Shown: positions 1 through 64,000 of the stretch, piece by piece | Position numbering within the stretch: the stretch's first letter is position 1 | Layout: the number at the start of each line of letters is the position of its first letter | Assembly: GCA_013388855.1 (NCBI GenBank) | Contig: JACAEM010000023.1 | Span: forward strand, 186,001-250,000 | Reading direction: 5' to 3' | Source of the DNA: Chloroflexota bacterium | Lineage (GTDB): Bacteria; Chloroflexota; Anaerolineae; Anaerolineales; Villigracilaceae | DNA: 64,000 nucleotides | Translations under genes and position numbers: made by a program | Notes under the pieces: model-generated | What the model saw: the letters and a program-made list of their open reading frames with translations, nothing else | Database searches by the model: none | Told to the model about the DNA's origin: nothing

Positions 1-524
1 TCCGCAAACTTGTCGCCCCGGTCATCACTTTTTCGAAACAAAATACCCTTTACGATCTCCAGACTGGAGAAGGTGGTCTGCTCTCCGGTGGTGAAATCGT
101 AATCTTCCGGGTTGCCACCGGGACGATGACGCATGGAAAGTACATGATTTCCGTGCAGGTCGAGGAATTCCACCGCTTCCAGTCGATCATTGGCAACGAT
201 ACCCAGGGTCAGGGATCGCAGAGTATTGGGATCCTTTGCGAGAACGGAATCCGACACTCCCTGCAAATTCGCCAGCAGCCGCAACGTCTCCAACAACTGT
301 GTCTCATAACTCACCATCAATTCGGACGATATTTTCCCCGCTTCATAGAGTTGCTTGTTGAAACGCTCCTCGATGTTCTCGATGACCAGTTGGGTTGTCA
401 GGTACGCCGCCGCCACAGCCAGCACCAACGATAAAAGCAAATACGGCAGGGTGATTTTGACCCGTATTGGCACGCGCACACGAACCGACGGTTGCAGAGA
501 AGAGTCGTGGTCTAGAGTGGTCAT
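1..524 (-). CDS. Membrane sensor protein, N-terminal part (cut by window edge)
   Basis: An open minus-strand frame runs from an ATG at 524 to the left edge without a stop, giving 174 residues. After a short basic cytoplasmic N-terminus there is one hydrophobic helix (about residues 26-48), then an extracytoplasmic region beginning with helical sequence, as in sensor histidine kinases, diguanylate cyclases or adenylate cyclases with a periplasmic sensing domain. The output domain lies outside the window, so the class cannot be fixed. A GTG two codons upstream (position 530) is an alternative start. It is divergent from the ABC ATPase gene. Confidence 0.7.
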   Translation of the reverse strand, partial: MTTLDHDSSLQPSVRVRVPIRVKITLPYLLLSLVLAVAAAYLTTQLVIENIEERFNKQLYEAGKISSELMVSYETQLLETLRLLANLQGVSDSVLAKDPNTLRSLTLGIVANDRLEAVEFLDLHGNHVLSMRHRPGGNPEDYDFTTGEQTTFSSLEIVKGILFRKSDDRGDKFA

Positions 525-637
525 GTTCACTGAGATCGGAAAAAACCCGATGGTCAAGTATATTCCATTATGAGCAATCGCCCACCTGTCAGCTTGGTAA
601 GATAACGGTATTGTAATTTGACGTGTTAAAATGAGAC

Positions 638-1654
638 ATGCCCTCCATCGAAGTTATCAACCTCCAAAAAACCTTTCAAACCAAGCGAAAAGCCGCCGGG
701 CTGGGCGGTTCGATGCACTCACTCTTCAAACCGGAGTACAGTTCCGTCGAAGCGGTGCGCAAACTCACGTTCCAGATGGATGCGGGCGAACTGCTCGGCT
801 TCATCGGTCCCAACGGCGCGGGCAAATCCACCACCATCAAAATGCTCACCGGCATCCTGCATCCCACCAGCGGCGAGGCAAAAGTTCTCGGCTTCACCCC
901 GTGGAAGGAACGGCAGAAACTTGCCTATCACATCGGCACGGTCTTCGGTCAGCGCCCGCAGTTGTGGTACCACCTTCCCGCCGTGGACACGTTTGTCCTA
1001 TTCGGGAAGATCTTCGAGATGGAAGAGCGCGATACAAAGATGCGCATCGGGCAACTCGCCGAAGCCTTCGAGATCCAGGATTTGCTGGAGATTCCCGTGC
1101 GGAAGCTGTCACTCGGGCAACGGATGCGCTGCGAAGTCGCCGCCTCGCTCCTCCACCGCCCGAAGCTGATCCTGCTCGATGAGCCGTCCATCGGTCTGGA
1201 CGTGGTTGCCAAACAACACATCCGGGATGCGATTCGTGAAATGGCGCGGCTCGAAAATGTGGGGGTCCTGCTCACCTCCCACGACGCAGGCGACCTGGAA
1301 GCCCTGTGCAAACGCGTCATCGTCGTTAACCACGGGCAGATCGTGTATGAAGATAAGGTCTCGAACCTGAAGCGCAAGTTTCTGACATCGAAACTGGTCG
1401 AGGTGCGTTATGCGGACGAAGTGTCGAAAGATTTCTTCATGGCAGGTGTCGAGATTTTGAAAGTGGGTCATTACGGCGTCAAACTTCGCTTCGACACGCG
1501 CAAGACACCTGTCGAAAAAGTGCTTTCCCACGTGACCGACGCGGGCAGTGTAGTCGATATCACCATCTCCGATCCGCCGCTCGAAGAGGTCATCGCGAAA
1601 ATTTATCAGACGCAGGATTCGCCAAAAATAAGCCAACAGGAACCAATACAATGA
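638..1654 (+). CDS. ABC transporter ATP-binding protein (ABC-2 export type)
   Basis: A 338-residue ATPase energising an ABC-2-type exporter at the inner face of the membrane. Visible motifs are Walker A GPNGAGKS (residues 57-64), signature LSLGQ (157-161), Walker B LILLDE (177-182) and a TSHD switch-histidine region. The long N-terminal insertion before the A-loop region and the roughly 100-residue C-terminal extension are typical of the COG4586 subgroup. That subgroup is normally followed by two permease genes. Here no permease follows: the stop overlaps the ATG of oligopeptidase B by four bases (ATGA), implying translational coupling to an unrelated enzyme. No Shine-Dalgarno is seen. A TAAAAT hexamer ends five bases before the ATG, so the message may be leaderless or nearly so. 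Confidence 0.9.
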   Translation: MPSIEVINLQKTFQTKRKAAGLGGSMHSLFKPEYSSVEAVRKLTFQMDAGELLGFIGPNGAGKSTTIKMLTGILHPTSGEAKVLGFTPWKERQKLAYHIGTVFGQRPQLWYHLPAVDTFVLFGKIFEMEERDTKMRIGQLAEAFEIQDLLEIPVRKLSLGQRMRCEVAASLLHRPKLILLDEPSIGLDVVAKQHIRDAIREMARLENVGVLLTSHDAGDLEALCKRVIVVNHGQIVYEDKVSNLKRKFLTSKLVEVRYADEVSKDFFMAGVEILKVGHYGVKLRFDTRKTPVEKVLSHVTDAGSVVDITISDPPLEEVIAKIYQTQDSPKISQQEPIQ

Positions 1655-3711
1655 ATTCATCCCCCGCCGCCCTTAGACGCCCGCACGCCATCACCCAGCA
1701 CGGTCAGACACGCATCGACAAGTATTACTGGATGAGGAACCGCGAAGACCCCGAGGTGATGAAATACCTGCGCGCCGAATCGGATTACCTTGAGAAGATG
1801 ATGCAGCACACAAAACCGTTGCAGGAACAGCTATTTTCCGAGATGAAGGGGCGTATCAAGGAAACGGATTCAACCGTCCCTGAGAGAAGAGGCGATTATT
1901 TTTATTACGAGCGCACCGAGGAGGGCAGGCAATATCCCATCTTCTGCCGCAAAAAGGATCTGGCAGAAAGTCCTGAAGAGGTCATACTCGATCAGAACGC
2001 GCTGGCAGAGGGAAAATCCTTTTGCAGTGTCGGTGCGGTTTCGGTCAGCCCCGATGGGGCTAAATTAGCATATTCGCTTGATCTTGGCGGCAGGGAAATC
2101 TATACGATTCATATCAAGGACCTGACAACCGGGGCGCTGTATCCCGAATCCATCGAGAATGCCCTCGGGAGCGCCTACGAACATGGTGGCGTGGAATGGG
2201 CAAATGACAACGAAACAATCTTTTACGTCACGCTCGATGAGGCGCAACGGCCGAACAAATTATTCCGTCACAAGCTTGGCACGGACCCGAAAGAGGATGT
2301 ACTTGTCTTTCACGAAACCGATGAATCATTTTTCCTGTTCGTGATGAAGACGCGCGATAACGCGTATATCACGACCTATCATCTCAGCACGACGATGCGG
2401 GAGATGCGCTTTATCTCCGCAGACGCTCCCGATGGCGCACTGCGCGTCATCCAACCGCGCGCAAAAGAGTTGGAATACATCGCAGAGCACCACAAGGGGC
2501 AGTTTTTCATCGTCAATAACGACAAAGCCAAGAACTTTAAATTGAGCGTGGCGACGGTCGAGCAGCCTGGCAGGGAAAATTGGAAGGACATCATCCCTCA
2601 TCGACCTGATGTACTGGTGGAACATGTCGATACATTCGAGGATTTCATCGTTGTCACAGAACGCAAAGGCGGACTTATCCACTTCCGCATCAGCGCGCCG
2701 GACGGGACGAGCGACATAAGATATGTCCACTTCCCTGAACCAGCCTACAGCGTCCATCTGGCGGGCAACCATGAATTCAAGACCGATCGATTGCGGCTGA
2801 ACTATTCTTCCCTTGTCACGCCCAACTCGGTCATCGACTACCATGTGGGCACTGGTGAATGGGAAGTCAAAAAAGAAGACGAGATTCCCAGCGGCTACGA
2901 CAAAACGAACTATACCCTCGAACGTATCCATGCCACTGCGCCGGATGGGACTCAAGTCCCCATGTCCATCGTGTATAAAAAAGATTTGAAGAGGGACGGA
3001 AACAATCCCGCCTTACTGTACGGATATGGCTCCTATGGTGCGACTATTGACGCGTTCTTCACCTCCACCCGCCTCAGCCTCCTGGACCGTGGGTTTGTGT
3101 TCGCCATCGGACACATTCGCGGCGGCTCGGACATGGGACGCGAATGGTACGAAAACGGCAGGGTGCTGAACAAGAAAAACTCCTTCACCGATTTCATCGC
3201 CTGCGCCGAGCATCTCATCGGGACAGGATACACGTCGAAGGATAAACTCGCCATTCAGGGCGCTTCTGCAGGCGGTCTGCTTGTCGGTGCGTGCGTGACC
3301 ATGCGCCCAGACCTGTTCAAAGCAGTGATCTGCAAAGTCCCGTTCGTGGACGTGGTCACGACCATGAGCGACCCGACCATCCCGCTGACCACGCTCGAAT
3401 ACGATCAATGGGGCAACCCGGAGAACAAGGAATACTTCGATTACATGATGTCGTATTCCCCCTACGATAACATCCGCGCCACCGACTATCCGCACATGCT
3501 AATCACAACGGGACTCAATGATCCGCGCGTGGCTTACTGGGAGCCCGCCAAGTTCACGGCGAAACTGCGTGAGATGAAAACAGACAACAACCTGATCGTC
3601 CTCTACACCAACTACGACTCCGGTCACGCGGGCGCCAGCGGACGGTATGACTTCCTCAGAGAGATCGCCCTCGATTATGCCTTCCTGATCGATAAGTTGA
3701 CGCAAAGTTGA
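1651..3711 (+). CDS. ptrB: Oligopeptidase B (prolyl oligopeptidase family S9A)
   Basis: A cytoplasmic serine peptidase of 686 residues that cleaves short peptides after basic residues, by family. The N-terminal half is the seven-bladed propeller that filters substrates. The C-terminal alpha/beta-hydrolase domain carries the triad: Ser539 in GASAGG, Asp624 in GLNDPR and His659 in SGHAG. Length and motifs fit full-length PtrB (about 680-700 residues). Specificity for Arg/Lys rather than Pro is inferred from overall resemblance to PtrB. The start codon overlaps the stop of the preceding ABC ATPase, so the two are probably co-translated. No terminator is obvious before the palindromic repeat that follows. 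Confidence 0.92.
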   Translation: MNSSPAALRRPHAITQHGQTRIDKYYWMRNREDPEVMKYLRAESDYLEKMMQHTKPLQEQLFSEMKGRIKETDSTVPERRGDYFYYERTEEGRQYPIFCRKKDLAESPEEVILDQNALAEGKSFCSVGAVSVSPDGAKLAYSLDLGGREIYTIHIKDLTTGALYPESIENALGSAYEHGGVEWANDNETIFYVTLDEAQRPNKLFRHKLGTDPKEDVLVFHETDESFFLFVMKTRDNAYITTYHLSTTMREMRFISADAPDGALRVIQPRAKELEYIAEHHKGQFFIVNNDKAKNFKLSVATVEQPGRENWKDIIPHRPDVLVEHVDTFEDFIVVTERKGGLIHFRISAPDGTSDIRYVHFPEPAYSVHLAGNHEFKTDRLRLNYSSLVTPNSVIDYHVGTGEWEVKKEDEIPSGYDKTNYTLERIHATAPDGTQVPMSIVYKKDLKRDGNNPALLYGYGSYGATIDAFFTSTRLSLLDRGFVFAIGHIRGGSDMGREWYENGRVLNKKNSFTDFIACAEHLIGTGYTSKDKLAIQGASAGGLLVGACVTMRPDLFKAVICKVPFVDVVTTMSDPTIPLTTLEYDQWGNPENKEYFDYMMSYSPYDNIRATDYPHMLITTGLNDPRVAYWEPAKFTAKLREMKTDNNLIVLYTNYDSGHAGASGRYDFLREIALDYAFLIDKLTQS

Positions 3712-3716
3712 CCCCG

Positions 3717-3829
3717 TCATTGCGAGGTGCGAACGACAGTGAGCGACGAAGCAATCTTATAAATGAAAATAGGATGCTTCGCCTTCGCCGTCAACGAACG
3801 GCGGCTCCGCTCAGGACGGCTCGCAATGA
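3717..3829. repeat. Imperfect palindromic intergenic repeat (REP/MITE-like)
   Basis: About 113 bp bounded by inverted ends TCATTGCGAG and CTCGCAATGA. The interior is rich in short complementary blocks such as GAAGCAATC and GATGCTTCGCC. No frame is preserved across it. The form resembles dispersed REP or MITE elements found between genes, but only one copy is in this window, so dispersal is inferred. Confidence 0.6.
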
Positions 3830-3887
3830 TGGAAACAGGTATATAATCCGACATATCTTATCCGTATTTTACAAGTGAGGTAATACG

Positions 3888-4142
3888 ATGGATCGATATC
3901 TGGTTGAATCACCCCATGAGGCAGACGATTGTGACGCCGTCATCAAGGAAATCCATGCTGCCGGCTATCTTCATCACTTCGAATGGGGCTGCCACGATGG
4001 CGAACATTGTGGCTGGGCGATCATCGAAACGGACAACCGCGAACATGCCAAACAGATCGTCCCTTGGCAGTTACGGGACAAGGCACGTATCGTAAAACTG
4101 GAAAAGTTTGGTCCCCAAAACCAGATCCATGTGAACGAATAA
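3888..4142 (+). CDS. Small conserved hypothetical protein
   Basis: An 84-residue soluble, acidic and His-rich protein with no signal peptide. The pattern of a beta-strand start (MDRYLVESPH), a helix with acidic residues, then GWAIIET and a C-terminal helix/strand suggests a small ferredoxin-like alpha/beta-barrel fold. I cannot assign a function. A GAGGT Shine-Dalgarno lies seven bases upstream of the ATG and a TATAAT at about 3843-3848 gives a plausible promoter. A strong terminator follows immediately, so it is probably monocistronic. Confidence 0.75.
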   Translation: MDRYLVESPHEADDCDAVIKEIHAAGYLHHFEWGCHDGEHCGWAIIETDNREHAKQIVPWQLRDKARIVKLEKFGPQNQIHVNE

Positions 4143-4157
4143 GATACTACCGAATCG

Positions 4158-4187
4158 AAAACGGCACCGTGAAAAGTGCCGTTTTTG
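4158..4187 (+). terminator. Rho-independent terminator
   Basis: Ten-pair stem AAAACGGCAC / GTGCCGTTTT with an eight-base loop, running into a T-rich tail. It closes the small gene that ends at 4142. Confidence 0.85.
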
Positions 4188-4294
4188 TCTCCTGTTTTCC
4201 GGGGTAACATCCACAATCCCTGACGGGATCATCCATAATTCCTCCACAATGGATTGATATTCTTGGAAAAATTCTTCCAAGGAGAAATCGATCC

Positions 4295-5254
4295 ATGAAA
4301 GCTGTTGTTTTTCACTCATATGGAATGGATGTCCTGAAAATCGAGGAGGTGGAAAAGCCCACCCCAAAAGAGAATGAAGTCCTGGTCAAAGTCTGTGCCA
4401 CCTCCGTGAATCCCGCAGAGTGGTATGGTATGTCTGGCATGTTCCTTGCCCGCCTCGGCAACGGACTATTCAAGCCCAAGGACAATCGTCTCGGTGCCGA
4501 TTTCGCAGGGATCGTTGAAGCTGTCGGCAGGGATGTCACCGATTTCAAACCAGGCGATGAAGTCTTCGGCGGGCGCAGCGGGGCATACACTGAGTATGTC
4601 TGTGTGCAAAAGGGAATCGCCCGTAAGCCCGCCAACATCACCTTCGAGCAGGCAGGGTCAGTCGCCATTGCAGGGCTTACAGCACTGCAGGGTCTGCGCG
4701 ATCATGGAAACCTCCAGCCGGGGCAAAAGGTATTGATCAACGGCGCTTCCGGCGGCGTGGGTACATTCGCCGTGCAGATCGCCAAAGCGCTCGGCGCAGA
4801 AGTCACCGCCGTGTGCAGCACCAAAAACGTGGAAATGGTCCGCTCTCTCGGTGCGGATCTTGTTATTGACTACACCAAAGAAGATTTCACCCGTACCCGT
4901 CAACGCTACGATCTCTTCCTCGATGTCGCGGGAAGCAGGTCATGGATCGAATGCAGGCGCATACTCACACCAAAGGCAACCGTAGTCATCATTGGTGGAC
5001 CAAAAGGAAAGGTCATCGGTCCACTCAAACACATCATCCCAATGCGCCTTTTCTCCATGCGAGCAAGCCAGAAAGTGGTGTTCTTCATTGCCAATTTCAA
5101 CCGGGAAGACATGGAGGTCATGCGTAAGCTCATGGAGTCAGGAAAGGTCAAACCGGTCATTGATCGGATCTATCCTCTGAACCAGATCAACGAAGCCATG
5201 TCTTATCTGGGAACCGGTCACGCCAAGGCGAAGATCGCTGTTACCATACAATGA
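4295..5254 (+). CDS. Zinc-free MDR family NAD(P)-dependent oxidoreductase (quinone reductase-like)
   Basis: A 319-residue medium-chain dehydrogenase/reductase. The N-terminal GroES-like domain lacks the catalytic and structural zinc ligands. The Rossmann domain carries GASGGVG (about residues 150-156), the NADPH-binding motif of zeta-crystallin-like quinone oxidoreductases, followed by a helix ending in ALGAEVTAV. A quinone or enone reductase role is known for the family; the substrate here is unknown. AAGGAG lies ten bases before the ATG. Only 39 bp separate it from the next gene, but that gene appears to have its own leaderless promoter. Confidence 0.88.
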   Translation: MKAVVFHSYGMDVLKIEEVEKPTPKENEVLVKVCATSVNPAEWYGMSGMFLARLGNGLFKPKDNRLGADFAGIVEAVGRDVTDFKPGDEVFGGRSGAYTEYVCVQKGIARKPANITFEQAGSVAIAGLTALQGLRDHGNLQPGQKVLINGASGGVGTFAVQIAKALGAEVTAVCSTKNVEMVRSLGADLVIDYTKEDFTRTRQRYDLFLDVAGSRSWIECRRILTPKATVVIIGGPKGKVIGPLKHIIPMRLFSMRASQKVVFFIANFNREDMEVMRKLMESGKVKPVIDRIYPLNQINEAMSYLGTGHAKAKIAVTIQ

Positions 5255-5281
5255 CCACTCCCCACTCACCATTTTCTACTT

Positions 5282-5287
5282 TATACT
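5282..5287 (+). promoter_or_regulatory. -10 element of a leaderless promoter
   Basis: TATACT ends six bases before the ATG of the response regulator and there is no Shine-Dalgarno, so transcription would start at or next to the initiation codon. Confidence 0.5.
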
Positions 5288-5293
5288 CACTCC

Positions 5294-5974
5294 ATGCCTC
5301 AGCTTATCCTTGTTGTCGACGATGAACCCAAGGTTGCCCGTCTCGCCCGCGACTACCTAGAGAAGAATGGATTCCGCGTCCTGACCGCAGGTGATGGTCA
5401 ATCTGCACTGGCTGTTGCCCGGCGCGAAAAACCGGATCTCGTCATCCTTGACCTGATGCTCCCGCACATCGACGGGCAGGAAGTCTGCCGCATCCTGCGC
5501 CGCGAAAGCGACGTGCCCATCATCATGCTCACCGCCCTCTCCGAGGAGATCGACCAGGTCACCGGGCTCGAGATTGGCGCGGACGATTACATCATCAAAC
5601 CGTTCTCGCCACGCGCGCTGATGGCACGTGTCCGTGCTCTGCTGCGACGGACACGCGGCGAAGTCAAAGCACCAAGCGTAATCCGCGTGGGTACACTGAA
5701 AATTGACACGAACAAATACTTTGCTACTCTCAACGGCGATCCGATCAAGCTGACCCCAAACGAATTCAAATTGCTCTATCTTCTCGCCAGCCATCCCGGT
5801 CAGACCCTCACGCGCGAACAGCTTCTGGATGACCTGCACGGAGCCGCCTCCAGTATGGATCGCAGCGTCGACTCGCACATCAAGAACCTGCGCAAGAAGC
5901 TTGAATCCGCCTCGGGCGAGTCCATGATCGAGACGGTGTATGGGATCGGTTATCGTTTCATGGAAAGAAACTGA
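5294..5974 (+). CDS. OmpR-family response regulator
   Basis: A 226-residue transcription factor. The receiver domain (about 1-120) has the acidic pair DD at 9-10, phospho-acceptor Asp53 in ILDLMLPH, a switch Thr in MLTAL and Lys in IIKPFS. The C-terminal winged helix (about 130-226) has the usual LTPNEFKLL and YGIGYRF landmarks. It is phosphorylated by the histidine kinase encoded nine bases downstream and would regulate promoters of unknown genes, possibly neighbouring envelope functions. Confidence 0.95.
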   Translation: MPQLILVVDDEPKVARLARDYLEKNGFRVLTAGDGQSALAVARREKPDLVILDLMLPHIDGQEVCRILRRESDVPIIMLTALSEEIDQVTGLEIGADDYIIKPFSPRALMARVRALLRRTRGEVKAPSVIRVGTLKIDTNKYFATLNGDPIKLTPNEFKLLYLLASHPGQTLTREQLLDDLHGAASSMDRSVDSHIKNLRKKLESASGESMIETVYGIGYRFMERN

Positions 5975-5983
5975 TCGTCCCTT

Positions 5984-7033
5984 ATGACCAACGACTCTCC
6001 TCAACAAGAACGCAGCGAGAGGCGCTACTTTCCCTGCGCCATTTTATTCATCGGTGCCCTGCTGCTTTTCATCGGGGGTACCGCCGCCTTTCTGTATTGG
6101 ATCTTCTCGGAATATTCCGGGGTCAGAAATATATGGCTGCTTGCCTGCGGCGCGCCTATCGTGGTGGTTGTGCTCCTGATCTTCACCATCTACACCTTGT
6201 ACTCCCGTTATGGCAGACCATTACGACAGATCCTCAGCGCCATCGATTCCGTTGCCGAGGGAAATCTCACCGTCCGCGTGCCAGATGACAATTCGCCGCA
6301 GTTCGGCGAGTTGATCAAACGTTTCAACAAAATGGTCGGCGACCTGGAACGCTCCGAACAACAGCGCCGCAATCTCACCGCCGATGTCGCCCACGAACTT
6401 CGCACCCCGCTCCACATCATTCAGGGCAATCTCGAAGGCATCGTGGATGGCGTCTATCAGCCGACATCCGAGCATATTAATGCCACCCTGGATGAGACCC
6501 GCCTGCTCACCCGCCTCGTGAACGATTTGCAGACTCTCTCCCTTGCCGAGACGGGACAACTTCTGCTTCATCCCACCCGCTTCCTGCTCGCCGACCTGAT
6601 ACAGGATCTCGCTTCGAGTTTTTCTACCCAAGCCGCATCTCAGGGCATTGACCTGCAAACGAACGTTTCAAATTCGCACCAGGAACTCAACGCCGACTAT
6701 GACCGGCTTAATCAGGTTCTGTCCAACCTTATATCAAACGCCCTGCGTCACACACCACAGGGTGGCACAATTTCTATCGAAACGGGAGCAACCTCAGGCG
6801 TAGGCAGAAGCGTGAGGATCATGGTCAAAGACACCGGCGCGGGAATCGCATCCGAAGATCTACCCTTCATCTTCGACCGCTTCTGGCGCGGTGACAGGTC
6901 GCGTTCTGAACGCAATCACAGCGGACTGGGGCTGGCGATTGCTAAACAACTCGTCCTCGCTCACGGCGGGATCATCGAAGTACAAAGCGAAGGAGTACCC
7001 GGCAAAGGAACAGCATTCACGATCGAACTGTAA
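5984..7033 (+). CDS. Sensor histidine kinase (BaeS/ResE type)
   Basis: A 349-residue membrane kinase. Transmembrane helices lie at about 17-42 and 50-73 with only a very short extracytoplasmic loop, so the signal is probably sensed in the membrane or by a partner. A HAMP domain (about 73-125) precedes the dimerisation/phospho-acceptor helix with His137 in AHELRTPLH. The ATPase domain shows the N box (NLISNALRH), G1 DTGAGI, and G2 GLGLAI. It forms a two-gene operon with the OmpR-type regulator and ends at a bidirectional terminator shared with citrate synthase. Confidence 0.95.
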   Translation: MTNDSPQQERSERRYFPCAILFIGALLLFIGGTAAFLYWIFSEYSGVRNIWLLACGAPIVVVVLLIFTIYTLYSRYGRPLRQILSAIDSVAEGNLTVRVPDDNSPQFGELIKRFNKMVGDLERSEQQRRNLTADVAHELRTPLHIIQGNLEGIVDGVYQPTSEHINATLDETRLLTRLVNDLQTLSLAETGQLLLHPTRFLLADLIQDLASSFSTQAASQGIDLQTNVSNSHQELNADYDRLNQVLSNLISNALRHTPQGGTISIETGATSGVGRSVRIMVKDTGAGIASEDLPFIFDRFWRGDRSRSERNHSGLGLAIAKQLVLAHGGIIEVQSEGVPGKGTAFTIEL

Positions 7034-7061
7034 TGCAGCATAAATATCATGTTATAAAAAA

Positions 7062-7093
7062 CCGGAGCCTTTCGGCTCCGGAATTTTCTTTTT
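7062..7093. terminator. Bidirectional terminator
   Basis: Eight-pair stem CCGGAGCC / GGCTCCGG with a four-base loop. A-rich sequence lies on the left and T-rich on the right, placed between convergent genes, so it can serve the kinase gene (+) and the citrate synthase gene (-). Confidence 0.88.
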
Positions 7094-8417
7094 ATGAAGC
7101 AGGCGCTGGCTGCGCTGCTTTTGCCACCACATCTTCGAGCATCTTCGTGGTCAGTGACTTCGGGCGTTCGATGGGCCAGCCGAGGGCGCGCGCCCAAACA
7201 TAGTTGGCGGTCACCCCAAGGGCACGACCGATACCGAACAGCACGGTATAAAAGTCAAATTCGCGCACACCGTAGTAATATTGCAACGTGCCGCTGATGG
7301 CATCGACGTTCGGTGCGGGATTCTTCGCTTTGCCCTGTTCCTTTAATACCTGAGGTACCACATCAAAGACCATATCTGCCAGACGGACGAGGTCGTCGTC
7401 GGGGAAGCGCTTCTTGGCAAATTCCATCTGTGCCATGTAACGCGGGTCGGGCACGCGCAGAACGGCATGTCCGTAACCGGGGATGACATGTCCACTGTTG
7501 AGCGTATCCCACGAGAATTTATAGAGTTCGTCGCGGGTCGGGACGCCGCCGAACTTGTTCTTGACATCGATCAACCAGCCAAGGCACTCTTGGTTGGCGA
7601 GTCCATGCAGCGGACCGGCAAGACCGTTCAACGCCGCGGAGAAGGACAGGTACGGGTCGGAGAGCGCTGAGCCGACGAGGTGCATGGTATGCGCCGAAAC
7701 ATTTCCCGACTCGTGATCGCTGTGCAGAATAAAGTACAGGCGGGCAAGTTCAGCATAACCCTTCTTATCTGCAACCTTCATCATACGCGCAAAGTTCATG
7801 CCGTAATCCTGCTTGGGATTGTATTTCGGCTTCTTGTTCTCACCAAAATACTTCATGCGGTAAATATACGCGGCAATGACAGGTAGTTTCGCAGTCAGGT
7901 TGAGGCTGTCTTCGAGCGCCGCCTCCCAGTACACATCCTTTTTCATCTCATGATACTTATGCGCAAAGACCGAGCTGTTCTGCAGTGCCAGCACGGCCTG
8001 CGAAAAGAGCGTCATCGGGTGAGTCTCTTTCGGCATGGATTTGAGCATCTTGAAGACGTAATCGGGCACTTCGGCGCGCTTTGCCCATTCGGCTTCCACT
8101 TCCAGCGCCTGTTCCCTGGTCGGCACTTCGCCGATCATGAGCAGGTAATACAAACCTCCCACCAACGGCATCTTGCCGCCGCGGGCCTTCGGCAGCTTCT
8201 TGAGCAATTCGGGGATTGGCAGACCACGGAAGATGATACCGTGCGCCGGGTCCACAAACGAGACATCGGTCAGTAACGACTTGATATCGCGCATACCGCC
8301 GACGATCTGCCCCACCGTGACATGATCGACAACGACATCCGCGTGTTCCTTGGCAAGGGACCTCATTCGGTCGCGCCAGGAGGGTAATTGAGCAGCGATC
8401 TTTTCATGCAGGATCAT
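7092..8417 (-). CDS. gltA: Citrate synthase, eukaryotic (mitochondrial)-like type I
   Basis: Condenses acetyl-CoA and oxaloacetate to citrate at the entry of the TCA cycle. The 441-residue protein carries the catalytic regions GPLHGLANQ (His), PGYGHAVLR (His) and NVDAISG (Asp). Long stretches such as NVSAHTMHLVGSALSDPY and GKAKNPAPNVDA closely track mitochondrial citrate synthase rather than the shorter bacterial GltA/CitZ. The N-terminus begins with enzyme-like helices and has no targeting sequence. An AAGGAG sits nine bases before the ATG. The neighbouring malate dehydrogenase supplies oxaloacetate; the 92-bp gap between the two contains no clear terminator, so co-transcription is possible. 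Confidence 0.93.
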   Translation of the reverse strand: MILHEKIAAQLPSWRDRMRSLAKEHADVVVDHVTVGQIVGGMRDIKSLLTDVSFVDPAHGIIFRGLPIPELLKKLPKARGGKMPLVGGLYYLLMIGEVPTREQALEVEAEWAKRAEVPDYVFKMLKSMPKETHPMTLFSQAVLALQNSSVFAHKYHEMKKDVYWEAALEDSLNLTAKLPVIAAYIYRMKYFGENKKPKYNPKQDYGMNFARMMKVADKKGYAELARLYFILHSDHESGNVSAHTMHLVGSALSDPYLSFSAALNGLAGPLHGLANQECLGWLIDVKNKFGGVPTRDELYKFSWDTLNSGHVIPGYGHAVLRVPDPRYMAQMEFAKKRFPDDDLVRLADMVFDVVPQVLKEQGKAKNPAPNVDAISGTLQYYYGVREFDFYTVLFGIGRALGVTANYVWARALGWPIERPKSLTTKMLEDVVAKAAQPAPAS

Positions 8418-8509
8418 GGGAATCTCTCCTTTTTGGATTCAAAGTCAAAAGTTGAAGGTCGAACGCCCGGTTTAACCTGCGATCTTCGACCTTTCACCTC
8501 AGACTATCG

Positions 8510-9472
<963 letters not shown>

Positions 9473-9530
9473 TTATCCGAAATAAAGACCGGAAGTAAGT
9501 ACTTTTTGTCACTTTTTTACATGATTCGAC

Positions 9531-9563
9531 AAAAAAACGGGACTTCCGGCACTGGAAGTCCCG
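9531..9563 (-). terminator. Rho-independent terminator of trxB
   Basis: Read on the minus strand, a ten-pair stem CGGGACTTCC / GGAAGTCCCG is followed by seven T residues, just after the stop of the thioredoxin reductase gene. Confidence 0.9.
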
Positions 9564-9581
9564 TTCGATTCCTGCTGCGTC

Positions 9582-10523
9582 TTATTCTGATTCCGCTTCG
9601 AGGAAGCGTGTCGCCTGAATGGCGGCCGCCGCGCCCATCCCTGCCGAGGTGACCACCTGTCGGAAGTGCGGATCCGCCGCCTCGCCCGCCGCGAACACAC
9701 CCGGGACGCTCGTTTCCATCTTTTCATTGACCTTGATGTACCCCAAGTCGCTCATCTCGAGCTGTCCCTTGAACATCTGTGTATTCGGGATGTGACCAAT
9801 GAAGATAAACAACCCGTCGGTTTCCAGAATGGTTTCTTCGCCGGTTTTCACGTTCCTGAGTTTCAACGCTTCGAGTTTCTCGGTGCCGAGCACTTCAGTG
9901 ACAACCGTGTTCCAGATGAAATTGATCTTCGGATGTTCCTTGGCGCGTTTCTGCAAAATGGCGCCCGCCCGCAGTTCGTCGCGGCGGTGGACGATGGTCA
10001 CGGAGGAGGCGTAACGGGTGATGAACAACGCTTCTTCGAGCGCGCTGTCTCCACCGCCAACGACGACCACCTTCTTGTCCTTGAAGAACCAGCCGTCGCA
10101 GGTGGCACAGTATGAGACGCCGCGCCCGGTCAGTTCCACTTCGCCGGGGACGTTGAGGTGCGTGGGGCTGGCGCCCGTGCCGATGATCAGCGCGTCTGCC
10201 AGATATTCGCCATTATCCGTTGTCACTTTGAAGGGACGCTTCGACAGGTCGACCGAATTTGCCATGTCGAACTCGGTCACTGCCCCGAAATGTTCTGCCT
10301 GTTTCTGAAACAACTCGCCCAACTGCGCCCCGCCCACACCCTCCGGGAAACCGGGATAATTCTCGATGGTGTAGGTCAACGCGGCTTGCCCGCCCAACTG
10401 CATCCCGGTCAGCACGACCGGTTTCAACTCTGCACGCGCCGCGTACAATGCCGCGGAATAACCTGTCGGTCCCGATCCCAATACCAATACTTTTACATGC
10501 TTCGCATTTCCATTAGAAGACAT
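9582..10523 (-). CDS. trxB: Thioredoxin reductase
   Basis: A 313-residue low-molecular-weight flavoprotein that transfers electrons from NADPH to thioredoxin. FAD-binding GSGPTGYSAA occupies about residues 16-25, the redox disulfide is Cys139-Ala-Thr-Cys142, and NADPH binding is shown by GGGDSA with HRRDELRA. The C-terminal FAD motif ending in GVFAAGEAAD is slightly divergent (AGEAAD instead of AGDxxD). No thioredoxin gene is adjacent. A GAGGAATAAAG stretch precedes the ATG. Confidence 0.95.
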   Translation of the reverse strand: MSSNGNAKHVKVLVLGSGPTGYSAALYAARAELKPVVLTGMQLGGQAALTYTIENYPGFPEGVGGAQLGELFQKQAEHFGAVTEFDMANSVDLSKRPFKVTTDNGEYLADALIIGTGASPTHLNVPGEVELTGRGVSYCATCDGWFFKDKKVVVVGGGDSALEEALFITRYASSVTIVHRRDELRAGAILQKRAKEHPKINFIWNTVVTEVLGTEKLEALKLRNVKTGEETILETDGLFIFIGHIPNTQMFKGQLEMSDLGYIKVNEKMETSVPGVFAAGEAADPHFRQVVTSAGMGAAAAIQATRFLEAESE

Positions 10524-10621
10524 ACTTCTTTATTCCTCGCTTATGATTTCTTTCCATACTCATGACTACTCATTAGATGCATATTTTACCGAAAAGTGAC
10601 ATTCCACACAAAAACGAAATG

Positions 10622-10657
10622 AAAAATCAGGCATCCGCAAACGGATGCCTGATTTTT
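10622..10657. terminator. Strong terminator between trxB upstream region and protease gene
   Basis: A 16-pair perfect stem AAAAATCAGGCATCCG / CGGATGCCTGATTTTT with a four-base loop and T-runs in both directions. It lies 21 bp after the minus-strand protease stop. Confidence 0.92.
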
Positions 10658-10677
10658 ACAAACTTCTTACAAAGCTC

Positions 10678-13266
10678 TTACTTGGTGCCCGGTCTGCCGG
10701 GAATGCCGGATGTTGAGTCGCGGGTATTCTCGCGATAGGGCCACGCACCATCTGTTGGGTTATTCGCCCAGGTATCGCCAACACCGCAGAAATCGCCGGG
10801 GGTGTAGACACCTTTGTTCATGGAGCCAGCCCACCACCAGACTTCATCGTCGCCGTCGCCGGCGATATTGTTGGCGCCATCAGTATCGCAAGTGTTAAAC
10901 TTCTCAGCGAACCCGATGATCTTGCCGCCCACCCACACGCGCACGATGACATAATTATTCAACATGCCGGGGTCGGCGTAATCGGTGACCAGGAAATCGT
11001 AATAGTCAGCCACTGTGGCGTTGTAGTATGGGATGTTGGTCGTGCCGGGCTTGGGCGCGATGCTGATGGATTCCATCGGCAGGAAATCGCCGAAGCCGCC
11101 GTCCCGGTTCCAACGGGCGTAGGGAACGTCCGTCAGGTCGCCTTCATCGATATAGAACCCACTACTTCCAGGATCCCATGGACCCACGATGAAGCCCGGG
11201 CCGGTCACATTCGCTTCCCATGTGAAGAGGTCGAGGTCGGAATTGGCGAATTCCCAATCCGCAACGACATGGATGCGCTTGTTGTTGGGCGGTACGCCAA
11301 CGGTCAGCCATGGACCCCAGTCAAAGTAACCGGCAGGAACCACATGATGAGCAACGACTTGATCGCCGTAGGTGTAGCCAGCCTTATTGACCTTTACATC
11401 CACCGTCGCGCCAGCCGGCAGGTTGAGGAGGTCGGTGTAATACTCGCCGTCAAAGGCAAGCGTTGTCGTATCCTTGAGTGTAGCGCCGATAAACGCTTTG
11501 ACGGTCGCGCCCTTGAGGGGGATACCCGAAACGGCATCGTACACTTCCGCCCAGAGAGCGCCCCGATTCATGGCAGCAGCGACATTCAGGTGGACCAAGT
11601 GTGATGAATCATAGAAAACACCGTTCGTAGCATCCGGCCAGCAGTAAGGCGCCTCGCCCTGATAACCGGTATCGGCGTAGCCAGCCGTGGGGTCGGTCAT
11701 GTTCGGGTCTGAAGCAAAACTCAGGAAGGTATCGCCCGTGGCAAGCAGTTGGGTCTTGACATTCGCATTTGTGAACGCGGGGAAGACACTCCATGCACGA
11801 GCCGCCGCCGCCGCTACATGCGGCGCAGCCATCGAGGTCCCGCTGTACGATTCGTAGCCGTCGTTGTCCGGATCTTCACCCCAGTAGTATTCATCGTAGA
11901 ATGGATAGGAATACGGCACAGTCGAAAGGATGTCCTCGCCCGGGGCGGTAATGTTCACCCATGCGCCGTAGTTTGAGAAGTCCGCAGCGCATTCATCCGG
12001 GTAGTAGAGTTCGTTCCCATCCTCCAGCCCATCCCCGTCCGTATCCACCCACAAGAATCCGTCAGCATTGGTATCGCTATTGATGCTGAACCACGAACGA
12101 GAGGCGCCCACTGAAATCAATGCCTGGTCAATGGTGTTATCGGCGCAATCCAACGGGTAGGTATCGGAACCGTTTGCGCAAACGAACGGAGCCGCCCAAG
12201 CCGCCGGGAAGGAATAGTTGCTGGTCGATTCGTTGCCCGCCGCCACAACCACCAGCTTACCCTTGCCTTTCAAACCGGCAAATGGACCGGAGGAAATGAC
12301 CGTGGTAGTAGGGGTAACCGCATATTCCAGCGCGGCAAATTCCCAACTGCTGGCTGCGGCTCCACCCAGGCTCATGTTGATGACTTTGACGTCCGTCCGG
12401 TTGGCGCAGTATTCGATACCCTCGCCGATGTTCCAGGAGGTGCCCCAGCCTTGGGCCGTCAGGACTCTCACGGCAACCACCTTGCCGTTCGAAATACCGG
12501 AGACGCCCTTTTTGTTGTTCATGACCGCCGTGATCGTGCCTGCAACATGCGTGCCATGCCCATTATCGTCGTTGGGAGTGGCATCATCGTCCACGAAGTC
12601 GTATCCGTTGATGATCCTCGACGACGAGCCCGCCATGAAATCGGGGTGTTTGGCATCGACGCCGGTATCGATCACACACACTGCCGGGCTGACAACCTTT
12701 TCGGGCCAGATGATGTTTGCGCTGGAGGACCACCAACCCCATTGGCCGTATCCTTCCACCGGGTAGGAGGGAACCGCCTGCGTTCTGCCGTTCACCTTCT
12801 TCACGGTGCGCATCTTCTTCAATTGATCCATCGAAACAAAACGCGTGCTGCCGTCGGCGCCGCGGAATTTCACACTGTCCAGCGTATGAGCGGTCGCGCC
12901 CGGTTCGGATTCAGGAATCCACCGGATATAGTTCGGCTCCACCCGGACAACGCCGGGCTGGCGCACGATCTCCTGAGCCAACGACTCGATATCGGCATCT
13001 TCGTCGAAACTAAGCAAACTGGATTGTTCCCCGCTTCGCATTACTTCACCGTGGAAGGACTTCGAAATCTTCAAGGCAGAGGCGTGGGCTTCCCCCCGGG
13101 TCGCACCCCGCCCGAACGTGACGATCAGTTCGCCGGGAACATATAACGCGTCACGATCGAATTCGGGACCTCCGCTTTGCGCCGCTGCCGGTGCGTAGGA
13201 GAACCCCAACGTGGCAAACATCATGGCGGTAACTGCCAGTATGTTTATAAAACGTGAAAACTTCAT
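10678..13266 (-). CDS. Secreted subtilisin-like serine protease (S8)
   Basis: An 862-residue exported protease. A signal peptide (about 1-30, cleavage near AAAQS) precedes an I9-like propeptide (about 40-115). The catalytic domain has Asp200 in VIDTGVD, His237 in HGTHVAG, oxyanion Asn345 in AAGN and Ser478 in GTSMAAPH. An acidic insertion with DTDGDG-type calcium-binding loops lies at about 398-420. A carboxypeptidase-regulatory-like domain follows at about 570-660 and then a beta-rich tail. It probably degrades extracellular protein for nutrition or processes envelope proteins. GGAGATTGCAATG shows a good Shine-Dalgarno. It is flanked by terminators and so monocistronic. Confidence 0.93.
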   Translation of the reverse strand: MKFSRFINILAVTAMMFATLGFSYAPAAAQSGGPEFDRDALYVPGELIVTFGRGATRGEAHASALKISKSFHGEVMRSGEQSSLLSFDEDADIESLAQEIVRQPGVVRVEPNYIRWIPESEPGATAHTLDSVKFRGADGSTRFVSMDQLKKMRTVKKVNGRTQAVPSYPVEGYGQWGWWSSSANIIWPEKVVSPAVCVIDTGVDAKHPDFMAGSSSRIINGYDFVDDDATPNDDNGHGTHVAGTITAVMNNKKGVSGISNGKVVAVRVLTAQGWGTSWNIGEGIEYCANRTDVKVINMSLGGAAASSWEFAALEYAVTPTTTVISSGPFAGLKGKGKLVVVAAGNESTSNYSFPAAWAAPFVCANGSDTYPLDCADNTIDQALISVGASRSWFSINSDTNADGFLWVDTDGDGLEDGNELYYPDECAADFSNYGAWVNITAPGEDILSTVPYSYPFYDEYYWGEDPDNDGYESYSGTSMAAPHVAAAAARAWSVFPAFTNANVKTQLLATGDTFLSFASDPNMTDPTAGYADTGYQGEAPYCWPDATNGVFYDSSHLVHLNVAAAMNRGALWAEVYDAVSGIPLKGATVKAFIGATLKDTTTLAFDGEYYTDLLNLPAGATVDVKVNKAGYTYGDQVVAHHVVPAGYFDWGPWLTVGVPPNNKRIHVVADWEFANSDLDLFTWEANVTGPGFIVGPWDPGSSGFYIDEGDLTDVPYARWNRDGGFGDFLPMESISIAPKPGTTNIPYYNATVADYYDFLVTDYADPGMLNNYVIVRVWVGGKIIGFAEKFNTCDTDGANNIAGDGDDEVWWWAGSMNKGVYTPGDFCGVGDTWANNPTDGAWPYRENTRDSTSGIPGRPGTK

Positions 13267-13485
13267 TGCAATCTCCTATTCTGTTTTTTAATCAGGATTG
13301 AAATGGAAAACGGTCACGGTCTGTAATTCCCTGTCACCTCCTTATTCATTTTCAACAACCACCCGTGGGAATGCAACCGGGTTTGAGATGAGTATACAAT
13401 CCTTTTACCCCAATTTCAAGCGAAAAACCCAAGGGTGTAACCAAATCGCAAGGTCGCTTCTTCCGCCGGAGAAATTGCCATAAAT

Positions 13486-13528
13486 CACGAAGGCACGGAG
13501 ATTCCAAGAGGTGCTCCGTGCCTTCGTG
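13486..13528 (-). terminator. Long hairpin after murA
   Basis: A 15-pair stem CACGAAGGCACGGAG / CTCCGTGCCTTCGTG with a 13-base loop, just past the murA stop on the minus strand. It lacks a clean T-run, so it may be a processing or attenuating hairpin rather than a textbook terminator. The remaining sequence to 13266 shows no gene. Confidence 0.55.
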
Positions 13529-13545
13529 CAAAGAACAGTGAGGAA

Positions 13546-14823
13546 TCACTTCACCCGTTCGATTCTGGCTCCCAGTGCGCGCAACTTGACATCCACATCC
13601 TGATAGCCGCGTTCAATCTGGCCGATGTTACGGACGGTGGACTTTCCCTTTGCCGCCAGCGCCGCCAGCAGCATGGACATGCCCGCACGAATATCGGGGC
13701 TTTCGAGACTCTCGCCGTAAAGTTGATTCGGTCCCTGAATGAGACAGCGGTACGGGTCGCACAAAATGATTTTTGCCCCCATCCCCACCAGCTTATCGGT
13801 GAAATACATACGCCCCGAAAACATCCAATCGTGGAACATAATCGAACCGCTGGCTTGCGTCGCCACAGTGATGGCAATGCTGATGAGATCGGTTGGAAAT
13901 GCAGGCCATACGTTTGTCTTGATCTCGGGAATCGCGCCGTCCAGGTCGGGTGTAATTTTCAATTCCTGGTCGGGCGGGACGATCAGATCATCGCCTTCCA
14001 CTTCCCATCGCACGCCCATGCGTTCGAACACGTGACCGATCATCTTCAGATTCTTCACCCCGGCATTTTTGATACGCACGTTACCATGAGTCACCGCCGC
14101 CGCGCCGACAAAACTAATCACCTCCAGATAATCGGGACCAATAGTAAATTCGCCGCCGTGCAATTTCGGCACGCCATGAATATGCAGTGTGTTCGAACCA
14201 ATGTCCTCGATCTGCGCCCCCAAGGTATTCAGGAAATGACACAACTCCTGCACGTGCGGCTCGGATGCGGCATTGCGAATGACCGTATCGCCATCGGCGG
14301 TCACCGCCGCCATGATGGCGTTCTCCGTGGCGGTCACACTGGCTTCATCCATCAAAAAGTCCGCGCCGCGTAAGCCTGCCGATTGAAAGGTGAAACCGCG
14401 GTCATATTCCACCTCCACGCCGAGCGCGCGCAAAGACCAGATGTGTGTATCAAGCCTGCGGCGGCCAATCACATCCCCGCCCGGGGGAGGCAGTTTGAAA
14501 TCGCCGACCCGCGCCGCCATCGGCCCCGCCACGAGGATCGAGGCGCGGATACTTTTACACAGGTCCGGGTCCAAATCAGCAGGTCTCAGGTCCCGCGCGG
14601 TGATGCGCCACGAGGAGGCGCTCAGGTCCTCCACCTGTGCGCCCAGACTCTCGATAATGCTCCGCATCACACTGACGTCCTTGATTCGCGGTACGTTGTG
14701 CAATATGATCGGCTCATCCGTCAACAGGCACGCGGCAACCAGCGGGAGCGCTGCGTTTTTGTTTCCCGCCGGCACCACCTCTCCATTCAATGGAACCCCG
14801 CCTTCAATTATGAATTTATCCAT
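13546..14823 (-). CDS. murA: UDP-N-acetylglucosamine 1-carboxyvinyltransferase with Cys-to-Asp active site
   Basis: First committed step of peptidoglycan synthesis: transfer of enolpyruvate from PEP to UDP-GlcNAc. The start is placed at 14823 because CTGGAG lies about eight bases upstream; an in-frame ATG at 14883 would add 20 residues with no family match. The 425-residue chain begins MDKFIIEGG, has the NKNAALP substrate loop near residue 21 and the catalytic loop PPGGDVIGRRR. Here the usual Cys (Cys115 in E. coli, GGCTIG) is Asp117, codon GAT at 14475-14473. This substitution is known from mycobacteria, chlamydiae and Borrelia and makes MurA insensitive to fosfomycin while still active. Confidence 0.95.
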   Translation of the reverse strand: MDKFIIEGGVPLNGEVVPAGNKNAALPLVAACLLTDEPIILHNVPRIKDVSVMRSIIESLGAQVEDLSASSWRITARDLRPADLDPDLCKSIRASILVAGPMAARVGDFKLPPPGGDVIGRRRLDTHIWSLRALGVEVEYDRGFTFQSAGLRGADFLMDEASVTATENAIMAAVTADGDTVIRNAASEPHVQELCHFLNTLGAQIEDIGSNTLHIHGVPKLHGGEFTIGPDYLEVISFVGAAAVTHGNVRIKNAGVKNLKMIGHVFERMGVRWEVEGDDLIVPPDQELKITPDLDGAIPEIKTNVWPAFPTDLISIAITVATQASGSIMFHDWMFSGRMYFTDKLVGMGAKIILCDPYRCLIQGPNQLYGESLESPDIRAGMSMLLAALAAKGKSTVRNIGQIERGYQDVDVKLRALGARIERVK

Positions 14824-14936
14824 GTTCATCTCCAGGGGAATATCGCCGAGATTGTACGGCAATTCACGGGCTTGTGCAAGCACATTACAACTGACTTACA
14901 TACAAGGCGGCCCCTTTTTCGCTCTTTTATTTAGAC

Positions 14937-14942
14937 TATAAT
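14937..14942 (+). promoter_or_regulatory. -10 element, leaderless promoter of prepilin peptidase
   Basis: A perfect TATAAT ends seven bases before the ATG at 14950, and no Shine-Dalgarno is present. It also overlaps an in-frame upstream ATG at 14941, arguing that 14950 is the true start. Confidence 0.6.
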
Positions 14943-14949
14943 GGTATGG

Positions 14950-15741
14950 ATGAATATCAGTCTCATCGTTCCTATCCTCCTTGGCTGGCTGGGAGGGGCT
15001 TTCGTCAATTACATCGCCGATGTTTTGCCGCGCACCCGGATTCTTGGCCGCCCGGACTGCCTTCACTGCGAGAGTCCCTTCTCATGGGCAGACTACCTCA
15101 CCCTGCGCGCCTGCCGCTCCTGCGGGAAGAGACGGCCGATCCGCGCCTGGCTCGTGCAGATACTGACCGTCGCTTCCTTCGCCTACTTCTGGCTGTTCCC
15201 GTCAAAATTGGTTGGAATTCCCCTCGGGTTGATTATCCTCGTCTACTTCGGGGTGGTCACCGTGATTGACTTGGAACATCGACTCATCCTGCACCCAACC
15301 AGCATCGCCGGTGCGGTAATTGGCCTGATTAGCGGCACACTCATCCACAGCCGCGAAAATGGATTGCTGATTGGCGTCGGGAAGTCCCTGCTCGGCGGAT
15401 TGTTCGGCTATGGCGTCATGTTCATCTTCCACTATTTCGCGAGATATTTCACACGCCGCCGCGCCCGCAAGTTACAGGAAGCCGGAAAAGAAGATGACGG
15501 GGAAGATGCACTTGGGGATGCGGATGTCATTCTGCTTGGCGTGCTTGGACTCATGTTCGGCTGGCCTCTGATCTGGGATGTATTGCTGCTCGGAATCGTC
15601 CTGGGAGGTGTGTTCAGTATCCTCATCGTGATCGTTCAATTATTGCAAAGGCGTTCTGCCAGTGAAGCGTTGATGACCCCCATTCCTTATGGACCATATT
15701 TCATCGCCAGTGCGTTCTATTTTCTGTTTTTGTTCTTATAA
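14950..15741 (+). CDS. Prepilin peptidase (A24 family, PilD-like)
   Basis: A polytopic membrane aspartyl peptidase that cleaves leader peptides of type IV pilin-like proteins. The 263-residue protein has an N-terminal helix, a cytoplasmic zinc-binding loop with two CxxC pairs (CLHC, CRSC), and two catalytic Asp regions: VIDLEHR and GDADVILLG (GxGD-type). An acidic/basic cytoplasmic insertion lies before the second Asp. An ATG at 14941 overlaps the -10 box and is rejected. Located just upstream of TadE/TadG-like genes, it may process their partners. No secretion ATPase or platform gene is nearby, so the rest of the machine is elsewhere. Confidence 0.88.
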   Translation: MNISLIVPILLGWLGGAFVNYIADVLPRTRILGRPDCLHCESPFSWADYLTLRACRSCGKRRPIRAWLVQILTVASFAYFWLFPSKLVGIPLGLIILVYFGVVTVIDLEHRLILHPTSIAGAVIGLISGTLIHSRENGLLIGVGKSLLGGLFGYGVMFIFHYFARYFTRRRARKLQEAGKEDDGEDALGDADVILLGVLGLMFGWPLIWDVLLLGIVLGGVFSILIVIVQLLQRRSASEALMTPIPYGPYFIASAFYFLFLFL

Positions 15742-15755
15742 ATGATTTACGCATC

Positions 15756-15812
15756 GTCCCGAAGGTTTGTGCGGAAAGCAAGCCATACTTACGAATGCCT
15801 TCGGGACAATTT
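15756..15812 (+). terminator. Hairpin after prepilin peptidase gene
   Basis: Ten-pair stem GTCCCGAAGG / CCTTCGGGAC with a 32-base loop, then AATTTG. The stem sequence is nearly the same as in hairpins at 54738 and 56625. Confidence 0.55.
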
Positions 15813-15939
15813 GTGTATGAGCTTATAACTTGCAATTATGTTGGTTCGTTTTAGTACGAATGTCTTATTGGTCTGGGCAGCTTGCCCATTAAACTAAGAA
15901 TTAGGATCATTGGAAGACCCGAAAGCAGGATTTTTGATT

Positions 15940-17079
15940 ATGAAACTCAGAAATTTTTTCAGACCGGAAAATTCGGCACAGGCAATTGTTGAGTTCGCCA
16001 TCGCACTGCCTGTCCTTTTGCTGCTTCTCTACGGTCTGTTGGAAACCGGGCGCTACCTGTTCCTCTACTCCACTGTGGTGAACGCCAGCCGTCAGGCTGT
16101 CCGGTACGGATCGGCAACCGGCATCGGCAATAACGGCGTCCCGCGTTACCAGGATTGTCAGGGAATCAAAGCGGCGGCAAACACCGGCGCATATGTTGCT
16201 TCCTTTGACGCCATCAGAATCTATTACGATAGCGGACCATCTACGACACAAACTGAGTATTGTCAGTCGGGCAATTCCGATACCAGTTTTGTGCCGAGCA
16301 CAAATAACAATAGTCGCATCAGCGTTGTCGTGGAGGAACAATACACGCCGATTGTGCCGAGGATAGTTCCTTTTGTTTCAAACCTGATCAGTGCAAAAAG
16401 TTCGCGCACGATTCTGTTGAGCGTGTCGATCGTGGTCACCAGCCCGCCGACCCTGAGCCCCGTCGCTCCCACTGCCACGGGACCGTCGCCGACCTCCACA
16501 CAGACACCCTCGCGCACCCCGACAAACACACCCACCTTCACGCCGACGCGTACCAATACACCCATCACGCACACGGCGACCATGACGCGTACACCGACCG
16601 TCACATGGACGCCGTCCATGACGTTCACGCCGAGCAACACACCCACGCCGTCCTTCACCCCCACACCCTCCCGCACCCCCACGGCATCCAGAACGCCGAT
16701 TTCGAATTGTGGCTCTGTTACGCATGGACCGGAGGTGATCTCCGGCAAGACCTTCAGCATGACGATCAACAACCCAACCGGCGTCGCGCTGGAAGTGCTG
16801 GATGTGACCGTCTCTTGGAATCATGACGCCGGCCACAAGACCGGTTCAGACAAGACTTTGCGCTTGCAAAAAGCAGAGTTGGCAGGAACGTTCTGGACAG
16901 GCAATGTCTACTCGACCAGCTATACGATCATCCCCACCAACTTGACGATTCCGACAGGGACATCGACGATTATCTTTACCTTCCATCAGACCTATACCCA
17001 AACAGATGGTACCGAACGCATCTTCATCAACATTGCCACGAACGGCTGCCAATTGTATCCAATCGACTCGAACAATTAA
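15940..17079 (+). CDS. TadE-like protein with Thr/Pro-rich linker and C-terminal beta domain
   Basis: A 379-residue envelope protein. The N-terminus is a TadE-type signal/anchor (AQAIVEFAIALPVLLLLLYG, about residues 14-33) like that of Flp pilus minor pseudopilins. A periplasmic region of about 120 residues precedes a low-complexity Thr-Pro linker (about 165-255, repeated TPT/TPS units) and a C-terminal beta-rich domain (about 260-379) with two Cys. The linker is typical of surface-exposed Anaerolineae proteins and may be glycosylated. I start at the ATG at 15940 rather than the TTG at 15910 because the family begins with basic residues then the hydrophobic segment; AGGA lies 11 bases upstream. 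Confidence 0.8.
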   Translation: MKLRNFFRPENSAQAIVEFAIALPVLLLLLYGLLETGRYLFLYSTVVNASRQAVRYGSATGIGNNGVPRYQDCQGIKAAANTGAYVASFDAIRIYYDSGPSTTQTEYCQSGNSDTSFVPSTNNNSRISVVVEEQYTPIVPRIVPFVSNLISAKSSRTILLSVSIVVTSPPTLSPVAPTATGPSPTSTQTPSRTPTNTPTFTPTRTNTPITHTATMTRTPTVTWTPSMTFTPSNTPTPSFTPTPSRTPTASRTPISNCGSVTHGPEVISGKTFSMTINNPTGVALEVLDVTVSWNHDAGHKTGSDKTLRLQKAELAGTFWTGNVYSTSYTIIPTNLTIPTGTSTIIFTFHQTYTQTDGTERIFINIATNGCQLYPIDSNN

Positions 17080-17103
17080 CAAACCACGGAAAGAGTTTCG
17101 ACT

Positions 17104-17595
17104 ATGAAGACCAGGAAAAAAAGCGAACGCGGACAAAGCCTCGTTGAACTGGCAATCAGCCTCCTCGTTCTCCTCTACCTTCTTTCCGGAGTCGTGGAAT
17201 TCGGCATTGACTTTTTCCAATTCATCCAATTACGGGACGCCGCCCAGGAAGGCGCGTTGTACGGTTCGATCAACCCGGGCGTTTTGTCCCCCATCGAGAC
17301 TCGCGTGCGGAACGCCTCCGACAGTCCAATTGACTTGTCCGTCACATCCGGACCCCAGGCCGTAACCGTGACCGTTAAAGCGTATGATGATGCAACAGGC
17401 AATGAGATACCCAATCTGGCCGACGCCTGCGTGGGTGACGGCATTCGCGTGGATGTATCCTTCAACCATCAGATCTTCATGCCGTTCATCTCCCGATTGA
17501 TTGGCGCCCACAACAACACCCCTCCCAATACCATCCCGCTGACAGGCAGCGTTACCGATACCATTCTGCAATCAACGGCTACAGGCTGTTCATGA
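17104..17595 (+). CDS. TadE-like pseudopilin
   Basis: A 163-residue protein with the classic TadE start: basic residues, ERGQSLVELAISLLVLLYLLSG, then FGIDFFQ. The rest is a small periplasmic beta-rich domain with two Cys (about 111 and 162). It follows the larger TadE-like gene by 24 bp and should be co-transcribed. In Tad systems such proteins are minor components of the pilus or its assembly. The surrounding genes lack TadA/B/C, so partners must be encoded elsewhere. Confidence 0.82.
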   Translation: MKTRKKSERGQSLVELAISLLVLLYLLSGVVEFGIDFFQFIQLRDAAQEGALYGSINPGVLSPIETRVRNASDSPIDLSVTSGPQAVTVTVKAYDDATGNEIPNLADACVGDGIRVDVSFNHQIFMPFISRLIGAHNNTPPNTIPLTGSVTDTILQSTATGCS

Positions 17596-17642
17596 GTGGC
17601 CGGACGAGGGGCGAAAACAACAAAACACGTACATGGACACAA

Positions 17643-17677
17643 ATCCCGCAGACCATACTGAAACAAGTCTGCGGGAT
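17643..17677. terminator. Intergenic hairpin between tadE-like and tadG-like genes
   Basis: Eleven-pair stem ATCCCGCAGAC / GTCTGCGGGAT with a 13-base loop and no T-run; a likely RNA-processing or partial termination site within the pilus-like gene group. Confidence 0.45.
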
Positions 17678-17722
17678 GACTTATAAACAGCGATTGATCG
17701 ATCTTTGAGGAGAGATTCCCAC

Positions 17723-18967
17723 ATGTTGGTTCCTAAAAATGCCAGGGGAAAACCGCGCGGACAGGCGATCATCCTGATCGTTCTTGCCATGGTGGGTATT
17801 ATGGGCGTGGTCGGGCTGGTCGTGGATGGCGGGAATGCCTATCTTGACCGCCGCAACGCTCAGAACGCCGCCGACTCCGCTGCGCTGGCTGGGGCGGTCG
17901 TTCGTGTACGAAACGCCGGGGAGGATTGGGTGGGCGCAGTCATGGCATCCGCGGCGGAGAACGGCTACAACAACGACGGCGTCACCAACACCATCGAAGT
18001 GTACAGCCCTCCCAAAAGCGGTCCGTATGCCGATAACGTGGAATATTTACAGGTCATCATCACCACCCATGTAAAAACATACTTCGCCAATATCATCGGC
18101 AGGTCTGAGATCACCAATGTCGTCGAAGCCGTCGCGCGCACCAAAGTGGCGGAAATCAAGCCGCTTCTCGGTGGAGCCGCGCTGGTCAGCCTCGCCCCCA
18201 CCAGCGACTGCTTCCGTGAAAAATCGTTCTGGATCCACGAGGAAGGAACCTTTGCTGTTACCGGCGGCGGTATCTTCATCAACTCGAACAGCGAGAATTG
18301 CGCCCTCATCCAGCAGGGAAACGGAAGCATCTTCATGGTCGAGAATGACCCGATCAGCATCGTCGGCGGCGCGACCATTCAGAAGAGGAGGCTGATCTCC
18401 CCGGTCATGACAGTTGGCGTCACGCCGATCAATTATCCGCCTCCCATGTTCCTCCCGGAGATCGAGTGCAACCAGGAGGCGAATGTGAACGGCAGCAACA
18501 TGACCCCCGGAAATTGGAAAAAGCCTTTCCCGCCGGAGGGTGTGCGAACCCTGCAACCCGGAGTCTATTGCCTGCACGACGGCTTCTTCGCAAACGAGGA
18601 GACAAAACTCAACGGGAATGGTGTCACCTTCAAAATGGTGAAAGGGGAATTCCACATCAGCGGTCCGGCGGACCTCAACCTGTACGCCCCGCAGGAGGGC
18701 GAATACAAGGGGCTGCTCCTCTACGTCCCCATGGATAACGGGCGGCGCGTTGTGCTCAACGCGGACGCAAATTCGAAATTCGTCGGAACCGTTCTCGCTC
18801 CCGCTTCGCACATTCTCTTCAAGGGGAGCGATTCCCGCTTCGGTTTCCACAGCCAGTTCATCGGCTATAGCATCGAACTCGCCGGCGACAGCAACATCGT
18901 GATCGTGTACGACCCCATGCAGAATTACAACACGATGATCATGCCTGAGGTCCAGTTGATCCAATGA
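17723..18967 (+). CDS. TadG-like envelope protein, paralogue 1
   Basis: A 414-residue protein whose N-terminus matches the TadE/G-like family: RGQAIILIVLAMVG (hydrophobic anchor, about 13-37), then VVDGG and DRRNAQNAADSAALAGA. The middle domain (about 60-150) ends in VEAVARTK, and the C-terminal half is a repetitive beta-structure with a conserved EYKGLLLY-type strand and FIGYSIEL near the end. The same organisation recurs in four paralogues at 23885, 25381, 26282 and 28157. Probably anchored by the N-terminal helix with the beta domain outside. Start chosen at 17723 because GAGGAGA lies nine bases upstream; an ATG at 17705 lies before that site. Confidence 0.82.
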   Translation: MLVPKNARGKPRGQAIILIVLAMVGIMGVVGLVVDGGNAYLDRRNAQNAADSAALAGAVVRVRNAGEDWVGAVMASAAENGYNNDGVTNTIEVYSPPKSGPYADNVEYLQVIITTHVKTYFANIIGRSEITNVVEAVARTKVAEIKPLLGGAALVSLAPTSDCFREKSFWIHEEGTFAVTGGGIFINSNSENCALIQQGNGSIFMVENDPISIVGGATIQKRRLISPVMTVGVTPINYPPPMFLPEIECNQEANVNGSNMTPGNWKKPFPPEGVRTLQPGVYCLHDGFFANEETKLNGNGVTFKMVKGEFHISGPADLNLYAPQEGEYKGLLLYVPMDNGRRVVLNADANSKFVGTVLAPASHILFKGSDSRFGFHSQFIGYSIELAGDSNIVIVYDPMQNYNTMIMPEVQLIQ

Positions 18968-19022
18968 GACGGGAAAGGCGGCGTGTCTGTTCTGAGCCTG
19001 AGACCAATTCCGCTTAATCGTG

Positions 19023-19028
19023 TATAAT
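19023..19028 (+). promoter_or_regulatory. -10 element of glmS promoter
   Basis: TATAAT about 59 bases upstream of the ribozyme cleavage site. Transcription would begin near 19035. A GAGACC at about 19000 is a weak -35 candidate. Confidence 0.5.
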
Positions 19029-19086
19029 CCCGGCTCGAGATTTTTTCCGTCAAGGAGGTGAACCGGCACATTCTCCGGGAAAGACA

Positions 19087-19300
19087 GCGCATGATCCCGC
19101 GCACGCGGGATGACGAGGACAAGGGTTCTCCATCGCAGGATGGAGTTAACCCCGGCGAGACCAGCCGGGGGAAAATCGACAGATCAGCGGAAGCCCTTCG
19201 GGTGCGCCATCACCCGTTTCATCTTTCCCTCCGAAAATGGAACTTTGCAATGCAACGCCGCGCCAGTAATGCCGCGGACAGAAATGCAAAGAGTGGCAAT
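19087..19300 (+). ncRNA. glmS self-cleaving ribozyme (GlcN6P-responsive)
   Basis: The 412-bp leader between the TadG-like gene and glmS contains the core of the glmS ribozyme. Cleavage would fall between A19086 and G19087 in CAGCGCATG. A P1 hairpin (GATCCCGC / GCGGGAT) is followed by the invariant GACGAGG (19112-19118), then GGGTT and, after two extra hairpins, ATCGACAGATCAGCGG, AAGCCCT and GGGTG. TGCGC downstream can pair with the GCGCA at the cleavage site (P2.2). A P4-like region ends around 19300. The family uses glucosamine-6-phosphate as coenzyme to cut and destabilise glmS mRNA, giving product feedback. The boundaries of the 3' domain are approximate. Confidence 0.82.
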
Positions 19301-19379
19301 ATGCAGGGTCAATTCCCGTCATGTCAGCATATCTGACAGTCGGCAGTGATACCTGACACTTTCAATTCGGAGGATCCCC

Positions 19380-21221
19380 ATGTGTGGAATCGTCGGATAT
19401 ATCGGGCCGCGTGACGCGACACCGATTATCATCAATGGCCTGAAAAGGCTGGAGTACCGCGGTTATGATTCGGCTGGGATCGCCGTCATGAACGGCGACC
19501 AGCTCGAAGTGAGGAAAGACGCGGGCAAGTTATCTCAATTGATCGATCTCGTAAGCAAATCCCCCATCGAGGGCGCGCCGGGAATCGGTCACACGCGCTG
19601 GGCGACGCACGGCGCACCGAACGCGCGCAACGCGCATCCGCACGTCGGACAGACCAAGCGGGTTGTCGTGGTGCAAAACGGCATCGTTGAGAATTTCCTT
19701 GAACTCAAGGATGAGCTGATCGCCGAGGGTGTGGAATTTCAATCGGACACAGATACCGAGACCATCGTGCATCTCGTGGAGCATTACCTTGCCACCGGCA
19801 TTGGGCTCGTGGAGGCGGCGCGTAAAACATTCAACCAGATCCAGGGCGCGAATGTGGTCGTGTTGATGTCCGCCGATGAGCCGGACAAGATTGTAACGGC
19901 GCGCATCGGCAACGCTGGCGGTGTGGTGCTTGGACTGGGCGAGGGCGAGAATTATCTCGCCAGCGACACGCCCGCCATCATGGAACACACGCGCAAGGTC
20001 ATCTTTTTGGAATCGCGGCAGATGGCTGTGGTGACGCGCAACACCATCACCGTCGAAACGCTGGATGGAGGCAAGGTCAAGCCGCAGGTGCATACCGTCT
20101 CGTGGGACCCGGTCGCCGCGGAGAAGGGCGAATATCGCCATTTCATGCAGAAGGAGATCCATGAGCAGGTGCGCGCGTTGACCGATACGCTCGCCGGACG
20201 AGTGGATTTCGCCAACGGGAAGATTCGTCTGCCTGATCTCAAGCTGACAGCGGAACTGGCAAAGAAAATCGAACGAATTTACATCACCGCCTGCGGCACT
20301 GCCGCCTATGCGGGCATGGTGGGAAAATACTTAATCGAGAAGATCGCCCGCATCCCTGTGGAGGTGGTGATCGGTTCCGAGTTCCGCTACAGCGACCCGA
20401 TCCTGAACGACCGGACGGTTGTCCTCGCCATTTCACAATCCGGCGAGACGGCTGACACGCTCGCGGCGATGGAAGAGGGGCGGCGGAAGGGCGCAGTGCT
20501 TTGGAGCATTGTCAACGCCATTGGCTCGCAAGCTATCCGCGTTGCAGACGGCTTCATCTCGATGCAGACCGGACCGGAGATCGGTGTCGCTTCGACCAAG
20601 GCGTTCACTGCCCCCCTCGTGGATCAATACATGCTCGCCATTTTGCTCGCGGACCTGCGCGGCACCATCGACGAAAAGACTCGCAGAGAATTGGTTGCCG
20701 ACCTGCGTCTCATCCCCGACCTCGTCGGCAGAACACTCGACCGCGAACCTGAAGTCGAAGCCGTCGCCCACGCGTTGAAAGATGTACGCGATTGTCTGTA
20801 TCTTGGACGCGGGATCAACATGCCCATTGCTTATGAAGGCGCGTTGAAGTTAAAGGAGATTTCCTACATCCATGCCGAAGGATATCCGGCCGGAGAAATG
20901 AAACACGGCCCCATTGCCCTGATCGATGAACACATGCCGGTCCTCTGTCTCGCGCCGAAGGACCCCTGGCATGAGAAGATGATTTCACAGATCCAGCAGG
21001 CAAAGGCGCGCGGCGGGACGGTCATCGCGGTCGCGACCGACGGCGATGAATTGGTGCAGGGAATGACAGACCATGTCCTGTGGGTTCCTGAAACACCGTG
21101 GATGCTTTCGCCCGTGGTCACTGTTCTCCCCCTGCAATTGCTGGCATATCACATCGCCGCCGCCCGCGGGCTGGATGTGGACCAGCCCAGGAACCTGGCG
21201 AAGAGTGTGACTGTGGAATAG
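19380..21221 (+). CDS. glmS: Glutamine-fructose-6-phosphate aminotransferase (isomerising)
   Basis: Makes glucosamine-6-phosphate from fructose-6-phosphate and glutamine, feeding UDP-GlcNAc and MurA. The 613-residue enzyme starts with the Ntn nucleophile Cys2 (MCGIVGYIG). The glutaminase domain runs to about 240, and two SIS isomerase domains follow with TACGTAAYAG, SQSGETADT and the C-terminal NLAKSVTVE that shapes the active site. A CGGAGGA Shine-Dalgarno lies close upstream. Expression is predicted to be controlled by the ribozyme in its leader. Confidence 0.97.
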   Translation: MCGIVGYIGPRDATPIIINGLKRLEYRGYDSAGIAVMNGDQLEVRKDAGKLSQLIDLVSKSPIEGAPGIGHTRWATHGAPNARNAHPHVGQTKRVVVVQNGIVENFLELKDELIAEGVEFQSDTDTETIVHLVEHYLATGIGLVEAARKTFNQIQGANVVVLMSADEPDKIVTARIGNAGGVVLGLGEGENYLASDTPAIMEHTRKVIFLESRQMAVVTRNTITVETLDGGKVKPQVHTVSWDPVAAEKGEYRHFMQKEIHEQVRALTDTLAGRVDFANGKIRLPDLKLTAELAKKIERIYITACGTAAYAGMVGKYLIEKIARIPVEVVIGSEFRYSDPILNDRTVVLAISQSGETADTLAAMEEGRRKGAVLWSIVNAIGSQAIRVADGFISMQTGPEIGVASTKAFTAPLVDQYMLAILLADLRGTIDEKTRRELVADLRLIPDLVGRTLDREPEVEAVAHALKDVRDCLYLGRGINMPIAYEGALKLKEISYIHAEGYPAGEMKHGPIALIDEHMPVLCLAPKDPWHEKMISQIQQAKARGGTVIAVATDGDELVQGMTDHVLWVPETPWMLSPVVTVLPLQLLAYHIAAARGLDVDQPRNLAKSVTVE

Positions 21222-21288
21222 AACAAACAAGACCGAACAAAAAGTGGAGTTGAGAAGATCAACTCCTCTTTTTGTTTACTGGTACAAG

Positions 21289-22158
21289 CTATTTCCTGTC
21301 GTTTCGATTGTTTTGTTTGTCCTTGTTTTTGTCCTTATTTTGTCCGGGCGGGTTCGAATTCCCAGGATTATCCGGTTTATTGCCGTTGCCGGGATCATCG
21401 GGCTTGCCGTTTCCATTACCCGGGTCTTCCGGTTTCCCGTTCCCATTTCCGGGATCATCCGGCTTGCCATTTCCGTTACCCGGATTATCCCCCTCGTCAT
21501 TACCAGACATCACATCGCCCAGGCTATCATCGTCTTCACCGCTAAGCACAGCTTTTTTGAACTGTCCCCAATTTTGCGGGATGGCACCCTCCGGCAGGGC
21601 GACCATGCTGTAGTCGCCACTTTCCTTGGCATCCAGGATGGCGGCAAAAAGCGTCGCATCCCCGCCGAGGCTCTTTGTCATCCATAACGCTTGCGTTATG
21701 ACGCCGAACCCAAATCCATCGGCATGAGAACTCATGATCATTTCATAGTCGACATTCGCCAGACTTGAGAAGAACTCAGCCAGTTTCGAGCCAACAGGAT
21801 GCTGTTTTTCGTCCATGGGAGGCGCATCCGAGCCAAACAGCGTGGGATCGATTTGCACCTCTGTGCCGATCCTTGACTCATCCACGGCTGGTTCGCCCCC
21901 CTCGCCGATTGTGATCAATCCAAGGCTGACAGCCGTCTCCAAATCGAGGCGAGCCGTATGCTCCACACCGTTTACCAGCACGGTAACAAGAACGGTCTGG
22001 ACGCCGGAGTCGGAATCCGTTTCCACAACCACACTCTGGATAGTCCCGGTAACTGGAACATCTTCCTGCAATAGCGGGGCAGCATTAACTACGCCTACTT
22101 TGCCGAGAAGAAGCGCCAGTCCCAGTGTCAAAGTTAGAAGAGTTTTCATTCTAGACAT
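21289..22158 (-). CDS. Secreted protein with PGNGNGKP repeats
   Basis: A 289-residue protein with a cleavable signal peptide (about 1-26, cut after VNA) and a soluble acidic body that ends with a charged low-complexity tail of PGNGNGKPDD-type repeats (about 228-275) and a Lys/Asn/Asp-rich C-terminus. The body contains a repeated-strand region near VETDSDSG and a helical region around DGFGFGVITQALWMT. No family recognised with certainty. AAAGGA lies eight bases before the ATG. A TGTAACC motif lies about 80 bases upstream on the same strand, shared with the TadG-like genes nearby, suggesting common regulation. Confidence 0.7.
   Translation of the reverse strand: MSRMKTLLTLTLGLALLLGKVGVVNAAPLLQEDVPVTGTIQSVVVETDSDSGVQTVLVTVLVNGVEHTARLDLETAVSLGLITIGEGGEPAVDESRIGTEVQIDPTLFGSDAPPMDEKQHPVGSKLAEFFSSLANVDYEMIMSSHADGFGFGVITQALWMTKSLGGDATLFAAILDAKESGDYSMVALPEGAIPQNWGQFKKAVLSGEDDDSLGDVMSGNDEGDNPGNGNGKPDDPGNGNGKPEDPGNGNGKPDDPGNGNKPDNPGNSNPPGQNKDKNKDKQNNRNDRK
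21340..21500 (-). repeat. Tandem in-frame repeat coding PGNGNGKP units
   Basis: Imperfect direct repeats of about 24 bp, coding four or five copies of an eight-residue Gly/Asn/Lys/Pro unit in the tail of the secreted protein. Likely length-variable between strains. Confidence 0.7.
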
Positions 22159-22235
22159 CGAATGCGTCCTTTCAGGTCAAGTGACATCTTCAATCTCATT
22201 TTATTTCAGGCACTGTCTTGTTTCAATAGCCAATA

Positions 22236-22242
22236 GGTTACA
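22236..22242 (-). promoter_or_regulatory. TGTAACC motif upstream of secreted repeat protein
   Basis: The minus strand reads TGTAACC about 80 bases before the ATG at 22158. The same heptamer occurs near 23790, 25169, 26187 and 29599. Confidence 0.35.
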
Positions 22243-22252
22243 CCTAAATGTC

Positions 22253-23686
22253 TTACACACCGGGAGTAAGCACCTTCTTTTTTCCATCCTTTACTGTTTT
22301 ATCGGCGTCATGTTGTTTTTGAACAGATGCCGATTTGGCAGGAACAGCATCGTGATCCGGGAGGAGATCGTCCAATTGGCGGACAGGGCGAAGAACATAG
22401 CCGGACAATCCGACCAAGGTAGCCCCGATTCCACAAAGGAAGATCAGCAATCCCATGCCGGAACCGGGTCCCGTGCCTACCAGTGGTCCAAAGAAATTTG
22501 AAAGTGCGCTCTGCGTCTGCATGGCGGGTTCGAAGATCCTGTCCCCCAAATACCCCCCAACCAACGGCGCAAACGGGATCAAGAACTGGGCAATCACAGA
22601 CTGCGCGCCAAACACCCGCCCCTGCAGATCCGGTGACACCTTCCTTTGCAGGATGGTGTCGTCCGAGACCTTGGTCAGTGGATCACATGCCGCTTCGATT
22701 GCAACGGCAACCAGCCAGATCAGCAATCCCTGTCCCAAGCCCAGCAACGCCAATCCAAGAAAACTGGAAATGATCCATCCCCATAACACACCGTGAAGTG
22801 GACGCTTGATGCCCCCCCAGAGAGTCAGAACAATGCCGCCAATCACCGCCGCAAGAGAACCGACAGAACTGATAAACCCAAGGACTTCTGTATTATTTCC
22901 CGTGCGTAACAGGATCATGGGATAAAACACCGCGGCAGACAAGGCAATTCCAGAAAAGAAATTTCCAGCGAGGTGGATGAGTTGTAATCCAAGCAGACTC
23001 GGGCGTTTTAGAATATATTGAAATCCGAAAGCCAATTCCTTCCAAAATGCGCCGTGTGAGTTCTCCCCCTCCACGGTGTGCGGGGTTGGAGGAATATCCG
23101 TAATCAATAACGCCGTGATGGATATAACGAATGCAAAGACGTTAATGATCAGGATTCCTGTAAGCCCGACAAGTGGCCCCAGGACCACGCCCGCCAGAAT
23201 CGGCGAGAATACGTCGGGGACATCATCGAGCAGGTACATCATCCCGTTCGCACGCACGTACCGGGCCTTGGGGATCATCGTGCTGATCGCGGCGCGGTAG
23301 GCGGGCCACTGGAAGGCATAACCGATCCCCTGGACGATCGTCGCAATATACAAATGCCAGGCTTCCAATGCCTCAAAAAAATACAAGGCGAGAATTACCA
23401 ACGTGATGGCAAGTGAGGCGACATCGTACACCAGCATGGTTGCCCTGCGGCTGTATCGATCCACCATGATGCCTGCAATGGGCGCCACCAGCAACGTTGC
23501 GGAAAAGAAGAAAAATTCCATCACCCCCACAGACCACCCGCCGGATGTCTTGTCGATGACCCACAGATACAGTGCAAAGGTGGTGATGCTCGTGGCAGTC
23601 GTCGAGAGCATCTGTCCGAACCAGATGAACAAAAAGCCCGTCATCCCACGCGGGCGTCGGCGGTAGGAAAAAAGACTGCGAGTCAC
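22253..23686 (-). CDS. MFS transporter (EntS/macrolide-efflux-like)
   Basis: A 477-residue major facilitator with about 12 hydrophobic helices. The loop DRYSRRATM between helices 2 and 3 is the MFS signature, and the overall form resembles exporters of siderophores or macrolides. The C-terminal tail is hydrophilic. The substrate is unknown. It lies upstream of the secreted repeat protein on the same strand with 94 bp between them. Confidence 0.85.
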   Translation of the reverse strand: MTRSLFSYRRRPRGMTGFLFIWFGQMLSTTATSITTFALYLWVIDKTSGGWSVGVMEFFFFSATLLVAPIAGIMVDRYSRRATMLVYDVASLAITLVILALYFFEALEAWHLYIATIVQGIGYAFQWPAYRAAISTMIPKARYVRANGMMYLLDDVPDVFSPILAGVVLGPLVGLTGILIINVFAFVISITALLITDIPPTPHTVEGENSHGAFWKELAFGFQYILKRPSLLGLQLIHLAGNFFSGIALSAAVFYPMILLRTGNNTEVLGFISSVGSLAAVIGGIVLTLWGGIKRPLHGVLWGWIISSFLGLALLGLGQGLLIWLVAVAIEAACDPLTKVSDDTILQRKVSPDLQGRVFGAQSVIAQFLIPFAPLVGGYLGDRIFEPAMQTQSALSNFFGPLVGTGPGSGMGLLIFLCGIGATLVGLSGYVLRPVRQLDDLLPDHDAVPAKSASVQKQHDADKTVKDGKKKVLTPGV

Positions 23687-23789
23687 TGATTAAGAGAATA
23701 ACACAGCCTTTTCAATATAACAATCCTGCACCAGTTTCGATTACCTTACAAGTTGCAACAAAATTCCACCCACCAGCCTTGAACGAAAA

Positions 23790-23811
23790 GGTTACACCTT
23801 TCAAGATTGTA
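23790..23811. promoter_or_regulatory. TGTAACC / CTTTCA..TGTA composite motif in divergent region
   Basis: On the minus strand TGTAACCTTTTCGT (ending 23796) faces the MFS gene. On the plus strand CTTTCAAGATTGTA (23798-23811) faces the TadG-like gene at 23885. The 14-mer TGTAACCTTTTCGT is repeated exactly at 29599. Confidence 0.4.
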
Positions 23812-23884
23812 TTTCAGCTATACGGTTTCATATATGCGAAGACAAAGAACGATACATATAATCAAAATAGACAGGAGTAACGCT

Positions 23885-25081
23885 ATGAAAAATCACACCC
23901 ATGAAAAAGGACAAGCCATCGTCATAATCGCTTTTGCGATCATTGCATTGGTCGGCTTCGCGGCGCTTGCCGTCGATGGCGGGCGGGCCTTGTCAGACCG
24001 GCGCCACGCACAAAACGCCGCAGATACGGCGGCCTTCGCCGCGGCGCTGGCAAAAATCAAAGGGCAGGATTATTCGACCGTCGGCATCAACCGCTCGACC
24101 AGCAATGGCTATAATGACGACGGTATTTACAACGAAGTGGAAGTATACAGCCCACCCATCGATGGTCCGTATGCTGGGCAAACCGAATACGTACAGGTCA
24201 AGATTACGTCACGCATTGACACCGTTTTCGCCCGCGTTCTGGGGATCGCCCAGTTGACCAATCGGGTCCAGGCAGTAGTGAAAGCTGTTCCCGGTGTGAC
24301 AACCCCCATGGTCTTCGGCAACGCGGTGGTCAGCCTCTCGCCGCATGAATGTGACGCCACCTGGAGTCACGGCAATGCAGAAGTGAATGTCATCGGAGGC
24401 GGCATTTTTACCAATTCAGACTGCGCAACCGCCTTCCGGCAGAACGGTTCCGGCACGCTCACCGCCCCGTCCATTACAGTTGTGGGAGGCACATCATACA
24501 GCGATGGACATATCTTCCCCGAACCAACAGTCGGCGCGACGCAGTTGGAATATCCTCCCTTCCTCATGCCCGACCCGACCTGCGATGCCGATGCGGTTCA
24601 GACCGGATCCACACTTGCTCCCGGCAACTATACTGGGACCTTCCCCCCAAACGGAGTCACCCGCCTCGATCCCGGCATCTATTGCGTAGATGGGGAGTTC
24701 CGGCTGAACGGCGGCCAATCCCTGACCGGCAGTGAAGTTTTAATCGTCATGAAAACCGACAGGCTGGTATGGAATGGCGGTTCCGCGGCAAACCTCAGCG
24801 CCCCCACCAGCGGTCCGTACAAAGGGTTGTTGATCTTCTTCCCAATGAGCAATGCCAGTGAATTGCAGATCAACGGGAATTCCGATATGCGCCTGACCGG
24901 CTCCATTCTCGCTCCCGCCTCGCACATCGAATTGCTCGGCACCGGCGCGGTGGACGGTTTCAACAGCCAGGTCATCGGATACACCGTGGAATATGGCGGC
25001 ACAGGCGATGGGACAATCCGCTATGACGACAACACCAATTACGACGCGCAAATTCCTCCCAAGATAGAGCTTTCTCTATAA
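23885..25081 (+). CDS. TadG-like envelope protein, paralogue 2
   Basis: A 398-residue paralogue of the protein at 17723. The N-terminal segment EKGQAIVIIAFAIIALVGF is followed by AVDGGRALSDRRHAQNAADTAAFAAAL, identical over long stretches to paralogue 5. The C-terminal half is a beta-rich repeated region ending with GPYKGLLIFF and QVIGYTVEY. The start at 23885 is fixed by AGGAG eight bases upstream; an in-frame ATG at 23807 precedes that site. It has its own terminator. Probably an anchored surface or pilus-associated protein. Confidence 0.82.
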   Translation: MKNHTHEKGQAIVIIAFAIIALVGFAALAVDGGRALSDRRHAQNAADTAAFAAALAKIKGQDYSTVGINRSTSNGYNDDGIYNEVEVYSPPIDGPYAGQTEYVQVKITSRIDTVFARVLGIAQLTNRVQAVVKAVPGVTTPMVFGNAVVSLSPHECDATWSHGNAEVNVIGGGIFTNSDCATAFRQNGSGTLTAPSITVVGGTSYSDGHIFPEPTVGATQLEYPPFLMPDPTCDADAVQTGSTLAPGNYTGTFPPNGVTRLDPGIYCVDGEFRLNGGQSLTGSEVLIVMKTDRLVWNGGSAANLSAPTSGPYKGLLIFFPMSNASELQINGNSDMRLTGSILAPASHIELLGTGAVDGFNSQVIGYTVEYGGTGDGTIRYDDNTNYDAQIPPKIELSL

Positions 25082-25108
25082 GCCAAATCCGATTTACAAA
25101 ACCAGAAA

Positions 25109-25140
25109 CAATCCAACGTCTTTGAACGTTGGATTGTTTA
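25109..25140 (+). terminator. Rho-independent terminator after paralogue 2
   Basis: Eleven-pair stem CAATCCAACGT / ACGTTGGATTG with a six-base loop and a following TTTATTTGTT. Confidence 0.9.
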
Positions 25141-25159
25141 TTTGTTCATTAATGAATGA

Positions 25160-25200
25160 TTTCACAAATGTAACCCTGTGCAATTTTTTTGCAATATTCT
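25160..25200 (+). promoter_or_regulatory. Conserved upstream block, TadG paralogue 3
   Basis: TTTCACAAATGTAACC followed by direct repeats of GCAAT and TTCTTATAAA. It aligns over about 40 bases with the block at 26177 upstream of paralogue 4. The rest of the region to 25380 is AT-rich with no gene seen. Confidence 0.45.
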
Positions 25201-25380
25201 TATAAAAAGGGAAGATATATATTTTGCTTATCCTCAAATACCCACACCCTAGCATAGAAACTGAAACCTTTCAATCATGAAATTTCAAAAAAACTTAATA
25301 GGAATGTTTGGTAACCAGAGTATCAAGAGCTTATTTGTAACGTCATGCCTGCGAATGTTTCTGCACAAGGAGTTATGACC

Positions 25381-26139
25381 ATGAATAATAAATTCTCGCA
25401 ACAAGGTCAAGCATTAATCCTAACTACGTTAGCCATGATTGGACTCGTCGCCTTTGGTGCCTTAGCGATTGATGGCGGGCGTGTGCTTGAAGATAGGCGT
25501 CATGCCCAAAACGCCGCGGACACCGCCGCGTTCGCAGCCGCCCTGGCAAATGCAGAAGGGGAAGATCTGACTACAGCCGCCCAGACTCGTGCGGCGACAA
25601 ATGGATATGATGGTGGTGACGCGAATGACGTCATCATTACATTTACTAATACTCAATCTGGCGCGTGTCCATCAACCGGCAAGGATATCACTGTTACCAT
25701 CATATCAGATGTACCCACTACATTTGCCAGAGTGATCGGGCGCAATTTGGTGGAAAATGTCGTTGTGGCCAAAGTGCGTTCATGCGATTACTATACCAAG
25801 GGTGGCGCTCCATTGTACTCAGGCGCAGCTGTGTTTGCCACCAAGACGGAACCTTGCGGTGGAGGGCTTAACAATAAGGCTTTGTTCGTACAAGGTAGTT
25901 CCCATCTCCAAGTCTGGGGAGGAGATTTAGCCACCGCTTCAACAGATGGGAATTGTATATACTTTAAGGGTGGAGAGGCGCAATTGAAAAAAGCGGAATC
26001 AGGCACAGCCTGCGCTGATATTATTACTGCTGCACCCAGCGGAGGGACTTGCTACAATAAATTTCAGCAATTTTCTCTGAAACGGGAAACGTGCGTGCAG
26101 CACGTTCCCCGTTTTGTTATTGCAACAAATAACATCTAA
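25381..26139 (+). CDS. TadG-like protein, paralogue 3, truncated
   Basis: A 252-residue paralogue with an intact N-terminus (QGQALILTTLAMIG anchor, IDGGRVLEDRRHAQNAADTAAFAAAL) but only the beginning of the C-terminal beta region. The GLL-strand and IGY ending present in the other paralogues are missing. Its last 20 or so codons run through a terminator hairpin (stem 26080-26114), so the stop at 26137 lies beyond the terminator. This suggests a 3' deletion that removed the original end. It may still be made as a short anchored protein. Start at 25381 because AAGGAG lies eight bases upstream. Confidence 0.65.
   Translation: MNNKFSQQGQALILTTLAMIGLVAFGALAIDGGRVLEDRRHAQNAADTAAFAAALANAEGEDLTTAAQTRAATNGYDGGDANDVIITFTNTQSGACPSTGKDITVTIISDVPTTFARVIGRNLVENVVVAKVRSCDYYTKGGAPLYSGAAVFATKTEPCGGGLNNKALFVQGSSHLQVWGGDLATASTDGNCIYFKGGEAQLKKAESGTACADIITAAPSGGTCYNKFQQFSLKRETCVQHVPRFVIATNNI
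26080..26118 (+). terminator. Terminator overlapping the end of paralogue 3
   Basis: A 15-pair stem (one mismatch) AAACGGGAAACGTGC / GCACGTTCCCCGTTT with a five-base loop, inside the reading frame of the truncated gene. Confidence 0.75.
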
Positions 26140-26176
26140 ACTTGACAATTATCATCAAATACACCAAGACTGAAAA

Positions 26177-26220
26177 CTTACAGAAATGTAACCTCACACA
26201 ATGTTTCTGCAATGTTCTAA
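26177..26220 (+). promoter_or_regulatory. Conserved upstream block, TadG paralogue 4
   Basis: CTTACAGAAATGTAACC then CAATGTTTCTGCAATGTTCT. Nearly the same block is at 25160. Confidence 0.45.
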
Positions 26221-26281
26221 AAGTATCAAGATTTAATCCGATTCGTCATGTGTACGATTTTTTTCATCAGGAGTCATATTT

Positions 26282-27892
26282 ATGAAACACAAAACATCCG
26301 AAAAAGGTCAAGCATTGATCCTCATCGCTTTCGCGATGATCGGGCTTGCTGCCTTCAGCGCGTTGGCCATCGATGGCGGACGCGTCCTCGAAGACAGGCG
26401 TCATGCCCAGAATGCCGCAGATGCCGCAGCGTTTGCGGCGGCGCTCGCCAAGATCAAGGGACAGGACTACACATATGCCGCCCAGCAGCTTGCCGAAAGT
26501 AACGGTTATGAAGACAGCATTATTACAGTCAACCTGTGCAATGAGACCGGCGTCACTTGTCAGGGATTGCCGGAAGATGCCGATTTGTCCGAATACATTC
26601 GGGTGAGGATCACGTCAACGGTGCCCATGACCTTTGCAACTGTGATCGGCAGAAACGAAGTCCAAAACACCGTGGAAGCCATCACCCGGGCAAAAGCGGG
26701 AACGCCCAACGAAGAGGAAGAGGATGAGGAAGGGGAGGAAGGTGAGGAGGGGGGAGGAGGCGGGTCGCTTTTCAACGGGGCAGCCATGGTGGCAACTAAA
26801 AGCGGCAACTCCAACCAGTGCTTCCTCATGAACGGAAGCGCCGATCTCTACACCCATAATAGCGGAATTTTCGTCAACTGCAGCGGGAGTTCAGCCATTT
26901 TCATGAACGGCGGTTCGGATCTTCAGATGGACGCCAACGGGGAAGTCGTTGGATGCTACGGGTACAACGGCGGAGCGTCTTTCGATCCCATCACCTGCGG
27001 GATCAACGGCGGCGTGTCGTACACAATCGATGCCACCACATTTGAGGATGTTCCCACAACACAGGCGCCTCCCACCTGCAGCGGCACAGGGAATGTCTCT
27101 GGCAGCAACAGCAATACCAAGATGACCGGCTCAAGCGCCAATGTAGCCAGTGGAGATACCGCGACCTTTTCGCCCGGAAATTTCAGCAATGTCACGATCA
27201 ACGGGAACAGCACCGCCAATTTCACCCCGGGCACGTATTGTTTTAGCGGCAGTTTCAACCTGAACGGCAATTCAATCATGAACGGCCCGAGCGGAAGGGT
27301 CGTCTTCGTCATGCAAAACCAGAACATTGTATTGAACGGTGGCTCGGTCATCGACTTTAACGATCTCGAAATCTATGGGGTAAACGCCAGCTTCCTTCTC
27401 AATGGCGGCGCCATCTTCCGCGCCGACCGCATGCGCATCTTCTTCACAGGAAATGGCACCTTCACAGTCAACGGCAGTGCGGAGCTTTCATCGGACGATG
27501 CCTATTTCTACCTGAATACCGGGAACATCACCTGGAACGGGAGTTCCATCCTCAACCTGCACTCCCCCACCGAGGGTGAATTCGCCGGTCTGCTGGTCCA
27601 TATGCCGTGGAACAGCACAACGAGCGGTGTCATCTTCAACGGAGGATCGAACATCCACCTGACGGGCACTTTCCTCGCTCCCCGCCGGCCTGTGACTTTC
27701 AATGGCGGCGTCGATTTCGAATTGCACAGCCAGATCATTGGCTATACCTACATTGTCAATGGCGGCGGCGACGTGGATATCTACTTCCAGGCAGATGAAA
27801 ACTACCAGGTGCCTTTACCAGAAGATCCCGGCTCCGGTTCAGGTTCGGAATCAGGGTCAAGTTCCAACCCGGCTATAGAGCTGGTCAAGTAA
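26282..27892 (+). CDS. TadG-like envelope protein, paralogue 4 (longest)
   Basis: A 536-residue paralogue. N-terminal EKGQALILIAFAMIGLAAF anchor, IDGGRVLEDRRHAQNAADAAAFAAAL, then a TadG-like domain to about 140, a strongly acidic/glycine linker (runs of Glu and Gly, about 142-160) and an extended repetitive beta region with many NGGS/NGNS turns, ending in FAGLLVHM, IIGYTYIV and a Gly/Ser-rich tail. The repeated NG-turn pattern suggests a right-handed beta-solenoid. GGAG lies eight bases before the ATG. Followed by a terminator. Confidence 0.82.
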   Translation: MKHKTSEKGQALILIAFAMIGLAAFSALAIDGGRVLEDRRHAQNAADAAAFAAALAKIKGQDYTYAAQQLAESNGYEDSIITVNLCNETGVTCQGLPEDADLSEYIRVRITSTVPMTFATVIGRNEVQNTVEAITRAKAGTPNEEEEDEEGEEGEEGGGGGSLFNGAAMVATKSGNSNQCFLMNGSADLYTHNSGIFVNCSGSSAIFMNGGSDLQMDANGEVVGCYGYNGGASFDPITCGINGGVSYTIDATTFEDVPTTQAPPTCSGTGNVSGSNSNTKMTGSSANVASGDTATFSPGNFSNVTINGNSTANFTPGTYCFSGSFNLNGNSIMNGPSGRVVFVMQNQNIVLNGGSVIDFNDLEIYGVNASFLLNGGAIFRADRMRIFFTGNGTFTVNGSAELSSDDAYFYLNTGNITWNGSSILNLHSPTEGEFAGLLVHMPWNSTTSGVIFNGGSNIHLTGTFLAPRRPVTFNGGVDFELHSQIIGYTYIVNGGGDVDIYFQADENYQVPLPEDPGSGSGSESGSSSNPAIELVK

Positions 27893-27912
27893 ATAATCAG
27901 GCTTTTACTCTC

Positions 27913-27943
27913 AAATCGGCGCATGAAGATGCGCCGATTTTTG
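27913..27943 (+). terminator. Rho-independent terminator after paralogue 4
   Basis: Twelve-pair stem AAATCGGCGCAT / ATGCGCCGATTT with a GAAG loop, followed by TTG. Confidence 0.9.
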
Positions 27944-28023
27944 TTGGGGACCCTCCCAAGAAAATGATAAAACTGAAATATAATAATCACAGATGTTGAT
28001 AGTACCAAAAGGGGATGGGGGTA

Positions 28024-28037
28024 CTTTCAGAAATGTA
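28024..28037 (+). promoter_or_regulatory. CTTTCAGAAATGTA motif, TadG paralogue 5
   Basis: CTTTCAGAAATGTA lies 120 bases before the ATG at 28157, matching motifs at 23798, 26177 and 29580. Confidence 0.4.
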
Positions 28038-28156
28038 TGTGGTTTACTGTAACAAAATTGTACAATACAGTTATAGAATATGTCGATAAATCAGCAACAG
28101 CCAACGCAAACGAGGATTCGCTGTTAAATTGCGAAAGCGGAAAAAGGAGTTTAAGC

Positions 28157-29548
28157 ATGAACAAAATCAGATCCCAAAGAGGGCAGGCGATCATTCTTCT
28201 CGCCTTTGCCATCGTGGCGTTAGTGGGGTTTGCCGCTCTTGCCATTGACGGCGGCAGAGCTCTGTCCGACAGGCGGCATGCGCAGAACGCGGCGGATACC
28301 GCAGCGTTTGCCGCGGCACTGGCAAAGATTCACGGCGGCGATTTCGCAGCGATGAGAAGCGCCGCCCTTCTTCGCGCTCAGAGCAACGGGTACAACAACG
28401 GCGCCAATCCCAACGGTTCCACCAGCATCGTGGAAGTCAACCTCTGCAGTGATACGGGCGTGACCTGTCAGGGTTTGCCGAGTGGCGCCGACCCGTCGGA
28501 CTATGTTCGAGTGCGCATCAAATCCACGATCAATACCTCCTTTGCGCGTATCATCGGCAGACCGCAAGTGGAAAACACTGTGGAGGCTGTTGCATATGCT
28601 TCCGACATCACCCCCGATCCCCTGATATTCGGCGCGGCTTTGGCGGCGTTCCAGCAGGATGGAACGCCTTTCACGGGTCAAGGAAACGGCACGCTGCAAG
28701 TCGTCGGAAGCGGCATCTTTTCGAATGCCGACACGACAGGTTGCCCGAACGGCGCCATGAAGCTCTATGGAAATGTGAACTATGAAGTAGAGACCGGTTA
28801 CGCCTCCCCCGGACAGATCTGCGAAGGCGGCAGCGCGGATGTCGACGAGACGCAATTCGAGACCGTCCCGCAAGTTCCCATCCCGAATTTCGATATTCCC
28901 GCTCCGTCCTTTACCTGCTCGGGCACCGGTCAACTGATCGGAAATGAATATCAACCCGGCAACTATAACGACATCACCATTCCTCCCGCCGGGACGCGCA
29001 CCTTTGCTCCGGGCAATTACTGTATCAGCGGCGATGTTTCCCTGAAAGGGACAGTGACAGCCAATAACGTCAACTTCCGGGTTGGCGGCGCGTTTACGGT
29101 CAACAGTAATTCATCCCTCAATTGTAGCAATGTGATCATTCACCGGGTGGGTGGTTCATCGGATGTCTCCTTCAACGGCAACAGCGATATTCATTGCAGC
29201 AACATCACCTTCTATCTGGAATCGGGCGGCATCGGGTGGAACGGCACCGGCGAATACGACTTCACATCGCCCACCAGCGGTCCGTACAAAGGGCTGTTGG
29301 TCTACATCCCCGCGGGGAACAATCAAACCGTCACCCTTAACGGTAACTCCGGCAGTCAGTATACCGGATCGATTATTGCGGTCACCTCCTCGGTCAACAT
29401 CAACGGCAACAGCGACACCGCAGGATTCACGACACAGATTCTTGCCAACGATATTCATTTCAGCGGCAATGCGACCACTGTGATCAACTATGACCCTGCT
29501 CTCGTGTTCACGCCGACGCAGTATCCGACGATAGAGCTTACTAAATAA
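28157..29548 (+). CDS. TadG-like envelope protein, paralogue 5
   Basis: A 463-residue paralogue with RGQAIILLAFAIVALVGF anchor, IDGGRALSDRRHAQNAADTAAFAAAL, a TadG-like domain ending in VEAVAYA, and a C-terminal beta region with NSNSS and NGNSD turns and GPYKGLLVYI. The start at 28157 follows AAAGGAG by eight bases; an in-frame ATG at 28037 has no site. At the DNA level its first 200 bp closely resemble paralogues 2 and 4, showing recent duplication or gene conversion. Confidence 0.82.
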   Translation: MNKIRSQRGQAIILLAFAIVALVGFAALAIDGGRALSDRRHAQNAADTAAFAAALAKIHGGDFAAMRSAALLRAQSNGYNNGANPNGSTSIVEVNLCSDTGVTCQGLPSGADPSDYVRVRIKSTINTSFARIIGRPQVENTVEAVAYASDITPDPLIFGAALAAFQQDGTPFTGQGNGTLQVVGSGIFSNADTTGCPNGAMKLYGNVNYEVETGYASPGQICEGGSADVDETQFETVPQVPIPNFDIPAPSFTCSGTGQLIGNEYQPGNYNDITIPPAGTRTFAPGNYCISGDVSLKGTVTANNVNFRVGGAFTVNSNSSLNCSNVIIHRVGGSSDVSFNGNSDIHCSNITFYLESGGIGWNGTGEYDFTSPTSGPYKGLLVYIPAGNNQTVTLNGNSGSQYTGSIIAVTSSVNINGNSDTAGFTTQILANDIHFSGNATTVINYDPALVFTPTQYPTIELTK

Positions 29549-29579
29549 CTATCGGCTATACGCTAAAGTGTACGGATAA

Positions 29580-29605
29580 CTTTCAAAAATGTAATACTTG
29601 TAACC
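29580..29605 (+). promoter_or_regulatory. CTTTCAAAAATGTAA / TGTAACC block before the repeat protein gene
   Basis: Both submotifs seen upstream of the TadG-like genes are present here: CTTTCAAAAATGTAA (29580-29594) and TGTAACC (29599-29605). Confidence 0.4.
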
Positions 29606-29614
29606 TTTTCGTGG

Positions 29615-29643
29615 TTGACTAGGTAAGTTCAAAACTATAAAAT
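29615..29643 (+). promoter_or_regulatory. Sigma70-type promoter of the repeat protein gene
   Basis: TTGACT (29615-29620), 17 bases, TAAAAT (29638-29643). Predicted start is close to 29650, at the beginning of the hairpin below. Confidence 0.55.
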
Positions 29644-29644
29644 G

Positions 29645-29683
29645 GAGGTGCCTTTCATACACGCAAGGCACCTCTGTTCTTTT
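29645..29683 (+). terminator. Terminator-like hairpin, possibly an attenuator
   Basis: Ten-pair stem GAGGTGCCTT / AAGGCACCTC, ten-base loop, then TGTTCTTTTAATT. It could end the upstream TadG transcript, or act as an attenuator in the leader of the gene at 29718, because a promoter lies just upstream. Confidence 0.75.
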
Positions 29684-29717
29684 AATTAATTGTTTTCGTT
29701 GTATTAGGAGAGAGACC

Positions 29718-32700
29718 ATGTCGAATAAAACACGAGCATTCTTCCTTTCATTGACCATTGTCGCCATGTTGCTCGCCAGCGCAGTGGGAACGACAACAGT
29801 GTACGCAGACGACGGGACCACGACCGGGTCTACGGAAACCGGCACGACGACCACCGATACAGATCAGGGCGACGATCCATCGGTGGTGGAAACGCCTCCC
29901 CCCGCCGAAGATCAGCCGACCGACGCGACCGATCTTAATGAGACTCCCGTTCCTGAAGACGAGCAGGTGACTGATGCGGCGGAAGTCAGCGTCGATCAGG
30001 TGGAAACGCCCCCTGCTGTGGAAGAGCAACCGGCAGAGGTCACCCCTCCGCTGTTGGAGCAGCTGCCCGACAATACAACGGTGACCGTCGTCGACGAGGA
30101 GGGCGAAGCGCAGACTCTCGTCGCGCAGGAGAGCGCGGAGGCGGTCGTCCTCAGCGATCCGATCTGGTGTCCGGCAACGGTGACCGTCCCCACTCCCGGT
30201 GAGAACGGTTGTACCGCATCCTACAGCAGTTTCACCGAACTCCTTGAATTCCTCGAAGCCAACGAAGGCGACCCACTTTACCAGCAGGCTGGTACGATTT
30301 ATGTAGAGCAGGGCAACTACCTCGGCGGTGAGGAAGTCATCGATTTCAATTCCTATAATTTCACCAACTTGAGCCAGCAAGACCTGACCATTCAGGGTGG
30401 TTGGGATACGTCCGACAACAGCCTGGACAGCACCAGCAACTTCAACGTCCCAATCATCATCGGCTCCAGTTCCAACCCGTGGGTTGGTTCCCTGACCTTC
30501 AACAATATCTTCATCACCGGCGCGGATGGGACCGGCCTGACGGTCTATTCGCAGGGCGATATCAACCTCTCGAACGTCGAAGTGACGAACTCGACAGATG
30601 GTGCGTTGTTGAACGCCGGCGGTAATGTGAGCGTCAAGAATTCGAAGTTCAACAACAACGGCTCAGGAACCATCGTGGACGCAAACGGAACCGACCTTGC
30701 CATCAACTGGAATGCCGATGGAGCCGGACTCAGCATCAATGGCGGTTCGGTCACTCTGGAACAGGTGGAGGCGAATAATAATCAGTTGTACGGTACCGAC
30801 ATTATCTCGACCGGGATTGTGACTGTTACCAATAGTTTCTTCAACGGCAATATCTCCTATGCCTTCCCGCCCACCGGTAGTTGGGAATATTACGGCTACG
30901 GGTTGCAGGTGGTCACCGCTGGCGATATCGTCGTTCAGGGCGTGACTGCCAACGAGAACCTGCTCTTTGGCGCGAACCTCGATGGCGCTAATGTAACGGT
31001 TACAGACAGTTTCTTCAGCAATAATGGCTCGTTCTTCGAGGAAGATCCCACCGGCTATGGGTTGCAGGTCAATGCCACCGGCACTGTCACCCTGATAAGC
31101 ATCGAAGCAAACAACAATGAACTTTTCGGTGCGAATATCGCGGCTGGTAGTTCAGTCATTGTCCGCGACAGTTTCTTCAATGGAAATTACTCCTTCCAGT
31201 ATGTGAACAATGAGAAGGTCTTCTCAGGTTATGGTTTACAGGTCGTAACAATTGCCGATGTGGCGGTCAGGGATGTGACAGCCGAAGGCAACGCGCTGCT
31301 CGGCGCCCACGTGGAAGGAAGCGACATCGCCATCCGCGACAGCTCCTTCAGCAGCAACGGCTCCGGTTCAGGGTTGGACCTGATCGGCAAAGGTCTTGAG
31401 GTGGTCAGTATTTCCGATCCCATCTTCGGCAATGGAAATGTTTCCCTCTTCAACGTGATTGCCGATAACAATCAGGTCTTCGGCGCAAACATCCAATCGG
31501 CCGGTGATGTGGCGGTTGGCGGCGTTAGTTCCTTCTCCGGCACCATTGCCTACATTTATGACACCAACACCGGAAACGTCCTGGAAGTTCTCGGCGGATA
31601 CGGACTTCAGATCGTCACCCAGGCAAATATCGCCCTGCAAGGCGTGACAGCCAATAACAACTATCTCTACGGAACATCCCTGCAGGGTGCAGACGTGGCG
31701 GTTGCCGAAAGCTTCTTCAGCCATAACGGCTCCGGTATTCTGACCAATCCGGTCGGCTTTGGCTTGCAGATCGTCAGCACCGGCGCGGTGGCGCTCAGAA
31801 CCGTGGAGGCAAGTTACAACCAGTTGTTCGGCGCAGACATCCAGGCGGTCGGCAATGTGGACATCGGCGCGGACGAAGGACAGTTCAATTACTTCAATGG
31901 AAATATGTCCGTGTCCCTTGATCCCTGCGGCGGCGTGAACTTCTTCGGCTACGGTCTCACCGTCTATACGACCGAAGGCGATATCACCCTGAACTATGTG
32001 GAAGCCAACTTCAATAATCTGTGGGGCGGCAGCCTCAACGGCATGGATGTTGATGTTGCCAACAGCCGGTTCAATAACAACATTTCCGACTCGACCCAGT
32101 TCATCGATGACACCGGGTTGATCATCAACAGCCGCGGAGATTTCGTTGGACTAAACAACGTGGAAGCCAGGGAAAACCGCTTGATTGGCGCAACCATTAC
32201 AGCCGTTGGCGATGTTTACATCGTCAACAGCACCTTCACTGACAACGCCGGGTTCACCTGTCTGCTCGACTGGTGCCCAGAAGGAAGTCTGGTCTATCAC
32301 GGCTATGGCTTGAGCGTAGTCACACCGGGCTTGATCTCGTTGGACGGTGTCAACGCATCCAACAACAACCTCTTTGGCGCCCATCTCGAAGGTGGAAACA
32401 TTACGGTGACCAATAGCTCCTTCAACAACAACGGCACCGGGGAGGGCAACACTCCCGAAGGGCGTGGACTGGAGATCATCAGCAGCGGTGCCGTCACCAT
32501 TGCATTGATCGAAGCCAATAACAACCAACTCTTCGGCGCGAATGTCCAGGCGGTCGGTGATGTGACCGTTACTGCCAGCGATTTCATTGGGAATTTCTAC
32601 ATCGTGGGAGGCTCCCCGGTAGGATATGGCTTACAGGTCGTCACACTGGGTAACATCACACTGGTTTCAGACAACACCGGATACGGCGTGCAAGGCTACG

Positions 32701-33218
32701 AGAATGGCTCCGGCGCAATTCTGCAGGGTGCCAACGTCACGGTGACCGACAGCAACTTCTACAACAACGGCTCCGGGAACGGGCTTACCATCACCGCCAC
32801 TGGCAACGTCACACTCACAAACGTCACCGCTACATCGAACGGACAAAACGGCGTGGACATTACAGTGGATGCCTGCTCGGTCGTCCAAGTGAACGGCGGC
32901 ACCTTCTCGGAGAACGGCGAGTATGGTCTCAGCGTCGATGGAGGCACGCTTACCCTCGATGGAACCCAGACCTTTGCCAATAATGGCACCGGGAACGTCT
33001 TCCAGAATCCGGGCAATTGTGTGATCGTCATCAACGTCTCCACACCCTCGACTGGTGACACCGTTGTAACGAATAACGACGGAAGGAATACAACCGTCGG
33101 CAGCGGCGCACCCACCCAAGGACAGGTCATCGACAAGAAGACCAACAAGCCCAAGAAGAGCCATTTCCACAAGAACAAGATGGCAAAGAAGAAACACGGG
33201 AGACTCGGCAATAAATAA
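29718..33218 (+). CDS. Giant secreted repeat protein, probable right-handed beta-helix
   Basis: An 1166-residue exported protein. Signal peptide about 1-31 (cut near VYA-DD); an acidic Thr/Glu/Pro-rich stalk (about 32-150); then a capping region with two Cys and a long array (about 330-1090) of alternating units with the patterns GYGLQVVT, NNNLFGA and VTDSFFNNNGSG. Such Asn-rich parallel beta-helix repeats occur in adhesins and carbohydrate-active surface proteins. The C-terminus is very basic (Lys/His-rich, about 1135-1166), possibly for binding an acidic wall polymer. No LPXTG or catalytic motif was seen. It follows the TadG-like genes and shares their upstream motifs. GGAGAGAGACC gives the Shine-Dalgarno. 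Confidence 0.82.
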   Translation: MSNKTRAFFLSLTIVAMLLASAVGTTTVYADDGTTTGSTETGTTTTDTDQGDDPSVVETPPPAEDQPTDATDLNETPVPEDEQVTDAAEVSVDQVETPPAVEEQPAEVTPPLLEQLPDNTTVTVVDEEGEAQTLVAQESAEAVVLSDPIWCPATVTVPTPGENGCTASYSSFTELLEFLEANEGDPLYQQAGTIYVEQGNYLGGEEVIDFNSYNFTNLSQQDLTIQGGWDTSDNSLDSTSNFNVPIIIGSSSNPWVGSLTFNNIFITGADGTGLTVYSQGDINLSNVEVTNSTDGALLNAGGNVSVKNSKFNNNGSGTIVDANGTDLAINWNADGAGLSINGGSVTLEQVEANNNQLYGTDIISTGIVTVTNSFFNGNISYAFPPTGSWEYYGYGLQVVTAGDIVVQGVTANENLLFGANLDGANVTVTDSFFSNNGSFFEEDPTGYGLQVNATGTVTLISIEANNNELFGANIAAGSSVIVRDSFFNGNYSFQYVNNEKVFSGYGLQVVTIADVAVRDVTAEGNALLGAHVEGSDIAIRDSSFSSNGSGSGLDLIGKGLEVVSISDPIFGNGNVSLFNVIADNNQVFGANIQSAGDVAVGGVSSFSGTIAYIYDTNTGNVLEVLGGYGLQIVTQANIALQGVTANNNYLYGTSLQGADVAVAESFFSHNGSGILTNPVGFGLQIVSTGAVALRTVEASYNQLFGADIQAVGNVDIGADEGQFNYFNGNMSVSLDPCGGVNFFGYGLTVYTTEGDITLNYVEANFNNLWGGSLNGMDVDVANSRFNNNISDSTQFIDDTGLIINSRGDFVGLNNVEARENRLIGATITAVGDVYIVNSTFTDNAGFTCLLDWCPEGSLVYHGYGLSVVTPGLISLDGVNASNNNLFGAHLEGGNITVTNSSFNNNGTGEGNTPEGRGLEIISSGAVTIALIEANNNQLFGANVQAVGDVTVTASDFIGNFYIVGGSPVGYGLQVVTLGNITLVSDNTGYGVQGYENGSGAILQGANVTVTDSNFYNNGSGNGLTITATGNVTLTNVTATSNGQNGVDITVDACSVVQVNGGTFSENGEYGLSVDGGTLTLDGTQTFANNGTGNVFQNPGNCVIVINVSTPSTGDTVVTNNDGRNTTVGSGAPTQGQVIDKKTNKPKKSHFHKNKMAKKKHGRLGNK
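30884..32760 (+). repeat. Degenerate tandem coding repeats of the beta-helix array
   Basis: About six two-part units of roughly 95-110 codons in which the coding DNA recurs, for example the GGYTAYGG-type codons for GYGL and AACAAYAAC for Asn runs. Diverged enough to be read individually but likely recombination-prone. Confidence 0.65.
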
Positions 33219-33250
33219 CCGATAGTATCCTGTGCACCATGGAATGCTAT

Positions 33251-33284
33251 AATTGAGGAACAGCCATGCGGCTGTTCCTCAATT
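33251..33284 (+). other. Hairpin at the 5' end of the lipoprotein transcript
   Basis: A 15-pair perfect stem AATTGAGGAACAGCC / GGCTGTTCCTCAATT with a four-base loop. A TATAAT (33248-33253) overlaps its left arm, so the RNA would start within or just after the arm. It has no T-run and could also end the preceding transcript. Confidence 0.5.
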
Positions 33285-33301
33285 GTTGTAAGGATGGAAA
33301 A

Positions 33302-33841
33302 ATGAAGAAACAAATTCGATTTGTAATACTACCGATCATTATCCTGACTCTCCTGATCGCCGCCTGTGGAAATAATGCAACCCCCGCTCCAACAGTGGAA
33401 CCTACACCCATTCCCTCCTTGACGAGCACGCCTGATCCGTGTGCGCCTGAAAACATAGAGGCAGAGGTCCAAAAGATCCACAAATACATGCGTGAATTCG
33501 ACGACGGGTCGTCCCTCGCCGCCAGCGTACCTTCCGACCAGTTGTCCGATTCGATCGCCGAACTGCAGCGCATCCGCCGTGAAGCGGAAGATCAGCCCAC
33601 CCCGGCATGTCTGGTAACCTTGAAAACCTATCAGATCTCGCATATGAATATCGTGATCGGGACATTGATCAATCTGATCGGGTATGCAAACGGCACCGTC
33701 AGCAAGGATGTCATCGACCAAGGCATCGCGCTGGCGCGGCAGGAACATGACAAATACACCATCGAACTGGCGCGTGTTCTGGGTTTGACCATGGTACCTG
33801 TCAGCCCCCCCTCCCAACCCAGCCAGACGCCCAGTCCGTAA
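33302..33841 (+). CDS. Lipoprotein of unknown function
   Basis: A 179-residue protein with a lipoprotein signal (lipobox LIAAC, Cys at residue 22), a short Thr/Pro linker and a helical soluble domain with two Cys and a QISHMNIVIG helix. The tail is Pro/Ser-rich. No family recognised. The ATG at 33302 follows AAGGATGG; an in-frame ATG at 33266 lies inside the hairpin and would place twelve extra residues before the signal peptide. Confidence 0.75.
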   Translation: MKKQIRFVILPIIILTLLIAACGNNATPAPTVEPTPIPSLTSTPDPCAPENIEAEVQKIHKYMREFDDGSSLAASVPSDQLSDSIAELQRIRREAEDQPTPACLVTLKTYQISHMNIVIGTLINLIGYANGTVSKDVIDQGIALARQEHDKYTIELARVLGLTMVPVSPPSQPSQTPSP

Positions 33842-33856
33842 TTTTTCAACGAACAG

Positions 33857-33910
33857 ATGAAAACACGACTCGTATGCTGATTGTATCGAACGAGCCGTGT
33901 TTTCATTTTG
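33857..33910 (+). terminator. Rho-independent terminator after lipoprotein gene
   Basis: A 16-base stem with one mismatch, ATGAAAACACGACTCG / CGAGCCGTGTTTTCAT, 18-base loop, then TTTTGG. Confidence 0.8.
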
Positions 33911-34013
33911 GATTCGACCATCGCATCCTCCTCAGGGACGGCTGGTCCCGTTATCGATCACCAACGCCCGTCATGTATAATTCCCGCCAACTCACCTCAC
34001 CCGGAGGATTTCC

Positions 34014-34448
34014 ATGCGTCCAGATTGGGACTCGTATTTCATGAAAATCGCCTATGCCGTATCTGAACGCAGCACATGCGACCGGGCCTTCGTAGGCTGC
34101 GTACTCGTGCTCGATAAACGCATCCTCACCACCGGCTTTAATGGTTCCCCCGCCGGGCAAGCCCACTGTGATGAGGTCGGTCACCTCATGGTAGATGGAC
34201 ACTGTGTTCGCACCATTCACGCCGAGACGAATGCCATCATCCAGGCGGCGCTGCACGGAGTCTCAACCAAGGGCGCGATTTGTTACGTCACACATCTGCC
34301 CTGTATCAACTGCACCAAGGCGCTCATCAACGCCGGTATTTCACGCATTGTCTATAGCGTTTCCTACCGAACGGACGAGAATGCCATACACTTTCTTCAG
34401 GCGGCAAACATCGAAGTGGTACAGAAGGAATTCAATCCCGAGTCCTGA
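34014..34448 (+). CDS. dCMP deaminase (ComEB-like)
   Basis: A 144-residue zinc deaminase that converts dCMP to dUMP for dTTP synthesis. The zinc site is His69-Ala-Glu71 in TIHAETN and Cys97/Cys100 in PCINC. An additional Cys/His-rich loop (about 52-64: AHCDEVGH, GHC) matches the second, structural metal region of dCMP deaminases and distinguishes it from cytidine and guanine deaminases. CGGAGG precedes the ATG. It is convergent with the lipoprotein gene downstream, only one base apart, so no terminator fits between them. Confidence 0.92.
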   Translation: MRPDWDSYFMKIAYAVSERSTCDRAFVGCVLVLDKRILTTGFNGSPAGQAHCDEVGHLMVDGHCVRTIHAETNAIIQAALHGVSTKGAICYVTHLPCINCTKALINAGISRIVYSVSYRTDENAIHFLQAANIEVVQKEFNPES

Positions 34449-34449
34449 C

Positions 34450-35205
34450 TCACTGCCAGGAAAATAACAACGGCTCATCCTTTTCCAATGGCAGGGTGAT
34501 TGTGAGACTCCCTGGCGCCGGGCCGCCACACACCCCATTCAGACAGTTGCAATCCTTGTCCATAACGCTACTCGTACAGGTGATCGCTGTAAAACTGACC
34601 GCCCAAGTCCCGGCCGTCGTGAGAGGCATGAATGCGTAGAATGTGCCGGTCTCGTCCGTAACTGCGTCGACGCGCGGCGGACTTCCAGCCTGTTCCTGCA
34701 CCACCGCAAACTGGATCCCGGTGACAGGATCGCCTTCCTGATTAATCACTCTGCCGCGTACGAGCTGCAAATCGGCAGGCTGGATGAATGGCACCAGACT
34801 CAAATTCCCTTCGCTGGTTACAAATTGACCGAAAACCCAGCCCGTCCGCTCCAGGGGAGTTTGCACAAGAAGCCATTCGCCGCCGGGAGCACGTCCTAAC
34901 ACGAGCAGGCGTGAAGCGTTGGGCAGGGTTGTCTTGGCTTCAAAAAGTGGACCCGGGTTCGCCCGCAAGACAAGGTTATCCACCTGGGTAACAACATAAA
35001 ACGGAACATAAGGCGAGGGGACAACCGGTTTAATGGCGGCAGGTTCAGGCGTGGAGGGAGGCGTGGCTTCTATCCCAGGGGTGGGAGTCGGCTGAGCAAG
35101 GGCGGGCTCCGCAATCTCTTCCGGTGGTGTGGATAACGAGGGGGCGGCGCATGAGGAAATCAGCAGGATGAACAATAAAACAGGTATGAGTATTTTGGTT
35201 TTCAT
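34450..35205 (-). CDS. Lipoprotein with SH3b-like and carboxypeptidase-regulatory-like domains
   Basis: A 251-residue protein with lipobox ISSC (Cys at about residue 19), a Pro/Thr-rich linker, an SH3b-like domain (about 70-130, with NLVLRANPG and TGWVFGQ) and a C-terminal beta-sandwich domain of the carboxypeptidase-regulatory type (about 145-250) with a small Cys cluster (four Cys). Likely an envelope protein binding wall glycans. The start at 35205 is set by CAGGAG seven bases upstream; an ATG at 35226 precedes the site. Confidence 0.75.
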   Translation of the reverse strand: MKTKILIPVLLFILLISSCAAPSLSTPPEEIAEPALAQPTPTPGIEATPPSTPEPAAIKPVVPSPYVPFYVVTQVDNLVLRANPGPLFEAKTTLPNASRLLVLGRAPGGEWLLVQTPLERTGWVFGQFVTSEGNLSLVPFIQPADLQLVRGRVINQEGDPVTGIQFAVVQEQAGSPPRVDAVTDETGTFYAFMPLTTAGTWAVSFTAITCTSSVMDKDCNCLNGVCGGPAPGSLTITLPLEKDEPLLFSWQ

Positions 35206-35378
35206 ATCGCGCTCCTGATGGACCAAGTATAGATGAATTTCATCCTGTGAACAATTGCCCCAAATAGACTGTCACGATTTACCGATGTCATGGTTCATCA
35301 AGCCTGACAAATCGGAACACTCTCAGGTACAATACATTAACCAGACTACCCAAGAGGTATAAAACATTCCATGAAAGC

Positions 35379-36794
35379 ATGATCTATTCAAACACCCCGC
35401 GCCCCGAATCACTAAAATCCCTTTCGGATGCAATTCACGTCCCATTCTGGCTGGATGATCCAGCCAGACCTACCCCCCGCCCTCTTCTCACTGAGAATAT
35501 TTCGACCGACCTGCTTGTGATCGGCGCAGGCTTCACCGGCTTGTGGACCGCGCTTCTCGCCAAGGAGCAAAACCCTGCGCGCGATGTGGTGCTTCTCGAA
35601 GCCGGCGAGGTGGGCACTGGCGCCAGCGGGCGCAACGGCGGCTTTGTGGATGCGTCCATCACACATGGCTTCTTAAATGGGCTATCGCGGTGGCCTGCTG
35701 AGATCGCCATATTGCAAAAAATGGGAGAAGATAATCTCAACGCCATTGAGGATACGATCAAGCGTTTGGAGATCAACTGCGATTACTGCCGCGTGGGCGA
35801 GATCGACATCGCGACAGAGCCATATTTGCTGGATGAGTTCAAGGAGTTGATTGAGCTTGCCAAACCGTACAATATCCAGTTTCAATTATTCGACCGCGAC
35901 CAACTATATGAGATCATAAAATCGCCCATTTTTCTTGGCGGCATCAAGCGGCCAGACTCTTCACTCGTGAATCCTGCACAGCTTGCATGGGGGCTGCGAA
36001 AAGCCTGTCTCGACCTGGGCGTTCAAATATATGAAAAGACCCCGGTGACAAAACTCGAAGAGGAAAACAATTTCGTCATCGCCCACACTCTGCATGGAAA
36101 CGTGCGCGCCCACCGTGTGGCGCTGGCGACCAATGCATTTCCGCCCCTGTTGAAGCGCATTTCATATTACATTGTTCCGGTCTACGATTACGCCCTCATG
36201 ACCGAGCCGCTCACATCCTCTCAACGTGACTCCATCGGCTGGCATGGGCGCGAGGGACTGAGCGACGGCAACCGGCAATTCCATTACTTCCGCACTACGG
36301 CGGACGGCCGGATTCTCTGGGGCGGATACGACGCGGTCTATCACTGGGATAATGGCTTCGGCCCGCACCTGGAACAACGCCCCGCTTCCTTCGCACGATT
36401 GGCAGAGCATTTCTTCCAAGCATTTCCCCAGCTCGAAGGAATCCGCTTTACCCATGCCTGGGGCGGCGCCATCGACACCTGCTCCCGTTTCAGTCCGTTT
36501 TGGGGGACGGCGCATCACGGCAAGACCGCCTATTCGATGGGCTACACCGGGCTCGGCGTCGGAGCCTCGCGTTTTGGCGCGTTGGTGATGCTCGACCTGC
36601 TCGACGGTCGCCGGAACGAACGTACCGTCCTTCAATTTGTAAAGACCAAACCGCTTCCCTTTCCTCCTGAGCCGTTGCGCTCCATCGGCATCAAGTTATC
36701 GCAATGGTCCATCAAACAGGCGGACGAAAATCAGGGACGCGAAAATCTCTGGTTAAAAATAATGAACTGGGTGGGACTGGGATTCGATAGTTAA
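35379..36794 (+). CDS. FAD-dependent amino-acid/amine oxidoreductase (DAO family)
   Basis: A 471-residue cytoplasmic flavoenzyme. N-terminal FAD-binding GAGFTGLWTAL with the downstream LLEAGEVGTGASGRNGG motif is typical of D-amino-acid oxidase/gamma-glutamylputrescine oxidase relatives. The C-terminal FAD contact MGYTGLGVG is also present. The substrate, probably an amine or N-methyl amino acid, cannot be told. Its stop overlaps the end of the convergent regulator gene by four bases. Confidence 0.88.
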   Translation: MIYSNTPRPESLKSLSDAIHVPFWLDDPARPTPRPLLTENISTDLLVIGAGFTGLWTALLAKEQNPARDVVLLEAGEVGTGASGRNGGFVDASITHGFLNGLSRWPAEIAILQKMGEDNLNAIEDTIKRLEINCDYCRVGEIDIATEPYLLDEFKELIELAKPYNIQFQLFDRDQLYEIIKSPIFLGGIKRPDSSLVNPAQLAWGLRKACLDLGVQIYEKTPVTKLEEENNFVIAHTLHGNVRAHRVALATNAFPPLLKRISYYIVPVYDYALMTEPLTSSQRDSIGWHGREGLSDGNRQFHYFRTTADGRILWGGYDAVYHWDNGFGPHLEQRPASFARLAEHFFQAFPQLEGIRFTHAWGGAIDTCSRFSPFWGTAHHGKTAYSMGYTGLGVGASRFGALVMLDLLDGRRNERTVLQFVKTKPLPFPPEPLRSIGIKLSQWSIKQADENQGRENLWLKIMNWVGLGFDS

Positions 36795-37369
36795 CCCACT
36801 GCGAACACACAGGACAAATTTCCGTCCTCACCTATCCTGGAGGTTTGTGTTGCAGGTCGCCCCATCAACTCCGCGAGCAGGGCTTCATCCATTTTGCACA
36901 ATTCGGGATGCCTCGCGATGATCGCCGCGTACGGACAATGCCCAAAGAGGATACGCGGACCCTCCGCGCCCGCCTCCCAACGCGCGTGATATTTCATTTG
37001 ATTCAATCTCGCGATAGCGAGATTCAACCGCTTTACAATCGGTTGACCCGTAAACTCTGACTTCCCTGCCAAACGCTTTGCCAACACCTCCGGGGCAAAG
37101 CCGGAACCAGCCTCCATCAAAAGGGCATCCGCCAAAGCGGACAAGTTATCCCCCATCGATGCCTGCGGAAGCGAAAATATTTGCTCCGGTCTACCTCTTC
37201 CGTTCCTGCCGCGGGTTGAGGTCATCTCCAACCGCCCATCGGACACCAACACCCGCAAATGATGCCTCACCGTTGGTGCGGACATTTGGAGGGCACGCGA
37301 GATCTCTCGTGCAGAGGCAATACGGGTTTTGGCGAGGTAATTAAGAATTTTTTGGCGGGCAGTTGTCAT
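36791..37369 (-). CDS. SufR-like winged-helix regulator with three Cys
   Basis: A 192-residue transcriptional regulator. An N-terminal ArsR/DeoR-type winged helix (about 1-68; SAPTVRHHLRVL recognition helix) is followed by a C-terminal domain with FGHCPYAAI (Cys145), HPELCKM (Cys158) and NLSCVF (Cys187). This Cys pattern matches COG2345 regulators such as SufR, which bind an iron-sulfur cluster and repress iron-sulfur assembly genes. It is divergent from an operon that includes IscX, NuoB/CD/I and Mrp, making a cluster-sensing repressor of that operon plausible. The minus-strand TATAAT (37387-37382) lies 12 bases from the ATG, implying a very short leader. Confidence 0.82.
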   Translation of the reverse strand: MTTARQKILNYLAKTRIASAREISRALQMSAPTVRHHLRVLVSDGRLEMTSTRGRNGRGRPEQIFSLPQASMGDNLSALADALLMEAGSGFAPEVLAKRLAGKSEFTGQPIVKRLNLAIARLNQMKYHARWEAGAEGPRILFGHCPYAAIIARHPELCKMDEALLAELMGRPATQTSRIGEDGNLSCVFAVG

Positions 37370-37429
37370 ATCTACGCGATGATTATACTCACTTTCTTAT
37401 TTCTATAAATATATTTTTACATAATTCAA

Positions 37430-37457
37430 TTGACTTTGCGAAGCTGGGGAGTATAAT
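37430..37457 (+). promoter_or_regulatory. Promoter of the aldehyde dehydrogenase-nuo operon
   Basis: TTGACT (37430-37435), 16 bases, TATAAT (37452-37457). The AT-rich stretch 37390-37425 between this and the divergent promoter is the likely operator region for the SufR-like regulator. Confidence 0.7.
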
Positions 37458-37509
37458 CGCAATTGTGACAGATGGCACCATATTTGCTGGAAATCCCCTT
37501 TAGAGGAAA

Positions 37510-38991
37510 ATGATGGAATTTCAAAACTACATTAACGGCAAGTGGGTCAAAGGACGTGACACATTTCCAACAATCAATCCTGCCACTGAAGAGGTAGTGG
37601 CGGATATAGCCCAGGCTGAAATATCCGATGTGGATACAGCAGTCAACGCGGCAGAGGAAGCTTTTAAGTCGTGGCGGCTTGTTCCTGCGCCGATACGCGG
37701 GGAGATGCTTTTCAAGATCGGCGACATCCTCAAGCAGAAAAAAGAAGAACTGGCACAACTGCTCACGCGTGACATGGGCAAAGTCCTTGCGGAGGCACGC
37801 GGCGATGTGCAGGAAGCCATTGACATGGCATACTACATGGGCGGCGAGGGACGCCGCCTGCTCGGATACACCGCGCCTGTCGAGATGCCAAATAAATTCG
37901 GCATGGCAGTCCGTGACCCATCTGGCGTTGTCGGTCTCATCACGCCGTGGAATTTCCCCGTTGCCGTTCCTTCGTGGAAAATCTTCCCTGCGCTGGTGGC
38001 AGGCAATACCATCATCTGGAAACCCTCGCCGGAGACCCCCGCCATTTCTGCCGCGTTCGTGAAAGTATTTGAAGAGGCAGGTATTCCTGCTGGTGTTTTC
38101 AACCTGCTTATGGCGCCCGGCGCAGACATTGGCAGGGCGCTGGTGGAACACCCCGCTGTGCGTGTGATCTCGTTCACCGGCTCCACCACCACGGGACGCG
38201 CCATTGCCGAAGCCGCGGCGCGTTTGAACAAGAAGGTATCCCTCGAAATGGGCGGCAAGAATGCCATCATCGTTCTGGACGATGCCAACATTGAGCTGGT
38301 CACGGATGCCACGCTGTGGGCGGCATTCGGCACAACCGGTCAGCGTTGTACGGCCGCCAGCCGGTTGATCGTGCAAAAGGGGATTGCCAACAAAGTGAAG
38401 GAAGCGCTCGTCGAACGGACGAAAAAGCTGAAACTTGGTGACGGACTCGACCCCAAAGTGGATGTAGGACCCGTGATCAACAAGGTTGCGCTGGAACGAA
38501 TCCACAACTACGTGCAGATCGGTCAAAAGGAGGGTGCGCGGGCGCTGGTCGGCGCGTCGGTGGCGGATATTGGCGGAAAGGGCTTCTTCTACGCGCCAAC
38601 TTTATTTGACGGAGTCAAGCCCGGGTCCACGCTGGAGGCGGAGGAGATTTTCGGTCCGGTACTTTCGATCATCGAAGTCGAGTCGCTCGAAAAGGCGATT
38701 GAAGTCAATAATCGTTCCAAATACGGATTGTCCACTTCGATTTTCACGCAAGATGTCAACCGCGCCTTTACCGCCATGCGCGACATTTTCACCGGCTTGG
38801 TCTACATCAATCACGGCACAACGGGAGCCGAAATTCAATTCCCGTTCGGCGGCGTGCGCGGTACCGGAAACGGTCACCGCGAAGCCGGGCAAGCTGCGCT
38901 CGAAGTGTTCACCGAATGGAAATCCATCTATGTGGATTATTCAGGCAAATTACAACGCGCTCAGATCGATAACCGGGATTTGGAGCAATGA
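37510..38991 (+). CDS. Aldehyde dehydrogenase (NAD(P)+-dependent)
   Basis: A 493-residue member of the ALDH superfamily, oxidising an aldehyde to an acid. Motifs: cofactor-binding FTGSTTTGR, general base Glu246 in LEMGGK, nucleophile Cys280 in GQRCTAA, and EEIFGPVL. The C-terminal FGGVRGTGNGHREAG block resembles semialdehyde dehydrogenases acting on lysine- or sugar-derived substrates, but the substrate is not settled. AGAGGA precedes the double ATG. First gene of the operon; the stop overlaps the next ATG. Confidence 0.92.
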   Translation: MMEFQNYINGKWVKGRDTFPTINPATEEVVADIAQAEISDVDTAVNAAEEAFKSWRLVPAPIRGEMLFKIGDILKQKKEELAQLLTRDMGKVLAEARGDVQEAIDMAYYMGGEGRRLLGYTAPVEMPNKFGMAVRDPSGVVGLITPWNFPVAVPSWKIFPALVAGNTIIWKPSPETPAISAAFVKVFEEAGIPAGVFNLLMAPGADIGRALVEHPAVRVISFTGSTTTGRAIAEAAARLNKKVSLEMGGKNAIIVLDDANIELVTDATLWAAFGTTGQRCTAASRLIVQKGIANKVKEALVERTKKLKLGDGLDPKVDVGPVINKVALERIHNYVQIGQKEGARALVGASVADIGGKGFFYAPTLFDGVKPGSTLEAEEIFGPVLSIIEVESLEKAIEVNNRSKYGLSTSIFTQDVNRAFTAMRDIFTGLVYINHGTTGAEIQFPFGGVRGTGNGHREAGQAALEVFTEWKSIYVDYSGKLQRAQIDNRDLEQ

Positions 38992-39299
38992 GCAGAAAGA
39001 ACCTCTTTCTTTTTCTGGCAGTTTTGGGTTTTATCGCACCTTATTATTTCTTTCTTCAAGTCAGCGAATTTGACTTGAACGCGCTGTTTCAGCAGTTCTC
39101 AACCAGTGCGATCTTGAGCGGCATCGCCATGGATCTGCTGGTTTCTGTGCTCGTATACTGGTTTTTCATGTTCACCGAAGCGAAGAAGCTGGAAATGAAA
39201 AACCCGTGGGTCTATTTGTTGGCAACCATGTTTGTTGGTCTCTCGTTCGCTCTGCCGCTGTTCCTTTACTTTAGGGAACGCAGATTGGAAAAAAGATGA
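38988..39299 (+). CDS. DUF2834 small membrane protein
   Basis: A 103-residue protein with three hydrophobic helices (about 5-24, 40-60, 74-93), matching the DUF2834 pattern of short membrane proteins with unknown function. ATGA overlaps at both ends tie it translationally to the aldehyde dehydrogenase and to IscX. Confidence 0.8.
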   Translation: MSRKNLFLFLAVLGFIAPYYFFLQVSEFDLNALFQQFSTSAILSGIAMDLLVSVLVYWFFMFTEAKKLEMKNPWVYLLATMFVGLSFALPLFLYFRERRLEKR

Positions 39300-39505
39300 C
39301 CTTCACCTGGGAAGCATCCTATGCGATTGCGATGGAACTTCGCAGGCAACATCCAGACGTGAAGATTGAGGATATAACCCTGAAACAAATATACGACTGG
39401 ACGATAGCACTTTCGGAATTCGAGGATGATCCCGCTCTTGCGAACGACGACATCCTTTACGCAATCTATCAAGACTGGTACGAGGAGTACATCAATGGAA
39501 AATGA
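39296..39505 (+). CDS. iscX: IscX/YfhJ-like iron-sulfur assembly adaptor
   Basis: A 69-residue acidic protein with the IscX layout: an N-terminal W and helix, HPD, then [18 protein letters not shown] and [14 protein letters not shown]. coli IscX binds iron and IscS and tunes cluster synthesis. The acidic helix and the W are retained. It overlaps the DUF2834 stop (ATGA) and ends 11 bases inside nuoB, so its expression is tied to the complex I-like subunits that need clusters. Confidence 0.85.
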
Positions 39506-40130
39506 AAAACTGAGTTTGCCCCAATACGACATTCCCGAAGACATTCAAAATGCTGTAGCCATTACCACGCTCGACCGCCTCTACAACTGGGGGCGGCGCT
39601 CGTCGGTATGGCCCCTCATGTTCGGTCTGGCGTGCTGCGCCATCGAAATGATCGCCGCGCAAGCCGGGCGCTATGACATGGCTCGCTTCGGCATGGAGGT
39701 CATGCGCCCCACCCCCCGCCAGGCGGATATGATGCTTGTTTCCGGCACGGTCACCAAGAAAATGGTGCCTGCCATCATCCGCCTTTACAATCAAATGCCC
39801 GAACCGAAATACGTGGTGGCAATGGGCGCCTGCGCCTCGGGCGGCGGACCATTCAAGGAGGGGTACAACGTGGTCGCAGGCATCGATAAATTCCTGCCTG
39901 TGGACGTCTACATCCCCGGCTGCCCTCCAACCCCGCAGGCGTTGATCGCAGGCATGATCAAGCTGCAGGAGAAGATTGATAAACAGAGCATCAAGAAAGC
40001 CCCTTGGTATAACAAGAAAGTGAAAGAAGACGTTAACTTTGTTCCCGTTCCCGTGCTCGGACCGGACTTGATGGACCCGCGTCGCTACGAAGAAATCAAA
40101 GCCGCCGCTGCCGCAAAGGAAGGTGCATGA
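39495..40130 (+). CDS. nuoB: NADH-quinone oxidoreductase subunit B
   Basis: A 211-residue subunit that holds cluster N2 in the peripheral arm of complex I. Four Cys ligands are visible: Cys47-Cys48 (LACCAIE), Cys113 (GACASGG) and Cys143 (PGCPPTP). GAGGAG lies before the ATG at 39495; an in-frame ATG at 39426 would only extend into the iscX gene. GACASGG replaces the usual GSCANSGG-type sequence but keeps the Cys. The C-terminus is longer than the core family and overlaps the start of nuoCD. Confidence 0.93.
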
Positions 40131-41872
40131 TGACTGCCCCCGCTTCCACCACAACCATTGACCTGACCCAGCGATTCCCGGGTGTTGTCACCCCCGACGC
40201 GCGCCCCGGTTACAGCGGCTTCATCGTGGAAAAAGACAAACTCGTCGAAGTAGCCACCGCCATCCGCGACGAACTCGGTTTTGACCTGCTCACCGCTGTC
40301 ACCGGCGTGGATTATCTCCCCGAAAACAAAATGGAAGTGGTCTATCATGCCTACAAGACCACCGGCGGGCCCGGCTTAGTCTTCCGCGTACAAGTCCCGC
40401 GCGTAGACCCGGTCGAAGTGCCGTCGCTGGTCCACGTCTATCCCAGCGCCGACCTGCAGGAACGCGAAGCCTGGGACCTGCTCGGTATCAAGTTCACCGG
40501 TCACCCCGACCTGCGCCGCATCCTGATGTGGGAAGGCTACGAAGGTCACCCGCTCCGCAAGGACTGGCAGGAACCGTTCTATGAAGAGGAGGTCAAACCC
40601 TTCAAGAGCCGCTGGCCCGATGGCAAATTCTTCATGGCAGAAGACAGGAATCCATTCAAGGATAATCTCAAGTTCCCACAGAATTTCGACCCCGAGAAGT
40701 GGATTCCCGAAAATGACGAGATGCTCTACCAATCGTTGAAGCGCTACACCGTCAAGAGCGAGGATGGCATGACCACCGATCGTATCGTGGTCAACATGGG
40801 GCCACAGCACCCCTCCACGCATGGCGTCTTCCGCGCCGCGCTCACCCTCGACGGTGAGACCATCGTCGGCTTGAAGCCGGTGGTTGGTTACCTGCACCGC
40901 AACCACGACAAGATCGGCGAACGCAATACTTTCCTGCAAAACATGCCGTTCACCGACCGCCTCGATTACTTCAACTCGATGAGCAACAACTTCGGCTACG
41001 CCATCACCGTCGAAAAATTGATGAAGATCCCCGTGGCGGAACGCGCCGAATACATCCGCGTCATCATGGCGGAACTCAGCCGTATCCAGAACCACATGGT
41101 CTTCGTAGGTATGTTGCTCAACGATCTGGGCGCCATGTACACGCCCGCGCTGTACGCTTTTGAAGAGCGCGAGTTGATCCTCGACATCTTCGAAGCCGTC
41201 TCCGGTTCGCGTATGATGTGCAATTACTTTCGCTTTGGCGGCGTGGTGCGCGACGTGCCTGACGATGTGCTGCAAAAGATCAAGGATTTGGTCTTCGACC
41301 GCCTCCCCGGAAAAACCGACGAATTCGAACGCCTGTTGAGCGAGAACGAAGTATTGGTCTCGCGCTTGAAGGGCGTCAAGGTTGTGGATGCCGAGACCGC
41401 CGTCAAATATGGCGTGACGGGTCCTGTGTTGCGCGCCGCGGGCGTTCCCTATGATTTGCGCCGCGCCGATCCCTATTCCGTGTACGACCGCTTCGATTGG
41501 GATGTGGCGGTGCGCCATAATGGCGATATGTACGATAACTATCTCATCCGCATCGACGAGATCCGCCAGTCGCTTCGCATTTTGCAGCAGGCTGTCAAAA
41601 CAATCCCTCAGGGACCGATCAACTCCCAGAAACCGCAGTACCAGGTCCGGGTCCCGGCAGGAGAGTCGTATGGTCGCATCGAGTCGCCCAAGGGTGAGTT
41701 GGCGTTCTACGTTGTGTCGAATGGCAAGCCCAATCCGTGGCGCTATCACGTCCGCCCGGCTTCGTTTGTCAACATCACCTGCCTCGAGCAGATGTGCATC
41801 GGCACCAAGATCGCGGATTTTGTTGCACTGCTTGGCATGCTCGATATCGTGATGGGCGAGTTGGATCGCTAA
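40130..41872 (+). CDS. nuoCD: NADH-quinone oxidoreductase subunits C and D, fused
   Basis: A 580-residue fusion. The NuoC (30-kDa) part occupies about 1-185 with [18 protein letters not shown]. The NuoD (49-kDa) part starts at about 215 with [13 protein letters not shown] and ends in MGELDR. Together they form the quinone-pocket side of the peripheral arm. The NiFe-hydrogenase CxxC ligands are absent, so it is a true complex I-type subunit. The start is at 40130 or 40127 (ATGATG); AAGGAAGG gives better spacing to 40130. The fusion exists in enterobacteria and scattered phyla. Confidence 0.93.
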
Positions 41873-41884
41873 GAGGAGATGAAC

Positions 41885-42505
41885 ATGTACGGTAAAGGTA
41901 TTCTCAAAGGATTAAGCGTCACCTGGAAGCGATTCTGGGATACGTATCTCGATGACATTTCCTGGATGATCCGCGGCAAGAAGCGCTATCACTCCGAAGA
42001 AGGGATTAAGCACCGTTCGAGCAAGAACACGCGCGGCATCTTCACGGTTCAATACCCGGAAGAGAGGCTGATCCTGCCCGAGGAAGCGCGTTACGTCCCG
42101 TTCCTTGTCTACGATGAAGGCGCCGAGGGTAAAAAAGAAGTGCGCTGCACCTCGTGCGGTATCTGCGCCAAGGTCTGCCCGCCGCAGTGCATCTGGATCG
42201 TGCGCTCGAACGACCCGAACACGGGACGCCCCATCCCCGAGCCGACCGAGTTCTACATCGATGCCGACATCTGCATGAACTGCGGTTTCTGCGCCGAGTA
42301 CTGCCCATTCGATGCCATCATCATGGACCATGATTTCGAGATCGCATCCTACTCGCGCAACGTGTACAACATGGAGAAATTGCTCAAGCCAGCCTCCTAC
42401 TATAAGAGCATCCGCCCGGAAAATTACGCGCGCAACGAGGCGGAACGCAAGGCGAAGGAAGCGGCGAAGGCAGCCAAGGCGGCTGGAGCGGCACCGGCAT
42501 CATAA
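41885..42505 (+). CDS. nuoI: NADH-quinone oxidoreductase subunit I-like, two 4Fe-4S
   Basis: A 206-residue ferredoxin-type subunit with two full 4Fe-4S motifs: Cys88/91/94/98 and Cys130/133/136/140. These correspond to N6a and N6b of complex I. The C-terminus is a Lys/Ala-rich tail. GAGGAG lies seven bases before the ATG at 41885; an ATG at 41879 abuts the site. The adjacent genes lack NuoH, to which NuoI normally docks. Confidence 0.9.
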   Translation: MYGKGILKGLSVTWKRFWDTYLDDISWMIRGKKRYHSEEGIKHRSSKNTRGIFTVQYPEERLILPEEARYVPFLVYDEGAEGKKEVRCTSCGICAKVCPPQCIWIVRSNDPNTGRPIPEPTEFYIDADICMNCGFCAEYCPFDAIIMDHDFEIASYSRNVYNMEKLLKPASYYKSIRPENYARNEAERKAKEAAKAAKAAGAAPAS

Positions 42506-42562
42506 TTCTCCACCTTGCAGGGGCGGATGACCTCGCCCCTGCCCAATTGATTGGTAAAAATA

Positions 42563-43639
42563 ATGACTCAAATCACAAAAGAAACGGTATTAGCTGCACT
42601 CAGCAAAGTACAAGAACCAGAACTACATCAAGACCTCGTTACCCTCAACATGATCCGTGAACTGGAGATCACAGGGGATAAGGTCTCATTTACTGTCATG
42701 TTGACAACGCCTGCCTGTCCGTTGCGCGGCAAGATCGACAGCGAAGCGCGGCAGGCTGTCATGGCGATCCCAGGCGTGAAGACGGTCGAGATTAAGATGG
42801 ACTCGGATGTGCCCAACGATGGTCGCATGCGCGGGCTGGTCAACATGCCCATCCGCAATGCCATTGCCGTCGGTTCCGGCAAGGGCGGCGTGGGTAAGTC
42901 CACCGTGTCGGTGAACATCGCGGTAGCACTCGCCCAAAGCGGCGCACGCGTCGGTCTCATGGATGCGGACATCTACGGACCGAACATCCCAACCATGCTC
43001 GGCGTGGAAAAACTCCCGCCGCCGCAAGGACCGCGTCTCATCCCGGCACAGGCATACGGCATCAAGATGATCTCGATGGGTCTGCTCGTGAAACCAGGGC
43101 AACCTCTCATCTGGCGTGGACCGATGCTCAATTCCGCCATCCGTCAGTTCCTGAGCGACGTGGAATGGGGCGAGTTGGACTATCTGATCATTGACTTGCC
43201 ACCTGGAACCGGCGATGCGTCGCTTTCCCTGGCACAGGCTCTGCCCCTAAGCGGCGCGGTCATCGTAACCCTTCCGCAACTGGTCTCGCTCGAAGATGCC
43301 GGGCGTGGATTGAATATGTTCAAGACATTGGAAGTCCCCATTCTGGGAATCGTTGAAAACATGTCGTACCTCGACCTGCCCGATGGCACTCGCATGGACC
43401 TCTTCGGTTCGGGCGGTGGTGAGCAATTGGCGCAAGCCACACAGACTCCGTTCCTTGGGAAAGTGCCTATTGATCAGAACGTTCGCATTGGCGGCGATAG
43501 CGGTAAGCCAATCCTCGTTTCTTATCCTGAGTCGCCTGTGGCGAACGCCTTGCGCGATGTAGCACAGAAGATCGCAGCGCAAGTCAGCGTGGCGGCGCTG
43601 AGTACGAAGAACGAACTGCCAATCAATATTGTGGAATAA
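42563..43639 (+). CDS. mrp: Mrp/ApbC-like iron-sulfur cluster carrier ATPase
   Basis: A 358-residue P-loop ATPase that delivers iron-sulfur clusters to apoproteins; relatives (Ind1) mature complex I. N-terminal MIP18/DUF59 domain (about 1-95), deviant Walker A GKGGVGKST, and the GDASLSLAQ region. The CPxC motif that normally follows ENMSY is replaced by LDLPDGT, as in actinobacterial Mrp. So the usual cluster-bridging cysteines are missing. The ATG at 42563 is preferred over TTG at 42551. The 57-base gap after nuoI contains no terminator, so it likely belongs to the operon. Confidence 0.93.
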   Translation: MTQITKETVLAALSKVQEPELHQDLVTLNMIRELEITGDKVSFTVMLTTPACPLRGKIDSEARQAVMAIPGVKTVEIKMDSDVPNDGRMRGLVNMPIRNAIAVGSGKGGVGKSTVSVNIAVALAQSGARVGLMDADIYGPNIPTMLGVEKLPPPQGPRLIPAQAYGIKMISMGLLVKPGQPLIWRGPMLNSAIRQFLSDVEWGELDYLIIDLPPGTGDASLSLAQALPLSGAVIVTLPQLVSLEDAGRGLNMFKTLEVPILGIVENMSYLDLPDGTRMDLFGSGGGEQLAQATQTPFLGKVPIDQNVRIGGDSGKPILVSYPESPVANALRDVAQKIAAQVSVAALSTKNELPINIVE

Positions 43640-43657
43640 GCAAGGAAAGACATGGAA

Positions 43658-43687
43658 AGACCCGGCGGAAGTAACACCGTCGGGTCT
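43658..43687 (+). terminator. Hairpin after mrp
   Basis: Eleven-pair stem (one G-T) AGACCCGGCGG / CCGTCGGGTCT with an eight-base loop. The T-run is poor. Confidence 0.6.
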
Positions 43688-43736
43688 CATTCGTTAAACC
43701 AATAAGGTCAAAGCACGATACCGTCAGGAGTTGAAC

Positions 43737-44399
43737 ATGCTTGTTAGGCAATTGTCACTCAAACGGGGTGTAACCGTTGGCGCAGCAAATATTGCAGACA
43801 ACAACGAAATTCAAGAGGCGCTCACTAGGCTTGGGCTTCCTCATCCTAAAAATGTAATTGTGCTGATCGGTGGCGCGGGCGGGATCGGCTTCCTCGATAA
43901 ATTTCCCATGCGCAAAGCCGTAGGCATTGTGGCGCAGTTGGCAGAGGAGACCGGGTCTGTGGTGGTGGATGGCGGTACACAGGCGGGGATTATGACCGAG
44001 ATCGGCAGGCAGAGAAAACGGAACAATTTCTCGTTTCCGTTGGTCGGCGTGGTTTTCGACAGTCTCATCATGAAGGAGGACCCAGCTTCAATCCTGGACC
44101 CGAATCACACCCTCTTCTTTCTAATCCCCGGCGAGGACTGGGGTGACGAATCCGGCTGGATCTCGAAGATCGCCACTGCCATTGCAAGCGGGATGAAATC
44201 CATCACGGTGCTCATTAATGGCGGCAATATCTCGAGGCAGGATGTTGAATACAGCCTGATGGAGAACCGCCCTACGTTTGTCATGCGTGGCACGGGACGC
44301 ATGGCAGACGAGATCACATTGACAGGAAATATCCATCCGGTGGATATCTTCCGAAAATCTGAGGAGATCATCGCGACCCTTAGAACAAAACTTGTCTAG
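43737..44399 (+). CDS. Stand-alone SLOG-family protein (LSDAT, TRPM-related)
   Basis: A 220-residue soluble Rossmann-like protein. GGAGG (45-49), VDGGTQAGIM (77-86), HTLFFLIPGEDWGDE, a VLINGG strand and a FVMRGTGRMAD ending match the LSDAT_prok branch of the SLOG superfamily, which is related to the N-terminal domain of TRPM channels. SLOG domains are predicted to bind or process nucleotides such as ADP-ribose derivatives and are associated with effectors in prokaryotic conflict systems. Here no effector is fused. AGGAG lies six bases before the ATG at 43737; a TTG at 43731 abuts the site. Confidence 0.8.
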   Translation: MLVRQLSLKRGVTVGAANIADNNEIQEALTRLGLPHPKNVIVLIGGAGGIGFLDKFPMRKAVGIVAQLAEETGSVVVDGGTQAGIMTEIGRQRKRNNFSFPLVGVVFDSLIMKEDPASILDPNHTLFFLIPGEDWGDESGWISKIATAIASGMKSITVLINGGNISRQDVEYSLMENRPTFVMRGTGRMADEITLTGNIHPVDIFRKSEEIIATLRTKLV

Positions 44400-44454
44400 T
44401 GTCCGAAATAGTTGTTGATGATAAATATGTCCCCAAATAAGCAGATACCCCTTT

Positions 44455-45396
44455 TTAGCGCGTTACGGTCACTACATTACTAATCCCATTTCCACAGGCA
44501 TTGAACGCGACAACAAAATAGGTATATGTCGAATCGGGGGGGATTGTGTCAGTTTTGGAGGTCCCATTGATCGGACCGCCAAAGGGTCTGGCGCGATTGG
44601 GATTCCCGTTTGTAGATCGATAAACCTGATATCCAATGGCACCATCCACACGATTCCATGTTAAAGTGACATTTCCGTTCTCGCCGAGGTCGTAATTCAG
44701 GGTAGGCGATGGCGGAGCGGATTGACATCCCCCGGGATTGGTCGGCGCGGGAGGATTTGTGGGCGCTGACGTATTGGAAGGAATCGGGGTGTTCGTCCGG
44801 GTGGGTATTGGCGTATTGGTCGAAGGAATCGGGGTGTTGGTCGGAGGGACGGGGGTATTTGTTGGAACCCGGGTGGGCGTATCGGACGGAATAGGCGTCC
44901 GGGTATTGGTCGGTGACGGGGTGGATGTGCCTGTCGGTTTCAATGTTCGGGTAGCGGTGGGAGTGGGAGGCTTGGGCGTGTTGCTGGGGCGGAGCGTGTT
45001 GGTGGGGGTCAGGGTGAACGTAGGCGACAAAGTAGCCGTGAAAGACGGTGTGAATGTCGCTGTATCAGAAGCAGACAACGTTGGTGAGGGTTGGGTCGAG
45101 GATGGAGTCCGGGAAATGGTCGCGGTGATTGTTGGAGTAAATGTAGGTCCCGTTACCGGTAGAAGAAGCGTCTCCGTGACCGGGAGAGGAGACGGACTGA
45201 AAGCAGCGGTTGGAAAATCTCCGCTGCCATTTATCACTAGGAAGTCGCTCGAACGGTACTGTGCGGTTCCCCCTGAAAATACGTACGGTAACCCAAAGCC
45301 AAGAATACACACGAAAAGAAAGACCAGAGACAAGGCATAGCCCCTGTTCTTATTGATGGCATCTCTCTCATCGTAAGGTGTTTCAGCTTTGGTCAT
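44455..45396 (-). CDS. Membrane-anchored protein with Thr/Pro linker and Fn3 domain
   Basis: A 313-residue protein. One transmembrane helix (about 20-42) is followed by a long Thr/Pro/Ser/Asn low-complexity region (about 80-220; repeated TNTPIPS-type units) and a C-terminal fibronectin type III domain (about 228-313; NVTLTWNRVDGAIGYQVYRS). A cell-surface protein with a stiff, perhaps glycosylated stalk. Function unknown. Confidence 0.78.
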   Translation of the reverse strand: MTKAETPYDERDAINKNRGYALSLVFLFVCILGFGLPYVFSGGTAQYRSSDFLVINGSGDFPTAAFSPSPLPVTETLLLPVTGPTFTPTITATISRTPSSTQPSPTLSASDTATFTPSFTATLSPTFTLTPTNTLRPSNTPKPPTPTATRTLKPTGTSTPSPTNTRTPIPSDTPTRVPTNTPVPPTNTPIPSTNTPIPTRTNTPIPSNTSAPTNPPAPTNPGGCQSAPPSPTLNYDLGENGNVTLTWNRVDGAIGYQVYRSTNGNPNRARPFGGPINGTSKTDTIPPDSTYTYFVVAFNACGNGISNVVTVTR

Positions 45397-45521
45397 GCCG
45401 CCAACCTAAAGTAAGAATGTGTGGACCAAATTGACTAAAGAATTTTCCCACAATATCAGGCTCAGAAGTCTTATTTGTAACTTTTTCTTATCTTTGAAGT
45501 GATGCTGGACATTCAGCAATG

Positions 45522-47027
45522 CTACCCTGCCGACACAACAAACCGCTTCCCATCTTGATGGCAGATCAATTGAACAGCACTCTTCCCCGAAGCCGCTGCG
45601 AGTGGAAGGCTTCCTCCAGGCTCGACCCACTGCCCCGCCATGAAGAAATTACCCAAGCGCGGCAGGGTCTTCGGCACACCTTTGATGAGCATGGGCATGG
45701 TCTCTTTGGTCATCAACCAACCGCAGGTGGAACCGAGCCAATTGCCTGTGTATCGCTCGTAACTCAACGGTGTGGCTTCATCCACGAATTCGATATCTTT
45801 TTTAATACCGGGATACCAGTGTTCGAGATGATCCACGATGATACCTGAGACCTGTGTCTGCTCAGTATCGTAGAGGCGGCGTCCGTAAATACGCTGCCAA
45901 TAGGAGTAATCAGATCGAACGATCACTTCGATGACCGACTTTCCCGCCGGTGCGAGGGATTTATCGAAGCAATAATGCTTGACTCCGATCTCATGGCGCG
46001 GCTCGCCCGCGACAAGCACCGGCTCCCCGAGCAAATGCGTGACCCAATGCGGCTCGACAGACAGGTCCCGCTTCACACCCAGGGAGATTTGCATCATGCT
46101 ATGCGTGGGCATGTGCCCATCGTACATCCTTCTTATCCGCCGGTCGGCATAGGCACCGCCCAGCATGTCGAAGATGGTGGCGCGCCCGTCACAGGCGGAG
46201 ATGACATAATCAGCATGGTGGACTTCGTCGTTATACAGGCGGACGCCGACAGCACGGTCGTTCACCACAAGGATCTTTTCGACCTGTGATTTATAAAATA
46301 TCTCGCCGCCCAGATCAATGAACCTTTTTTCGATGGCGCGTGCAAACTCAAGCGATCCGCCAGCCGGGAAACCTGCATTGCGCGTGTGCATGTACGCCAG
46401 CAGGGACATGCCCATCATCACCGGCGCTTCATCCCAGGAAAATATCTGCGGGACGGCTTTTCTCAGGAATGGGTTCTTGAACCGTTTTGCAAACCCACCC
46501 GCGGAAAGTGTCGCCCATTTCATCACGGCTCCGAGATAAGGCATCATCGCTACGCCGAGATCGCGGTAATCGAGCAGCCTCATGATCGCACGCGGTTTGC
46601 GGTACATGGCGGACATGTCAAACCTGGTAAATTGGCGTATGCCGTCGCAGAAGGATCGAATCAACGAGGCATCGTCCGGGCTGAGATCGAGCATGTGACG
46701 CTGAAGCAGTTCCGGGTCGGCATGAACCGTGAGCGTGTCCTTCCCGTCGGTGATGCGCTGGTATTCGTCGTGATGGATCATTGGTCGGTTCTGTGCCGCG
46801 CCAAGTTCCATCCACATCTCATGAAATGGCTGCCCCTCGCCGGAACCAAACAGGTAATGGATGCAACCGTCGAAGACGTAGCCCCGCCGTTCCCAGGCGG
46901 TGCAGAGTCCGCCGGGTAGATCGTGCATTTCGAAGATCTTCACGCGGTACCCGTTCATGCGCGCATAACAACCCGCCGCAAGACCGGCGATACCCGCGCC
47001 AATGATAATGATCGATTTTTCGGGCAT
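45522..47027 (-). CDS. CrtI/retinol saturase-like FAD oxidoreductase
   Basis: A 501-residue flavoprotein. N-terminal dinucleotide-binding IIGAGIAGLAAG followed by the PGGLCTAW region and a C-terminal NFFMAGQWVEPGGSLP motif put it among phytoene desaturase, carotenoid isomerase and all-trans-retinol 13,14-reductase relatives. Whether it acts on a carotenoid is unknown; no other carotenoid gene is close. Divergent from the MFS gene with 93 bp between them. Confidence 0.85.
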   Translation of the reverse strand: MPEKSIIIIGAGIAGLAAGCYARMNGYRVKIFEMHDLPGGLCTAWERRGYVFDGCIHYLFGSGEGQPFHEMWMELGAAQNRPMIHHDEYQRITDGKDTLTVHADPELLQRHMLDLSPDDASLIRSFCDGIRQFTRFDMSAMYRKPRAIMRLLDYRDLGVAMMPYLGAVMKWATLSAGGFAKRFKNPFLRKAVPQIFSWDEAPVMMGMSLLAYMHTRNAGFPAGGSLEFARAIEKRFIDLGGEIFYKSQVEKILVVNDRAVGVRLYNDEVHHADYVISACDGRATIFDMLGGAYADRRIRRMYDGHMPTHSMMQISLGVKRDLSVEPHWVTHLLGEPVLVAGEPRHEIGVKHYCFDKSLAPAGKSVIEVIVRSDYSYWQRIYGRRLYDTEQTQVSGIIVDHLEHWYPGIKKDIEFVDEATPLSYERYTGNWLGSTCGWLMTKETMPMLIKGVPKTLPRLGNFFMAGQWVEPGGSLPLAAASGKSAVQLICHQDGKRFVVSAG

Positions 47028-47107
47028 GACTTCGATTATAGGGTTGTGGCAATCCGGCTGGAATGGGAGAATGTCAAGAAAATCAGCGCCAAGTATCAGG
47101 TGCGGAG

Positions 47108-47113
47108 TATAAT
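47108..47113 (+). promoter_or_regulatory. -10 element, leaderless promoter of MFS gene
   Basis: TATAAT ends seven bases before the ATG at 47121 with no Shine-Dalgarno between. Confidence 0.6.
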
Positions 47114-47120
47114 CGCCCGC

Positions 47121-48317
47121 ATGTTTAAAAACCGAAACATAGCGATTCTGTTCTTTACACTCATTGTGGTCATGCTCGGCTTTGGCATGATCATTCCAAT
47201 CCTGCCGTTTTTGGTGGAAAAGTTCGGCGGGAGCGGTGTCGCCATGGGCATGCTCATGGCGATTTTCTCGTTGATGCAGTTCGTCTTTTCGCCGTTCTGG
47301 GGCGATCTCTCGGACCGTTATGGTCGCAAGCCGTTGTTATTGATGGGCACGTTGGGCAATGGCTTGACGATGATCGGGTTTGGTCTGGCGACCAATTTGG
47401 AGATGCTGTATCTCTTCCGCGCGTTGGGCGGGATACTCTCATCAGCGACGCTTCCCACTGCGATGGCATTCATCGGCGACAGCACGGAGGAACATGAACG
47501 CGGCGGCGGGATGGGCATTGTCGGCGCGGCGATGGGCGTGGGCATGGTGTTGGGACCGGGCATTGGCGGCATAATGGGAGGCGCTTCACTTCAGGCGCCG
47601 TTTTTCCTCTCCGCGGTGCTTTCGCTTCTTGCCATGACCTTGATCTGGTTCTTTCTCCCGGAATCCCTCCCCGCCGAAAAGCGGGCCTTCGCGGTGAAAG
47701 GCTTCCGCGGTCCGCAACTAGGCACAATGTGGACGGCATTGTTCGGACCGATCGGTTTCCTGTTCGTGCTGGCATTCCTTCACAATTTTGCGATGACAAA
47801 TTTTGAGGGTATCTATGCCTACTACGCCGAGGAACGATACGGGTACACTGCACAGACCATCGGCTTCATTCTAACCATTGTCGGCTTGGTCTCCGCTGTG
47901 GTGCAGGGGGTGTTAACCGGCATCGCTACCCGCAAGTGGGGCGATGTGGCAGTTGTGAAGGTTTCGCTCTTTGCCAGTATCTTCGGCTTCCTGCTCATGT
48001 TGATTGCCACCAATCTGTCCACGGTCATTTTGATGACGAGCCTGTTCATCCTGAGCAATGCCATGCTGAGACCGGCAGTCTCCTCGCTCATCTCGAAACG
48101 CGCCGAAAGCGGGCAAGGCGTGGCAATGGGACTTAACAACGCCTTCATGAGTCTCGGACGCGTAATCGGACCGCTTTGGGCAGGCATGGTATTGGATGTG
48201 AATATCAACTTCCCGTTCATGACCGGCGCGGCGATCATGCTGTTCGGTTTTGTCGCCAGCCTGTTCTACCTGAAAAAGGAAATGCGAAAAGTCGAAAGTC
48301 CTGCAACGACAGAGTAG
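47121..48317 (+). CDS. MFS multidrug/tetracycline-type efflux transporter
   Basis: A 398-residue major facilitator with 12 helices. The start FKNRNIAILFFTLIVVMLG followed by GMIIPILPF and the loop DRYGRKPLL, with GPGIGGIMGG in helix 5 (motif C), are antiporter hallmarks of drug:H+ exporters such as TetA and Bcr. The start at 47121 agrees with a TATAAT seven bases upstream; a longer in-frame reading from 46923 would overlap the divergent gene. Confidence 0.9.
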   Translation: MFKNRNIAILFFTLIVVMLGFGMIIPILPFLVEKFGGSGVAMGMLMAIFSLMQFVFSPFWGDLSDRYGRKPLLLMGTLGNGLTMIGFGLATNLEMLYLFRALGGILSSATLPTAMAFIGDSTEEHERGGGMGIVGAAMGVGMVLGPGIGGIMGGASLQAPFFLSAVLSLLAMTLIWFFLPESLPAEKRAFAVKGFRGPQLGTMWTALFGPIGFLFVLAFLHNFAMTNFEGIYAYYAEERYGYTAQTIGFILTIVGLVSAVVQGVLTGIATRKWGDVAVVKVSLFASIFGFLLMLIATNLSTVILMTSLFILSNAMLRPAVSSLISKRAESGQGVAMGLNNAFMSLGRVIGPLWAGMVLDVNINFPFMTGAAIMLFGFVASLFYLKKEMRKVESPATTE

Positions 48318-48326
48318 CAGTTCTTT

Positions 48327-48860
48327 ATGCATAAAACTGACGAATTGCAGGCAAACATTTTATGCAAGTCCTGCGGGTTATGCTGCACGGGGCATTTATT
48401 TATCTGGGTAAGGCTGAAAGCGGTTGAACTGGATCGCTCCCAGGCGTTGGGCTTGAATGTTATCCGATCTGATCCCCGGCAACGAGGTTTTACCCAGCCG
48501 TGCCCGCTGTGGCAGGGACAGTGCACCATCTACACGTCGCCGGATTATCCGCGTGTTTGTCGTACTTATCAATGTAGACTACTCATAGAAGTAAATAATG
48601 GAGATACCCCGCTGAAGGATGCACTATCAAGTATTGAACAGGTGAAAGGAACGATCCGTGAATTGGAAACGCACCTGCCTGTTGCATCGAACAATAATTT
48701 TCGCGAACGCCTGGTCGCATATATCGAAAGCACGGAGAGACCCGCCAGACATGAAAAGACGGATTCGGAACTTCGGCAGAAAGCCGAATCGTTGTTAGAT
48801 TTTTACGAAAAGGTCTTCGGCATCAAAGACCTGCTGGATAGATTGCAAGAACAGCGGTAG
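48327..48860 (+). CDS. YkgJ-like cysteine cluster protein
   Basis: A 177-residue protein. CxxCxxCC near the N-terminus (Cys13/16/19/20), CPLWQGQC and CRTYQC match the YkgJ (UPF0153) family, thought to bind zinc or an iron-sulfur cluster. The C-terminal third is helical. Function is unknown. It is nine bases after the MFS gene and may be co-transcribed. No clear Shine-Dalgarno. Confidence 0.8.
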   Translation: MHKTDELQANILCKSCGLCCTGHLFIWVRLKAVELDRSQALGLNVIRSDPRQRGFTQPCPLWQGQCTIYTSPDYPRVCRTYQCRLLIEVNNGDTPLKDALSSIEQVKGTIRELETHLPVASNNNFRERLVAYIESTERPARHEKTDSELRQKAESLLDFYEKVFGIKDLLDRLQEQR

Positions 48861-48931
48861 GGATGACAAATCGGGATGCCGAGACTTTGCAATCACGCAG
48901 TGACACTCCACAATAAAGGCGCATAAAACAT

Positions 48932-49678
48932 ATGCAACTCTACTTCATCCGTCATGGACAATCCATGAACAACGCCCATTGGCAGGATCCGGCTTATAAA
49001 GAAAGTTCCGATCCGGCGCTGACTGGTGCCGGGCAGGAACAGGTTCAATGCCTGGCAGATTACCTTGAAAAGAAACAGCCCATCACCGAACATAAGGATT
49101 GGGACGTTCACAATCACCATGGCTTTGGGTTGACTCACATTTATACCAGCCTGATGGAACGCGCCGTTCATACCGCCACGCCGGTCGCACGCAGACTGGG
49201 ACTTCCGTTTGCGGCATGGACCGAAATCCACGAATCAGGCGGCATTTACGGGCGTGACGGGGAGATGAAACTCCAGGGGTTGCCGGGCAAACCTCGGGCG
49301 TGGTATGAGGCGAACGTCCCGGAATTGGCACTCCCTGCCGGTCTGGATGGGGCAGGCTGGTGGAACAGTCGTCCGCGCGAAACGGAGGAAGAGGCGTACC
49401 AACGCGCCAGGCGCGTGTGGACGGAATTGCTCGTCCGTCACGCAGATCAGGAAGGGCAACCCGAACAGCGCGTCGCCTTTTTCAGCCACGGCGGATTCTT
49501 CGTGCACCTGATGTGCGCGATGCTTGACATCCCCTGGCGGCAGGCGGCAAATGGATTTAAATCCTGGTTCCTGCTCAGCAATTGCTCGATCAGCCGTTTC
49601 GCGGTTTACAAGGAGGAGGTCACCATTTGCTACCTAAACCGCACCGATCACCTGCCGGCTCACCTCATCACCGGATAA
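48932..49678 (+). CDS. Histidine phosphatase superfamily protein
   Basis: A 248-residue phosphoglycerate mutase-like phosphatase. RHG (residues 7-9) starts the chain, with a second His in FFSHGGFF. The long insertion between them (SGGIYGRDGE region) separates it from ordinary cofactor-dependent mutases. Substrate unknown. Confidence 0.88.
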   Translation: MQLYFIRHGQSMNNAHWQDPAYKESSDPALTGAGQEQVQCLADYLEKKQPITEHKDWDVHNHHGFGLTHIYTSLMERAVHTATPVARRLGLPFAAWTEIHESGGIYGRDGEMKLQGLPGKPRAWYEANVPELALPAGLDGAGWWNSRPRETEEEAYQRARRVWTELLVRHADQEGQPEQRVAFFSHGGFFVHLMCAMLDIPWRQAANGFKSWFLLSNCSISRFAVYKEEVTICYLNRTDHLPAHLITG

Positions 49679-49706
49679 CGTGTCGTCCTGCTTTCACGGG
49701 CAGGAC

Positions 49707-49982
49707 TCATGCCAGGTGCGGTTCCAGCGCCTCGTCGATGACCTTCAAAACAATGTCATGCTCCCGCACCGGCTCAGTGACCTTGATTGCCACATCGTCG
49801 CCCGGTTTCACCCATACCACGGGATGATGTTCCACCTCCATCGAAGAGACCCTCTCGACCAGATCAGTGGAATGTCCCATGATGTGAATCTTGTCGCCGA
49901 GTTTCAGGTTGTCGGTGAGTTTCAATACCGCCACATGGATGTGGTTGTAGTAGTGTGTGACCCTTCCAATTTCGACTTCCAT
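49707..49982 (-). CDS. EF-Tu domain II-like small protein
   Basis: A 91-residue beta-barrel-type protein whose sequence (IGRVTHYYNHIHVAVLKL, LKLGDKIHIMGHSTD, PGDDVAIKV) resembles the second domain of translational GTPases. Stand-alone versions are widely annotated as translation elongation factor-like proteins without known function. It follows the universal stress protein gene by three bases. Confidence 0.82.
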   Translation of the reverse strand: MEVEIGRVTHYYNHIHVAVLKLTDNLKLGDKIHIMGHSTDLVERVSSMEVEHHPVVWVKPGDDVAIKVTEPVREHDIVLKVIDEALEPHLA

Positions 49983-49985
49983 AGG

Positions 49986-50876
49986 TTATTCCTTTCCCGG
50001 TCCTTTCACGAGCAGGACCGAACAATCTGAATAGTGGACAAGTTTCCGCGTGACGCTTCCCGTCCACAAGCCTTTGAGGTTGCTCAAGCCGCGCGACCCT
50101 GCCACGATCAGGTCGATCTGTTCCGATTTGACGTAGTCCATGATCTCGGTGGCGGCGTCGCCGCGCGCAAGTTTCGAGATGGGGTCAATGCCGTTACGCC
50201 GGAGCAGGTTGCAGGTCCGCGCGAGAAGCGCCTCTCCGTGTTTTGTTTCCCTGGCGTGCGCGGCATGTCCCTCCTCCCGCGTGGGGACCATGGTGTAGAT
50301 CGTGTGCCATGTGCCGAATTGCGGCTCCATCAGGAGCGGCACCTCCGCCGGGGGTAAAACGTGCATGACATGCACCTGTACTTTGGGCGGCAGAGGGAAT
50401 TTACAGAGATAGCGCGCTGCGCTCAGGCTCGAAGGCGATCCGTCGGTGGCTAACAGGATTTTTTGCAAACCGCGGCAGGGCGCGCGCACGATCAACACCG
50501 GGCAGGGCGCGTACTCCATGACCTGCTGCGCCACGCCGCCGAGCAAAATGCTCATCGTGGAGCGCAGCCCTTTCGCTCCGAGCACGATGAGGTCTGGCTT
50601 TTTGACTTCGGCATGTTCAAGGATCATCTGCGCCGCAGAACCGAGTTTCAATTCTGTTTCTACGCGAAAGCCCCTGCCCACCAATTGACTCTTCGAACGT
50701 TCGAGCGAACGCTCAAACTCAGGAATGGAGGGAATCTGCCCCGAGTTAAAGGCGCGCAGAATTAATATGGAACTTTTTGAAGGGAGGGGTAGTTCTAATA
50801 GTAACTCAACCGCCGCCTGGGCATGTTGAGAGCCGTCATCTGCCAGAAGAATGTTCAGCCGTTTTTTCGGAGTCAT
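49986..50876 (-). CDS. Universal stress protein with two UspA domains
   Basis: A 296-residue tandem USP. Both halves keep the ATP-binding pattern G-x2-G-x9-G: GAKGLRSTMSILLGG in the first and GSRGLSNLKGLWTGS in the second, each followed by a CPVLIV or CSVLLV strand. Probably ATP-binding stress adaptor. It heads a two-gene minus-strand operon; AGGAGG precedes the ATG. Confidence 0.92.
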   Translation of the reverse strand: MTPKKRLNILLADDGSQHAQAAVELLLELPLPSKSSILILRAFNSGQIPSIPEFERSLERSKSQLVGRGFRVETELKLGSAAQMILEHAEVKKPDLIVLGAKGLRSTMSILLGGVAQQVMEYAPCPVLIVRAPCRGLQKILLATDGSPSSLSAARYLCKFPLPPKVQVHVMHVLPPAEVPLLMEPQFGTWHTIYTMVPTREEGHAAHARETKHGEALLARTCNLLRRNGIDPISKLARGDAATEIMDYVKSEQIDLIVAGSRGLSNLKGLWTGSVTRKLVHYSDCSVLLVKGPGKE

Positions 50877-51298
50877 CGCAACCTCCTTTCACTGAGCGAA
50901 CATTTCCCTGCACTTTTACTGTAGCACAAATTGAGTTGTAATTCCAGCGTATTTTTATCTGCGCAATCTGGCGGAAATAGCGGGATCCTCGATGCACAGG
51001 CGGGGTCATCCCTTAGTAACGCCCGCTCATCGTTTGCAGACGATGCGACCCTGATTAATGTGAAAAGGTCAAAAGAGTTATTCTGCTATACGAAAAATTC
51101 CATAATTGACATCGCAATGAGTGACTTGCAATAACGCTTCCGAAGGCTTTATCACTCAATATGACTCTTCCAAGCAGCCTGCGGGATGTTTCAGTTGTTG
51201 ATTTTGCCCCTCAAACTGGGTATACTTTTATTACACGAATTTGGTCTTGATTGTCAATCCGGCATGGCGGTAACTCTTGTGGTGAAAAGGATGTTGAC
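50877..51298. promoter_or_regulatory. 422-bp intergenic region with promoter of ELWxxDGT lipoprotein
   Basis: Divergent region. TTGATT (51198-51203), 17 bases and TATACT (51221-51226) form a good plus-strand promoter, with a leader of about 70 bases to the ATG at 51299. The left 250 bases show no gene, no tRNA and no clear hairpin. Confidence 0.6.
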
Positions 51299-53797
51299 AT
51301 GAGCAAAAATCTTCGCATCATTGTATTAATCGGCGCAGTGCTGGCAATTTTTGCCTGCAACATCAACAACGGCAATAACGAAACGAATGATGTTACCGAC
51401 ATGTCATTTTCAGGGGATGAAATCCTACGGCTGACTGTGGCATTGAAAGACACAACCGCCGTCTACAACCAGGCGGGACAGGTCATCAATTACGTTTACT
51501 CCGTGACCAACGGTGGAGTTACGCCTCTCGCGGGGCCGGTCACTGTTGCCGATGACCGGGCGGGGAACGTCACCTGCCCGGAGCTCGCCACCATCGGCAA
51601 TAACAACAGTTCCCTCGATGCAAACGAAACGCTTGTTTGCGCCGCCGCCTACACCATCACCCAGGCGGATGTCAACGCCGGGTCCGTGACCAGCAACGCC
51701 ACTGCCAAGGCAGGCGCGGTCACCTCGAACACAGTCAACACCGTGGTAAGGATGACCGTCAACCGGGTACTGTCGCTCACGATCACCGCCAGCCCCATAA
51801 CCTACAGCCAGGCCGGGCAGACAATCACCTATACCTACTCCATCAAGAACACCGGCGCGACCACACTGGGACCTGCTCAATTCGTCGTGACTGATGACAA
51901 ATTTAGTTCCCCTATCAACTGTCTGGGAGGCTCGACCATCCTTGCCACGAACGAATCAGTCGCGTGTTCCGCGACGTACACCATTACACAGGCGGATATG
52001 AGCCTGAATCAGATCACAAACTCCGCCACAGCAAAGGGTGCAGGGGCCGAGACGATCCAGGCGGCGACCGCAACCATCACGAATACCAACGTCAATCCGG
52101 GGGGATCCTCCGGCTTCACGCGTGGGATGACCATCAAGCATGAAGTAAAACCGGGCGAATGGCTCCTGCAGATCGCACGCTGTTACAGCGCCGACTTCAA
52201 CGCAGTGCGGAACGCCAATCCGCAGGTCACGAATCCGAGCCTGATTCTGCCCAGGATGGTAATCACCGTCCCCAATATCGGGAGCAATGGCACAATCTAC
52301 GGTCCGCCGTGTGTTGGTTCCCATACCGTGCAATCGGGTGACACTTGGAATTCCATCGCGCTGAAATATAACGCGGATGTCGCAGTCCTCATGGAAGCCA
52401 ACAAGGACCGGTCACTCACCAACGGAACCGTGCTCAGGATTCCGCTCAACTCTGCAGGTGGGACCAGCCCTGCCCCAGCGCCGGACGCGATCCGCATTAC
52501 CTTCCCGACCGGAAGCACGACAGTCTCGCTCAGCGGTTCCACGGGCACGCAGGGCAAGGCGCGTTACATCCTGACCGCCGCACAGGGACAATTGCTTTCC
52601 ATCAAGGTGACCGGTCCAACCAATGAAATCGGGTTGTCGGTGACATCGCAAAACGGCAGTGTGCTCAAACAACAGGATGCAAACCTCACCTGGACTGGGA
52701 CCATCCCGGCAAATGGCGATTATTTCATTGAGGTTGCCAATCTGCTCGTCGTTGGGAGTAAGTCCTTTACCATGGAGGTCGGCCTCACCACGCCGGGCAC
52801 GTCCTCCTTCGTCCGGCGTGCAGATGTCAATCAAGGCGCCGCAGATTCCAACCCGGCATTCCTTACCGTTTTCAAGAATGTTCTCTACTTCCAGGCACAG
52901 GGCAGTGACGGGGCGGGTACCGAACTCTGGAAATACGACCAGGCGCTTCAGGGCGTCAGCCGCGTGGCAGACATCAACCAGGGCGCCGCCGGGTCGGAGC
53001 CGAGTTTTCTCACTCCTTTCGGCGATATGCTGTACTTCAAAGCGAACGGCAACGACGGCGCGGGGACGGAACTTTGGCGGTACAACGGAAGCGCCGTGGG
53101 ACGCGTGGGCGATATCAACACCGGTGCGGCGGATTCAAATCCGTCCTACCTGACTGTTTTCAATGGTGCGTTGTACTTCAGCGCAAAGGGGAGCGACGGT
53201 GCCGGCGTCGAATTGTGGAAATTCGACGGCAATACGTCGAACCGTGTGGCGGATATCAACCAGGGTCCTGGCGATTCGAATCCGTCCTACCTTGCCGTAT
53301 TCAACAACGCGCTGTATTTCAGCGCCAATGGCAATGACGGCATGGGCATCGAATTGTGGAAGTTCGACGGCGTCACTGCAACCCGTGTGGCAGATATCAA
53401 TACCGGGATCGGCAACTCCTATCCAGCCTTCCTGACCGTGTTCAATAATGCGCTGTATTTCAACGCCAACGGCAACGACAATACCGGGATTGAACTGTGG
53501 AAGTATGATGGCACTACTGCAACCCGCGTGGCAGATATCAATCCTGGCGCTGGCGATTCCGTCCCGACCTTTCTGACCGTGTTCAACAACGCGTTGTATT
53601 TCAGCGCCAACGGCAATGACGCCGCGGGCTATGAACTATGGAAGTATGATGGTACGAAAACATCCCGCGTGAGCGACATCAACAAGGCGGGCGATACCAG
53701 CCCGTTCTTCCTGGCGGTATACAACAACGAACTCTACTTCCAAGCGAACGGCAACGACGGTGCAGGCAGGGAATTATGGAAGTTCAAGGGACCGTGA
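51299..53797 (+). CDS. Lipoprotein with DUF11-like, LysM and ELWxxDGT repeats
   Basis: An 832-residue exported protein. Lipobox-like IFAC at about residues 16-19; two DUF11-type beta domains (about 40-150 and 155-260) with CAAAYTITQ and CSATYTITQ repeats; two LysM modules (about 280-330 and 338-385) for peptidoglycan binding; a PPC-like domain (about 400-500); then about seven repeats of roughly 46 residues with ELWKYDG and ALYFSANGNDGAG, matching ELWxxDGT repeats (about 510-832), a likely propeller. The start at 51299 follows AAAGGATG. A wall-bound surface protein. Confidence 0.85.
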   Translation: MSKNLRIIVLIGAVLAIFACNINNGNNETNDVTDMSFSGDEILRLTVALKDTTAVYNQAGQVINYVYSVTNGGVTPLAGPVTVADDRAGNVTCPELATIGNNNSSLDANETLVCAAAYTITQADVNAGSVTSNATAKAGAVTSNTVNTVVRMTVNRVLSLTITASPITYSQAGQTITYTYSIKNTGATTLGPAQFVVTDDKFSSPINCLGGSTILATNESVACSATYTITQADMSLNQITNSATAKGAGAETIQAATATITNTNVNPGGSSGFTRGMTIKHEVKPGEWLLQIARCYSADFNAVRNANPQVTNPSLILPRMVITVPNIGSNGTIYGPPCVGSHTVQSGDTWNSIALKYNADVAVLMEANKDRSLTNGTVLRIPLNSAGGTSPAPAPDAIRITFPTGSTTVSLSGSTGTQGKARYILTAAQGQLLSIKVTGPTNEIGLSVTSQNGSVLKQQDANLTWTGTIPANGDYFIEVANLLVVGSKSFTMEVGLTTPGTSSFVRRADVNQGAADSNPAFLTVFKNVLYFQAQGSDGAGTELWKYDQALQGVSRVADINQGAAGSEPSFLTPFGDMLYFKANGNDGAGTELWRYNGSAVGRVGDINTGAADSNPSYLTVFNGALYFSAKGSDGAGVELWKFDGNTSNRVADINQGPGDSNPSYLAVFNNALYFSANGNDGMGIELWKFDGVTATRVADINTGIGNSYPAFLTVFNNALYFNANGNDNTGIELWKYDGTTATRVADINPGAGDSVPTFLTVFNNALYFSANGNDAAGYELWKYDGTKTSRVSDINKAGDTSPFFLAVYNNELYFQANGNDGAGRELWKFKGP

Positions 53798-53801
53798 GCG
53801 G

Positions 53802-54236
53802 ATGAATCCTGAAAATATACTTGCCCGGCTGAGACAATTCCTGTCTGCCATTTCGTGCGGTGTCTTCGTGATGACCGTCATCGAACTGGTCTTCATTGGT
53901 CACTGGAACAAGATCATTCAATTCCTTCCATTCACCCTGAGCGGACTGGGTCTGCTGACCCTGATCTTTGCCCGTTGGCGTCCAAGCCGCCGCTCGATCA
54001 ACGCCTTGCGCTGGTCCATGATCGTGATCGCAGCGTGCAGTTTCATCGGCGTATTCGAACACATGGCCCGGAACCTCGAATTCTGGCTGGAGATCGAACC
54101 GGATGCCACGCCTTGGGAATTGATCGCGGCAACAGTCAACGGCGGGATTCCGATCCTCGCCCCGGGCATCCTGCTGCTCGGCGCGGTCATCGGGTTGACA
54201 GCGGTCTACCGGCATCCGTTGCTGGAAAATCAATGA
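53802..54236 (+). CDS. Four-helix membrane protein of unknown function
   Basis: A 144-residue protein with four hydrophobic segments (about 12-32, 39-57, 68-86, 110-133). No motif recognised. The start at 53802 lies four bases after the ELWxxDGT gene, with GTGAGCGG as a weak ribosome site, suggesting coupling. Confidence 0.65.
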   Translation: MNPENILARLRQFLSAISCGVFVMTVIELVFIGHWNKIIQFLPFTLSGLGLLTLIFARWRPSRRSINALRWSMIVIAACSFIGVFEHMARNLEFWLEIEPDATPWELIAATVNGGIPILAPGILLLGAVIGLTAVYRHPLLENQ

Positions 54237-54272
54237 TCGAGCATGCAACTCTTAACCGGGAGGCTGTCAATC

Positions 54273-54689
54273 ATGGCTGAACTAAAGACAAAGCGTACCG
54301 ATGCCAGCGTGGAAAAATTTCTCGAAGAGGTCAAGGACAAGCAAGTCCGCGCAGATTGTTACCGAATCATGGACATCATGAAGAAGGTAGTTAAAGCGGA
54401 ACCGAAGATGTGGGGCGCAAGCATCGTCGGGTTTGGAGAGTATCACTACAAATATCAGTCGGGACGCGAAAATGACTGGTTCTTGGTGGGTTTCTCGCCC
54501 CGCAAACAAAATCTCACACTCTATCTCATGGGCGGTTTTGATGGGCATGAGGGAACGCTTGGCAAACTGGGGAAACACACCATTGGCAAGGGTTGTCTTT
54601 ACATCAAAAAATTGGACGATATCAACACCAAGGTCTTGAAAGAACTCATCACACAATCCGTCAAACGGATGAAAAAAGCCGCATCATAA
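54273..54689 (+). CDS. DUF1801 domain protein (YdhG-like)
   Basis: A 138-residue soluble protein. DCYRIMDIMKKV, PKMWGASIVGFGEYHYKY, and GRENDWFLVGFSPRK are typical of DUF1801. Function unknown; likely small-ligand binding. GGGAGG lies nine bases before the ATG at 54273; an ATG at 54243 precedes the site. Followed by a terminator. Confidence 0.85.
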   Translation: MAELKTKRTDASVEKFLEEVKDKQVRADCYRIMDIMKKVVKAEPKMWGASIVGFGEYHYKYQSGRENDWFLVGFSPRKQNLTLYLMGGFDGHEGTLGKLGKHTIGKGCLYIKKLDDINTKVLKELITQSVKRMKKAAS

Positions 54690-54737
54690 CCTTCCAATAC
54701 AATCAAAACGGGGAGAAGTCGAAAGTGACATCTCAAG

Positions 54738-54776
54738 ACCGTCCCGGAGGCTGGTTGACACCTTCGGGACGGTTCC
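54738..54776 (+). terminator. Rho-independent terminator after DUF1801 gene
   Basis: Thirteen-pair stem with one G-T, ACCGTCCCGGAGG / CCTTCGGGACGGT, ten-base loop, then TCC. Related to the hairpin at 56625. Confidence 0.7.
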
Positions 54777-54860
54777 CTGGACACTGATAAACAAAGGCAA
54801 ATGAAGGGAGGGCGTAAGCGAAACCCGGTACACAGCGACAAATATCCAAGGAAATCAATC

Positions 54861-55949
54861 ATGAACGGACGAAAAATTTACTGGTGGATATTTATCGTAT
54901 CGATGCTAACGGTACATGCCTGCGGGACGACACCCGCTTCCCCGCCCACGCCGACAGTTGCCCCCTCTCTGACAGCCTCCCCTTTTCCCACGCCGACTCC
55001 CACCGAACCCTCCACAGCCACTCCCGTCCCTACAGCAACGCCCATCCCGCACCCGCTTGAGATCAGCGCCATGCGCGCCCGGCAATATCCCGGTAGCGAC
55101 ATCGTTATCGAGGATGTCCTCGACCCCGGCGTAAATTACAGCCGCTATTACGTCTCCTACTACTCGGAAGGGTTGAAAATCTACGCCTTGATGACCATCC
55201 CCCAGGGAGAACGGCCGGCGGCAGGCTGGCCCGTCGTCATCTTCAACCATGGCTACATTCCGCCGGACGTCTACCGTACCACCGAGCGCTACGTCGCCTA
55301 CGTGGATCGGATTGCCCGCAGCGGCTACATCGTCTTCCGCTCCGACTATCGCGGGCATGACCGCTCCGAGGGCGTTGCCGGAGGCGCGTACAGCCGCCCT
55401 GATTACACCGTGGATGTGCTCAACGCTGTTGCCTCCATGAAACGTCATCCCGACGCCGACCCGAACCGCATCGGCATGTGGGGACATTCGATGGGCGGCT
55501 ACATCACCCTGCGCTCGATGGTCATTACTGGGGACATCAAGGCGGGTGTCATCTGGGCGGGCGTGGTCGCCTCCTACTCTGACCTGCTGTATAACTGGCG
55601 GCGCGGCCCCACCGCCTCGCCCGATTCATCCCCCCGCCCCGGCTCGTGGAGGATGACGTTCGTCGAGCAATACGGCTCTCCCGAGGAGAATCCCGAATTC
55701 TGGGACTCGATCTCCGCCAATTCGTACCTGAACGATGTATCCGGTCCGATCCAACTGCATCATGGAACTTCCGACACCGATGTCCCGGTCGCATTTTCAG
55801 AAGACCTCTTCTTCCAAATGCTGGATGCCGGTCAATACGTGGAACTGTACAAATACGACGGCGACAACCACAACATCTCCAACTATTTCAGCACCGCCAT
55901 GCAGCGGACGATTGAATTTTTCGACAGGTATGTTAAACTGGGGGAATGA
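54861..55949 (+). CDS. Alpha/beta-hydrolase lipoprotein (S9-like)
   Basis: A 362-residue lipoprotein: signal with VHAC (Cys21), Thr/Pro linker (about 25-60) and an alpha/beta-hydrolase domain with Ser in WGHSMGG, Asp in GTSDTDVP and His in GDNHNIS. The full triad suggests a surface-attached esterase or peptidase. Start at 54861 after AAGGA; an ATG at 54801 is upstream of the site. Its stop overlaps the next start (ATGA). Confidence 0.85.
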   Translation: MNGRKIYWWIFIVSMLTVHACGTTPASPPTPTVAPSLTASPFPTPTPTEPSTATPVPTATPIPHPLEISAMRARQYPGSDIVIEDVLDPGVNYSRYYVSYYSEGLKIYALMTIPQGERPAAGWPVVIFNHGYIPPDVYRTTERYVAYVDRIARSGYIVFRSDYRGHDRSEGVAGGAYSRPDYTVDVLNAVASMKRHPDADPNRIGMWGHSMGGYITLRSMVITGDIKAGVIWAGVVASYSDLLYNWRRGPTASPDSSPRPGSWRMTFVEQYGSPEENPEFWDSISANSYLNDVSGPIQLHHGTSDTDVPVAFSEDLFFQMLDAGQYVELYKYDGDNHNISNYFSTAMQRTIEFFDRYVKLGE

Positions 55950-56626
55950 CAACCCGTCTCTATCTCGTCCGGCATGGAGCCACTCCCCTGACCGCAGAAG
56001 ACCGGTTCTCCGGCGCGGCAAACGTCTATCTCTCCGACGAAGGTCGGTTGCAGGTCGGGCAACTTGCCCGGCGGCTGGCGGATGACGACATCTCCGCCAT
56101 CTATGCCAGCCCGCTCGACCGGACAATGGAAACGGCGGATATCCTCGCCAAGCCTCATCGGTTGACACCCTTTCCGAAGGACGGGTTGCGCGAGATCAGC
56201 CACGGTCATTGGGAGGGATTGTCGCGCAGGGAAGTGGAGGAGAAATACCCCGACGAATATGCTGCCTGGGAGGCCGATCCGTTCACGTTTGCACCGGTGG
56301 AGGGCGAGTCGGGCATCAGCGTGTTGGCGCGTGCCCTGCCGGTGATCCGTGAAATCGTGGTCAACCACAAGGACAGGAACGTGCTGGTCGTTTCGCACAA
56401 AGCCACTCTGAGGCTCATCATCAGCAGTCTGTTGGGGTTCGATGCGCGCGGATACCGTGACCGGCTCGATCAGGCCCCCGCCTGCCTGAACATCCTGGAT
56501 TTCAAGGATACCGTCCGTGCCCGGCTGATGTTGTTCAACGACATTTCCCACTATGCAGATCATCCCCTTCGCCCGCATGGGCACCTCTCCCGCTGGTGGG
56601 ATTTGACGACTCCACCTGAGAAATAA
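55946..56626 (+). CDS. Histidine phosphatase (CobC/GpmB-like)
   Basis: A 226-residue phosphatase with RHG at 9-11, ASPLDRTMETA (second Arg), a Glu in REISHGHWEGL and a second His in VVSHKATLR. These fit alpha-ribazole-phosphate phosphatase or broad-specificity phosphoglycerate phosphatases. Translationally coupled to the hydrolase upstream and closed by a terminator. Confidence 0.9.
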   Translation: MTTRLYLVRHGATPLTAEDRFSGAANVYLSDEGRLQVGQLARRLADDDISAIYASPLDRTMETADILAKPHRLTPFPKDGLREISHGHWEGLSRREVEEKYPDEYAAWEADPFTFAPVEGESGISVLARALPVIREIVVNHKDRNVLVVSHKATLRLIISSLLGFDARGYRDRLDQAPACLNILDFKDTVRARLMLFNDISHYADHPLRPHGHLSRWWDLTTPPEK

Positions 56627-56668
56627 ACCGTCCCGAAGGGTTTCAAAGGACTCTTCGGGACGGTTTCT
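56625..56668 (+). terminator. Rho-independent terminator
   Basis: Fourteen-pair stem AAACCGTCCCGAAG / CTTCGGGACGGTTT overlapping the stop codon, 14-base loop, then CTG. It separates the phosphatase from the downstream operon. Confidence 0.8.
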
Positions 56669-56847
56669 GTGAAAATCAGCGGGAGAAAGCCTCGGGCAAC
56701 GGCATCAAGCCCCGGCTGGGAGGGAGGCGGGCAAATTCCTTTACACAAGGAACAAGAGGGCGAATCAAATTTGGAGTAAAATGAGTGCCATTCAGGTATC
56801 CACTCGTTGCCATGACAATTTGATAATCCCAGTCCAGGAGGTTGGTT

Positions 56848-58242
56848 ATGTTCGTAACCCGGAACCTTTATCAGAACGATGAAAAATGGAAGAACACCAA
56901 ACTTGGAAATTCCTCTGAAACCATCGGCGGCTGGGGATGCCTGCTGACATCCGTCACGATGATGCTGAATGGCATCGGCTATAACGAGACCCCCGAAACG
57001 GTCAATGAAAAAATGAAGAACGCTGGCGGTTTTCAGGGAGCGTTTTTTATCCCGAGCGTTTTGCCGTATGTATGGTCCAACTGCGCCTACCGCGACATGC
57101 AACCCTGTGAAACCATGCCTGCTCCCATCGCCCAGATCGACGCGGCGGTGGCGGCGGGCAAACCTGTCATCCTGCAGGTGGATTGGAACAAGCAGGTGGG
57201 CATCCAGACCCATTTCGTCCTCGTCAAGGAGAAAAAGGGCAACGATTACGTCCTGTACGACCCTTACAAATATTCCGGCGATGGCCCCGACAAGGAAGTG
57301 CTGTTGACCAGCCGGTACAAATATAACGGCGCAACAATCGAATCGGAGATCAGCGCGGTACTGTGGTTCGACTCATACAGCGCCACGCCTCCTGAACCGC
57401 CCAAGGTCTCGAAGGTTCCCGTCCCAGCGGATAAACTCATCCTGTACGCTGCGGAGGATGATCTCGCCCTGCGCGCCGAGCCGTCTGTGAACGGCTACCT
57501 CTGGAAGCGAATGTTGAAAGGCACCGAATTGATTTCGCTCGAGTCGAAAACCGCCGCCAAGGCAAAAATTGGGGTGAACGGTCAGTGGATCAACGTGCAG
57601 GACCCGAAAGGCGATCAGGGATACGTCGCCGCGTGGTATGTTTCCGAGACCAAAGGACAGCCTCCAGCTTCCCCGGCGGGGACGACGCCTTCCACGCCGG
57701 CAACGGGTTCCCCGACTACTGCGACACCCACTCCCAAACCGCTTCCCGCTGGCGCCCTGGCGTTCTACCCAATCGAAGAGCTTTCCCTGCGTTCACAGCC
57801 GGTGATCGTCCCTGAAACGTTGATCCGCCGTGTCCCGGTCACTGAGATGCTGGTCAGCGTGGAGCCTGCCAACCAGGTCATCCCCAAGGTCGGCGTGACA
57901 GGACAATGGGTTAAGGTACGCGACACAGCGAACAAGGAAGGCTATGCCGCCGCGTGGTATATCAAATATGCCAGCGGCTCCACGGCGCAGCAATCTGCGC
58001 CGGCATCCGCGCTTCTGGCGGGCGGTCCGCTCAAAGTGAAGGCGACTGCCGAGGGCATCGCCCTGCGCAAACAGCCCATCGTCAGCGACGCCACGCTGAT
58101 CAAACGCCTCCCGCTGGGCACGGAATTTACCGTCACCGAACCAAACGCCGAGACAAAGATCGGCATGAATGACCAATGGCTTAAAGTGAAGGATCCCGCC
58201 GGCGTGGAAGGATACGTCGCCGCGTGGTTCGTCGCCCGCTAA
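56848..58242 (+). CDS. C39-like cysteine peptidase with three SH3b domains
   Basis: A 464-residue protein. The N-terminal domain (about 1-180) has the C39-like peptidase layout: Cys31 in GGWGCLLTS, His122 in QTHFVLV and Asp138 in LYDPY. Three SH3b-like domains follow (about 200-270, 305-375, 390-464), each ending in a QW-V-D--G--GYVAAW pattern, separated by Pro/Thr linkers. No signal peptide is visible, so it may act in the cytoplasm or be released by lysis. Start at 56848 after AGGAGG; a TTG at 56842 is in the site. First gene of the TIR operon, 12 bases upstream of the TIR-WD40 gene. Confidence 0.8.
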   Translation: MFVTRNLYQNDEKWKNTKLGNSSETIGGWGCLLTSVTMMLNGIGYNETPETVNEKMKNAGGFQGAFFIPSVLPYVWSNCAYRDMQPCETMPAPIAQIDAAVAAGKPVILQVDWNKQVGIQTHFVLVKEKKGNDYVLYDPYKYSGDGPDKEVLLTSRYKYNGATIESEISAVLWFDSYSATPPEPPKVSKVPVPADKLILYAAEDDLALRAEPSVNGYLWKRMLKGTELISLESKTAAKAKIGVNGQWINVQDPKGDQGYVAAWYVSETKGQPPASPAGTTPSTPATGSPTTATPTPKPLPAGALAFYPIEELSLRSQPVIVPETLIRRVPVTEMLVSVEPANQVIPKVGVTGQWVKVRDTANKEGYAAAWYIKYASGSTAQQSAPASALLAGGPLKVKATAEGIALRKQPIVSDATLIKRLPLGTEFTVTEPNAETKIGMNDQWLKVKDPAGVEGYVAAWFVAR

Positions 58243-58254
58243 TCGGGATATTTC

Positions 58255-61200
58255 ATGGCTGAGACCAATCAGGGAACAAACGGGAAAGTCTTCATTTCCT
58301 ACTCCCGCAGGGATAAGGCTTTCGTTAAAAAATTAAACAGCGCCCTGGATGCCGCCGGTGTGCAAGCCTGGGTGGATTGGGAGGGTATCCAGCTGGCGTC
58401 CGACTGGATGGCGACCATCACAAGCGCCATTCAGGGCAGCGACGCGTTCCTGTTTGTCATCAGCCCGGACTCGCTCAAGTCAAAAGTCTGCGCCGAGGAG
58501 TTGGAACTCGGTCTCAAGCTCAACAAGAAACTCATCCCCGTTCTCTACCGTGAACCGGAAAAAGGCACGGCGATGCATGAAAGACTCGCCGGCACCAACT
58601 GGGTCTACCTGCGCAAACAGGATAAATTCACCGAGATCATCCCCCGGCTGGTCGAATCCATCAACACCGATCTGGAGTGGGTGCGCCAGCACACGCGCCT
58701 GCTTGAACGCGCTCTCGAATGGGAAAGGAAGAATAAGAACAACAGCTTTCTGCTGGTCGGCACAGACCTCGAAGATGCCGAACGTTGGATGAGCGAAGCC
58801 GCGACCAAACCGAACCGGCAGGTTCTCCCTTTGCAGGTGGAATACATCCGCGCCAGCCGCGCAAGGGAGATCAGCCGCCAGCGCAGCCTGCTGGTGGGGG
58901 TATCACTCGCGCTGGTGGTTAGCATCGTGCTGGGGGTGCTGGCTTTGATAGCTCGCAACGATGCAAATGAACAGCGAAAAGTTGCCGTGACAAAGCAAGC
59001 CGAGGCGGAGGCGGCGCAACTCCGAGCGGAACAAAACGAATTGTACGCAAAGCAGGAGGAGGCGCGCGCCGAACAAAACCAGCAGCTTGCCGAGGAAAAA
59101 CAAAAGGAAGCTGAGGAGAAGACCAACCTTGCCAATGCCCAGCGCAGCGCGGCACTTTCGCAGATCTACCAAAGCCGCGCCGGCGAATTGGATACCAGCA
59201 CCCTGCTTGCCATCGACTCTTACCTGCGTGACGAATCGTTTCTGGCGGAGAACCTCCTCCGCATCAACGCAAGCCTGATGCCAATTCCGGTTGCCCAGAT
59301 GAAGCAGGATGGCGGCATATTCAATATCGAGTGGGACCCGGAGTACGAATATTTCGTGACCGGCAACAAGACCGATGATGCCCTCGACAGCGCAGCTCGA
59401 AATCAAGCCTGTGTCTGGCGTGCAAGCGATGGGGCGCAGAGATATTGCGTCCTGCACGACGATGATGTGAACGATGCCCTATACAGCCCGGACGGCAAAT
59501 ATCTGATCACCGGCAGCACCGACAAGACCCTGCGCATCTGGAACGCGGCAGACGGTTCCCTGGTGAAGCAGTTCGACTTCCCGGATGAGATTCTCGACCT
59601 GGACATCCATGACAATCTGCTGGCGGTTTCCAGAAAAGAACAGACTCTCACGGTCATCGACCTCGACAACCTGGAACTTCCATCAGCGGTTCGAAACTTC
59701 AACCGAAATGCCGGAGCGTCCGCTGTTAAATTCTCTCCCGATGGCAGGTTTCTTGCCTTCGGGATGACAACCGGCAAGGTGATGTTCTGGCGTGTTGGTC
59801 AAAATTCACAACTTTTTTATGATGGGCCAGTCCACACGAACAGCAATTACGTTGTCCTCGCATTCAGCAATGACAGTGCCTGGCTTGCTTCAGGCGGTGG
59901 CGACAGCATTGCCCGGCTGACGAAGAATGACGGCTCTCAACGGGAAACCATCCCCCACGGCGACTGGGTGGAGGATGTTGCATTCAGCCCGGACAATTCC
60001 TGGTTCGTGACAGTATCGGACGATGAAAAGGTGCGGGTGGTGGAAACAGACACCGGCAACGAACTCTTGCGCATGTCTCATACGGATTTTGTGCAAAAGG
60101 TGGAGGTTAGCCGGGACGGGCAGTGGATTGCATCCACGGGCTATGATGAGGTGGTGCGGATCTGGGACTCCGCTTCGGGGGATCAGATGCTGGAGTTCCC
60201 GCTGGATTCGATTGGCTCGGCAATCGCCTTCAACCACGACGCATCCCGGGTCATTGCGGCAGACGAGGATGGCAACATCAGCATTTGGGACACTTCTGCT
60301 CTTGCCAGCCGCGTTGCCAATATCCAGTTTCCGGAATTCCTGCACGAAGCCCGCTTCACTCCCAGCGGTGAGACTTTGATTGTCAATTCGGATGATTACC
60401 GAATTTGGGGCATACCGACAGGGGATATGACCCGGATCAAGGATGGCAGGCAAGGCAGAGTCATCTTGACTGCGGATAATCTCACCTACGACACGGCAAT
60501 CAGTCCCGACTCGAAGTGGATCGCCGCAGTGGAATTCGACAGTGCGAACACGCAAAATAACCGCGGGATTCTGGTTAGCCTGGATGGAAGAATCAAGTTC
60601 CCGCTTCAGCATGGAGGCGAGGTCACCGGGATCGGGTTCAGCAGTGACAGTCAATACGTCATCACATCCGGCGCCAATGGGATTATTTCCTTTTGGGATG
60701 TGAATACCGGTGAAAGAAGGTTCGATCTGAAACAAACGGGAAAGGCCTACTCGCTCTCGGTAAGTCCAGTCGGCACACTCATTGCCGTCGGGTTGCACGA
60801 TGGGATTGCCATCTGGGATTTTGCCACACAGGCGCAGGTTGCAGAGCTTTCACAGTCCGGCGATATCGAAGTCCTGACCTTCAATCAGGACGGAACCTGG
60901 CTGGCATCGGGCAGTTCGGAAGGCAATGTGTTTCTCTGGAAGGTGGAAGGGGAAAGTTTCACCCAAACAGGCAGCAGCTTGCTGCTTGACGGCGTCCCTC
61001 AAGCCCTATCGTTCAGCACGGATAACCGCTGGCTGGCGGGTGGAGGCTCCTCAGGGTATGCCTATTTATGGGATGTTGCCGCCGCACAGGAATTGAACCG
61101 CATCCATCACAATGACCCGGTTACAAGCATCACCTTCTCTCCCGACGGGACATTGTTGTTTACCGTATCCAGAAAAGTGGTACGGATATGGGAGGTTGCA

Positions 61201-61347
61201 TCCCTCCCGCTCATCCCCCGCGACCAACTTGTCGATTTCGCCTGCACACACCTCACTTCCAACCTCAGCACGGATGAATGGCGTTCCCTCCTTGGAGAGG
61301 ATGAGCCATATCGTCCACTTTGCCCCGACCTGCCAGTGGAGGAATAA
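58255..61347 (+). CDS. TIR-transmembrane-coiled coil-WD40 repeat protein
   Basis: A 1030-residue protein. The TIR domain (about 10-140) starts KVFISYSRRD, has a BB-loop-like WVDWEGIQLASDW, and keeps the SxxCxxE motif (Ser76, Cys79, Glu82), so NAD+ hydrolysis is possible. A linker with helices leads to one transmembrane segment (about 213-234), a Glu/Gln/Ala-rich coiled coil (about 235-300), a helical region and a large WD40 array (about 340-1015; SPDGKYLITGSTDKTLRIW-like blades). TIR domains sense infection or act as NADase effectors; the WD40 propeller would be the sensor. The TIR domain is predicted cytoplasmic; propeller topology across the membrane is uncertain. Confidence 0.88.
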   Translation: MAETNQGTNGKVFISYSRRDKAFVKKLNSALDAAGVQAWVDWEGIQLASDWMATITSAIQGSDAFLFVISPDSLKSKVCAEELELGLKLNKKLIPVLYREPEKGTAMHERLAGTNWVYLRKQDKFTEIIPRLVESINTDLEWVRQHTRLLERALEWERKNKNNSFLLVGTDLEDAERWMSEAATKPNRQVLPLQVEYIRASRAREISRQRSLLVGVSLALVVSIVLGVLALIARNDANEQRKVAVTKQAEAEAAQLRAEQNELYAKQEEARAEQNQQLAEEKQKEAEEKTNLANAQRSAALSQIYQSRAGELDTSTLLAIDSYLRDESFLAENLLRINASLMPIPVAQMKQDGGIFNIEWDPEYEYFVTGNKTDDALDSAARNQACVWRASDGAQRYCVLHDDDVNDALYSPDGKYLITGSTDKTLRIWNAADGSLVKQFDFPDEILDLDIHDNLLAVSRKEQTLTVIDLDNLELPSAVRNFNRNAGASAVKFSPDGRFLAFGMTTGKVMFWRVGQNSQLFYDGPVHTNSNYVVLAFSNDSAWLASGGGDSIARLTKNDGSQRETIPHGDWVEDVAFSPDNSWFVTVSDDEKVRVVETDTGNELLRMSHTDFVQKVEVSRDGQWIASTGYDEVVRIWDSASGDQMLEFPLDSIGSAIAFNHDASRVIAADEDGNISIWDTSALASRVANIQFPEFLHEARFTPSGETLIVNSDDYRIWGIPTGDMTRIKDGRQGRVILTADNLTYDTAISPDSKWIAAVEFDSANTQNNRGILVSLDGRIKFPLQHGGEVTGIGFSSDSQYVITSGANGIISFWDVNTGERRFDLKQTGKAYSLSVSPVGTLIAVGLHDGIAIWDFATQAQVAELSQSGDIEVLTFNQDGTWLASGSSEGNVFLWKVEGESFTQTGSSLLLDGVPQALSFSTDNRWLAGGGSSGYAYLWDVAAAQELNRIHHNDPVTSITFSPDGTLLFTVSRKVVRIWEVASLPLIPRDQLVDFACTHLTSNLSTDEWRSLLGEDEPYRPLCPDLPVEE

Positions 61348-61348
61348 G

Positions 61349-62746
61349 ATGCAAACAGACAATATCATTTCTGCCCCAAACACGGAGGAACCCGCCATGG
61401 AAAACGAAAGCCGGAAAAATTCACCGATTCTGGATCTCGCCTGGTCCCAATATGCGGATCTCAACGCCTCCTCTTCCAGAGGGACTCGCGTGCATTACAC
61501 GATCCGGCGCTGGATTGCGTTGCTGGGAGTACTGGCAACGCTTTTTGCGATCCTCTCTCAGCTCTATCCTCGTGAAAATCCCGATGCGCCGGAAGGTTCC
61601 TGGAAACTGGTCCTTGGTCTGGTCATCCGGATTTTGCTCGTGGCTACACCGTTGGTTGCCTCCGCAATCGCCTATGTGGCCATGCGGAAATTTTCCAATG
61701 GCAGTTGGCTGGTCAAGCGCGCTGGAGCGGAGGAGGTTCTGAAGGAAATTTATTATTACCGTACGGTCCTGCAAAAGAACAAAAATCGTCGCCGTTATCT
61801 TGAAAAACGGCTCAATGAGATCCAAAGGCAGGTGTACATCAGCCTTGGCGGGGAGTATTCCTTCGAAGGCTACAACGGACCGATCCCGCCTCATTACAAC
61901 CCAAACGACCCCAACAGCGACCCGGGTTTTGACGATCTGACAGGCGAGCAGTATTTCAAGCGCAGGCTGGAAGAGCAATTATCCTGGCATAACCGCAGAA
62001 TCAATCAATACCAGGTTGAACGTGATAGGATACAGTGGATCATCATAGGCTTTGGCGTATTGGGCGCATTGCTTGCGGCATTCGATGAGTCGACGGTCTG
62101 GGTGGCGTTGACCGCATCCATTACAGCCGCCTACGTCGGTTGGCAGGAATTGCGCAATCTCGACGCCATTATCAAAAACTACAGCAAGGTCGTCCTCGAA
62201 CTCAAGATTCTTTATAACCACTGGATCAATCTTGAACCCGAGGAACGCACGACAGCCGAGTTCTATAAAATGGTGCATGGGTGCGAACAGGTATTGTGGG
62301 CGCAAAACACAGAATACATCAAATCTATGCAGGAAGCGCTCAAAGACTCCGACCTGGAAGAGGAAGCCAGCCTTGTCAACCGCGTGATCAGAGAGTCGGT
62401 CGACTCTGCAAGGCGAACGAAACAAGCCATGCACGACACCATCGTGGAAGGTACAAGAGTCACCTTGGAACATGCCGAGGAACAGGTGGGCGAGACCTTC
62501 CAGGCGGCATGGGGATCACTTGCCGAGGAGGCATCCTCCGAACTGGTGCAACAGGAACTGGCGGCAATGAGGGAGGCTGCCGCAGAGTGGGTGGAAAATG
62601 CCGTCGAGAAAGCATCCGATTTTGCATCGTCGCTTGAGCAGATCGCAAAGGAGTTCTCGAATGTCGAAGTGGGCAGGGATACCGCCAAGGAGGAACTCAA
62701 CGCCATCCTCTCCCGCTACCCAAAGACGAGCGAAGTGAAAGGGTAA
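61349..62746 (+). CDS. DUF4231/SLATT-type four-helix membrane protein
   Basis: A 465-residue protein with four hydrophobic helices (about 54-73, 86-112, 228-246, 249-266). KRAGAEEVLKEIYYYR after the second helix, the paired helices, the NLDAIIKNYSKVVLELKIL stretch and HGCEQVLWAQNTEY match DUF4231/SLATT families, predicted pore-forming effectors associated with SMODS and SLOG genes. The C-terminal 130 residues form an acidic coiled coil. Start at 61349, two bases after the TIR-WD40 stop, with GTGGAGGAATAAG as ribosome site. Likely the membrane effector of the operon. Confidence 0.8.
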   Translation: MQTDNIISAPNTEEPAMENESRKNSPILDLAWSQYADLNASSSRGTRVHYTIRRWIALLGVLATLFAILSQLYPRENPDAPEGSWKLVLGLVIRILLVATPLVASAIAYVAMRKFSNGSWLVKRAGAEEVLKEIYYYRTVLQKNKNRRRYLEKRLNEIQRQVYISLGGEYSFEGYNGPIPPHYNPNDPNSDPGFDDLTGEQYFKRRLEEQLSWHNRRINQYQVERDRIQWIIIGFGVLGALLAAFDESTVWVALTASITAAYVGWQELRNLDAIIKNYSKVVLELKILYNHWINLEPEERTTAEFYKMVHGCEQVLWAQNTEYIKSMQEALKDSDLEEEASLVNRVIRESVDSARRTKQAMHDTIVEGTRVTLEHAEEQVGETFQAAWGSLAEEASSELVQQELAAMREAAAEWVENAVEKASDFASSLEQIAKEFSNVEVGRDTAKEELNAILSRYPKTSEVKG

Positions 62747-62755
62747 GGGTCTCTC

Positions 62756-64000
62756 ATGGGACTGCAAAACATATTCGGTAAAAAGAAGGAAGAGCAAACC
62801 GTGCAACCTACCGCGCCCGCGACGCCCCCAGCAGAAACGCAGGGCCAGCCATCCACTCCCACCCCGCCTCCGAGTATCGAGGAACCGAAGAAGACCTCCC
62901 CGGAAGTGAAGACTCTTGATATCGATGACAACATGGCACACCGGCATGGTTCCATCCGCCCACACATGCGACCACACGCTTTTGTAATCATGCCTTTCGG
63001 AAAGAAGAAAGGGAACGGCGACATCGTCTACGATTTCAACGCAATCTACACGCAGCTCATCAAGCCGACACTTGAGATGGCCGGCTTTGAGCCGTTTCGC
63101 GCCGACGAGGAAACCAGCAGCGGCGACATCCTGACCGACATGTTTCAGGAGTTGTTGCTGGCGGACCTGTGCATTGTCGACATGAGCATCGACAACGCCA
63201 ATGTCTTCTACGAACTCGGCATTCGTCACGCATTCCGCAAACGCGGCATCGTCCACATTCAGGCGGGCCGCGCCTACATGCCCTTCGACGTGTTCAACGT
63301 CCGCACCATTCCATACCATATCACCAATGAAGGCGTGCCCGATCCAGAATATCTGGAGAAAGACAAAGCTGCAATCGCGCGCGTGACACGCGATACCTGG
63401 GCATCCGATAAGGATGCGGTTCACAGCCCGGTCTTCAACATTCTGACCGGTCTGGTCGAACCGGACAGAAAGACTCTTCGCACACATCTTGCCACAGGTT
63501 TCTGGCGCGAATACAACGAATGGAAACAACGCGTAACCGTGGCGCAACGCCAAAAACGCATCGGCGACATTTTGCTGTTGACCGAGGAGATCAGAAATCC
63601 CCTCATCAAGGAGGAGGCAATCGGCGAGGCCGGCAAAGCGCTGGGCGATATGGGCAGGCATGAACTCGCGTTGGATCAGTATCGCAAGGGGTTGGAGGTT
63701 AACGCCCGGAATCCTGAGTTTCGCCGCAAGGAAGCTTTTCACCTGAACCGGTTAAAGCGGGTGGATGACGCCATCATCAAGATCGAGAGCCTGATTGCCG
63801 ATTCGCCCAATGACAGCGAGGCGATCTCCTACCTCGGACGAATCTACAAAGAGATGTGGGTGGATTCGTGGCGATGGGTGGAACAAAAAGACAAGCGGTT
63901 AAAGACCGCCTTCGATTCCTATCACTGGCTTCTGAAGTCCATCGACACCTACCTGCAGGGTTATCGCGTCGACTTGAACAATTTCTATCCCGGCGTGAAC
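62756..64000 (+). CDS. Deoxyribosyltransferase-like/TPR sensor protein (cut by window edge)
   Basis: An open frame of 415 codons reaching the right edge without a stop. After a Pro/Thr-rich N-terminal linker (about 15-50) comes a Rossmann-like domain (about 73-190) with HAFVIMPFG, an acidic DLCIVDMS and NVFYELGIRHA (Glu153), the signature of nucleoside 2-deoxyribosyltransferase-like domains. Helical TPR-like repeats follow (about 260-415), with YLGRIYKEMW and NFYPGVN, resembling the TPR-S/TRAFs-binding region of predicted NTP-dependent conflict systems. Nine bases after the DUF4231 stop. It may make or sense a nucleotide signal. Confidence 0.78.
   Translation, partial: MGLQNIFGKKKEEQTVQPTAPATPPAETQGQPSTPTPPPSIEEPKKTSPEVKTLDIDDNMAHRHGSIRPHMRPHAFVIMPFGKKKGNGDIVYDFNAIYTQLIKPTLEMAGFEPFRADEETSSGDILTDMFQELLLADLCIVDMSIDNANVFYELGIRHAFRKRGIVHIQAGRAYMPFDVFNVRTIPYHITNEGVPDPEYLEKDKAAIARVTRDTWASDKDAVHSPVFNILTGLVEPDRKTLRTHLATGFWREYNEWKQRVTVAQRQKRIGDILLLTEEIRNPLIKEEAIGEAGKALGDMGRHELALDQYRKGLEVNARNPEFRRKEAFHLNRLKRVDDAIIKIESLIADSPNDSEAISYLGRIYKEMWVDSWRWVEQKDKRLKTAFDSYHWLLKSIDTYLQGYRVDLNNFYPGVN

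Follow-up and report, generated by a model that had tools for sequence, protein, structure and literature searches.

In this study, we describe the region ahead of glmS in a Chloroflexota genome, as it lies within the 64,000-nt stretch of DNA that was analysed (the window). The gene at 19380-21221 scores 768.8 bits with TIGR01135, for which 418 is the cut-off, and directly before it, as the initial annotation had claimed, stands an element with the layout of a glmS ribozyme, an RNA known as a riboswitch that acts by cutting and mRNA decay. The features of the region are collected in Table 1. Tad pilus-like genes lie near glmS at 14941-18967 and 23807-25081; the product of 17705-18967 matches PF13400, and by eye that of 23807-25081 resembles it. 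A Thr/Pro-rich repeat stretch is found in the protein encoded at 15910-17079. Helix names follow parts of PMC7125110 and PMC11602151, together with common usage.

Table 1. Features of the glmS upstream region (window coordinates)
Feature	Position	Strand	Basis or remark
TATAAT, likely -10 box	19023-19028	+	sequence; transcript start expected near 19035
SD-like AAGGAGGTGA, no start codon at normal spacing, STAB-SD-like	19052-19061	+	sequence; GGAGG counts in leaders
P0 5' strand GGGAAAGA	19077-19084	+	pairs with 19222-19229; partner-permutation tests
Predicted cleavage site A/G	19086-19087	+	alignment to RF00234
glmS ribozyme	19086-19297	+	RF00234 match; end placed from P3.1 strand to 19297
P2.2 5' strand CGC	19088-19090	+	partner GCG 19187-19189; pairs constant in 67 sequences, partly by selection of the set
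P1 hairpin ATCCCGC/GCGGGAT	19094-19111	+	two-sided changes at 6/7 pairs
GACGAGG	19112-19118	+	includes P2.1 5' strand CGA 19114-19116, partner TCG 19176-19178
P2 5' strand AAGGG	19121-19125	+	partner CCCTT 19194-19198; 98.8% of cells paired, two-sided changes at 3/5 pairs
Inserted hairpin 1 CTCCATC/GATGGAG, loop GCAG	19128-19134/19139-19145	+	two-sided changes at 7/7 pairs
Inserted hairpin 2 CCCCGGC/GCCGGGG	19150-19156/19164-19170	+	two-sided changes at 7/7 pairs
Core 3' strands: AAAATCGA (P2.1), GCGG (P2.2), through GCGGAAG	19172-19193	+	
P3 hairpin CGGGTG/CACCCG	19199-19216	+	counted in 67-sequence alignment
P3.1: L3 GCCAT could pair with GTGGC	19206-19210/19293-19297	+	inspection only
P0 3' strand TCTTTCCC, first half of switch strand	19222-19229	+	partner-permutation tests, alignment
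Anti-SD CCTCCGAA	19228-19235	+	exact complement of 19366-19373; CC 19228-19229 common to P0
P4 with internal loop, GUAA tetraloop 19266-19269	19243-19291	+	MFE fold; named by inspection
glmS Shine-Dalgarno (SD) TTCGGAGG	19366-19373	+	partner of 19228-19235; flank covariation
glmS start codon	19380-19382	+	gene 19380-21221, TIGR01135

Sequences compared

The 189 loci gathered for comparison were reduced to 151 distinct ribozyme places by dropping 14 with no core, 8 with no GACGAGG, 4 with no site and 12 duplicates, and in 120 of the 151 the ribozyme stands before glmS. The core pattern scan (at least 119 matches) supplied 119 of the 189 loci, and the parser required the core motifs, so that finding an invariant core among the 67 aligned sequences is partly circular; neither the pattern scan nor the parser made use of P0, the SD or the leader. 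A site and spacing filter was passed by 114 of the 120 glmS places, and the members below 80% identity make up 85 representatives, of which 66 (up to 150 nt) form alignment A1 together with the window (67 sequences). The energy test covered 70 sequences and the comparison of unpaired probabilities 111. In a held-out set, 36 of 40 loci were parsed, and testing was done on the 23 among them that belong to the class, lie before glmS and were new; an outgroup of other Chloroflexota yielded 32 parsed ribozymes out of 34.

A glmS ribozyme with two inserted hairpins

The core landmarks occur in the order first described, namely A19086/GCGC, GACGAGG (19112-19118), GGGTT (19123-19127), ATCGACAGATC (19175-19185), GCGG (19187-19190) and GGGTG (19200-19204), and the window carries the A/GCGC site, the strands of the P2/P2.1/P2.2 double pseudoknot, GACGAGG, AUCGA and GCGG. 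When the region was searched with the RF00234 covariance model (cmscan), a match was obtained at 19075-19250 with 33.3 bits and an E-value of 3.4e-6, spanning model positions 1-167 of 167. A scan of the whole window at the gathering threshold (37 bits) returned no match because 33.3 bits lies under that value, which is a database cut-off chosen by curators and not a property of the RNA; relatives fall on both sides of it, with 9 of 61 genomes above. A lineage model, built in part from the window itself, scores the window at 153.3 bits. Genomes of the window's genus have their ribozyme sequences in common with records titled Anaerolineales MAG-267 (L099), Chloroflexi bacterium CFX6 (L103) and Anaerolineales KLAP176 (L045), which suggests that the host belongs to the Anaerolineae. 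We regard it as virtually certain that the element is a glmS ribozyme, for which cleavage and a response to the ligand are predicted. A second weak Rfam match in the window's genome (E 6.2) was rejected, as it has no core.

The RF00234 match, the core strands and the comparison with relatives thus bear out the initial annotation in that a structural variant of the glmS ribozyme is present in a Chloroflexota genome. A host in this phylum is not unexpected, as 110 of 400 genomes of the phylum match above the Rfam cut-off, with up to 107 bits. The interval first reported for the element, 19087-19300, ends close to the end placed here; it begins with the base directly behind the cut, and for this reason it excludes the leader strand of P0.

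The two extra hairpins that had been noticed between GGGTT and ATCGA exist, as judged from covariation at all 7 pairs of each in 67 sequences, with 95.8% of cells paired in hairpin 1 and 84.8% in hairpin 2. They lie between the P2 5' strand and AUCGA, ahead of a small hairpin within P2 in the Rfam structure, at the insertion place known as P2a. Two hairpins are present in 79 of 84 parsed representatives and one in the other 5, although most representatives were found by the core pattern scan, which possibly favours two-hairpin forms; the first loop is of the GNRA type in 46 of the 84. Two ribozymes from outside the class (L215 and L219) also have two hairpins. The double insertion is not particular to this example: it is usual in the lineage and present in some other Chloroflexota. 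The more unusual parts, which had been missed, are a helix between the leader and J3/4, a strand complementary to the SD, and an SD in the leader with no start codon.

A helix across the predicted cut site

In the window, GGGAAAGA shortly before the cut pairs with UCUUUCCC after P3, and this helix, here called P0, is without a counterpart in the Rfam model. Across 114 glmS members, P0 pairing within the same genome is stronger than with permuted partners (z -10.2, 0/2000), as it is across the 85 representatives (z -9.3, 0/2000; mean duplex energy -12.29 vs -10.33 with partners swapped), and control pairings of the leader with the P4 region gave z 0.1 and -0.5 in the same two sets. Scored by its best contiguous stretch, P0 has 7 bp or more in 96 of the 114 members and 5 bp or more in 110. 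At least 7 bp is found in 69 of the 85 representatives, compared with a mean of 48.5 when partners are swapped (maximum 59 in 100 rounds of swapping) and 16.4 after the leaders were shuffled. Among the strand pairs are CGGGAAGC/GCTTCCCG, GGAGGGT/ACCCTCC, TGGGGGT/ACCCCCA and GAGCAAA/TTTGCTC.

Moreover, the 23 held-out members of the class, found by an Rfam model that is blind to P0, gave z -7.4 (0/5000), with pairs such as GGGATGT/ACATCCC and TTGGGAA/TTCCCAA, and a stricter subset of 12 (sharing less than 80% identity with the first set and among themselves) gave z -5.9 (0/5000). In an unaided MAFFT alignment, two-sided changes occur at 8/8 pairs of P0, 74.6% of cells are paired, and two-sided cells number 50 vs 25.3 after shuffling (0/500). 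Sliding the helix by one column gives covariation about as good, which we think likely to arise because rows of the alignment are out of register. With P0 included, the lineage model finds a match in 185 of 298 class genomes (E-value at most 0.001). In the other Chloroflexota, genome-matched P0 pairing was absent (z 0.4), and 2 of the 32 parsed ribozymes (of 34) reach 7 bp. From these comparisons we are highly confident that the P0 helix exists.

Two short glmS ribozymes (L244 and L245) have a 9-bp P0 and are followed immediately by the SD. The distance from their core to the start codon is 51 and 57 nt, respectively, and therefore leaves no room for a normal P4; L245 has two RF00234 matches. 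In three genomes of the class (G561, G633 and G684) the lineage model matches at positions 46-150 only, suggesting an altered P0/P1.

Complementarity between the switch strand and the glmS SD

The strand that follows P3, here called the switch strand, contains CCUCCGAA (19228-19235), which is exactly complementary to the glmS SD UUCGGAGG (19366-19373). SDs pair better with the switch strand of their own genome than with those of other genomes (z -7.6 in 114 members and -5.7 in 85 representatives, 0/2000 each), and the corresponding controls with the P4 region gave z -0.6 and -0.8. GGAGG in the SD and CCTCC in the switch strand occur together in 48 representatives, the SD motif by itself in 19, the switch motif by itself in 3 and neither in 15 (P 6e-5).

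Covariation was further followed in the bases flanking these motifs, limited to the 75 of 114 members that have both the CCTCC and the GGAGG core. The first and second flanks are Watson-Crick in 54 and 47 of the 75, against 30.6 and 30.0 expected (0/10000 each), and in 33 and 29 of 48 representatives, against 20.2 and 18.0 expected (0 and 5 of 10000). No covariation was seen at the third flank, nor, in representatives, on the other side of the core. An anti-SD that covaries with the SD, as a translational expression platform would have, is thus found, and we consider it quite probable that the switch strand pairs with the glmS SD. P0 and the SD helix overlap most commonly by 2 and 3 nt (30 and 21 cases), and by 2 nt in the window. 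One member (L077) has an unusual SD, CTTGGGGGT, that nevertheless matches its switch strand ACCCCCAAG and the leader strand TGGGGGT.

The anti-SD is narrower in its distribution than P0 and mostly confined to part of the class. Among held-out members, CCTCC follows P3 in 8 of 8 that belong to the window's family and in 2 of the 15 belonging to others; the SD pairing test in this set was weak (z -2.5, 41/5000). In other Chloroflexota there was no match between SD and switch strand (z 0.2); CCTCC was counted there in 4 of 32 ribozymes, in which the parse ended early and apparently covered the P2 strand, and in 0 of 22 in a separate count with some sites misplaced.

An SD-like sequence in the leader

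The leader of the window carries a strong SD-like sequence behind which no start codon stands, near an mRNA 5' end placed from the TATAAT box, and in these respects it corresponds to a STAB-SD. Of the 85 representatives, 54 have GGAGG in their leader, compared with 2/83, 0/79 and 1/60 in control windows and 4.0 expected from shuffling; the motif is followed at 4-10 nt by ATG in 4 of the 54, and by ATG, GTG or TTG in 7. The mean longest match to the complement of the usual 16S tail is 6.87 for the leader SD vs 5.39 for the glmS SD. The sequence GGATCACCTCCTTT is present in nine genomes of the genus, as candidate 16S ends, and was not found in the window's own genome. A decoy role of the leader GGAGG, in which it would pair with the switch strand, was also considered and rejected, as the flanks of this motif match in 7 of 59 against 6.9 expected, whereas the flanks of the glmS SD covary.

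GGAGG also stands in the leader of 13 of 32 ribozymes from other Chloroflexota, and if these are a guide, the leader SD would be older than P0. In parts of PMC3997798, the STAB-SD of Bacillus is described as protecting mRNA without a start codon. An RNase J gene is present in the window's genome (595.8 bits).

Ribozymes ahead of glutamine synthetase and exporter genes

A second set of ribozymes, starting with AGCGGCTGA or similar, precedes glutamine synthetase (TIGR00653 on two fragments, under the full-length cut-off) and, at L167, a YedA-like exporter (a fragment, under the cut-off). P0 is less certain here (z -2.3, 80/5000, 18 representatives). Of 23 ribozymes, 14 combine CCTTCC in the switch strand with a downstream GGAAGG, the pairing test between switch strand and downstream element is weak (z -1.9, 183/5000), and about half of the set has, by eye, terminator-like hairpins before the gene. 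An SD-like GGAGG ahead of ATG forms the downstream partner at L114 and L143.

Glutamine synthetase follows glmS-type ribozymes that start with AGCGGCTG at L034, L035, L038, L072, L114, L117, L122 and L131, and further examples are L135, L136, L148, L155, L156, L165 and others; many of the ribozymes linked to this gene show CCCTTCC/GGAAGGG and terminator-like hairpins. L158 and L007 place such a ribozyme before or near exporter genes, alike L167 by eye, and at L007 a 6S RNA (76.9 bits) lies just upstream. Ribozymes of the kind studied here also appear in records titled as other phyla, namely Actinomycetes (L109), Spirochaetaceae (L062) and Paludibacter (L089), by either wrong binning or transfer; that of L109 stands before a glutamine synthetase gene despite its AGCGC core start. 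A ribozyme of this type was sought in the window's genome and rejected, as neither of its two glutamine synthetase genes has a ribozyme core at its locus.

Predicted effect of losing the leader

The calculations summarised here refer to pseudoknot-free folds. Opening the SD in the window costs 3.80 kcal/mol with a 12-nt leader in place and 6.87 without it (a rise of 3.1), and a shuffled leader also gives 6.87. A second run with a slightly different 3' end gave a rise of 2.6 kcal/mol in the free fold and 3.7 with the core helices enforced. When the leader is taken at its full length, beginning at the expected transcript start, the rise is 0.2 (free) or 1.2 kcal/mol (core enforced), which is smaller because this leader forms a hairpin of its own; disruption of the leader strand in this form brings the free-fold cost slightly down, from 6.48 to 5.97. 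Over 70 sequences the change has a mean of 0.83 and a median of 0.29, exceeding 1 in 23 and falling below -1 in 4. The unpaired probability of the SD over 111 sequences is 0.19 uncut vs 0.13 cut, so that predicted pairing is high in both states; masking increases by more than 0.1 after leader loss in 23 of the 111 and shifts in the opposite direction in none. For the window, the energy calculations are equivocal on switching.

Discussion

It is well established for the B. subtilis glmS ribozyme, according to parts of PMC3997798, that cleavage is followed by decay through RNase J1. In the window, the strand of P0 that lies beyond the core can also hide the ribosome-binding site of glmS, and therefore cutting may directly switch off translation. 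We propose that at high glucosamine-6-phosphate (GlcN6P) the RNA would cut at A19086/G19087, after which the leader with its STAB-SD-like site would be retained by P0 alone and would depart. Once the leader has left, the switch strand could pair fully with the SD: the freed strand CUUUCCCUCCGAA would gain two G-C pairs and mask the SD, turning translation off, and the mRNA, now with a 5'-OH and without its leader, would be open to RNase J. At low GlcN6P, P0 and the leader would stay and glmS would be expressed. A GlcN6P-dependent glmS ribozyme of an Anaerolineae type, in which cleavage drives both SD masking and exposure to RNase J, is in our opinion the best explanation of the region, with about an even chance of being right as a whole. 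The comparison of sequences supports the core, P0, the complementarity of switch strand and SD, and the start-less leader SD; the switching step we infer from these.

The reading that competes most seriously, which we hold to be possible at somewhat short of an even chance, is that P0 is purely structural. It would clamp the leader, aid folding of the core and perhaps replace the support of P3.1/P4, while decay by RNase J would regulate as in B. subtilis and the anti-SD would serve as secondary tuning or as a constant damper. This would agree with the held-out members of other families, which have P0 mostly without CCTCC, with the 9-bp P0 of the two short ribozymes that have no room for a normal P4, and with the high predicted pairing of the SD in both states. 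However, the covariation of switch strand and SD extends past their common core, and in the second set the switch strand often matches a different downstream element, whereas a clamp alone needs neither match. A further role of P0 has to be assumed as well, since P0 is class-wide while CCTCC was seen, among held-out members, mostly in the window's family, and SD pairing gave a weak signal in that set. Moreover, since only two bases are contested in the window, P0 and the SD helix may coexist.

A further reading has the reverse sign, in which P0 would stabilise the anti-SD helix by end-to-end stacking, the SD would be masked in the intact RNA and cleavage would raise translation. The overlap of 2 nt in the window, and of 2 and 3 nt most commonly elsewhere, would fit stacked neighbouring helices. 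Nonetheless we find this improbable, as the sign is wrong for feedback control of glmS and under the energy model leader loss increases masking (by more than 0.1 in 23 of 111, with none shifting the opposite way). Finally, the score under the Rfam cut-off could be thought to mark a degraded or ligand-changed descendant that has lost its response to GlcN6P, which is very improbable given that the core strands are intact in the window and in relatives found by the Rfam model alone, and that glmS lies downstream in 120 of the 151 distinct places.

Returning to cleavage-driven masking as the preferred account, the ribozyme may be set beside known systems. It resembles the Bacillota-type RF00234 ribozyme (for example L297 of Acetoanaerobium noterae, 94.6 bits) in its cleavage site, P1, P2, P2.1, P2.2 and P3, in a predicted P4 with a GNRA-type L4 (by inspection) and in its location before glmS; it differs in the two hairpins before AUCGA, the leader-J3/4 helix P0 and the SD-complementary strand between P3 and P4. 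The ribozymes of other Chloroflexota (L190-L219, L260-L263) share the same core, and L215, L219, L260 and L261 also the two hairpins, but they have neither genome-matched P0 nor an SD match. The glmS variants of Deinococcus-Thermus treated by McCown, Roth and Breaker in 2011 reportedly have extra core stems and changed support domains, and by this description the extra core stems are a likeness to the window. A GlmS query matched 19 Deinococcus plasmid records, and among the best 3 of these glmS was not seen, all 3 being SIS-domain proteins. Like ordinary riboswitch platforms, the arrangement proposed here would act by SD masking or by a terminator with a competing strand; unlike in ordinary riboswitches, where the ligand stabilises folding, the trigger would be self-cleavage and the loss of a strand. 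The STAB-SD leaders of Bacillus, as presented in parts of PMC3997798, likewise have a strong start-less SD in the leader, and RNase J is encoded in the window's genome; in contrast to those leaders, the STAB-SD-like site of the window lies upstream of a predicted ribozyme cut able to remove it, and by analogy it may protect the mRNA until then.

The ribozyme itself is of a known kind. In the titles and abstract openings of the papers listed by literature searches on glmS and its control, other than McCown 2011, no account was found of P0, a covarying anti-SD or the glutamine synthetase set, and these parts, that paper aside, are apparently new. A helix that clamps the cut site while one of its strands also covaries with the SD would give the glmS ribozyme a built-in expression platform, and with it a directly testable route from the ribozyme cut to the control of translation or termination. 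The lineage model, for its part, finds members that Rfam scores under its cut-off. More tentatively, the Anaerolineae glmS ribozyme may be a self-cleaving riboswitch with expression platforms, in which, once the leader is cut off, the switch strand passes from P0 to the glmS SD or, in the second set, to a strand competing with a terminator ahead of glutamine synthetase, so that GlcN6P would control both genes and loss of the STAB-SD would lead to decay. If this is true, control by GlcN6P would reach not only glmS but also the supply of its nitrogen donor through glutamine synthetase.
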